NCBI GenBank assembly: GCA_022842865.1 | Contig: JALHOV010000015.1 | Span: forward strand, 1-32,460 | DNA: 32,460 nucleotides | From: Vulcanimicrobiota bacterium | Lineage (GTDB): Bacteria > Vulcanimicrobiota > Xenobia > Xenobiales > JADMJV01 | Direction: 5' to 3' | In this document: positions 1 through 32,460 of the stretch, in pieces | Layout: the number at the start of each line of letters is the position of its first letter | Numbering within the stretch: position 1 is the stretch's first letter | Notes under the pieces: generated by a model | What the model was told of the DNA's origin: nothing | What the model saw: the letters and a program-made list of their open reading frames with translations, nothing else | Database searches by the model: none | Made by a program: the position numbers and the translations under genes

Positions 1-1340
1 AAAGCCCCTATTACATAGACTTCGCGCACTATCCCAAGGCCGACCGGAGTCTGCCGGTGGGCGTCTTCGATTCGGGCACAGGCGGCCTGACGGTGCTGAA
101 CGCCATTGTGGAATACGATGAGCACAACAATACTAGCGGAGCCGAGGGCGCCGACGGCCAGCCCGATTTCGCCCGCGAAGACATGATCTACCTGGCCGAT
201 CAGGCCAACATGCCCTACGGCAACTATCCCGGAGTCGGCAAGACCGACCTTCTGCTCGAGCACATTCTGAAGTGCGCCCAGTTCCTTTTGGGCAGCAACT
301 ATTACGGCGATGCTCCCAAGGGCGACAAGAAGCCGGTCAAGGTTATGGTTATCGCCTGCAACACCGCCACCGCCTATGGAAAGACATCAATTGAAGACAT
401 GCTGCATCAGGCTCCCTCGGACCTGAAAGTGATCGGCGTCATCGACGCTGGCTCGCGGGCGGCCCTGGCCAGCTTGCAGCCCGATGAAGACGGCAGTATC
501 GGTATCTTTGCCACGGCCGGCACGGTCGCGTCGAATGGCTACGTGCGCTCCATCGAGAAGTTGCGCAAGCAGCTTGGGTATACGGGCCAATTGCAGACTT
601 TTGGACAGGGCGGCGTAGGCCTGGCCGAGGCCATCGACGAGGAACCCGATTTTGTCGATCACAAGGCCACAGCCATTCGTAAAAACTATCGTGGCCCGGC
701 GCCCGATAAAGCGCTGATGCCGATCTATGGATTTGACCAGGCCGACGGTAAAATTCTCTGCGAGGGCGATTGCCTGCAGTTGAACGCATCGGAGAACTAC
801 GCTCGCTATCACATCGTTTCGCTGGTTGAGCAAATGCGCAAAACGCCGGGAGCCAAACCGCTGAAAGCGCTCATTTTGGGCTGCACTCACTACCCTTATG
901 TGCAAAAAACCATCGCCCAGGTGCTCAGCGAACTGCGTGGCCAGGAACGCTACCGTGGGCTGATCGCCGACCATGTCGTGCTCATCGACCCCTCGGTGAA
1001 TACTGCGCGGGAACTCTACACCTATCTGCACGATCAAAAACTGGAGAACCCCAGCGGCTCGTTAGACCATTCGGAATTCTTCATCTCGGTGCCCAACCCC
1101 GAGGTGAAAGGCGTACAGTTGGAGGCCAACGGTGGCCGCTTCACCTACGACTATAAATACGGCCGCACGGCCGGCCAGGATCTCGCCTACGTGCGCAACA
1201 CGCCTTTCAGTAAAGCCAACATTTCTGAGGACGTGGCTGCCCGCCTACGCACTCAGATCCCCTCGGTCTATCGGCTCATCCACCTGTTTGATGAAAGCAG
1301 CCCGAAGACTTCCTATTTGAAGCCGGAGCAAAAACTTTAA
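1..1340 (+). CDS. Glutamate racemase-like protein (Asp/Glu racemase family), 5' end outside window
   Basis: Cofactor-independent racemase family; MurI makes D-glutamate for peptidoglycan. Visible motifs (numbered from the GTG at 57): GVFDSGTGGLTV at 2-13, ADQANMPYG at 47-55, first catalytic Cys101 in ACNTATAYG, second Cys276 in LGCTHYPYV. The frame stays open upstream of 57 to the window edge and reads YYIDFAHYPKADRSLPVGVF, so the GTG is not the true start and the N-terminus, perhaps with a signal peptide, lies upstream. At more than 440 residues it is far longer than MurI (about 265-290). The extra length lies between the two cysteines (about 195-250) and in a C-terminal tail after 330. It may be a distinct branch with another substrate or location; family membership is secure, substrate is not. 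It converges on the next gene with a 4-base overlap. Confidence 0.85.
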   Translation, partial: SPYYIDFAHYPKADRSLPVGVFDSGTGGLTVLNAIVEYDEHNNTSGAEGADGQPDFAREDMIYLADQANMPYGNYPGVGKTDLLLEHILKCAQFLLGSNYYGDAPKGDKKPVKVMVIACNTATAYGKTSIEDMLHQAPSDLKVIGVIDAGSRAALASLQPDEDGSIGIFATAGTVASNGYVRSIEKLRKQLGYTGQLQTFGQGGVGLAEAIDEEPDFVDHKATAIRKNYRGPAPDKALMPIYGFDQADGKILCEGDCLQLNASENYARYHIVSLVEQMRKTPGAKPLKALILGCTHYPYVQKTIAQVLSELRGQERYRGLIADHVVLIDPSVNTARELYTYLHDQKLENPSGSLDHSEFFISVPNPEVKGVQLEANGGRFTYDYKYGRTAGQDLAYVRNTPFSKANISEDVAARLRTQIPSVYRLIHLFDESSPKTSYLKPEQKL

Positions 1341-1933
1341 CTCCCTACCCTCCTGGTAAGAAATTCGAGGCGCCCATCCGTTCGCCCCAGGCTCTCCAGC
1401 CAGGCTCTCTGGCGCGCCACGTAGTCAGGATTAGAGAGCAAAAGTGGTCCAAAGAAGTAGGCTTCCTCTGACAAACCCGCATAAGCCGGGTCGTCCCCAG
1501 TCGCCGCCCGCAAATCCAGCACAACATACGGGTCAATCCAGCTCTCTTCTTGCAAATGATAGCCGTTGCGTCGCGCCCAGCCCCGAATCGGCCCGGCGTT
1601 GTCCATCGGTTGCAGCACCAGTTGTGCCGGCAATTTCTCCCGCCCGCGCTCCAGGATGTCGCGCATATTGAGCGACCCCATTCCACAAATGCTCAGGCTG
1701 TCGACCTCTCCACCTTCCAAGGCATCGAGCCCGTCGCCAAAACGCACTTCCACCGCTGTTCCAGCCACGGCCAGACGACAGCGCTCGAAAGGACCCACGT
1801 GCTTTTCCACTGCGATGACGAGTTCTAGGCGCGCGACTAAATCGAGCGGAAGCAACCCGTGGTCGCTGCCGACATCGGCGTGACGCGGCCCCAAAACACG
1901 ATCGGCCACTGCCTGCAGGCGCGCACTGAGCAT
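1337..1933 (-). CDS. trmK: tRNA (adenine-22-N1)-methyltransferase-like (TrmK family)
   Basis: SAM-dependent Rossmann methyltransferase; TrmK methylates N1 of A22 in bacterial tRNAs. The 198-residue protein starts at an ATG at 1933 with MLSARLQAVA. It has the SAM-binding motif HADVGSDHGLLPL at residues 18-30, the acidic strand-2 end VIAVEKHVGPF, then RFGDGLDAL, the ICGMGSLNMRDIL motif, and LVLQPMDNAGPIRGWARRNGY, all in family order. An in-frame extension upstream to 2128 would run through the rpsB promoter and has no family-like sequence, so the short start is preferred. It is divergent from rpsB and tail-to-tail with the racemase-like gene. Usual family length is about 220-240, so this copy is compact at the C-terminus. 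Confidence 0.82.
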   Translation of the reverse strand: MLSARLQAVADRVLGPRHADVGSDHGLLPLDLVARLELVIAVEKHVGPFERCRLAVAGTAVEVRFGDGLDALEGGEVDSLSICGMGSLNMRDILERGREKLPAQLVLQPMDNAGPIRGWARRNGYHLQEESWIDPYVVLDLRAATGDDPAYAGLSEEAYFFGPLLLSNPDYVARQRAWLESLGRTDGRLEFLTRRVGS

Positions 1934-1950
1934 AACATGGGTGTTCCGCG

Positions 1951-1979
1951 TTGACGGACTTGTAAAACCATGGTAACAT
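1951..1979 (+). promoter_or_regulatory. Sigma-70-type promoter of rpsB-tsf
   Basis: TTGACG at 1951-1956 and TAACAT at 1974-1979 are separated by exactly 17 bases, with a TG one base ahead of the -10 (extended -10). The predicted start of transcription, near 1986, is about 90 bases ahead of the rpsB start codon. It is the best promoter-like sequence in the window and sits where a ribosomal-protein operon needs one. Not tested experimentally. Confidence 0.7.
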
Positions 1980-1987
1980 CGGCGCCG

Positions 1988-2005
1988 CTCGTTCTCTTGA
2001 ACGAG
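1988..2005 (+). promoter_or_regulatory. Hairpin at the 5' end of the rpsB leader
   Basis: Perfect 7-base arms CTCGTTC and GAACGAG around a TCTT loop. It would lie within the first few bases of the mRNA made from the predicted promoter, about 70 bases ahead of the rpsB start. Ribosomal-protein leaders often hold autoregulatory structures, and S2 represses its own operon in E. coli. A role here, in regulation or 5'-end protection, is inference. Confidence 0.4.
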
Positions 2006-2074
2006 ACATTCAGGCCGCGTGCGTTCCGGTTGACCCCCAGCGCGTGGCTCAGAAAAAACCGGGAGGATTACCCT

Positions 2075-2977
2075 TTGGCTATTATCAGCATGAAGCAGCT
2101 GCTGGAAGCAGGTGTGCACTTCGGCCACCAGACCCGCCGCTGGAACCCCAAGATGTCCCGTTACATCTTCACCGAGCGTAACGGCATCTACATCATCGAC
2201 CTGCAGAAGACGGTCGTCAAACTCAAGGAAGCCTTCAACTTTGTGAAGGCTGTGGCCAAGGGCCAGTTTGACTATGATGAATATAAGATCCGTGACGAAC
2301 AGATCGGTTCGCCTCGCCCTATCCTGTTTGTGGGCACCAAGAAGCAGGCTCAGGACACCATCAAAGAAGATGCCGTCCGCTGCGGTGAGTACTTCGTCAC
2401 CCAGCGTTGGTTGGGCGGCATGCTGACCAACTATAAGACCATCCAGAAGCGCGTTGAGCGCCTCAAGAACCTGGAAGAGATGAAAGCCGTCGGCGTTTTT
2501 GACCGCCTACCCAAAAAGGAAGTCAAGCGCCTCGAAGACGAGCGTATCAAGCTCGAGAAGTTCCTCGGCGGCATCAAGGATATGCCCGCTCTGCCCGGCG
2601 CCATCTACGTGGTGGATCCGCGCAAAGAGTATATCGCCGTGCAGGAAGCTCGCCGTCTGGGCATCCCGGTGGTGGCTATTGTGGACACCAACTGCGATCC
2701 GGACGAAATTGACTTCCCGATCCCGGGCAATGACGACGCCATCCGCGCCGTCCGCCTGATCACCGGCAAGATTGCCGATGCCATCATCGAGGCCAAAGCC
2801 GAGATCGAGGCCAGTCTGCCCGGGATGGACCAGTCCGGTGACGGCGAAGATGGCGGAGCCAATGCCGATAGCTACTTCGCTCCCACCGTCGAGACCGAAA
2901 CCGTGGTTTACACCACCGATGAGGGTGAAACCGAAGAAGTCCGCGTGGGCGTGTGGCGCGCCGACGCCGCCCAATAA
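2075..2977 (+). CDS. rpsB: 30S ribosomal protein S2
   Basis: Small-subunit protein that binds late in 30S assembly near the platform and helps dock S1. The start is a TTG at 2075, 8 bases after a GGAGG at 2062-2066. This gives the normal S2 beginning (M)[19 protein letters not shown]; an open frame running back to 1970 would add 35 unrelated residues across the promoter. Core S2 blocks follow: [68 protein letters not shown]. Two oddities: an insertion of about 17 residues (around 58-76) just before the ILFVGTKK strand, and an acidic C-terminal tail of about 45 residues. Total 300 residues, against about 240 in E. coli. Followed by tsf, the usual partner. Confidence 0.97.
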
Positions 2978-2980
2978 CAT

Positions 2981-3016
2981 AGTGGGGGCGGACGAACCAG
3001 TTCCTCCGCCCCTACT
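2981..3016 (+). promoter_or_regulatory. Intercistronic hairpin between rpsB and tsf
   Basis: AGTGGGGGCGGA (2981-2992) pairs with TCCGCCCCTACT (3005-3016) over 12 positions, with one G-U wobble and a 12-base loop. No T-run follows, so it is not a classical full terminator. It could attenuate transcription, stabilise the 3' end of rpsB mRNA, or tune the S2 to EF-Ts ratio. The structure is seen; the function is inferred. Confidence 0.6.
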
Positions 3017-3043
3017 GCCTCTAGAGTCTGGAAGGAATAAAAA

Positions 3044-3640
3044 ATGTCCAAAGTGAGTGCACAATTGGTGAAAGAGCTCCGCGAGAAGACCGGAGCCGGT
3101 ATCAAGGACTGTCAGGAAGCTCTCGAGCAGAACAGCCTGCATGTGGATAAAGCGGCCGACTGGCTGCGTCAGAAAGGCATCTCCCGCGCCGAGAAAAAGG
3201 CCGACCGCGCAACCGCGGACGGCGCCATCGGCTCCTACATCCACCTTGGTGGAAAGGTGGGCGTTCTGATCGAAGTCAACTGCGAGACCGATTTCGTGGC
3301 CAAAACCGACGACTTCAAGGGCCTGGTCAATGAACTGGCTCTTCAGGTCGCCGCTATGAAGCCCGACTACGTCAGCCGCGAAGAGGTCCCTCAGGAAACT
3401 CTGGCTTCCGAGCTGGAAGGCTACAAGCAGGCCGCCATGTCGGAAGGCAAACCGGCCAACATCGCCGAGAAGATCGCCCAAGGAAAGGTAGACAAATACT
3501 TCCAAAATATTTGTCTGCTTGAGATGCCCTACATCCGCGATGACTCCAAGAAGATCGAAGACGTCATCAAAGAAGTCATCTCCAAAGTCGGCGAAAACAT
3601 CCGCGTCAAGCGCTTCGTGCGCTTCGCCCTGGGCACCTAA
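3044..3640 (+). CDS. tsf: Translation elongation factor Ts
   Basis: Nucleotide exchange factor for EF-Tu. The 198-residue protein starts at an ATG with GAAGGA 7 bases upstream. N-terminal UBA-like domain: VKELREKTGAGIKDCQEAL, then the KAADWLRQKG helix. The core carries the EF-Tu contact motif in VNCETDFVAKTDDF. The C-terminal part has LLEMPYIRDDSKKIEDVIKE and ends at KRFVRFALGT. It is the short form of EF-Ts, about 200 residues as in Thermus and cyanobacteria, rather than the 283 residues of E. coli. It ends 20 bases before a strong terminator. Confidence 0.97.
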   Translation: MSKVSAQLVKELREKTGAGIKDCQEALEQNSLHVDKAADWLRQKGISRAEKKADRATADGAIGSYIHLGGKVGVLIEVNCETDFVAKTDDFKGLVNELALQVAAMKPDYVSREEVPQETLASELEGYKQAAMSEGKPANIAEKIAQGKVDKYFQNICLLEMPYIRDDSKKIEDVIKEVISKVGENIRVKRFVRFALGT

Positions 3641-3660
3641 ACCCAGCTCGGGAATATGGG

Positions 3661-3690
3661 AAGGCCTGCTGGCAACGGCAGGCCTTTTTT
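3661..3690 (+). terminator. Rho-independent terminator after tsf
   Basis: Perfect 9-base arms AAGGCCTGC (3661-3669) and GCAGGCCTT (3678-3686) around an 8-base loop, followed by a run of six T (3685-3690). It ends the rpsB-tsf transcript. Confidence 0.93.
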
Positions 3691-3815
3691 CGTATCGGGT
3701 TACTGTATGGCTGCTCGGAATTGCGCTCCAGCCGCAATGCTGCCCACCCCGTCGGAAGGTCGACCGCCTGGTTCCAGGTCTCCGGAAAGGTTCTTAGACC
3801 CTTGGGGAATGGACC

Positions 3816-4283
3816 GTGACCGGATTGTTCGGGTGGGCGACTCGCTTGGCCGCTGGGTCCGCGCCCATCCCCATGTCGCTCCGTCTGGGCGGACTCTTTG
3901 TCAAAGGCGGAATGCTCTTCGTCGCAGCCGGCCTGGCCAGCATCGCCGCCTGGCTGAATCCTGGCTTCGCCACTCCCACAGCCATACCGAAAACCTTGGT
4001 GTTCAGTGCTCTGGCCATCGGCGCGGCCAAGCACCTCGGTCAATCGGTGGCCCGCAGCATGGCGGAATATGCCGAGGCCCGCTGCGTACAGCCCGAAGAG
4101 TGCCGGCGCGACCTCGAATCGGATCTGGAGCGGGCGCCGCTTCTCACGGCCGTCATCGCGGCCCTGGGCATCTTGCTCAGTCTCGGCCTGCCGGGCGGGG
4201 GCTTTGCTCTGCTGGTCGGAGCTACCGCTGCCGGCTTCGTCACCTCCCTGGCCATCGGGTCCGGCAAGGTCGCCGACGTCTAA
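3816..4283 (+). CDS. Small integral membrane protein, function unknown
   Basis: No family recognised. The 155-residue product has a hydrophobic segment GGMLFVAAGLASIAAWL (about 31-47), a second stretch around PKTLVFSALAIGAAKHLG, then a charged, Cys-containing loop (EARCVQPEECRRDLESDLE). A long hydrophobic Gly/Ala-rich C-terminal pair runs from about 108 to 152. Two to four membrane passes are likely. The start is a GTG with GGGG 8 bases upstream; an in-frame TAG at 3795 excludes a longer protein. An ATG at 3873 is an alternative without a visible ribosome site. The gene follows the tsf terminator and precedes the protease gene by 65 bases. An overlapping longer frame (3656-4321) lacks any membrane or domain pattern, so this frame is preferred. 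Confidence 0.6.
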   Translation: MTGLFGWATRLAAGSAPIPMSLRLGGLFVKGGMLFVAAGLASIAAWLNPGFATPTAIPKTLVFSALAIGAAKHLGQSVARSMAEYAEARCVQPEECRRDLESDLERAPLLTAVIAALGILLSLGLPGGGFALLVGATAAGFVTSLAIGSGKVADV

Positions 4284-4348
4284 CCGACTGGCCAGTTCTC
4301 CGCGCCTCCGATCTGCCGTAAGCTTGGTGCATACCCAGTGGAGGAAAG

Positions 4349-5254
4349 ATGGCCGTGAGCTTAGTGCAGTGGAGTCAAGATATCCGAGACTTGTCCAAAC
4401 GAGTAGGCCTTCGTGTGGCCGCAGTCCAGTCAGGACGTCACCAGGCCAGCGGTTGGATTTGGGATTCCACTCATCTGGTGACCGTCGAGCACATCCTGTC
4501 CGGTCGAGAAGAAATCTGGGTCTTCACCCCGGAGGGTAAGCGGCTTCAGGCGCAAGTGCTGGGCACCCACCCTGGCCTGGACCTGGCGCTCTTGCGCCTG
4601 GAGAGCGAAGTAGAGGTGGTGGCAGTCCCAGGCCGCTCGACTCCCAGCCTGGAGGTCGGAGAGTTTGCCCTGGCCGTGGCCCGCTCCGCCGACGACGGCC
4701 TGGGTGTTGCAGGAGGTCTCATCGCCTGCCGCAGCGGCGCCTGGACCAGTTGCCGGGGCGGTCGCGCTGAGCACTTCCTGCAGCCCGATTTGCAACTTTA
4801 TCCGGGCTACTCTGGTGGTCCGCTGGTGGACGCCGAAGGCCATTTCCTCGGCATCAACACCCGGGGACTATCAAGAGGACAGGCGATTACCCTGACCTCG
4901 GAAACGGTAGCCGAGGTGGTGGAGTTGCTGCGCACCGGCAAGCATCAGCCTGCCTATCTGGGAGTGGGCCTTCAGACAGTGCATCTGCCCGAGAGTTATG
5001 GTCGTTCGGTCGGGTCGATGGTCGTCAGTCTTGAACTCGACTCACCCGCTGTCCGGGCCGGCTCCCTGCTCGGAGATATCCTTGTGGAGTTGGACGGAGT
5101 GCCTGTGGGCGGAACTGCGGAGGTGCTTCAGGAATTACAAAGACTACAGGTCGGACAGGTGGTCTCCACTCGCTGGATACGCGCCGGTCAAGAGGTTGTA
5201 TACCAGGTCGAGTTGGGCCAGCGGCCCCGTTCGGGAGATGAAACGGTTGAATAA
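4349..5254 (+). CDS. HtrA-like trypsin-fold serine protease with PDZ domain, no signal peptide
   Basis: S1C-type protease of 301 residues. Catalytic triad in HtrA order: His48 in LVTVEHIL, Asp78 in GTHPGLDLALLRL, Ser155 in PGYSGGPLVD. The usual GNSGGP has Tyr in place of Asn. A PDZ domain fills about 202-290 (YLGVGLQT, SPAVRAGSLLGDILVELDG). DegP/DegS/HhoA relatives carry a signal peptide or membrane anchor; here the N-terminus (MAVSLVQWSQDIRDL) is short and amphipathic, so the protein should be cytoplasmic unless exported by a route not visible here. ATG start with GGAGG about 4 bases upstream. The gene overlaps the start of the LuxR-type regulator, suggesting translational coupling and a shared signalling role. 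Confidence 0.87.
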   Translation: MAVSLVQWSQDIRDLSKRVGLRVAAVQSGRHQASGWIWDSTHLVTVEHILSGREEIWVFTPEGKRLQAQVLGTHPGLDLALLRLESEVEVVAVPGRSTPSLEVGEFALAVARSADDGLGVAGGLIACRSGAWTSCRGGRAEHFLQPDLQLYPGYSGGPLVDAEGHFLGINTRGLSRGQAITLTSETVAEVVELLRTGKHQPAYLGVGLQTVHLPESYGRSVGSMVVSLELDSPAVRAGSLLGDILVELDGVPVGGTAEVLQELQRLQVGQVVSTRWIRAGQEVVYQVELGQRPRSGDETVE

Positions 5255-5831
5255 TTTAATCCAAATCTACACGGTAGCCGGCAGCGCCGCTCAGCGCCAA
5301 AGCCTGGAGCGATTTCTGGACAGCACGCCGGGAATACGTAATTTGGGCAGCGGTAACCTGAGTTCCAACCCGCCTCTGCATGCCGACATCATTCTGACCG
5401 AACTGCTGGCGGGCGAAGTGCCCCAGCAATCGCTGCAGACCCCTCCCTTTTGGGTGGCTCTGCTGGATGAGGCGCGCAGCCTGTGGGTGGAACAGAACTG
5501 GGGACGCGGCCTGCGTGCTATCTTGCCTCGCCAGACTGGCGAATCCGAGCTGGAAGCGGCCCTCACGGCCGTTTCGCACGGTCTGGTGCTCACCCACCCA
5601 GACTTCCTGGCGCCTACCGCTCCGGCCACCGCCTCACCCCTGTCGGCCCGCGAACAAGAGGTGCTCGCATTCCTGGCCCTGGGCCGATCCAACAAAGAAA
5701 TTGCCGCCCAGATGACCATCTCCGAGCACACCGTCAAATTCCACCTGGCCTCCATCTTTCAGAAGCTGGAAGCCTCGAGTCGCAGCGAAGCCGTCGCCCA
5801 AGGATTGCGCCGAGGACTGGTGCGCGTCTAA
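5238..5831 (+). CDS. LuxR/NarL-type regulator with degenerate receiver domain
   Basis: DNA-binding protein of 197 residues. The C-terminal GerE helix-turn-helix is textbook: LSAREQEVLAFLALGRSNKE, then IAAQMTISEHTVKFHLASI. The N-terminal 125 residues follow the NarL receiver pattern in secondary structure but lack its chemistry. The acidic pair after strand 1 is missing (IQIYTVAGSAAQRQ), the phospho-acceptor position reads ADIILTEL with Glu where DVVLLDL has Asp, and the late Lys is not conserved (RAILPRQ). It is probably phosphorylation-independent. The ATG at 5238 has a GGGAG touching it; the TTG at 5247 has that same GGGAG 9 bases upstream and may be the real start. Either start lies inside the protease gene, which ends at 5254. 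Confidence 0.85.
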   Translation: MKRLNNLIQIYTVAGSAAQRQSLERFLDSTPGIRNLGSGNLSSNPPLHADIILTELLAGEVPQQSLQTPPFWVALLDEARSLWVEQNWGRGLRAILPRQTGESELEAALTAVSHGLVLTHPDFLAPTAPATASPLSAREQEVLAFLALGRSNKEIAAQMTISEHTVKFHLASIFQKLEASSRSEAVAQGLRRGLVRV

Positions 5832-5841
5832 AGCAAACACC

Positions 5842-6075
5842 TTAGTGCGCTAATTTGCGCCAGAACTCCACGTAAGCTTCCAGCGGCGGCCGCAAGGACG
5901 GCTCGTTCCACGCCCAATTGACGGGGGCGTAGAGCTTCAACACCCAGGGCTGCGGCTGGGCATGACTTTTCTCGTAATAGAACGCCACAGGCCCCACGCT
6001 GAGCACATACAACATCGGCGCAGCCAACGCCATCAAGGCCGTCAGCACCACAGAGTTTTTGGCCGGCTTCTCCAT
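5842..6075 (-). CDS. Small single-pass membrane protein, unknown
   Basis: The 77-residue product starts at an ATG. It has a hydrophobic segment SVVLTALMALAAPMLYVLSV (about 8-27), then a short polar C-terminal part rich in aromatics (FYYEKS, VLKLYAPVNWAWNEP, AYVEFWRKL). The arrangement resembles small uncharacterised proteins with one N-terminal helix and a Tyr-x-Pro...Trp tail that occur scattered across bacteria; no function is known to me. A weak AGG lies about 4 bases upstream. It is convergent with the LuxR-type gene, 10 bases apart, and lies downstream of the CHAP-like gene. Confidence 0.6.
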   Translation of the reverse strand: MEKPAKNSVVLTALMALAAPMLYVLSVGPVAFYYEKSHAQPQPWVLKLYAPVNWAWNEPSLRPPLEAYVEFWRKLAH

Positions 6076-6118
6076 AACCTCATCATACCCGATCCCAAGC
6101 TCGGCTTTCCGGAAAAGT

Positions 6119-6778
6119 CTATTTCGGTTCGGGGCGGTAAGCCTGAATCGTTCCCTCTGTCTTTTGAGTCGTGGTAGTATTGCCGTCCTCGGTCGTTCCG
6201 TTGCCCATGTGCAAAACTCGTTGGGTCACTTTGCTCCCGGGAGGAGCATTCTGCTCCAGCACCGTGATATTGCCCTGACCATCATTGGCTACCACCACAG
6301 CGGTGTGGTGAGGGCGAGAGGCTGTTTCGGTGCGAGTTCTGGTTTCCGTATCTGTCTCTGTCTTCTGGGTTGTCTCGTTCGAGTAGTCACGGAACTGCAG
6401 TACGTCGCCCGGCTTGGACTCGTTCAGTTCGACCGGTTTGCCCCATTGATAGTCGCCCTCAGGGGTTACCTGACCGTAGTCGCTGGCGGTTTTCATTCCG
6501 TTCTTCTTGAGAGCCTCGTCGGCCAGGTCAAAGCACTCACCGCGGCCCACCTTTTTGCCCGTTTTGCTCTTGGCATAGTCAAGAACATCTTGACCGGTCT
6601 TGGGAGCGGCGGCGCCACCACTGGTGGGCACGGCGGCGGGATTGGTGGAGGCGCCCAGCGTGCGGTTTGCCGCCTGGCTGGCGAACTGAGCCGGCGTAGC
6701 GCCCGGAGAGGGGGTGGGACGGCCTGCCTGTCCGACCGACTGGACCGGGGCGGTAGCGACACTCGTTCCAATAGCCAT
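6119..6778 (-). CDS. CHAP-like cysteine peptidase/amidase domain protein
   Basis: The 219-residue protein has a low-complexity Ala/Pro/Gly/Thr N-terminus (1-60), then a papain-fold-like domain. DVLDYAKSKTGKKVGRGECF carries the likely nucleophile Cys82, KPGDVLQFRDY gives the central strand, and the HHTAVVV motif (His157/158) with EQN at 175-177 supplies the probable His and Asn/Gln. This Cys-His order is that of CHAP/NlpC-type hydrolases, which mostly cut peptidoglycan. Between strand and His is a Thr/Glu-rich insert (136-154). No signal peptide is visible, so export or the target is unclear. Start supported by GAGGAG 9 bases upstream. The function is inferred from motifs only. Confidence 0.65.
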   Translation of the reverse strand: MAIGTSVATAPVQSVGQAGRPTPSPGATPAQFASQAANRTLGASTNPAAVPTSGGAAAPKTGQDVLDYAKSKTGKKVGRGECFDLADEALKKNGMKTASDYGQVTPEGDYQWGKPVELNESKPGDVLQFRDYSNETTQKTETDTETRTRTETASRPHHTAVVVANDGQGNITVLEQNAPPGSKVTQRVLHMGNGTTEDGNTTTTQKTEGTIQAYRPEPK

Positions 6779-6877
6779 CTTCTTGAGCTCCTCGCGTTGA
6801 TTCTGAAGTCAGACTATCCGCAGCCGATTATTCCGACCTTACCAGACCCCGCGCATTATGAACTCCAGGTAAACATC

Positions 6878-8245
6878 CTAGCCAACCATTTGCCTCGCAA
6901 AGCGGTTGTGGTCCCGCACGACCGGCGCCATATCTACCGTGGCCAGACGACCCTGGTCCACCACCACCCGCCCATGGACTACCGTATACCAGGCCCGGGA
7001 CGGCGCGCAAAACAGCGTCGCCGCCACCGGGTCATGCAGCCCCCCGGCATACTCCAGCGAATCCAGGCGCAGACTGAAGAAATCACCGCACATCCCCACC
7101 GCCAGCGCGCCAACGTCCGCCCGCCCCAGCACGGCGGCCCCGCCCAGGGTTCCGATCTCCAGCGCCTGACGTGCAGTCATCCACTCCGAGCGTTCCAAAG
7201 GCCGCTCCAACAGTCCCAGTCGCAGCCGGGCCAACAGCATGGCCTGACGCACCTCGCCCAGCAAGTGGCAGCCATCGTTACTGGCCGACCCATCCACTCC
7301 GATGCCCACCTTCACGCCCGCATCATAATAGTTGCGCACTGGCGCAATGCCGGAAGCCAGCCGCATATTGGAGCATGGACAGTGTGCCACCCCGCAGCCC
7401 CAGCCGGCGAAGCGCGCGATCTCGCTATCGTTGATGTGAATTGCGTGAGCAAACCAAACGTCCGGACCCACCCAGTCCAGCGACTCCATGTAGTCGACCG
7501 GGCGCATCCCCCAGCGCTCCAGCGTATACCGTTCTTCATCCAGAGTTTCCCCCAGATGCGTATGCAAGTGCACCCCGTGGCGCCGGGCCAATGCGGCCGA
7601 CTCGGTCATCAATCGCGAAGTCACTGAAAAGGGCGAACACGGCGCCAGCACAATTTGGGTCATGGAGCCCGGCGCGGCATCGTGGTAGCGTTCGATCACC
7701 CGTTCGCAATCGGTAAGAATGGCTTCCTCGTCCTCCACGCACTCATCCGGCGGCAAGCCACCCAGCGACTGACCCAAAGACATGCTGCCGCGCGAAGCCT
7801 GAAAGCGCATCCCGATCTCTCGAGCCGCCTCGATCTGGTCGTCCACCCGACTGCCGTTCTTAAAAATATAGGTGTGGTCAAAGGCGGTGGTGCACCCCGA
7901 TAAAGCCAGCTCGGCCAGGGCCACCAGCGTGCAGGTTCGCGATGCCTCCGGATGGCGGCGCGCCCAGATCCGGTAGTGCACCTTGAGCCATTCAAAAAGG
8001 TTCAGTTCCTGGGCCTCCGGCAGCGCCCGCGTCAAAGTCTGGTCGAAATGGTGATGAGTGTTGATCAGGCCCGGCAGTACCACCTGACCGCTCAAGTCCA
8101 GAACCTGGTCTGCGGAACCCGCTAACTCCAAACCGACCTGCTCGATGATGCCGTCTCGCACAAACAGACCCCCGCCCGGGATCTCTCGTCGCTGCCCGTC
8201 CATGGTCACCAGAATTTCAGCATTCCGGGCCAGTAACGTGCTCAG
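6878..8245 (-). CDS. 8-oxoguanine deaminase (amidohydrolase family), probable CTG start
   Basis: Converts 8-oxoguanine to urate with release of ammonia, a guanine-repair/salvage step in the cytosol. TIM-barrel amidohydrolase with metal site HHH in LPGLINTHHHFDQTL, the family signature RGSMSLGQSLGGLPPDE, LAPCSPFSVTSRL, HLHTHLGETLDEE, the AHCPCSN turn, and the catalytic Asp in GIGVDGSASND. These match the 8-oxoguanine deaminase/AtzB-like subgroup closely. The first ATG/GTG/TTG in frame is the GTG at 8209, which would cut off the first beta strand. The frame upstream reads STLLARNAEILVTMDGQRRE, the usual family start. A CTG at 8245, with AGGG 8 bases upstream and overlapping the previous stop as CTGA, is the best start and gives 455 residues. 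Last gene of the peptide-cassette operon by position. Confidence 0.88.
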   Translation of the reverse strand: MSTLLARNAEILVTMDGQRREIPGGGLFVRDGIIEQVGLELAGSADQVLDLSGQVVLPGLINTHHHFDQTLTRALPEAQELNLFEWLKVHYRIWARRHPEASRTCTLVALAELALSGCTTAFDHTYIFKNGSRVDDQIEAAREIGMRFQASRGSMSLGQSLGGLPPDECVEDEEAILTDCERVIERYHDAAPGSMTQIVLAPCSPFSVTSRLMTESAALARRHGVHLHTHLGETLDEERYTLERWGMRPVDYMESLDWVGPDVWFAHAIHINDSEIARFAGWGCGVAHCPCSNMRLASGIAPVRNYYDAGVKVGIGVDGSASNDGCHLLGEVRQAMLLARLRLGLLERPLERSEWMTARQALEIGTLGGAAVLGRADVGALAVGMCGDFFSLRLDSLEYAGGLHDPVAATLFCAPSRAWYTVVHGRVVVDQGRLATVDMAPVVRDHNRFARQMVG

Positions 8246-9372
8246 ACGTGAGCCCTGCGCAGCAAGCCCCGGCCATAAGCCTCGGCCCGCGCGAAAATCG
8301 CCTTATAAACCGAACAATACGGATCCTTGGCCAGCATCGTCCCCAGCGCGCTGTAAGTGCGTACCGGACAACCTCCGTGGCAAATCGACAGGTATTTGCA
8401 TTCCAAACAGTCCTCATTTTCGACCAGATGCTTGGGCCGCTCCACAAACTGCCGGCGGGCGGGACTCGAGCGCAGCATTTCGCTTAAGTTCTGTTCCCGG
8501 AACACATTGCCAAAATAGGTCTCCGGATAACTGGTTACCCAGCAATCGCACTGAGCTACGGTCCCTTTCGAGTCGATGGAGATAAACTGGCTGGAGCAAT
8601 TCTCTTTCCAAATGCAAGGCAGCCGGGCCGGCTGACCACGGAAGTGCTTGACCAGCTCATCAAACGGGCCCAGCGCCACCCCGTCGGCATAGCCTCGCTC
8701 CATCCAGCGGTCCATCAGGCCTACCAGGAATTCCGCCAGAGCGCTTTTGTCCAGGTCAAACTCCTGCTCCACCGCCTTGGCCGGACCGCCCGGAAAGGGC
8801 GTGTTGACCTGAAAGCTCGTCAGCCCCAGCTCCTCCACGTAGTAATCATAAAAGGCGGCTGCCCCGGCATCCAGACTGCCCTGGTGTAGCACCGCGATCA
8901 CGCCCACCTGGAGACCGGCTGCCTGAGCCTCCCGCAAACGCTGGGTCCACACGGCCGAATATCCGGCCGCTCCGCCTTTGAAGAGATGACGGTGCTGATT
9001 GGGAAAGTCCATGGAGGTCCCCAACGAGCCATTGAACATCTCGTAGATCAGCTCATTCCAGGTCGCTGAATAGCTGATTAGATTGGTCTGCAGATAGTGC
9101 ACAAAGCGCAGACCGCGCGCGGCCGCCGCCTCATCCATGACGCGTCCGGCCTCGCGAAACCAGGCCGGGCCCATGATCATCGCTTCCCCGCCCTGCCAGT
9201 AAATCTCGCACTCCTCCATCCCCTCATGCTCGAGATGGTCGAGCAATTGGCGCGTCAGTTCAGGGACTCGCGGTAGGGAAAGCCGGTGCTTCTCCTTGTG
9301 CTCGAAACAGTAAGTACAGGCAACATTGCACTCGGCCGTGGGCAGAAGAATGACGCTAAAGACTCGGCTCAC
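8242..9372 (-). CDS. Radical SAM/SPASM peptide maturase, GrrM-like
   Basis: The 376-residue enzyme probably crosslinks the adjacent W-x-N precursor. Radical SAM cluster Cys15, Cys19, Cys22 in CNVACTYC; GGE SAM motif in IYWQGGEAM (about 57-65). The C-terminal SPASM domain binds auxiliary Fe-S clusters: Cys259 then G270 and Cys275, Cys322-x2-Cys325-x5-Cys331-x3-Cys335, and Cys353. CIWKENCSSQFISIDSKG at 253-270 resembles the same region in GrrM/FxsB-type three-residue cyclophane synthases. The assignment to that class rests on this plus the neighbouring precursor. GTG start with AGGAG 7 bases upstream; it overlaps the partner gene by 17 bases and the deaminase start by 4. Confidence 0.88.
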   Translation of the reverse strand: MSRVFSVILLPTAECNVACTYCFEHKEKHRLSLPRVPELTRQLLDHLEHEGMEECEIYWQGGEAMIMGPAWFREAGRVMDEAAAARGLRFVHYLQTNLISYSATWNELIYEMFNGSLGTSMDFPNQHRHLFKGGAAGYSAVWTQRLREAQAAGLQVGVIAVLHQGSLDAGAAAFYDYYVEELGLTSFQVNTPFPGGPAKAVEQEFDLDKSALAEFLVGLMDRWMERGYADGVALGPFDELVKHFRGQPARLPCIWKENCSSQFISIDSKGTVAQCDCWVTSYPETYFGNVFREQNLSEMLRSSPARRQFVERPKHLVENEDCLECKYLSICHGGCPVRTYSALGTMLAKDPYCSVYKAIFARAEAYGRGLLRRAHV

Positions 9373-9982
9373 GGGTCATCTCCTCGGCCACCGACTCCAG
9401 GGCTCCAAAAAGCCCGACCACGCCGGTGCAGTCGTAATCGTGCAAGGGATACTTGAAATAGCTGGCGCACACGCTGCGGTAGCGACAAGCCGAGCATTCT
9501 TCCCGAATCGCCCGCGCCGGCTCCTCCAGCATGTCCCAGAGCGTGCCCCGGTCGAAGCCGGCGAACGTGGCCAACAGCGAATGAAAGAACTCAACCGGCG
9601 CTTCCACCCGCGTGTCGTGCAGATAGAACTCGAGCGCCTCGTGTAGATGTGCCAACGCAGCCTCGTCGGGTTGCCCCGGCAGCAGACGCACCGGCAGCTG
9701 CAGAGAAGTGGCCATGCGCAGAGCTTTCAGGGCACCCGGCACCAGCAGTAGCGTCACTCCGACCGGCCGCACCAGACGAACGTCGGCCAGCCGATAAAGC
9801 GCCGAGAAGTCACGATCGGGCCGGTCCACCAGCACGTCGAGCGGCATTTGTCCGGTTCCTTGCGCGGCGCGTGCCCACACCTCAGGGTCTCCGAGCAGAT
9901 CTTCCACACGCAGGCCCTCCGCATCTGAATCCAGCCAGCGCTCGAACTCAGAACGCGAACGGACCGTTACAAAGCTCGTCAG
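9356..9982 (-). CDS. RiPP cassette partner with SPASM-like Cys cluster but no radical SAM motif
   Basis: The product of about 208 residues lies between precursor and maturase. The C-terminus holds Cys163-x2-Cys166-x5-Cys172-x12-Cys185 (CSACRYRSVCASYFKYP, then DYDC), which looks like a SPASM/auxiliary-cluster tail. The middle (VTLLLVPGALKALRMA, LPVRLLPGQPDEAA) resembles late strands of a radical SAM barrel, but there is no CxxxCxxC. It may be a degenerate maturase half that recognises the leader or partners the enzyme. The frame is open up to a TAG at 9998. The start is either a CTG at 9982, overlapping the precursor stop as CTGA, or the GTG at 9907. The extra 25 residues (TSFVTVRSRSEFERWL) look coding, so the longer form is given. 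Confidence 0.7.
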   Translation of the reverse strand: MTSFVTVRSRSEFERWLDSDAEGLRVEDLLGDPEVWARAAQGTGQMPLDVLVDRPDRDFSALYRLADVRLVRPVGVTLLLVPGALKALRMATSLQLPVRLLPGQPDEAALAHLHEALEFYLHDTRVEAPVEFFHSLLATFAGFDRGTLWDMLEEPARAIREECSACRYRSVCASYFKYPLHDYDCTGVVGLFGALESVAEEMTREPSL

Positions 9983-10257
9983 CGCCGGTTGATCCAGCTA
10001 CCGCCGCCGGAGCGCCGATTGATCCAGCCTCCGCCCCCGCCGCCAGCGCCGTTCAGCCAGCCTCCGCCGCCACCCACAGCATTGATCCAACCGCCGCCAC
10101 CGTTGATCCAGCCGCCGCGCCGGTTGATCCAGCCACCCGCCTCGGCTTCCGGAGAATTGCTGATGCCGCCCAACAGGGCCGCCAAAATGGCTGCGCCCGA
10201 CCACTTGCCCGTGCTTTGCAGAAAATCACGGCGGCTTTGCAGGTTGTCTTCGCTCAC
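9979..10257 (-). CDS. RiPP precursor, Gly-rich with six W-[IL]-N motifs and Tat-like leader (GrrA-like)
   Basis: The 92-residue peptide has a leader with a twin-arginine motif, SRRDFLQ at 8-14, then a hydrophobic stretch (SGAAILAALLGGI) and an AEA signal-peptidase site at 38-40. The core begins at once with GGWINRR. Motifs: W43-I-N45, W50-I-N52, W57-I-N59, W67-L-N69, W78-I-N80, W88-I-N90, separated by Gly runs and three RR pairs. In the GrrA/OscA type of precursor, a radical SAM enzyme links the aromatic ring to the side chain two residues on, making three-residue cyclophanes. The adjacent maturase supports that reading. GTG start with GGGAG 6 bases upstream, overlapping the upstream TAG by one base. 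Substrate identity and Tat export are inference. Confidence 0.85.
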   Translation of the reverse strand: MSEDNLQSRRDFLQSTGKWSGAAILAALLGGISNSPEAEAGGWINRRGGWINGGGGWINAVGGGGGWLNGAGGGGGGWINRRSGGGSWINRR

Positions 10258-10745
10258 TAGACGCTCCCTTCGCCAACCAGGTTGGAGAAGTGCATGGCGG
10301 CAATCTTCCAGGCACCCCCGACTTTGCTGACGGTCACGGAGAGATTGATGGGAAAGGCGAACGGCTTGCCGCCCTTCTTGCCTTTGATCTCTCCTGAAGC
10401 GAAGAGATATCCCATGTCTGCGCCCAGGTCACCCTGGCGCACATGGTATGTGAAATCTTGCTGCCCCTTATCGAAGCCTTCAAAGAAGTGCTGATAGGCG
10501 GTTTTTATCTGCTCGGAGGTGGTCCAAAACTCGCCGGGTCCGGTTCCCATGACGACGGCCTTCGGCGCCAGCGTTGCCAGCACGCCGGCCAGGTTGTGGT
10601 TGGTCATCGCATCGTCGTGGGCTTTCAGCAAGTCATGAACCTTTTTCAGTTCTGGCTTTTTGTCCTCGGCCTCGGCCGAATGGGTCAGGGCGACTGCTGC
10701 CGATAGCGCAGTCAGTCCAGTCAAAAGTGTAGTTCTACGATTCAT
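10257..10745 (-). CDS. Exported NTF2-like (SnoaL/SgcJ-type) protein, first gene of RiPP cassette
   Basis: The 162-residue protein has an N-terminal signal (MNRRTTLLTGLTALSAAVAL, ending SAEA at 23-26); the RR pair makes Tat export possible. The mature part has the cone-shaped NTF2-like pattern: a helix with DLLKAHDDAMTNHNLAGVLA, the strand VVMGTGPGEF, an EQIKTAYQHFFEGF helix, then strands MGYLFASGEIKGK and AWKIAAMHFSN. Such domains act as small-molecule binding folds or isomerases; no catalytic residue can be assigned. It overlaps the precursor start by one base. ATG start without a good ribosome site; a promoter ends only about 10 bases upstream. Its role in the cassette (binding or processing the peptide outside the membrane) is a guess. 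Confidence 0.82.
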   Translation of the reverse strand: MNRRTTLLTGLTALSAAVALTHSAEAEDKKPELKKVHDLLKAHDDAMTNHNLAGVLATLAPKAVVMGTGPGEFWTTSEQIKTAYQHFFEGFDKGQQDFTYHVRQGDLGADMGYLFASGEIKGKKGGKPFAFPINLSVTVSKVGGAWKIAAMHFSNLVGEGSV

Positions 10746-10754
10746 AGCGCCCAG

Positions 10755-10782
10755 TTTATCTCAATGTGAAGGCGAAAGTCAA
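10755..10782 (-). promoter_or_regulatory. Predicted promoter of the RiPP cassette
   Basis: On the minus strand, TTGACT (10782-10777) and GATAAA (10760-10755) are 16 bases apart. Transcription would begin near 10748, only a few bases before the ATG at 10745, so the mRNA would be nearly leaderless. That fits the lack of a Shine-Dalgarno sequence before the NTF2-like gene. It would let the cassette be expressed apart from the genes upstream. Prediction only. Confidence 0.5.
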
Positions 10783-10794
10783 CTCGATCGTTTA

Positions 10795-11187
10795 CTATCG
10801 AATGGCCACGGTGACCGTATAGTCGAAAGCTTGGCCCTTTTCGTCCGGGCCGACGTCCACATAGAAATCTCCATTGGCGGGCAATTTAAAGGAACAGCTG
10901 GCGTTCTGGCCCGAGCCGCTGGCCAGCTCGCCGTTGTTGTAATCCGACTGCCAGCAATAAACACTACCGGGGGCGCTGCCTTTGAAGGTCACCGTCACCC
11001 GCTGTCCCTTGGTTGCGCCCAGTATGTAGCGGTCGAAGGATTCGTTGGCTTTCGGATCGGGATGCCAGGTGCCCGTGACGGTGCCGGAGCTGGCGCCCTT
11101 CTCAAAACGAATGCGCTGATTGATTTGATTGGCCGAACCGGTCAAAACCAGGCCGATCAACAGCAACGAAACCCAAAGTTTTCTCAT
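10795..11187 (-). CDS. Secreted small beta-sandwich protein, PPC-like domain
   Basis: The 130-residue protein has a signal peptide (MRKLWVSLLLIGLVLTGSA). The mature part follows the bacterial pre-peptidase C-terminal (PPC) pattern: RIRFEKGASSGTVTGTW, DRYILGATKGQRVTVTFKG, Gly/Ser turns, then FKLPANGDFYVDVG and FDYTVTVAI at the end. PPC domains usually sit on secreted proteases as a removable tail; a free-standing one may be a binding or inhibitor-like module. Two Cys (in VYCWQ and ASCSF) could form a disulfide after export. ATG start overlapping the upstream stop as ATGA. Function unknown. Confidence 0.72.
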   Translation of the reverse strand: MRKLWVSLLLIGLVLTGSANQINQRIRFEKGASSGTVTGTWHPDPKANESFDRYILGATKGQRVTVTFKGSAPGSVYCWQSDYNNGELASGSGQNASCSFKLPANGDFYVDVGPDEKGQAFDYTVTVAIR

Positions 11188-12299
11188 TGCTGGGCGGTCT
11201 CTCTGCTCCAGCGAAACTTCTTCACCAATTTTTTCTCCACAGTACGCGATTCGCCGTTGACGTCGATTTCAAGCTTCTTATCCATCAGCAGGCCTTTGGA
11301 GGTGTGTCCATCCCGCCAGTAGACGGTGTCTAATTGGCCGACGGTGCTTAATTCCACTCGATCCACCTCCACCCGGGTCAGCTTCACGCTGGCCGTGCCG
11401 GTTTCGAAACTGAGCTTTTCGTTGGTGATCTGACCAACCAGCGTGCCCTCGCCGATCACCTCCATTTCGTCCTTGTTTTCTGCGTTCATGGGCAGAGCCA
11501 CCACCCGGTCGTTTCGGGGTTGGGCAGCGGTGGTGTTGACGGCGGCCGGCGTGACCGTGGCGCCGTTGGCTGGATGCCCCTGAATGTATTCGGCACTGGG
11601 ACCCGGCGGTTTACCAACCTTGGTACCGTCCAGCGCCGGTACCCCGAATCCGGCCGAGAACTCCAGCAGGTTGGACTGAAACCGGTCGCCGGATAGGGCT
11701 TCAGGCCAGAGCAAGGGCTTGAAGACGATCATTCCGCGCCCTTCGCGACGATAAGCGGCCACCGCCGGGGCGTTGTAGGTAAAGCGCAACAGCGGCTGCG
11801 TATCGGCGGTCACGTTGACGGCCCCATACTCGTCCTCATTAACCTTAGGTAGAAAGGCGCTGACCTGGCCAACCCCGGTGTTGATGGGGCTGTTTCCCAT
11901 GGCCAGAGCCACCGTGCCCACACCCTCCATGCTGCGACCCCCCAGGTTGCCTTTCTCGTCTTTGTTGGTGAACTGATTCTTCTTCATCATCACCGGCTGA
12001 AATCCGAACAGGGATGTGATACGCGCGTCATAGATCCACAGGCTGTGGCCGGCCTGAACCCAGGTGACCAGCGGACCCACCAGCGATTCGTCCATGTCTT
12101 CTTTGAGAACCTGGAGCGCGATGATGCGTACGGCCGGGTCGGCCATCATGCCTTTGATGGTTCCTAGTTCGCCGGCGGCTACCGGCTTGGCGCCCAGTTC
12201 CGACTCTTTATGAAACTCGCTCTTGAGCGACTCCGCCATCTGGGCGTGGCCCAGTGCCGTCAGCCCCAGCGCCAGCAACGCAATCTTCAATGTGTCCAT
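11184..12299 (-). CDS. Secreted protein of unknown function, possible glutamine-amidotransferase-like N-terminal fold
   Basis: The 371-residue protein has a signal peptide (MDTLKIALLALGLTALGHA). Residues about 50-215 read like the alpha/beta fold seen in DUF4159/DUF4350-type proteins: a strand VRIIALQVL, LVTWVQAGHSLWIYDARI, then GRGMIVFKPLLWPEAL near the end. No catalytic Cys is visible. Residues 225-275 are a Pro/Ala/Thr linker. The C-terminal 100 residues form a repeated beta pattern (EVDRVELSTVGQLDTVYW, KKLEIDVNGESRTVEKKL). ATG start with GGGAGG 4 bases upstream. It follows the sensor kinase by 9 bases and is coupled to the PPC-like gene, so these secreted proteins are probably co-expressed. 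No function is assigned. Confidence 0.65.
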   Translation of the reverse strand: MDTLKIALLALGLTALGHAQMAESLKSEFHKESELGAKPVAAGELGTIKGMMADPAVRIIALQVLKEDMDESLVGPLVTWVQAGHSLWIYDARITSLFGFQPVMMKKNQFTNKDEKGNLGGRSMEGVGTVALAMGNSPINTGVGQVSAFLPKVNEDEYGAVNVTADTQPLLRFTYNAPAVAAYRREGRGMIVFKPLLWPEALSGDRFQSNLLEFSAGFGVPALDGTKVGKPPGPSAEYIQGHPANGATVTPAAVNTTAAQPRNDRVVALPMNAENKDEMEVIGEGTLVGQITNEKLSFETGTASVKLTRVEVDRVELSTVGQLDTVYWRDGHTSKGLLMDKKLEIDVNGESRTVEKKLVKKFRWSRETAQQ

Positions 12300-12308
12300 C
12301 TTGCCTCC

Positions 12309-14369
12309 CTAAAACCTGCGCTGCAGCGGCAGCCGGAACCAGAAAGTGGAGCCCGAGCCGAGCTGGCTGCGCACTCCCACCTCTCCTTCCATCCCTTCCA
12401 CCAACATCCGCGTAATATACAAACCAAGTCCGCTGCCGCTGACTTTTCGCGACATCCGGTCCTGCACCCGGCGAAATCGTTCAAAAACATATTCCAGTTG
12501 ATCCTCGGGAATGCCCGGGCCGGTATCGATCACCTCTACATAGGCATTGCGCCCTTCCATGCGGGCGTCTACGTGGATGGCGCACCCTTTTGGCGAGTAT
12601 TTCACAGCATTGGAGACCAGGTTGTTCAGAATCTGCTCCAACTGGTCGCGATCGGCCCGCACGACCACGTTCTCGGGAATGCTGCTACTCAAGTCATGGC
12701 GCCGGCTGCTCAATTGATGCACGCTGACCACTCGTTTGACCACTTGCTGCAGGGGCACGGCCTCGATGAAGCGACCCTGCTGACCCGCCTCAATGCGCGC
12801 CTGATGGAGCAGATTGTCAAACATTCGGGTGACCCTGTCGATCTCCGAGTTGATCACCTCCAGGGCGTCCTGGCGGGTTTCCTCATCCAGCTTCTCCCCG
12901 TGACGCAGCAGGGTGATGGCGTAACCCTTCATGGCCGTTAGAGGGGTCTTGAGGTCGTGTGAAAGGGCCGCCGCGTAGTCTGACTTCATCTGCTCGATGG
13001 CTCGCTTTTCAGTGATATCCCGGAAGAGGACCACCGCACCCATCAGGTCTCCTTGATCGGCCACCACCGAGTAAGTCGAGGATACGTAGCGCGAATCGCC
13101 CTCTTTGGTCAGAATGCTGCCCTCCACGGTGATGCCTGTGTCCATCAATTTTTGGTCGGAAAGCAATTGCACCAGCGGGCAGCTTTCAGCGCAGGTGGCC
13201 GAGCGCCGGCCGCTGCCGTCGGCCGCGCAAAAATACTGCGAGCGCAGCACTTCTTCACAGGTGCGGCCGATGGCTCGTTCGGCCGACCAGCCGGTGATCG
13301 ACTCGGCGGCGCGATTGAAGCTGGTGATGCGTTTTTCCCAGTCCAGCGTCATCACGCCGTCGGCCATAGAATCGAGCACGGCCCGCGAAACCACCCGCTC
13401 CACGTCGGCGCCGTGGGCCAGTAGCGCATTCTCTAGAAACAGCGAAATCTGGTGAGCCATCAGTTTGGCCAGCTCGATTTCTTCATTGGTCCACTCGCGT
13501 GCTTCGGGGCCACCCAGCAAGAAGCCGCCCAGGCAGCGATCGTCCACTACCAGCGGTAGGGCGATCAGCGATTTCAGTTCCAGAGATTGAAAGATCTGAC
13601 TTTTGGCCAGCCTTTCCGGGTCGAGAGAAGAAATATAGGGGAGCCGCTGCTCCAGCATCAATCGAGCCAGTGAACCCAGGCGTCGCGGAGAGAAAACCGG
13701 TCCCAGCACGGTGCGCAGCGCGTCGCCGCCCCATAAACGCAGGCGCCTGTTTTCAAAAACAAGCACAGCCGAGAAGGACGTTTCCAGCAGGCGGGCGGCT
13801 CTCTGGGCAAAGCTGGGCAGGGCCTGGGATAATTGGGTAGAGGCCAGGGTGCTGGCCGCCTGGCGATACCAGAGATGCAGCGATTCGGCGCGCCGCTCGG
13901 CGGAGCGCAATTCGGCTTCACGACCCAGCTCACTGTCCTCGGATACGAGCGGCTTGCGCAGTCCCTGGCACTCGTGCTCAAGACCCAGGCGCTCGACCAC
14001 CAACTGCACCTTGTCCAACAAGTCTTGGGTGACTTCCTGAACCTCCTCGGCCAGCAGCAGACCATAGCTCAGCGGCCAGCAAAAGACGTGGGATGCGCCC
14101 CGAAAGGGGGAGAGGGCGCGGGCCTGATAGCTGGTCAACTGCTGGGGCTCATCAGGACCGCGGCCCACGAACGAAACGCGCTCGGGGCTCGAATCGCCCA
14201 CCGAAGCGATCAGTTCATAGCGGTCCGCTCCCAATAGCAGCAAGACCCAACATCGGGGGGCTCCATGGTCGGAGCGCACGCCTTCCAACGCCGAGATGAG
14301 CACGCGGGATGCCCCTTGCGGAAGATCCTGACGCACCCAACGGATGGCCGTGGCGGACACCTCAGGCAA
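12309..14369 (-). CDS. Soluble sensor histidine kinase, GAF-PAS-HisKA-HATPase
   Basis: The 686-residue kinase has no membrane segment, so it senses inside the cell. Order: an N-terminal GAF-like region (about 20-130), a helical linker, a second GAF (about 175-315, SLIALPLVVDDRCLGGFLLG), PAS (about 330-452), HisKA with His471 in ALSHDLKTPLTAMKGY, and HATPase_c with N-box LEQILNNLVSNAVKYSP, G1 DTGPGIP and G2 GSGLGLYI. The PAS carries three close cysteines (381, 393, 397, the last in ESCPL), possible redox or metal ligands. No response regulator gene is adjacent. TTG start at 14369, overlapping miaB by 8 bases, with no clear ribosome site; coupling to miaB translation is likely. Confidence 0.9.
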   Translation of the reverse strand: MPEVSATAIRWVRQDLPQGASRVLISALEGVRSDHGAPRCWVLLLLGADRYELIASVGDSSPERVSFVGRGPDEPQQLTSYQARALSPFRGASHVFCWPLSYGLLLAEEVQEVTQDLLDKVQLVVERLGLEHECQGLRKPLVSEDSELGREAELRSAERRAESLHLWYRQAASTLASTQLSQALPSFAQRAARLLETSFSAVLVFENRRLRLWGGDALRTVLGPVFSPRRLGSLARLMLEQRLPYISSLDPERLAKSQIFQSLELKSLIALPLVVDDRCLGGFLLGGPEAREWTNEEIELAKLMAHQISLFLENALLAHGADVERVVSRAVLDSMADGVMTLDWEKRITSFNRAAESITGWSAERAIGRTCEEVLRSQYFCAADGSGRRSATCAESCPLVQLLSDQKLMDTGITVEGSILTKEGDSRYVSSTYSVVADQGDLMGAVVLFRDITEKRAIEQMKSDYAAALSHDLKTPLTAMKGYAITLLRHGEKLDEETRQDALEVINSEIDRVTRMFDNLLHQARIEAGQQGRFIEAVPLQQVVKRVVSVHQLSSRRHDLSSSIPENVVVRADRDQLEQILNNLVSNAVKYSPKGCAIHVDARMEGRNAYVEVIDTGPGIPEDQLEYVFERFRRVQDRMSRKVSGSGLGLYITRMLVEGMEGEVGVRSQLGSGSTFWFRLPLQRRF

Positions 14370-15753
14370 CCACGGGAATCGACGGCGAAGGCGGCACCAG
14401 CGACCACTCGCCCAGGCGGGATTCGCACGCCTCCAATTCTCCCTGAAATCCCCACACGAATGCCTTCTGAATGCGCACCTGGGCCAGTCGTCCGGTCAGG
14501 TCTTGTTGGGACGAGAAGTGGGCTAATCGGCCGCAGCGACCGCGTCCGGTCAAGCGACTGGCGTCTTTCTTGCTGCGACCCTCTACCATAATCTCGATGG
14601 TCTTGCCTTCCAGTTTGCGATTCTCCTCCACCGCGATCTCGTTTTGCAAGGCGATGAGTCGCTGCAAGCGGTCGCTTTTGACGTCTTCCGGGATCTGATC
14701 GGTAAACAAATGACCGGGGGTTCCGGGACGCGGAGAATACGAGAACATGAAAGCATTCCGGAAGCGTGCCTGGCGCACCAACTCCAGCGTGTTCTGGAAT
14801 TGCGCTTCGGTCTCGCCGGGAAAGCCCACGATCAGGTCGGTGCTCAACGATAAATCGGGTATGGCCGCTCGCATACGGGCAACCAGGTCGAGAAATTCGC
14901 CTGAGGTGTATTTGCGGCGCATGCGCTTCAAAACTTCATCGTCCCCCGACTGCACGGGTAGGTGGATGCCTCCACAGGTGGCCGGATTGTCGGCCAGCGC
15001 GTCGATGACCGACTGGCTGAAGTAGGCCGGGTGAGGCGACATGAAGCGCAGCCGGTCCAACCCCGGTGCGCCCTTCAAGGCTCGGATGATATCGCCAAAA
15101 TCTTTCTTTGGATCGAGGTCGCGCCCGTAGTCATTGACGTTCTGGCCCAGCAGCATGACTTCGCGGCGGCCTTCGCGCACTACCCGCTTGACCTCGCTGA
15201 CCACCTGTTCCAGGGGGCGACTCTTCAATTTGCCGCGCACATAAGGCACGATACAAAACGTGCACCATTGGTCGCAGCCCATAGAGATGGTGACCATCGC
15301 GCTATGCGAGTTGCGCGGGTTGGCCAGCAGCGAAAACGAATCCCCAACTCGCTCTACGCGCACGAAACGGCCTTCACCGCGCTGCACACGCTGGATCAAA
15401 TCGGGCACCTCAGTCAGGTTGTGGGTACCCACCACCACGTCGACCTGACTGAAGCGCTGCAAAAAATCCTCGCCATCCTTCTGAGCCAGGCATCCAGATA
15501 CAGCCAGCACCTGGTTGGGATTATCCCGCTTGTAGCCTTTGAAGTCGCCCAAACGGCCATACACCTTCTGGTCGGCGTTGTCGCGGATGCAGCACGTGTT
15601 GAAGACGGCGATGTCGGCCGTGGCCGGATCGTCGGTGGGGGCATAGTGCATCTGCTCGAGCATCCAGCTGATCAGCTCGGAGTCGTACTCATTCATCTGG
15701 CAGCCGTAGGTCTGTAAATAATATGTCCCTAAGCTGCGGACAACCTCACTCAT
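14362..15753 (-). CDS. miaB: tRNA-2-methylthio-N6-dimethylallyladenosine synthase
   Basis: Methylthiotransferase that turns i6A37 into ms2i6A37 in tRNAs reading UNN codons. It has the three expected parts: N-terminal UPF0004 domain with three cluster cysteines (TYGCQMNEYD, NTCCIRDNA, VSGCLAQKDG), the radical SAM barrel with MGCDQWCTFC, and a C-terminal TRAM domain (about 375-445). LQTYGCQMN and LPVQSGDDEVLKRMRRKYT are MiaB-subgroup signatures separating it from MtaB and RimO. The 463 residues are normal for the family. ATG start with AGGAG upstream. It lies 8 bases after the protease gene in the same transcript. Confidence 0.96.
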   Translation of the reverse strand: MSEVVRSLGTYYLQTYGCQMNEYDSELISWMLEQMHYAPTDDPATADIAVFNTCCIRDNADQKVYGRLGDFKGYKRDNPNQVLAVSGCLAQKDGEDFLQRFSQVDVVVGTHNLTEVPDLIQRVQRGEGRFVRVERVGDSFSLLANPRNSHSAMVTISMGCDQWCTFCIVPYVRGKLKSRPLEQVVSEVKRVVREGRREVMLLGQNVNDYGRDLDPKKDFGDIIRALKGAPGLDRLRFMSPHPAYFSQSVIDALADNPATCGGIHLPVQSGDDEVLKRMRRKYTSGEFLDLVARMRAAIPDLSLSTDLIVGFPGETEAQFQNTLELVRQARFRNAFMFSYSPRPGTPGHLFTDQIPEDVKSDRLQRLIALQNEIAVEENRKLEGKTIEIMVEGRSKKDASRLTGRGRCGRLAHFSSQQDLTGRLAQVRIQKAFVWGFQGELEACESRLGEWSLVPPSPSIPVVA

Positions 15754-15761
15754 TTTTACTC

Positions 15762-17258
15762 CTACTTAACGGTGCCCCCGAGCAGTTCAACCGCTTTCTG
15801 CAGCTGCACGTCTTTGTCAACCTTACCCACATAGCGGGTTTCCATATCCACCATGACCTGAGGTTCGATACCCTGGCGGTCGATGACGCTGCCGCCGGGG
15901 GTGTAGAAACGAGCGATGGTCAGCTTCAGCTTGGGGCTCTTCTGGGCCGTCAAGTCGAGGTTGTAGAGCTGCTGCACTGAGCCCTTGCCAAAGGAGTGGT
16001 CGCCCACCACCGTCGCCAACTTGTGGTCGCGCAGGGCGCCCGCGGTGATCTCCGAGGCCGAAGCCGAGTATTCGTTGATCATCACCACCGCCGGGATGCC
16101 GATGCCACCCTCGTGGTGGCTGCGATACTCTTTGCGTTTCCCGCTCCGGTCGATCGTGTAGACCACCAGCGAGTTGTTGGGTGCGAATTCGCCGACCACG
16201 TCCACCGAAGCGTCGATGTAGCCGCCGCCGTTGTTGCGCAGGTCCAGGATCAGACCTTTGGCGCCGGCCGCCTTCAGCTTGCTGATGGCCTGGGCGATTT
16301 CGACGCCCGTGTCCTGGCCAAACGCGCGCAGCCGAATGTATCCTACGTTACCGGGAAACATGCGGTTGGTCACGGTAATGGTGTGAATCTGGCCGCGCAC
16401 CACAGTGAAGTTTTTGACCTCCTTGTCGCGCTCCACGGTCAACACCACGGGCGTGCCGGCTTCGCCGCGAATCATGGTCTGGGCCACGTCCAGGGTCACG
16501 CCGGCGGTGGTTTTGCCGTCGATCTTGAGCACTTTGTCGCCGGAGAGAAGGCCAGCGTTGTATGCCGGGGTGCCCTCGATGGGTTCGAAAATGGTCAGCT
16601 GATTGCCGCCCTCGCGGTCCAGTTCGATGTAAACACCGATGCCGCCAAAAGTCCGGGAATTAAGCTGCTCATCCATTTTTCCCCACTCTGAAGGGGTCAT
16701 GAGCACCGAATAGTTGTCTTTCAAGCCGTCCAGCATGCCGTTCATGGTGGCATAGCCGAGCAAGCTGCTGTCGATTTTGCCAGCAAAAAGCGTCTGGGCT
16801 TTGTTGAAAGCATCGACCGGCTTCATGCCCTCCAATTGCTTGAGAGGCACGGTGTCGACCTTGGCCTGTGTGAGCAGGTTGTTGAGTTCTTTAATGATGC
16901 CGGCCGTCAACTGAGCTTCGGGAACATCTTGCACGAACGACTGGCGGGCGTGGAAGTAGATGTTGCGGTAGAGGTCGTCGGTGGCCACGAAGTCGAGCTT
17001 TTTAGGGTCTTTGAGCAACTCCGCGTAAGAGCGCTTGACGTCTTCGACGTCTCCGTTGCGCGCTTTTTTGCGTTTTTTCTCGTCGGGCTTGGCCTCTTCG
17101 GCCAGCTGAAAAGCGCTTTCCAGGGCATGGCCGGGTAGCGTAATCTTGGCCGCGGGCTTGGGCGCTTCTTCAGCCGAAACCGACCGAATGGGACTGGGTG
17201 CGGAACAGCCCCACAGTCCAAATGCCAGCAGAGCGGCGGCAAGGTTGAGACGCTTCAT
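15762..17258 (-). CDS. ctp: Carboxy-terminal processing protease (S41), lipoprotein
   Basis: Periplasmic serine-lysine protease that trims the C-termini of exported proteins. The 498-residue precursor has a lipoprotein signal with lipobox LWGC (Cys18). A charged stretch (KPDEKKRKKARNGD, 57-70) follows. The PDZ domain spans about 205-290 (FGGIGVYIELD, LLSGDKVLKIDGKT). The S41 core has RNNGGG (341-346), catalytic Ser400 in NEYSASASE, and Lys425 in SFGKGSVQQ; the 25-residue spacing is the CtpA spacing. ATG start with GAGGAG 9 bases upstream. It heads the ctp-miaB-kinase-secreted protein run. Likely targets are cell-wall or exported proteins, unknown here. Confidence 0.95.
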   Translation of the reverse strand: MKRLNLAAALLAFGLWGCSAPSPIRSVSAEEAPKPAAKITLPGHALESAFQLAEEAKPDEKKRKKARNGDVEDVKRSYAELLKDPKKLDFVATDDLYRNIYFHARQSFVQDVPEAQLTAGIIKELNNLLTQAKVDTVPLKQLEGMKPVDAFNKAQTLFAGKIDSSLLGYATMNGMLDGLKDNYSVLMTPSEWGKMDEQLNSRTFGGIGVYIELDREGGNQLTIFEPIEGTPAYNAGLLSGDKVLKIDGKTTAGVTLDVAQTMIRGEAGTPVVLTVERDKEVKNFTVVRGQIHTITVTNRMFPGNVGYIRLRAFGQDTGVEIAQAISKLKAAGAKGLILDLRNNGGGYIDASVDVVGEFAPNNSLVVYTIDRSGKRKEYRSHHEGGIGIPAVVMINEYSASASEITAGALRDHKLATVVGDHSFGKGSVQQLYNLDLTAQKSPKLKLTIARFYTPGGSVIDRQGIEPQVMVDMETRYVGKVDKDVQLQKAVELLGGTVK

Positions 17259-17277
17259 GGAAATGTACTCCTCTTAT

Positions 17278-17424
17278 TCAGGCCATGGCCGTGGTGTCGA
17301 TGATGCCCCCACCCAAACAAGCCGGACATTTGACCAGTTCCGGTTCCGTGGAAGGAGGTTGGTTGGGAGCAACCGGCGCGGGCACTTTGCCGGTTCCCTT
17401 ACACTTGGTGCAGATCGCTTGCAT
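17278..17424 (-). CDS. 48-residue peptide with two DnaJ-like Cys motifs
   Basis: Too short for usual gene thresholds but with clear design: CTKCKGTGKVPAP near the start and CPACLGGGIID near the end, both close to the CxxCxGxG motif of DnaJ zinc centres, joined by a Pro-rich linker. The four cysteines could bind one zinc. ATG start at 17424; a TTG three codons upstream is possible. No ribosome site is visible, and a promoter-like element covers the start, so the real 5' end is uncertain. It lies 19 bases before ctp. Such peptides occur as stand-alone zinc ribbons of unknown role. Confidence 0.55.
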   Translation of the reverse strand: MQAICTKCKGTGKVPAPVAPNQPPSTEPELVKCPACLGGGIIDTTAMA

Positions 17425-17451
17425 TGTAAGCAAATTTCGGAACCAAAGCAA
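17423..17451 (-). promoter_or_regulatory. Possible promoter overlapping the zinc-ribbon peptide start
   Basis: Minus strand TTGCTT (17451-17446), 17 bases, then TACAAT (17428-17423). The -10 matches well and the -35 weakly. Transcription would begin inside the peptide gene, so this element would serve ctp with a long leader rather than the peptide, or is fortuitous. Confidence 0.3.
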
Positions 17452-17452
17452 A

Positions 17453-17498
17453 GGGACCTGCCGGAGGCAGGTCCATAGACTTGCCGGAGGCAGGTCCC
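17453..17498. repeat. Two tandem 16-base repeats forming alternative hairpins
   Basis: TGCCGGAGGCAGGTCC occurs at 17459-17474 and again, identical, at 17482-17497. The left flank GGGACCTGCC (17453-17462) pairs with GGCAGGTCC of copy 1 (GGA loop) or, perfectly over 10 bases, with GGCAGGTCCC at 17489-17498. Each repeat also holds the short palindrome TGCC-GGA-GGCA. It lies between hpf and the zinc-ribbon gene and could be a REP-like mobile palindrome or an mRNA 3'-end structure. Confidence 0.75.
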
Positions 17499-17513
17499 TC
17501 ACGAACCCCAGTT

Positions 17514-18068
17514 TTAACTGAGACGAGGCTCTACGATTCCGTAGCCTTTGCCCTTGCGATGGAGCAATTGGAAGTTGCCGGTGTCTTCATTGAGGAAACC
17601 AACGAAGTCCTCGCCGCTCGACTCCAGTTCCTTGATGGCTTCATCCACGGTCATGGGCTGGGGAGTAAACCGTTGGACGGATTCAATGCGAGCGCTGTAG
17701 ACGTCCTTCTCTTTCTTCTTGCCGTTCTCGGGCTCCCGATCCTCGGCGGAATCTGTGGGGGCGCTGGCGCTGCGCCCAGCCCGATGGTTGGTTTCCTTTT
17801 CGCGCTGCTTCTTCAATTCGCGTTCGAGTTTTTCCACCACGCGATCGATCGAGTTATACATGTCGGTCGACTTCTCTTCGGCGTGGAGGTCGGACCCTTT
17901 GCAGTTGAGAGTGATTTTGGCTACATGCCAGTTACGCTCCGTGGCGAGCGTGACCTCGGCGGTCATCACATTGTCGGAAAACCGTGCGGTTTTCGAGAGT
18001 TTAGACTTAGCGTGGTTGCGCAGGCTGTCAGTGATATCGAAGTTCTTGCCCTTTACGGTAATGTCCAA
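17514..18068 (-). CDS. hpf: Ribosome hibernation-promoting factor, long form
   Basis: Binds the 30S decoding region and, in its long form, joins two ribosomes into 100S dimers during slow growth. The N-terminal S30AE domain (1-95) begins MDITVKGKNFDITDSLRNHA and includes the helix STDMYNSIDRVVEKLEREL. A charged linker (96-130) follows. The C-terminal dimerisation domain (131-184) reads RFTPQPMTVDEAIKELE, FVGFLNEDTGNFQLLHRKGK, YGIVEP. Length 184 is normal for long HPF. TTG start at 18068 with a strong AGGAGG 5 bases upstream. No promoter stands out in the 166 bases upstream. Confidence 0.95.
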   Translation of the reverse strand: MDITVKGKNFDITDSLRNHAKSKLSKTARFSDNVMTAEVTLATERNWHVAKITLNCKGSDLHAEEKSTDMYNSIDRVVEKLERELKKQREKETNHRAGRSASAPTDSAEDREPENGKKKEKDVYSARIESVQRFTPQPMTVDEAIKELESSGEDFVGFLNEDTGNFQLLHRKGKGYGIVEPRLS

Positions 18069-18183
18069 ATGCGCCTCCTAGACTGATGGTCGCTCAGTAG
18101 TTCTTTTGAGCCACTAACCAGCGTCTTCAACACAACAAAAAGACCCCCCTCCGTCAGTTCTCGAAAACTCTGGACGCCCGCCG

Positions 18184-18213
18184 AAACAAAATGAGCGGCC
18201 CGAAGACCGCTCA
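18184..18213 (-). terminator. Rho-independent terminator after the lytic transglycosylase gene
   Basis: On the minus strand TGAGCGGTC and GGCCGCTCA form a 9-pair stem (one G-U) closed by a TTCG tetraloop, followed by TTTTGTTT. It stops transcription before hpf, which therefore needs its own promoter. Confidence 0.85.
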
Positions 18214-18234
18214 CTTTGTCTGCAGAGGCTAAAC

Positions 18235-19026
18235 CTAAGGGCGCCAGCTCCAGGCTTTGCGCACCTTGCGCACATAATGCTGGGTTTCGGCGAAGGGGGG
18301 GATGCCGCCGTAGCGCTCCACGTTGCCTGGGCCCGCGTTGTAAGCGGCGATTGCCAGGTCATAGTTGTTGTCAAAGCGGTTCAGCATCTGGCGCAGATAA
18401 CGCGCACCAGCTGCAATGTTTTGTTCCGGGTCAAAGCGGTCGCGGCAACCCAAATAGGAAGCCGTGCCTGGCATTAGCTGCATCAGCCCACCTGCGCCCG
18501 CACAGGACTGGGCGTAGGGGCGAAAGGCCGATTCCACCTCGATCACACCGCGGATCATCCAGGGGTCCAGGTTGTATTTCTGAGCGTTCTTCATGATGAT
18601 GGGGGTGATGTCGCATTTGCGATGGGCTCGACGATAGACGCTGCGGTAGACTACTGTCTCGGTCACCGAGGCGACCGGTCCGGCCGTCGAGTGCGCGCCA
18701 CGGGAGGCCAGTGAGCGGCGGCGGTGCTCGTAGTGGGTCTTGCGCACCACGACCGGAATCTGGTCGTAGTAGCCCGACTCCACCGACACGAAAATCGAGG
18801 GTAACGGAGCCACGTCCATCGTACAAGTGGCATCGCTGGGGCGGTTTAAATCACAATTGGTGATCTCGTTGGGGGTGAGCATCCACCCCTCTTCCTCAGA
18901 CTGGATCAAGGAGCCGTCCACCTGTTCACCCAGCACCTGCATGGCCTGGGGTTCACAAAAGGCGGGCGCGCTCGAGCCTATCAAACAAGAAAGCAAAAGC
19001 AGCTGCCTGCAAGCGTTTTTAATCAC
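18235..19026 (-). CDS. Lytic transglycosylase, Slt70-like domain
   Basis: Cuts the MurNAc-GlcNAc bond of peptidoglycan, making 1,6-anhydro ends, in the periplasm. The 263-residue protein has a signal peptide (RQLLLLSCLIGSSAPAFC). A basic middle region of unknown role spans about 90-140. The SLT domain spans 140-255: catalytic Glu165 in GVIEVESAFRPYA, GAGGLMQLMPGTA, AAGARYLRQML, AIAAYNAGPGNV, YVRKV. Four cysteines in the N-terminal half and two in the domain could pair after export. GTG start with GGAG 9 bases upstream. Monocistronic judging by the terminator downstream. Confidence 0.93.
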   Translation of the reverse strand: MIKNACRQLLLLSCLIGSSAPAFCEPQAMQVLGEQVDGSLIQSEEEGWMLTPNEITNCDLNRPSDATCTMDVAPLPSIFVSVESGYYDQIPVVVRKTHYEHRRRSLASRGAHSTAGPVASVTETVVYRSVYRRAHRKCDITPIIMKNAQKYNLDPWMIRGVIEVESAFRPYAQSCAGAGGLMQLMPGTASYLGCRDRFDPEQNIAAGARYLRQMLNRFDNNYDLAIAAYNAGPGNVERYGGIPPFAETQHYVRKVRKAWSWRP

Positions 19027-19106
19027 CGGTTCTCACTCCATTTTTCGGGGGACCGCACTCGCTTGGGAGCGCGCACTGTCGTCTGTCTACTCTATGGTGA
19101 AGACGA

Positions 19107-20180
19107 TCAAATCCCGATGTTAGGGGCGGCAGATTCTGCCTGGGAGGGCCCCTTCCCGGAGCCTCTTAGAGAACCCCCCTGGCCACCCCTTCTTAAAAGA
19201 ATCATTTCTGACAAAATTGACACGGCAATTTCTTCGGGCGTCAGAGCACCCAGGTTCAGGCCAATGGGGGCGTAGATTTGCCCCAGCCACTGTCGATCCA
19301 CTCCCTCGGAGAGGAGTTCGTCCAGTACCGCCCGGGTTCGTCGGCGACTGCCGATCATCCCCAGGTAGAACACCGATCGCCCGATCAGGCTGCGCAGGCA
19401 GTCCTCATCCAGCTTGTGACCGCGCGTCACCAGCACCACGTGACTGCCGGAATGCACAGCATACTCTGCGAAGAAGGCCCCAAAGTCTCGGCACACCACC
19501 CGTGCTGCCGGAAACAACTCGCCTCGCGCATATTCGGGGCGGTCATCCACCACCACCACGGAATAGCCGCAAATCGAGGCCATCTGAGAGAGAGGACGGG
19601 CTATGTGGCCCGCCCCTGCGATGACCAGTTCCTGAGCAAGGCCCAGCGGGTCTAGAAAGAACTCGTGCCCGTCGCGTTCCACCAGCTTGGGTCGCCCGTC
19701 TCCAAAGGCCAGTTCCCAGAAGCATCCGTCATCGACCGTCAGAACGCGGCTCTCGCCGGTTGCCCAGGCACACTGTCCGGAGCCGGCCGGGGCGCCGCGC
19801 CAGTCTCGGGCCGGTCGTGGCCCCAGGCAGGTGACCAGCAGGCATGGCCCGCTGTCTGGCAAAACCGGCGTGCCGGCTTCCCAGACGTCGATAAAAACCT
19901 CGAAGCGGCCTCCGCAGACTTTGCCGCTATCGCTGCTCTCATCTTCGGTGAGGTCGACTTCTACCCGCGTGCACTGACCGCTTTGCAGGCACTCAGTGGC
20001 CGCCTGCCAGACCTCGGCCTCGCCGCAGCCGCCGCCCACCGTTCCGCGAATGGAGCCATCGGGAAAGACCAGCATCTTGGCCCCAGCCTCACGCGGCACC
20101 GACCCCCAGCCTTTGACCAAAATGGCCCGAGCCGCACGGCATCGGGCCAATTCTCGATAAAGTTCCCGCTCTTGGCTCAA
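19107..20180 (-). CDS. XdhC/CoxI-family protein
   Basis: XdhC proteins bind and sulfurate molybdenum cofactor and load it into xanthine dehydrogenase or CO dehydrogenase-type enzymes. The 357-residue protein has the N-terminal XdhC-CoxI domain (about 15-105: GWGSVPREAGAKMLVF, IRGTVGGGCGEAEVW) and the C-terminal Rossmann domain (about 185-335: ELVIAGAGHIARPLSQMA, VVVVDDRPEYA, VVLVTRGHKLDEDCL, YLGMIGSRRRT). The tail after 340 is Gly-rich. TTG start at 20180 overlapping the previous stop as TTGA. No molybdenum hydroxylase gene lies in the window. The deaminase at 6878-8245 makes urate, so a link to purine breakdown is possible but speculative. Confidence 0.9.
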   Translation of the reverse strand: MSQERELYRELARCRAARAILVKGWGSVPREAGAKMLVFPDGSIRGTVGGGCGEAEVWQAATECLQSGQCTRVEVDLTEDESSDSGKVCGGRFEVFIDVWEAGTPVLPDSGPCLLVTCLGPRPARDWRGAPAGSGQCAWATGESRVLTVDDGCFWELAFGDGRPKLVERDGHEFFLDPLGLAQELVIAGAGHIARPLSQMASICGYSVVVVDDRPEYARGELFPAARVVCRDFGAFFAEYAVHSGSHVVLVTRGHKLDEDCLRSLIGRSVFYLGMIGSRRRTRAVLDELLSEGVDRQWLGQIYAPIGLNLGALTPEEIAVSILSEMILLRRGGQGGSLRGSGKGPSQAESAAPNIGI

Positions 20181-20617
20181 ATTTCGACGCGCGGTTCCCG
20201 AGTCGCCGGATAGCTATCACGCAACAACTTCCACAGAGCCTTCTCGCCGAATTTGGCGGCCAGGGCCAGTTTTTCCAGTGGGTCGCTACTCTCCGTCGAA
20301 GGTGGTTTCTCACCTTCCTGGGTCAATTTTTTGGTGACCTCTTTAATGAGCGGCGCCACCAGCCGTTTGCCGCTACCGCGAATTTGCGCCCCCGCCTTCA
20401 AGTAGGACTCCCGTTCCCAGGCCTCCATCTTGTTCCAGAATCCGGCCGCCGAGCCGGGGGGCATGTAGTGCAAGAGGATGTAGCCTTTCTGGGTGTCGCT
20501 CAGCGACTTGAAAGAAGTATTCTCGAGCACAAACTCGCGCCAGCGCAGCCCGTAGATGATCAGGCTGATGGGTGTGATAAGCAGGAGCACCTGCCACCAT
20601 TCGGGGCGATCAAACAC
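20177..20617 (-). CDS. Small membrane-anchored protein, unknown
   Basis: No family recognised. From a GTG at 20617 (AAGGA 8 bases upstream) the protein has 146 residues: VFDRPEWWQVLL, then a membrane helix LLLITPISLIIYGLRW (about 10-26), and a charged C-terminal part with KSLSDTQKGYILLHYMPP and a helical stretch KRLVAPLIKEVTKKLTQE. An ATG at 20671 lies inside the SIS gene and adds only low-complexity sequence, so the GTG is preferred. It overlaps the SIS gene by 8 bases and the XdhC-like gene by 4, so the three are translated as one unit. Confidence 0.65.
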   Translation of the reverse strand: MFDRPEWWQVLLLITPISLIIYGLRWREFVLENTSFKSLSDTQKGYILLHYMPPGSAAGFWNKMEAWERESYLKAGAQIRGSGKRLVAPLIKEVTKKLTQEGEKPPSTESSDPLEKLALAAKFGEKALWKLLRDSYPATREPRVEI

Positions 20618-21698
20618 CGGGGCGATCCTTGACCGGGATGGGTGGGTCGAGGTGATAGAGCTTGTCGGCATTCTTGCCGCGCGCGATCGACATGTAGAAG
20701 GTCAAGAAATGAATGACCGGATACATCGCCAGGATACGCGTGATTTCGCTCACCTTGGTCTTCAGTTCGATGACCTGGTCGGTGCGCAGCTTGACCGATT
20801 CGTCCGATTGCTCGAGCACCGTTACGCGGGGGCAGCGGTACTTGGCCAGCCCGCCCAGCACGTCGAGCTCGGCCTTGCGCATGGTGTCCGACAAGAAGCA
20901 CATCACCATGGCCTCTTTGGTCAGCCCACCCTGACCGCCGTGTCGGAATTCCAGGGTTTGCTGAGCTTCGGCGTTGTAAGCCACAAATTCGCGAATCTTG
21001 CGGGCCGCTTCCAGGGCCAGGCCGTAGTAGGGTCCGCAGCCCAGAAAGACGAAGTGCAGGGGCAGCGGCTTGGGAACGCTGAGTTTGCGTGCGGTATCCT
21101 GAATTTTCTTGATGTATTCCGGGTCGGAGTAGAGGTCCGGCACCCGGATCAACTCGTTGATAAAGGCGTCCTTGTTGGAGATCCAGGCGGTCAGCACCAT
21201 ACAGGCCAGCAGTGAGCTCGAGGCCGAGCGAGTCGAGACCGGTCCAATCTCCAGCGTGTTGGGCAGAAGGACCGATTGATCGCACATCTCCTGGATTCGG
21301 CCGCCGTCTTTGGCAAAAATGCCCAGCACTTTGACGGCCGGGTGAAGTTTCTTGAGCTTTTCCACCGCCCAGAAGGTATCGTCGCTGTCGTTGCTGCGGC
21401 TGATGGCTACCACCAGGGTCTTGATGCGACTATCGTAGGGTGGGCGGCGCAGATAACAAAATTCGCTGCTGGGGTAGACTTCGGTGTTCAGGCCGGATAC
21501 CAGCTGCGCGATATGGGCTCCAGAAACGGCCACGGCGTAAGAGCTGGCACAACCAACGAAGACGATCTGGCCAAAGTTCTCGCCTTTGAGCCAGCCGCCC
21601 AGTTCTTCCTTGCGCTTGACCAGCATCTGCAGCGTTTCGCGCCAGGCTCTCGGTTGGTCGAGAATCTCGCTAAAAACGCCAGCTTTTTGAACCTGCAT
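20610..21698 (-). CDS. SIS-domain protein (GlmS/AgaS isomerase-like)
   Basis: Double SIS-fold protein of 362 residues, a phosphosugar-binding or isomerase type, cytosolic. First SIS domain: GQIVFVGCASSYAVAVSGAH, then TLVVAISRSNDSDDTFWAVE, where the usual S-x-S-G-x-T/S turn is ISRSNDSDDT. Second: HFVFLGCGPYYGLALEAARK, EAQQTLEFRHGGQGGLT, AMVMCFLSDT. It resembles the sugar-isomerase half of glucosamine-6-phosphate synthase without the amidotransferase domain, as in AgaS, FrlB or GlmS-like deaminases. Substrate cannot be told. ATG start with GGAGG 4 bases upstream. First gene of the unit with the membrane protein and XdhC-like gene. Confidence 0.87.
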   Translation of the reverse strand: MQVQKAGVFSEILDQPRAWRETLQMLVKRKEELGGWLKGENFGQIVFVGCASSYAVAVSGAHIAQLVSGLNTEVYPSSEFCYLRRPPYDSRIKTLVVAISRSNDSDDTFWAVEKLKKLHPAVKVLGIFAKDGGRIQEMCDQSVLLPNTLEIGPVSTRSASSSLLACMVLTAWISNKDAFINELIRVPDLYSDPEYIKKIQDTARKLSVPKPLPLHFVFLGCGPYYGLALEAARKIREFVAYNAEAQQTLEFRHGGQGGLTKEAMVMCFLSDTMRKAELDVLGGLAKYRCPRVTVLEQSDESVKLRTDQVIELKTKVSEITRILAMYPVIHFLTFYMSIARGKNADKLYHLDPPIPVKDRPGV

Positions 21699-21792
21699 CT
21701 AGCCTCCGTGGCGCGCTGCGCCCTCAATGATGAATAATTTTTGGCTCGCCACTCCGTTGGTCTCCAACCGGGGTACTGAGTGCCGCCTTTCC

Positions 21793-22875
21793 TCACTCCT
21801 TTGCAATTGCCCTCTGCCGCAGGGCATGATCCATCAACACCAGAGCCACCATGGCCTCGACGATCGGCACCGCTCTGGGCAGGACGCAGGGGTCGTGCCG
21901 TCCCTGGGCTTCCAAGACCACGTTCTGTCCTTGATTGTCAACGGTTTGCTGAGCTTTGAAGATGGTCGAAGTCGGCTTAAAGGCCACCCGCAGCAGGATG
22001 GCTTCGCCGTTGCTGATGCCGCCCTGCACTCCCCCTGAGTGGTTCTTCAGGGTGCGCACCTGGCCGTCGCGCATCTCGAACGGATCGTTGTGCTGGGAGC
22101 CAGTCAGCAGCGTGCCTGCAAAGCCCGAGCCGATTTCGACGCCCTTGACGGCTGGCAGACTCATTAAGCCTTTGGCCAATTCCGCTTCCAATTTATCAAA
22201 AACTGGCTCGCCCAGGCCGGCCGGAACCCCGCGCGCCACCACCGTTACCACCCCGCCCACCGAGTCGCCCTGATCTCTGGCCCAGCGGATGCGCTCGGCC
22301 ATCTTTTCGGCGGCCCCCCCGTCCGGACAGCGCACCAGGTTGCTGTCCACTTGCTCGCGTGTAACCGTCTCCGCGTCCACCGAGGAGGTCAAATCGTGAA
22401 CGCGCTCGACCCAGGCCACCACCTCCAGCCCGTATTGTAAGGCCAGCCACTTGCGTGCCAAAACTCCTGCCGCCACCCGGCCGATGGTTTCGCGCGCGCT
22501 GGCCCGGCCGCCACCCATCCAGTTGCGGATGCCGTACTTGGACTCGTAAGTGAAGTCGGCGTGAGACGGTCGGAAGGTGTCTTTGAAAGGTGCATAGGAT
22601 TCAGGTTTGGCGTCCTTGTTCCAGACCATCAGGGAGATGGGAGTGCCCAGGGTCATTCCTTCGAAGAGGCCTGAGAGAACCTGGACCTTGTCCTCTTCCT
22701 GGCGCGGCGTAGTCAGCTCGCTCTGGCCCGGCCGGCGTCGGTCGAGTTCCCCTTGAATCTCTTCCAGTGTGATCGGTAAGCGTGGTGGGCAACCGTCGAT
22801 GACAACTCCCACTCCGCCCCCGTGGGATTCGCCCCAGGTAGTGATGCGGAAGGCTTTCCCAAAAGTGTTTCCCAT
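21793..22875 (-). CDS. aroC: Chorismate synthase
   Basis: Last step of the shikimate pathway: EPSP to chorismate with reduced FMN, cytosolic. Three family signatures: [17 protein letters not shown], the [15 protein letters not shown] block with [15 protein letters not shown], and [20 protein letters not shown]. The C-terminus has [18 protein letters not shown] and [18 protein letters not shown]. Length 360 is normal. Start: ATG at 22875, with GGAG 7 bases upstream; the TTG at 22887 coincides with that ribosome site and is unlikely. A terminator-like hairpin sits just before the ribosome site. Confidence 0.97.
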
Positions 22876-22885
22876 GGTAATCTCC

Positions 22886-22919
22886 AAACAAAAAAGGGAC
22901 CGGCGAACCGGCCCCTTTT
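22886..22919 (-). terminator. Strong terminator between cytochrome c gene and aroC
   Basis: Minus strand: AAAAGGGGCCGG and CCGGTCCCTTTT pair over 12 positions (one G-U) with a TTCG loop, and the T-run continues to TTTTTTGTTT. It ends the cytochrome transcript. It finishes only a few bases before the aroC ribosome site, so aroC either depends on read-through or has a promoter not recognised here. Confidence 0.9.
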
Positions 22920-22934
22920 GTCAACTGGGACGAC

Positions 22935-23489
22935 TTATTTCTGCATGGCGCGAACGTAGTTCGCGACCTTCCAGCATTCGTCGTCGGTCATGCGGCCTTC
23001 CCAGGGCGCCATACCCGAGCCATCCACGCCATACTTGATGGAGCGGAAGATCCCGAGGTCGCCTTTGCCGTATTTGTATTCGTTGAAGGCGGTCAGGTTG
23101 CGCGGCTTGGGGTTCAGCGACATGCCTGCCGGGCCGTCGCCGTGACCTTCAGCCCCGTGACAAGAAGCGCAGTTGGTGGCAAACAACGTCGCCCCCGCCT
23201 TGGTCGCTTCGATGTCGCCGGCCACCGGGTTCTTGCCTAGTTTTTTAACTTCGGCATAACCCTTCAGGGATTTGGCTTTGTCATACTCCAGGTCCGGAGC
23301 CGCCGCTACGGTGGGCGTCGAAACAGCCACCGGAGCAGGCGGAGGAGCAGGAGCCGGAGCAGCGCCGGTTGAGGACGCTCCACCGGTGGTCGTGGCCGAT
23401 CCGGCCGCATTGTCGGGCGGGCTGGTGCAGCCTGCGATGAGCAGAGCAGCCAATCCCACCGTCGCGAGAACTTTCTTATTCCTCATCAT
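22935..23489 (-). CDS. Class I c-type cytochrome, lipoprotein
   Basis: Electron carrier on the outer face of a membrane. The 184-residue precursor has lipobox LIAGC (Cys21), then an Ala/Pro/Thr/Gly linker (22-66) that sets the haem domain away from the membrane. Haem motif CASCH at 107-111 within FATNCASCHGAEGHGDGPAG; distal ligand probably Met160 in DGSGMAPWEG; C-terminal helix DDECWKVANYVRAM. Partner oxidase or reductase genes are absent. ATG start (or the next codon, also ATG) with GGAGG 9 bases upstream. The small lipoprotein gene lies 36 bases upstream with a similar Thr/Ala/Pro-rich tail. Confidence 0.93.
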   Translation of the reverse strand: MMRNKKVLATVGLAALLIAGCTSPPDNAAGSATTTGGASSTGAAPAPAPPPAPVAVSTPTVAAAPDLEYDKAKSLKGYAEVKKLGKNPVAGDIEATKAGATLFATNCASCHGAEGHGDGPAGMSLNPKPRNLTAFNEYKYGKGDLGIFRSIKYGVDGSGMAPWEGRMTDDECWKVANYVRAMQK

Positions 23490-23525
23490 GTGAGGGAACC
23501 TCCGTTGTACTGTGTCTGCAGCAGA

Positions 23526-23666
23526 CTAGGGGGTTGCCGGCGGTGCTGCGGATCCGGTGGCGGCCGGGGTGCCGGTCGTGCCAGTGGGCGGCGTGCTCGA
23601 GCAGCCGAAGGTGGCCACGGCCAGGAATCCAGTAACTAACAACAATCCGATTTTGATGCTCTTCAT
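23526..23666 (-). CDS. Small lipoprotein, 46 residues
   Basis: Reads MKSIKIGLLLVTGFLAVATF, then GCSSTPPTG and an Ala/Thr/Gly/Pro-rich tail. Cys22 is the likely lipid site, though TFGC is an imperfect lipobox because Phe is unusual at -2. The mature peptide would be only 25 residues of low complexity. The start is well supported: ATG with GGGAGG 9 bases upstream. It sits between the kinase and the cytochrome c gene, and its tail resembles the cytochrome linker, so it may be a truncated relative or a small accessory lipoprotein. Function unknown. Confidence 0.65.
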   Translation of the reverse strand: MKSIKIGLLLVTGFLAVATFGCSSTPPTGTTGTPAATGSAAPPATP

Positions 23667-23734
23667 CTTGAAGAACCTCCCTTATTTTATCCTGCGGATT
23701 GTCCCGATTGACGCTCCGCCACATTCCCTAGAGC

Positions 23735-23752
23735 ATTGGACCAAAGTCCAAT
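23735..23752. promoter_or_regulatory. Palindrome upstream of the small lipoprotein and cytochrome genes
   Basis: ATTGGAC and GTCCAAT flank a CAAA centre: 7-base perfect arms, 18 bases in all. It lies about 70 bases before the lipoprotein start on the minus strand and 80 bases past the kinase stop. Position and symmetry suit an operator for a dimeric regulator. No regulator gene is recognised next to it, and no promoter is certain here. Confidence 0.4.
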
Positions 23753-23833
23753 AAACGGCTGTAACTTACGTCACCGAGGCCTGAATCCTGCTGCAAGGGA
23801 AAATATTTGTCCTTGATACACCAACTCAGTGTA

Positions 23834-24727
23834 CTAGAAGTCGAATTTTTTCTTCTGGTCGCGATACAAGGCCGAGAGGATCTCCGAAGGGGAAGTTTGC
23901 ACCCGCACGCTGGCGGCCTGCTGCACCCCCCGTAGCTCTTTTATCACAAGCTCGGCGCTCTGAAACCTGCGGCCGCGCTCCGCTTGCAAACAAGTTTGCA
24001 AAAAAGCGTCCAGGGCCGGAGTCAGTTCGACCCGCGCGGTTCGAATCGAAGGTATCTCGAAGCGATAGCGTTCCAGGGCGGTCGGCCGTAAACACCACCA
24101 CAGCGTCGCCCCCAGCGAATAGACATCGCAGCGCTCGTCCAGGCGCCCGGACTGGTATTGCTCCGGCGGCGAAAACCCCGGAGAAACCAAGGCGTATTCG
24201 CGGTCCTGCTGAGGCGCCGCGTAGCGGGCCACGCCGAAGTCGATGACGCGCAGCTTGCCTTGATAGTCCACGACTACGTTGGCTGGCTTCAAGTCTCCTA
24301 ATAGCACCGGATACGGCTTTTGGCTATGCAAATAGCGAAGCACCTCGGCCATTTGCAGTCCCCAGTCGAGGACTTCGGCTTCGCCCACAGCCACGCCCCG
24401 GTCCTTGACCTCGTGCTCAAGCGTATGCCCGGGCACCCACTCCAGAGCCAGATAGTAGTTTTGTTTCTCGGCGAAGAACTCGACCACGCGTGGCAAACCC
24501 GGGTGGGAAAGCCGCATGAGAAAGGCGGCCTCCTGCAGAAACTGCGCATTGAAGATGGAGTATTCTTTTTCGTTGAAGTGGCCGGTCGGGATCTCCTTGA
24601 GAGCGACCAGGTTGCCGCGCCACTTCTGGTCGTTGGTCAAATAGACGCGTGCGAAGCTGCCCTGTCCAAGAAAGGAAAGCACCTGGTAGCGGTCGCGCAG
24701 GACCATGCCGTTGCGCAGTCGACTCAT
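23834..24727 (-). CDS. Ser/Thr protein kinase, soluble, without the HRD arginine
   Basis: Hanks-type kinase of 297 residues: Gly loop GQGSFARVY (21-29), Lys44 in ALKEI, helix-C Glu66, catalytic loop LLGDLKPANVVV with Asp145, Lys147 and Asn150, DFG at 163-165, activation end SPPEQY, and DVYSLGATLWWCL. The HRD motif reads LGD, so Arg is lost and activity may not need activation-loop phosphorylation. The kinase domain fills almost the whole protein; there is no membrane segment or sensor domain, unlike PknB types, so it must act with a separate sensor or on a local target. ATG start with a modest GGGAA upstream. Divergent from the secreted-protein gene at 24832. Confidence 0.92.
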   Translation of the reverse strand: MSRLRNGMVLRDRYQVLSFLGQGSFARVYLTNDQKWRGNLVALKEIPTGHFNEKEYSIFNAQFLQEAAFLMRLSHPGLPRVVEFFAEKQNYYLALEWVPGHTLEHEVKDRGVAVGEAEVLDWGLQMAEVLRYLHSQKPYPVLLGDLKPANVVVDYQGKLRVIDFGVARYAAPQQDREYALVSPGFSPPEQYQSGRLDERCDVYSLGATLWWCLRPTALERYRFEIPSIRTARVELTPALDAFLQTCLQAERGRRFQSAELVIKELRGVQQAASVRVQTSPSEILSALYRDQKKKFDF

Positions 24728-24831
24728 AGCCCATGCTTCCCAGTACCTGCGGCCAGGCCTGCAAGGGCCCTCGCCCGGTGCGTCGAAGCCATCGGCTCCT
24801 TACCTTATACATGAATATTTTTGGAGGAATC

Positions 24832-25380
24832 GTGAATCAAGTTCGCAGAATTGTGCCCGGCTGGTTTGCCGCCATGATCGCGGCATCGGCCGCCATTTGT
24901 GTGGTCGGCCTCAGCCAGCCGCAGCTCCCTGGTGAGCCGGCGGCCCCCGCCGCCGCCGTAGACACCCTGGCCGCCAAGGACCTCTATGATGTCCTTTGGC
25001 TCGACAAATACCCGGAGATGGCCAGTGAGAAGTTCCACGCTTACAGCTTTACCTCGGACAACATCGGACTGGCCTTCGATTTCCACTCGGCCTACAAGGT
25101 GACCCTGGAAATCTTTGAGTTCAAAGCCAGCAACACCAACATCACCTTCCACTTCCCCCACAGCGGCACCAAAGCCAACGTGACCTACAAGGTGGAAAAG
25201 CTGAAAAAGCCCACCAAGCATTTCGACACCCAACTCACCGTTGACAACGACCCGGCCAACGGAGGTAAGACCACCGTTTACTTCACCGGTCCTAACTTCC
25301 GCTCGCTGCACGACCTGCCCGGGCCTATCCAGGAGCAGATCGACCGCAGCGGCGCGCTTCAGCAGCTCGAGAACCACTAA
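24832..25380 (+). CDS. Secreted or membrane-anchored protein, unknown
   Basis: The 182-residue product starts at a GTG at 24832, four bases after GGAGG; the frame stays open upstream to 24733, but the ribosome site decides the start. N-terminal signal or anchor: VRRIVPGWFAAMIAASAAIC with CVVGLSQPQ after it, then a Pro/Ala stretch. The mature part alternates strands, for example FTSDNIGLAFDFHSAYKV, LEIFEFKASNTNITFHFP and KTTVYFTGPNFRSLHDLP, suggesting a beta-barrel or lipocalin-like fold. No family recognised. Its stop and the YfcE-like start share one base (TAATG). Confidence 0.65.
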   Translation: MNQVRRIVPGWFAAMIAASAAICVVGLSQPQLPGEPAAPAAAVDTLAAKDLYDVLWLDKYPEMASEKFHAYSFTSDNIGLAFDFHSAYKVTLEIFEFKASNTNITFHFPHSGTKANVTYKVEKLKKPTKHFDTQLTVDNDPANGGKTTVYFTGPNFRSLHDLPGPIQEQIDRSGALQQLENH

Positions 25381-25895
25381 TGTTGGTCGGGGTGATGGCG
25401 GATAGCCACGATCACCTCGATCGGCTCAAGCTGGCCGTGCAGCAACTGCGCGATCGCAAGATCGAGCTGTTGCTGCACGCTGGCGATTTCATCGCTCCCT
25501 TCACCGTGCCCATCCTGCACGAAGTGGGCTGCCCCATTCGTGCCGTCTTTGGCAACAACGACGGCGAGAAAGTCGGCCTGCACAGCCGCTTTATGGCGCT
25601 GGGGCATCAGGTCCAGGAGCGTCCCTGGGCGTATGAGCATCAGGGCCGACGTTTTCTCTTGCTTCACGAACCGGTGGCATTGGACACGCTGGCGGGCTCT
25701 CAGGATTACGATCTGGTCGTCTACGGGCACACCCATCACATCGAAGTTCGCAATCCGGATCAGGGCGCGCTTTTGCTCAATCCCGGCGAAGTCTGCGGTT
25801 GGCTCACTCAGAAACCCACCTGCGCGTTGGTGGACCTGGCCCGGCGCCACATCGAAATCCTTAATCTGGAGCCGTGTTCTCCAGTTTCATCCTGA
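25380..25895 (+). CDS. YfcE/MJ0936-type metallophosphodiesterase
   Basis: Small calcineurin-fold phosphodiesterase of 171 residues with a two-metal site. Metal ligands in family order: Asp8 and His10 in MADSHDH, Asp36 in LHAGDF, Asn59 in FGNND, a His in LLLHEP, and the GHTHH pair near 119-123. The physiological substrate of such enzymes is usually unknown, though they cleave phosphodiesters such as bis-pNPP in vitro. ATG start overlapping the previous stop by one base. The last 35 bases overlap, on the opposite strand, the end of the PilW-like gene. Confidence 0.9.
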   Translation: MLVGVMADSHDHLDRLKLAVQQLRDRKIELLLHAGDFIAPFTVPILHEVGCPIRAVFGNNDGEKVGLHSRFMALGHQVQERPWAYEHQGRRFLLLHEPVALDTLAGSQDYDLVVYGHTHHIEVRNPDQGALLLNPGEVCGWLTQKPTCALVDLARRHIEILNLEPCSPVSS

Positions 25896-26532
25896 CCCTG
25901 GCGTGACTGCGCTGATCGCGCGCCCGTCCCCCCACCTTTTTCCCGCCCCGGTCCACTAACTGCAGGTCCAACTGCAGCATTCTGAGATTTTCATCGTAGA
26001 GAGCTTCAAATTGTTCCACCGCCTGGCTCAGCACCCGTGTCGATGTCACCTGAGCATTCAGGTGGAAATCCTCGGCCAGGCAACTGCCGGGAAACCCATC
26101 CCAGGGACCGGCATAAGGGGACCCGGGCGGACGGTAGTTCTGACGCACCAGCACACCTTTAGGGGCGCGGTTGGCGTAGACCACCGAGTAGGTATCCCAA
26201 TAGATGCTGGCCTGCACCCGATTGAAGTTGTCGGGCAGGTCCCAACGAGAGAGGGTGCCCATGCAGAAGGCGTCGCGGTGCACCGAGCGCCCCGCCTGGT
26301 CCGCACAAGTGCGGCTATCGTCGACCGAGAGCATGTCGGCATCGGCCAGGCGAATGTCTGGCACCAGGGCCAACAGACTGCGTCGAGCGTCGCCGGCCAG
26401 GTCGCTCTGCGAGCCGCCCACCGCAAAGGCTCGCGTCCCGCGCTCGAAGAGGGCAAAAGTAACCAACATCCCTACGAACAGGAGTCCCAGGGTCAGCACC
26501 GTCTCCAGCAGAGTAAATCCCCGCCTGCTCAA
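25861..26532 (-). CDS. PilW-like minor prepilin
   Basis: Type IV pilus/type II secretion minor pilin. A TTG at 26532, overlapping the previous stop as TTGA, gives a short leader MSRRG and the prepilin motif RRGFTLLETVLTL: peptidase cut between Gly and Phe, Glu at +5, then the hydrophobic helix LGLLFVGMLVTFALF. The open frame continues up to 26742 but that part is unrelated sequence. The C-terminal domain (about 60-223) includes RRSLLALVPDIRLADAD and a QAVEQFEALYDENLRMLQLD stretch typical of PilW-like proteins that track strain-dependent chain contacts. Length 223. Last gene of the pilin operon. Confidence 0.85.
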   Translation of the reverse strand: MSRRGFTLLETVLTLGLLFVGMLVTFALFERGTRAFAVGGSQSDLAGDARRSLLALVPDIRLADADMLSVDDSRTCADQAGRSVHRDAFCMGTLSRWDLPDNFNRVQASIYWDTYSVVYANRAPKGVLVRQNYRPPGSPYAGPWDGFPGSCLAEDFHLNAQVTSTRVLSQAVEQFEALYDENLRMLQLDLQLVDRGGKKVGGRARDQRSHARVRMKLENTAPD

Positions 26533-26909
26533 GGACTGGCCAGCCTGCCCAGGCGGGTCTTGAGTTGTCCCTGGCCCTGACGGCTGCCGCCGCTCCAGGA
26601 GACCTCGACATCGACGTAATAAATGGCCGGAGCGACCCGCGTGCAGGTGACCTGGTAAAGAAACTCTTCCGCCTGCGAGCCGTCGCGATTGTAGAGCAAG
26701 CGCCGTTGATTGGAGCTGGAAAGGAAATCTCTGCCGGCGCACTGCTCCTGCAAAATGCTTTCGGCCAGCATCGCTCCGGCGGTCAGGTCTCCGGACTTCT
26801 CGGCTCCGGCCAGCAGCCGCAGAAAAAGTCCGGATACGAAGATCAGCAAAATGGCCAGCAAAGCCATGGCCAGCACCGCTTCCATTAAGGTCATGCCGCG
26901 CCTTTTCAG
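26529..26909 (-). CDS. PilV-like minor prepilin, CTG start
   Basis: Minor pilin of 126 residues. The motif KRRGMTLMEAVLAMALLAIL is a complete prepilin leader: basic residues, Gly, cut before Met, Glu at +5, hydrophobic helix. The first ATG (26894) falls after the Gly and would remove the whole leader and peptidase site, so it cannot be the functional start. The only start-like codon upstream is a CTG at 26909, which overlaps the previous stop as CTGA. The C-terminal part (LAESILQEQCAGRDFL, YYVDVEVSWSGGSRQGQG) is PilV-like. Confidence 0.85.
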   Translation of the reverse strand: MKRRGMTLMEAVLAMALLAILLIFVSGLFLRLLAGAEKSGDLTAGAMLAESILQEQCAGRDFLSSSNQRRLLYNRDGSQAEEFLYQVTCTRVAPAIYYVDVEVSWSGGSRQGQGQLKTRLGRLASP

Positions 26910-29200
26910 GGGGCCATCCAGAAAAACTGGGCCGACAGACCGACCTTGCTCAAATCAAACTGGTCTTCAAAGGAGTTTGGGTCATAGACTACCCGACCCC
27001 CGCTCAGGTGATCGAAGCCTACCGTTCCCTCGGCGCTCATCATGGAGCCCAGTAGATGAAATTTGTTGGCCAAATGGGCGTAAACGTTCTTTTGGGCGTA
27101 CAGGATGCCGCCGAAGATGAAGTCGAAGCGCTGCCCGTCGCTGTAGGTATTGCCACCATTCATGAACTGCATCAGTCGCTTGCCCTCCAGGCGGGCATCC
27201 TGGTTGTAAGCCGAGACCTGATTGGCCACCAGGGTCAAGATGGTGTCGCTGTAAGAACTGTAGGTGAGGTCGTTGAGACCGGTCGAGCCCAGTCCCAGCA
27301 CCTGGGCGCCCGGGTTCCATGCCGATAGCAAAGCCGGATTTGGCGCCCCGCGATCCACCGATTTGATGAATTCGCGTACGCGCGTGTGCCGTCCCAGCGT
27401 CATTCCACCCTGGTTCACGCTCATCTCCTCGACATAGGCTTCAATGAGCTCCTTGGCCGACATGGTGCCGTGGGTGGGATTTTCCAAAGAACCCCCGGGC
27501 ACGGTGACCAGGGTGCCTGCCAGGCTGGAGCCAGCCTGGGTCACAAATCCCGGTGCCATGCCCTGGAGAACCGGATCGTAGTTGCCGATTGGTCGACCCC
27601 GAAGGGTATTGCCGGGCGCGTCATCCGTGCCCACCACGGCCGTGATGTTGGCGGCCGACTGACCCTGCCAATTGTTGATAATCGAGTTCTGGCTGGAGCT
27701 GAAGGCCGTGTTGCCCGAGCCGGGTTGCAAGGCCTCGGCATACAGGTCAAATTCCTGGGTCAGCATGGCGAAAGGCTGCAACGCGGCCAGGTGGTTCACG
27801 TCTTCGAAGTGAACCGAGTCTTCGGCCACCACCGCCATGCCGTCGGTGCGCGTGGCCGAAAGCAGACTATTCCCTTCCACTTTCAGTCGGCCGCCCCCGC
27901 TGGCGGTCTTCTGCACAAAGAGCTGCCCGCTGCCGACCATGTCGCCCTTGATGGTAAGATTGCCTCTGACCGTGAGACGTTCTTTGGTTGTGGTGTCGGT
28001 GCCGGCATCATCAAAGGCGAGAGGCAGTCCCTTGGCGCCGTATCCTACCGCCAGGCTGACCGGCACGTCGGAGATCTCGGTGGCCACCATGCTGTTTCCC
28101 ACGAGCCGCATTCTGGTTTGTTGGCCCTCCAAAGTCAGGTTGCCGTTGACCTGAATGTTGCCCTCTGGCATAAAGCGATACTCGCCCAGGCGAACGTGAG
28201 CTGTCCCAACCGGGACCGAACCCACGAACAACTGGGTGCTTCCGCCGCCCTGCGGAGTGTAGAGGACGCTTTCGTGGTTCACGAATTTATAGGTGCCGGG
28301 GGGCAGCAGATCGGGCGAGCCCGCCCGCTTTAACTGATCGGGTTGAAATTTGGGCGGAACCGGCGGCGCGCCGGTGTAGACGGTGGCTTTCAGGTCCTGG
28401 GAGGCCTGTCTGGCCAAGGCTGGGTCGGCCATCAAGCTCTGGCCGCTGCTGGGGGCACTGGCGTCCCCGTTGGAATCGAAAGTAAAGTCGGCGTCGATCA
28501 GGGTGTCTTGTCCGGATTGTAATCGTCCGCGCGCCGACGAGGTGCCGAAGTCAACGTTGGCGGTCGCGGGAAGCAACACATTGTTGTTGACGTTGACATG
28601 GTTGCCGCGCGGCAGCGTGCTGGAGAAGGATAGAACTTTGTTGGGACTGTTTCCGGCCAGGCTGATGGCCAGGTCCTTGCCCGCATAGATTCCCACCCCC
28701 ACTCCCACTTTGCGGGCCAGCAGCACCTCGATGCGGCGCCGGTTGCCCTCGCAAAGGCCCTCCACCGCCACAAAGGCGGTGCGCGGGGGGATGGCCACGC
28801 CGCAGCGGCTCCATTCGGGAGCCGCGATGGTATAGCGATTGGCCAGGTTATTGACGACGCGCAGCTGAAAGGACGAACCGTCTTGGGGCAGTTTTCCGTC
28901 CACGACGTTGGCGTCCGCAGTGGCTCCGCTCTCGACCACCACCGTCTGTGGAACTTCCAGGCCGCGCAGGCTGGCATCGTCGAAAGCAGTCAACCCCCAG
29001 GCGCCGTCTTGCAGAATACGGCCGCGCGCGTAATCCAGTCCGGCGTAACAGGCCTGCACGGTGCGGGAGCGGTCCTGATATTGACCCAGGGCCAGGAAAC
29101 CGTTGCGATTCAGGCTGACCAGGGCTGTGGAGAGCATGGCCAACACTGCCGCTGTTAGCAGCACTGTAATCAGTGCGATTCCCTTGCGCCTAGAACTCAT
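26906..29200 (-). CDS. Large PilX-like pilus-associated protein
   Basis: The 764-residue protein has an N-terminal PilX_N-type segment: MSSRRKGIALITVLLTAAVL (K-G cut site, no Glu at +5, as in PilX and GspK). It then has the family spacing with RSRTVQACYAGLDYARGRI. The remaining 700 residues are Gly/Asn/Thr/Ser-rich and beta-like with repeated VRGNLTIKGDM / VNGNLTLEGQQ / LKVEGNSLL strands, suggesting a beta-helix or adhesin-like head. PilX proteins are normally 150-200 residues, so this is a greatly enlarged version. It may sit at a pilus tip. ATG start with GGGGGG a few bases upstream. Confidence 0.8.
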   Translation of the reverse strand: MSSRRKGIALITVLLTAAVLAMLSTALVSLNRNGFLALGQYQDRSRTVQACYAGLDYARGRILQDGAWGLTAFDDASLRGLEVPQTVVVESGATADANVVDGKLPQDGSSFQLRVVNNLANRYTIAAPEWSRCGVAIPPRTAFVAVEGLCEGNRRRIEVLLARKVGVGVGIYAGKDLAISLAGNSPNKVLSFSSTLPRGNHVNVNNNVLLPATANVDFGTSSARGRLQSGQDTLIDADFTFDSNGDASAPSSGQSLMADPALARQASQDLKATVYTGAPPVPPKFQPDQLKRAGSPDLLPPGTYKFVNHESVLYTPQGGGSTQLFVGSVPVGTAHVRLGEYRFMPEGNIQVNGNLTLEGQQTRMRLVGNSMVATEISDVPVSLAVGYGAKGLPLAFDDAGTDTTTKERLTVRGNLTIKGDMVGSGQLFVQKTASGGGRLKVEGNSLLSATRTDGMAVVAEDSVHFEDVNHLAALQPFAMLTQEFDLYAEALQPGSGNTAFSSSQNSIINNWQGQSAANITAVVGTDDAPGNTLRGRPIGNYDPVLQGMAPGFVTQAGSSLAGTLVTVPGGSLENPTHGTMSAKELIEAYVEEMSVNQGGMTLGRHTRVREFIKSVDRGAPNPALLSAWNPGAQVLGLGSTGLNDLTYSSYSDTILTLVANQVSAYNQDARLEGKRLMQFMNGGNTYSDGQRFDFIFGGILYAQKNVYAHLANKFHLLGSMMSAEGTVGFDHLSGGRVVYDPNSFEDQFDLSKVGLSAQFFWMAP

Positions 29201-29230
29201 TCACCCCCCTTTCTAGCAGTCTAGCATAAC

Positions 29231-29593
29231 CTATGGACGTAGCATGAGATACTTGCCCGGCTCTTTGCCGGTCGCCATTTTCGGGTAACCGGGCGGCATT
29301 CGAAAGGCTCGATGGCCGCCGTGGCAAGAAACGGTGTAGTTGCGTCCCACTACTTCGTAGTCATAGGGCTGATCACATTCGGGAATGGACTTCAAATAAA
29401 GCGGAATGAGGTGCCGGGTGGAGGGTGGCGGAAAGCCATCGTTGTCGACGGCATACCAGTTGAGGGCAGTGGTCAGCCTGCGTTCACTCTCCACGCATCT
29501 CTTGGTGTGGGGGCGCTCCTGATACTGCCAAAAACGAAAGGCGCCCCAGCCGGCAGCCAGGCTCAAGACCAGAGCAAAGGCGAGCCTTTTCAT
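29231..29593 (-). CDS. Pilin-like small protein with N-terminal membrane helix
   Basis: The 120-residue product starts at an ATG overlapping the hydroxylase stop as ATGA. Membrane helix MKRLAFALVLSLAAGWGAF; then KRCVESERRLTTALNWYAVD, NDGFPPPSTRHLIPLYLKSI, PECDQPYDYEV, YTVSCHGGHRAF. This resembles the globular part of type IV pilins/pseudopilins in some bacteria (a C..L..A..MYA.DN..P pattern, with a Pro-x-Cys later). There is no prepilin Gly-Phe site, so it is probably membrane-held rather than polymerised. The three Cys could form a disulfide. Function inferred from fold resemblance and operon only. Confidence 0.7.
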   Translation of the reverse strand: MKRLAFALVLSLAAGWGAFRFWQYQERPHTKRCVESERRLTTALNWYAVDNDGFPPPSTRHLIPLYLKSIPECDQPYDYEVVGRNYTVSCHGGHRAFRMPPGYPKMATGKEPGKYLMLRP

Positions 29594-30453
29594 CCCCGTC
29601 CGAAGCGCCCGAAGAGCGGGTTTTCCAGGATCTCGATCTCCTCGGGCTTGAGACCGGGCTGCCAGCAATCCACCACCAGCACCACCCGCGTCTGGTCGCC
29701 TTGATGAAAGACCTCATGCTCAAAAGAATCATCGAAAGTCAGCACTTTCCCCTGATTCCAGGGACGAAAATCGTGAGCCACCCGGAGTTTGACATGGGCT
29801 GTGTCGGGCACCTGGAGGCCCAGGTGAAAGCGCAGCCTCAGGTTGGAGGAACCGGTATGGGGTTTGACGTGGGTGCCCGGCGCCAGCTCGGAAAACATCG
29901 CAAAGCCGAAGTTGGTGCACAGCGGTAATTGCTCGAGAATGCGGGTGGTGTGCGGGCAGAGCTTACACAGGTCTTCGTTTTTCTGACCGCGGGCGGCGTA
30001 AAAAAACAATCCTTTCCACTTGCCTTTGCCCGCCAGCGAAGCGTCATCCGGGTGGGTCTGCAGCAAGTGCTTGACGTTGAGGTATTCTTCGATGATCACG
30101 GAGCTGTTGCTCTCCAGCAGTTGGCCAATGGCGCTGGGGTAATCGTGCCAGGGCAGCGCGACCAGGCTGCGACAATGCCATACGGTGGGTGCCGGTGCAT
30201 TCAAGCCGGGACCGACCGGATCGGCCAGATAAAGGTTGGTAATGGCGTAGTTCGCGGAAATTTCGTCGGTCTTGCGGCGAAACAGGCCCCACCAGAGCAC
30301 TTTCAGTATGCCCCCCAGGCTAAGAGCTTCGGGCAAAGACAGATCATACCAGTAGGTATTGCGCAGATTGTGCGTCCAGCGGCCCCGCAGGAGCCGGCGC
30401 AGGGCCAGGCAGTTCTGAATATGCCCCAGGTAGGCTCGCAGATACTTCCACAT
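29590..30453 (-). CDS. Aspartyl/asparaginyl beta-hydroxylase-like dioxygenase
   Basis: 2-oxoglutarate/Fe(II) enzyme of the AspH type; such enzymes hydroxylate Asp or Asn side chains in proteins or small molecules. The 287-residue sequence has WKGLFFYAARGQKN, CPHTTRILEQLP, PGTHVKPHTGSSNLRLRFHL with His199 as a likely iron ligand, FDDSFEHEVFH with His246 as the second, and Arg256 for 2-oxoglutarate. AspH-type proteins use only two His ligands. No signal peptide; cytosolic. ATG start, overlapping the pilin-like gene, 26 bases after the helicase-nuclease gene. Substrate unknown; a pilin in the same operon is one possibility. Confidence 0.88.
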   Translation of the reverse strand: MWKYLRAYLGHIQNCLALRRLLRGRWTHNLRNTYWYDLSLPEALSLGGILKVLWWGLFRRKTDEISANYAITNLYLADPVGPGLNAPAPTVWHCRSLVALPWHDYPSAIGQLLESNSSVIIEEYLNVKHLLQTHPDDASLAGKGKWKGLFFYAARGQKNEDLCKLCPHTTRILEQLPLCTNFGFAMFSELAPGTHVKPHTGSSNLRLRFHLGLQVPDTAHVKLRVAHDFRPWNQGKVLTFDDSFEHEVFHQGDQTRVVLVVDCWQPGLKPEEIEILENPLFGRFGRG

Positions 30454-30479
30454 CGCCGATCCGTTCGACCCTGTCGAGG

Positions 30480-32460
30480 TCAGCCCTCCGCTCCCGCGTC
30501 ACAGACGGGACGGTAGTTGCAGGTGCGGCAGCGCATCAGGGAAGGTCGCGGCTCGAAGCGGCCTTCGCGAATACCGGCTACGGCATGACGAATTTGGCCG
30601 GTGTGCTCATCCAAAGGATGGTCGTAGGGCAAACTGTGGCCCTCCAGGCCGCTTTCGATGAAATGCAGGCAAAGCAAATCCGGCAACCTGCCTTGTAGGA
30701 CCTGGTAAGCGAAGGCGTAGATCGAGAGCTGCAGGCTACTTTGCGCCTGTTGGTGGGCCTGGTCCAGCTGAGTCACCGGGCTGGACTTATAGTCGGTAAT
30801 TTTCACCCGCCCTTGTTTGTCCAGATCCACCCGGTCGATTCGACCACGGATGCGCACATCGTCCAGTCGCACGGTAAATTCCTGCTCGATCATCTCGGGC
30901 AGCTGCTGGCTGCCCGCTTCGTCTTTCCAGAAGCGCTCCAGGCAGTCGTAACCTTGTTGCAATCGGTGCTCGGCGTGTTCGCCGCTGACGCAGCCCACGC
31001 GTCGCCACTGCTTGCGGAACCGATTGTGCAACTCGCTCAACTCGGGGATGCGTCCTTCTTCTTTGCGCTGGCGCAAAAACCAGCTGATGCACTCGTGCAG
31101 GGCGGTTCCGAAAGTGAGCGTCTGCGATTCCGGCTGAGGGATGCGCAGCACGTGAGCCAGGTAAAAGCGATGGGGGCAGTCCTGGTAATCGGCGATGCGT
31201 TGGTGGGAGAGGTCGATGACACGCGGTTTGAGGGTTTCGTGCGGGCGCGTCGCGGGTTCCACCGGGGCCGCGCGTTTGATGCGCTCCAGCGATTGCATAC
31301 GTGGGGCCGGTCGCGCCGCGGCCTGCGCTCCCAAAGATTCGCGCACGAAGCGGCTGGGTTTCATTTTGCGTCGCATACCCGTATCGGTGGCGCCCGAAAG
31401 CCACAGGTGACGCTGGGCTCGCGTCAGGCCTACATAAAAAAGGCGCCGCTCCTCTTGCAGGTGAGACTCCTCATCGGCTGGAGCGGAAGCTTGCAACAGG
31501 GGCCAGGGAAATTCGAGATCTTCAGGACGAAGCTTGTTGGGGAAGCGGTCCTCATTCAAGCCGACCAGAAAGACCACCGGGAATTCCAGGCCTTTGGATC
31601 GGTGGATGGTAAGCACCTGTACGGCCTCGTCCAGCGTATCTGATTCTACGACGCTGGGACTGTCGCCGGATTCGATCAAAAGATCCAAATGTCGCACAAA
31701 TTCAGCCAGATTGGCCTCCGGGAATTCCTCGGAAAAGCGCCCCAGCACGTCAAAAAAACGGGCTACGTTCTGCACCAGCGCCTGCGCGTTGTCCACCTCG
31801 CCGTCGGTCACCCGTCCCCACCAGTCGCTGCGCTGCAGGTATTGATAAACCAGCGGACCGGGCTGTAGGTTTGGGATCATATTTACGAAGTGTTGATAGT
31901 CATCGTAGAAACGCTGCAAAATAGCCAGTCCTTGTAGCTCCGGAGTCTGTTCTTGCAGGGCTTTTTCTACTTGAATCAGCATTGTGCTGTGCTCGCGCTG
32001 GGCCAGGTTGCTCAAACGCACCAGGTCGCGGGGGCCGCACGCGTAAAAGTCGCTCGAGAGGAGGTAAAACAGCGATTGTCCGTCGTGCGGGTCGACCAGT
32101 ACCCGCACCATCGAGGTGAGCAAGCGCACTTCCGGCCGCCGGTAAAGACCTTCGTTGCCGGAGAAGCGGTAGGGCACCTCATACTGATTCAGGGCCCGTA
32201 GATAGGGCTGTGAGTCGCGGTTGTTGCGAATCAGGATGGCGAAATCGGTATACTCCAGGCCAAACTCTTCTTTCCACTGGGATATGCGTTGAGCTACCGC
32301 CTCGGCTTCGTCGGTCACTGTCTCGAAGCGCGTGTATTCCAGCGGATCCGGACCTAAAGGCTCGAGCTCCTCACGAGCCGCCCGCAGTCGCTTGTCGATC
32401 TGGTTAATGATCTCCAGGCGGTTGGGGTTGTTGTTCTGGATCAGCTGATAGCTGGCGTCC
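30480..32460 (-). CDS. UvrD/PcrA-type helicase fused to a PD-(D/E)XK nuclease, N-terminus outside window
   Basis: About 659 residues are visible; the frame is open to the window edge, so helicase motifs I-III lie outside. Seen: linker with ILIRNNRDSQPYLRAL (2B region), motif V in VQVLTIHRSKGLEFPVVFLV, motif VI in RRLFYVGLTRAQRHLWL. The C-terminal nuclease domain (from about DYQDCPHRFYLAHVL) holds the catalytic RGRIDRVD and KITDYKSS. Cluster cysteines are in YQDCPHRF and in MRCRTCNYRPVC, the one-plus-three pattern of a 4Fe-4S AddB/Cas4-like nuclease. The protein should process DNA ends at breaks, as AddAB or AdnAB do. A GTG at 32318 is only an internal codon. Confidence 0.93.
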   Translation of the reverse strand, partial: DASYQLIQNNNPNRLEIINQIDKRLRAAREELEPLGPDPLEYTRFETVTDEAEAVAQRISQWKEEFGLEYTDFAILIRNNRDSQPYLRALNQYEVPYRFSGNEGLYRRPEVRLLTSMVRVLVDPHDGQSLFYLLSSDFYACGPRDLVRLSNLAQREHSTMLIQVEKALQEQTPELQGLAILQRFYDDYQHFVNMIPNLQPGPLVYQYLQRSDWWGRVTDGEVDNAQALVQNVARFFDVLGRFSEEFPEANLAEFVRHLDLLIESGDSPSVVESDTLDEAVQVLTIHRSKGLEFPVVFLVGLNEDRFPNKLRPEDLEFPWPLLQASAPADEESHLQEERRLFYVGLTRAQRHLWLSGATDTGMRRKMKPSRFVRESLGAQAAARPAPRMQSLERIKRAAPVEPATRPHETLKPRVIDLSHQRIADYQDCPHRFYLAHVLRIPQPESQTLTFGTALHECISWFLRQRKEEGRIPELSELHNRFRKQWRRVGCVSGEHAEHRLQQGYDCLERFWKDEAGSQQLPEMIEQEFTVRLDDVRIRGRIDRVDLDKQGRVKITDYKSSPVTQLDQAHQQAQSSLQLSIYAFAYQVLQGRLPDLLCLHFIESGLEGHSLPYDHPLDEHTGQIRHAVAGIREGRFEPRPSLMRCRTCNYRPVCDAGAEG

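Follow-up and report, generated by a model that had tools for sequence, protein, structure and literature searches.

A rare gene cassette in two bacterial phyla encodes a W-x-N repeat peptide with a probable twin-arginine leader

RiPP peptides need to be modified before they leave the cell and must then lose their leader, often by means of a dedicated protease and transporter. Tat is a general machinery that prefers folded cargo, and were the leader itself a Tat signal, general machinery would take care of both export and leader removal. The window, by which we mean the whole stretch of 32,460 nucleotides analysed here (contig JALHOV010000015.1 of a Vulcanimicrobiota bacterium), raises the question whether a natural RiPP uses this arrangement. 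A first-pass annotation of its sequence had singled out a small gene for a peptide with a twin-arginine leader and a core of six W-[IL]-N units, and had expected it to be a GrrA/OscA-type substrate. The best explanation for this precursor is a triceptide-like RiPP that is exported by Tat and whose leader also docks the maturase. For the cassette around it, we consider it rather probable that it makes and Tat-exports a cross-linked RiPP with such a leader. The features discussed below are collected in Table 1.

Table 1 Features of the cassette and its surroundings in the window.
Feature	Position	Strand	Description
Precursor gene, 92 aa	9979-10257	minus	ORF, GTG start
Leader, residues 1-40	10138..10257	minus	Resembles a twin-arginine signal; signal peptidase predicted to cut behind Ala40
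Core, residues 41-92, 52 aa	9982..10137	minus	Six W-x-N, Gly-rich repeats
Precursor residues			RR 9-10; SRRDFLQ 8-14; FLQSTGKWS; then hydrophobic stretch; AEA 38-40
SnoaL-like (DUF4440) protein, MNRR N-terminus	10257..10745	minus	Cassette gene 1; stop overlaps precursor start
Companion	9356..9982	minus	Predicted beta-alpha repeat part and SPASM-like Cys tail CX2CX5CX12C
Radical SAM/SPASM enzyme, 376 aa	8242..9372	minus	CX3CX2C and SPASM cysteines; proposed cyclophane-forming maturase
Segment missing from G004	5831..10799	.	Four-gene cassette with deaminase and CHAP-like genes

The precursor behaves as a real gene, since it evolves with a dN/dS of 0.12 relative to the genus-mate G001 and the arginine pair is kept in all 19 aligned precursors (see below). 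A Pfam search with it returned no match at E ≤0.1. The antisense 203-aa ORF at 9649-10260 was taken as mechanical and set aside. The six W-[IL]-N units and the Gly-rich core described earlier are present, with the units at residues 43, 50, 57, 67, 78 and 88; not one of 100,000 shuffles of the precursor's own letters reached six W-[ILV]-N, the maximum being three. W-x-N thereby accounts for all six core tryptophans, an arginine pair directly follows the first and the last two units, and the peptide contains no Cys. In the 19 aligned precursors, which come from 18 cassettes including that of the window and from one decayed copy (L012), Asn stands two residues past Trp at 101 of 124 core tryptophans, while the residue after this Asn varies, although it is often R, and some cores add N-R-W. 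The precursor of locus L007 has 83 residues.

The precursor is the second of four tightly packed genes in the order SnoaL-like protein, precursor, companion and radical SAM/SPASM enzyme, and the companion stop falls inside the start of the radical SAM gene. A candidate maturase gene thus lies in the precursor's own cassette; the companion, the SnoaL-like gene and an invariant G[KR]WS motif in the leader are additional to the first reading of the precursor. The cassette is real, conserved and rare. It occurs in 18 genomes of Eremiobacterota and Verrucomicrobiota out of 23 with a companion match at E ≤0.001. A companion scan of genome contigs gave six loci, one from Eremiobacterota and five from Verrucomicrobiota, the latter including Verrucomicrobium sp. 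BvORR034 and Chthoniobacter flavus. Whole-genome searches, whose counts include the centre and genomes already known and which scored some candidates per genome so that misses are possible, found the companion in 3 of 15 genomes of the window's order; a sample of 148 genomes from its phylum gave 5, namely those three and two diverged. Corresponding counts were 2 of 387 sampled from the phylum of G148 (G148 itself and one weak match), 7 of 213 in the order of G150 (of which three were new and one weak) and 10 of 336 sampled from the order of G148 (of the eight new ones, one has the companion alone). The five companion genomes without the full set are G027 and G049, which are diverged, G818, which has the companion only, and G170 and G720, which are weak matches; the weak companion loci are L028 and L043.

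Several loci are incomplete at their edges. Contig ends cut the radical SAM gene in L009, L056 and L059 and the SnoaL-like gene in L011 and L057, and in L065 the radical SAM gene lies about 1 kb from the companion and is partial in the sequence examined. Genome G152 carries an intact copy (L029) beside the decayed L012, in which the companion is broken and no radical SAM gene was found. In the window's class, L030 and L031 hold a diverged enzyme and companion. No precursor is visible at L031, and at the contig edge of L030 (about 2532-2611, minus strand) we observed a precursor end reading ..GWVNSHNGNYSSVRF; the L030 enzyme is 58% identical to that of the window. A companion-like gene was also seen at 2821-3645 of L066, where precursor, SnoaL-like and radical SAM genes were not detected in 5.3 kb.

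The putative maturase carries the radical SAM motif CNVACTYC and exceeds the cut-offs of two SPASM models (TIGR04085, 54.4 versus 27 bits; PF13186, 27.3 versus 21.5), whereas it stays below that of PF04055 (20.5 versus 29.5). Its CX3CX2C and SPASM cysteines are invariant in 9 aligned enzymes. The top NCBIfam profiles were DynA (NF041298, 145.2 bits versus a cut-off of 450), sulfatase maturase (143 versus 349) and DarW (122, also below cut-off), with DarE at 99 versus 650 and GrrM/OscB (TIGR04261) at 73.8 versus 310. These scores do not choose between known crosslink types. The nearest solved structures by sequence are those of the anaerobic sulfatase maturase anSME (4k36, E 3.7e-25; 4k37, E 5.1e-25). 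The enzymes of the window and of Verrucomicrobium share 81%, and synonymous change in the gene against G001 is saturated; no direction of transfer emerges from the enzyme tree. A plasmid search with the enzyme returned 188 records, all below 60% identity, and none of the 40 matches listed was named a cyclophane enzyme. Pseudomonas plasmid records carried four places each that were about 28% identical to the enzyme and were mostly named only radical SAM or SPASM protein.

W-x-N crosslinking is most likely the chemistry of the core, given the Asn two residues past Trp at most core tryptophans and the analogy with OscB and XncB. According to the part of PMC11002830 available, OscB bonds Trp C7 to C-beta of an Asn or Asp two residues on, and XncB bonds Trp C6 to C-beta of Arg or Asn. 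A different crosslink is possible because the enzyme scores higher with DynA and sulfatase maturase than with GrrM, all of them below cut-off. That the bond is indeed another one, for instance DynA/DarE-like or from W to the Arg of W-x-N-R, so that the product would be no three-residue cyclophane, is in our view fairly unlikely. The profile order, with DynA, sulfatase maturase and DarW all ahead of GrrM, and the frequent Arg after W-x-N and the added N-R-W of some cores speak for it; the profile order is weak evidence since all these families stay below cut-off, and it is the Asn, not the residue behind it, that is kept. The family could also be a divergent GrrA/OscA precursor with its GrrM/OscB enzyme, as the same kind of core and matches of TIGR04260 to 14 of the 19 precursors at E ≤10 would suggest. 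The search against TIGR04260 proposed in the first-pass annotation does not bear out this membership: the window precursor scored 8.6 bits and the best of the 19, L010 (also best by E-value), 21.2 bits, against a cut-off of 31, and the five matches with known ranges cover profile positions 64-118 of 118, which is the repeat part. With the enzyme likewise far below the TIGR04261 cut-off, the leader different and extra genes present, we rejected the assignment to GrrA/OscA and regard simple divergence from it as improbable. The least probable reading, and a highly improbable one, is that there is no RiPP at all but a structural peptide, secreted and rich in Gly and Trp, whose neighbour is there by chance. 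The low-complexity tail and the five companion genomes without the full set in view would fit such a peptide; precursor, companion and radical SAM gene nevertheless stand together in 18 genomes of two phyla.

In the leader, the residues invariant in the 19 aligned precursors (window numbering) are R9, R10, L13, G17, W19, S20, A22 and A26; position 18 carries K 17 times and R twice, and position 12 F 17 times and C twice. The twin arginine seen earlier in SRRDFLQ is accompanied in 19/19 precursors by L at +4 and by G-[KR]-W-S; an arginine pair lacking from orthologues, which would have counted against a Tat leader, was not encountered in any of the 19. An [ASTV]-x-[AG] end lies 1-3 residues ahead of the first W-x-N in all 19 leaders, so that by this loose rule every precursor runs from twin arginine over a hydrophobic stretch to a cleavage-type end; 7 of 9 precursors, including that of the window, pass a stricter A-x-A rule. 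The AEA noted at the core boundary is compatible with signal peptidase, but such an end is only suggestive because shuffled leaders still give about 10.2/19, and an AxA-type boundary is weak on its own because the leaders are Ala-rich. A rule-based Tat-like scan matched the precursor gene among 3 of 184 window ORFs, which together with the 7 of 9 precursors matched makes it only mildly specific. Basic residues (K or R) are found late in 8 of the 19 leaders, the window leader not being one of these. Hydrophobicity of the best 12-mer was 2.20 for the window (mean of the 19, 1.94; range 1.41-2.44), in comparison to 2.80, 2.28 and 2.09 for three N-termini without RR in the window, 2.48 and 2.26 for two in L007, and a mean of 2.09 for eight RR-bearing SnoaL-like signals. 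As Tat evidence this is weakly helpful, with no clean separation from the RR-less N-termini.

The SnoaL-like protein serves as an internal control for the leader. Its RR at residues 3-4 is found in 17/17 proteins with a visible N-terminus, the decayed L012 included, and no KWS-like motif follows it in any of them. As RR is common to both proteins and G[KR]WS has no counterpart in the SnoaL-like protein, the precursor leader is best read as being under two constraints, the arginine pair reflecting Tat targeting and G[KR]WS maturase docking. The SnoaL-like gene has a dN/dS of 0.09 (window versus G001), and the one promoter-like site found before it matches the chance expectation of 1.1.

The curated Tat profiles stayed below their cut-offs, TIGR01409 by a small margin. 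TIGR01409 gave 14.2 bits for the window against a cut-off of 16.7 and at best 16.6 bits among the 19 precursors (L007; 7 of 19 matched at E ≤10), and PF10518 (TAT_signal) gave 9-11 bits, below its cut-off, in 3 of 9 precursors. TatC is encoded, over cut-off, in 8 of 8 genomes, that of the window among them. The Tat leader of the first-pass annotation thus stands with respect to the conserved arginine pair, the encoded TatC and the compatible cleavage end, whereas the curated profile did not recognise it. One may instead propose that RR...GKWS is purely a docking motif for the maturase and that the leader acts as a Sec signal or an uncleaved membrane anchor, with Tat playing no part. G[KR]WS exceeds the needs of a Tat signal, which together with the TIGR01409 score, the hydrophobicity overlapping that of RR-less neighbours and the Sec signals of MNIO-modified RiPPs (PMC12452194, as far as its available part describes) would favour this proposal. 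It is at odds with the invariance of RR in all 19 precursors, with the late basic residues in 8 of 19 leaders and with the SnoaL-like partner, which retains RR 17/17 and has no known reason to bind the maturase; we judge it fairly unlikely. From the sequence we infer Tat targeting and the cut site, and conservation makes the Tat reading, like that of the core, well supported.

To ask which other genes accompany the cassette, ORFs of at least 90 aa were clustered in 18 loci of 3.5 to 15.5 kb each (17 cassettes and L012, with L011 left out), a range that covers near neighbours; the SnoaL-like piece of L057 and the precursor of L007 are present yet fall under this length cut. Families in at least 4 of the 18 loci were the four cassette genes and their shadow ORFs, judged by the position of the cluster representative. 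A histidine kinase and a LuxR-type gene occurred in three loci; other families were shared by two, for the most part the window and G001. No protease or transporter family recurred in at least 4 of these 18 loci, which fits a route in which general machinery exports the peptide and removes its leader, and also fits the earlier expectation that no dedicated protease is needed.

The first ATG, GTG or TTG of the companion frame comes only at 9907, yet homology extends farther upstream; a possible start is a CTG overlapping the precursor TGA (CTGA in the window and G001), which would be a non-standard coupled start. The companion has a dN/dS of 0.14 (window versus G001), gave two weak NCBIfam matches and no Pfam match at E ≤0.1, and the window's companion frame lacks CX3CX2C. 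Profile comparison matches the 100 columns at its C-terminus to the SPASM region of the neighbouring enzyme (probability 78, E 1.7e-5). A structure model of the Verrucomicrobium companion (mean pLDDT 67) predicts five beta-alpha units followed by the tail. A fold search with this model gave nothing at E ≤0.001, the best matches being to transaldolase (E 4e-3, TM about 0.3-0.4), with no radical SAM structure among the 50 matches listed; a search of solved structures with the companion gave one chance-level match. The companion of G773 (L065, 2760-3963) has long His-Glu and Gln-Glu repeats.

On the preferred reading, that of a Tat-exported triceptide-like RiPP, the radical SAM/SPASM enzyme and the companion would bind the leader, probably via G-[KR]-W-S just past the twin arginine, and the enzyme would bond the Trp ring of W-x-N units to their Asn, up to six times and with a loss of 2 Da each. 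The rigid modified peptide would then leave through the general Tat translocase and signal peptidase would cleave after AEA, releasing into the periplasm a Gly-rich peptide of 52 residues that carries as many as six small rings. There the SnoaL-like protein, with an RR signal of its own, may bind or protect the peptide. The crosslink type and the roles of companion and SnoaL-like protein we infer by analogy. A secretion signal that doubles as leader, here as in MNIO RiPPs, implies that premature export must be avoided. Tat redox enzymes have proofreading chaperones such as TorD. It may be speculated, as a tentative possibility, that the companion, as a degenerate relative of radical SAM/SPASM enzymes, binds the leader at G[KR]WS and masks it until the rings are complete and then hands the peptide to Tat. 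The companion would then be a proofreading chaperone for a RiPP, and a natural RiPP would be secreted and freed of its leader entirely by Tat and signal peptidase. More generally, if the proposed route holds, a bacterium could finish a cross-linked peptide before export without a dedicated transporter, and the family would be a natural case of a Tat-exported RiPP with the companion as candidate gatekeeper.

Known systems share some elements with this cassette. GrrA/OscA with GrrM/OscB triceptides have the Gly-rich C-terminal aromatic-x-Asn repeats and a radical SAM/SPASM enzyme nearby, but the window family has the twin-arginine leader with G[KR]WS and, in the loci found, the companion and SnoaL-like genes alongside. 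DynA, DarE and anSME are near the window enzyme by profile or, for anSME, by solved structure; scores below cut-off, a different substrate and a different gene set separate them from it. Bufferins and other Sec-signal RiPPs modified by MNIO enzymes also use a secretion signal as leader, whereas, as described in the available part of PMC12452194, their signal is Sec and their precursors contain Cys, the window precursor lacking Cys and its maturase being a radical SAM enzyme. Carriage of a modified RiPP by Tat has a precedent in nisin displayed through engineered Tat (PMC11048544, available in part, citing Hetrick et al.); that fusion is man-made, while the present leader is a natural one and appears to act as the Tat signal by itself. 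Similarly, PMC5686179, in its available part, speculates that Tat could allow lanthipeptides longer contact with their enzymes and considers lanthipeptide display. In the open literature, none of the papers listed for RiPP-related topics in some of the searches held the term 'twin-arginine', and in another the one listed paper with 'Tat pathway' was PMC11048544; the family may have been mentioned before. We found no paper there on SnoaL with radical SAM and a RiPP. The available parts of PMC8406302 and PMC9927498 hold nothing bearing on Tat with RiPPs, the term 'signal peptidase' is absent from that of the leader-protease review PMC10885120, and 'twin-arginine' and 'Verrucomicrob' are absent from that of PMC9062424. 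The cassette adds a RiPP-like gene set in two phyla.

Within the genus, whole-genome search located the cassette in G000, G001 and G003 but in neither G002 nor G004. G004 has 158 bp (L067, 2896-3055) where the window has about 5 kb, between flanks of 83-89% DNA identity, and the segment 5831-10799 has therefore been gained or lost within the genus. In G003 the cassette and the homologous flank lie on separate contigs, and in G002 the flank runs to the contig end. Downstream of the cassette in the window follow a gene for an 8-oxoguanine deaminase (over cut-off) and one for a CHAP-like protein (CHAP, 25.7 versus 26), and G001 carries the cassette at the same place without these two genes. The CHAP-like protein (6119-6778) exceeds the cut-off of PF25459, the AIM3/BBC1 cysteine proteinase-fold domain, with 58.7 bits.
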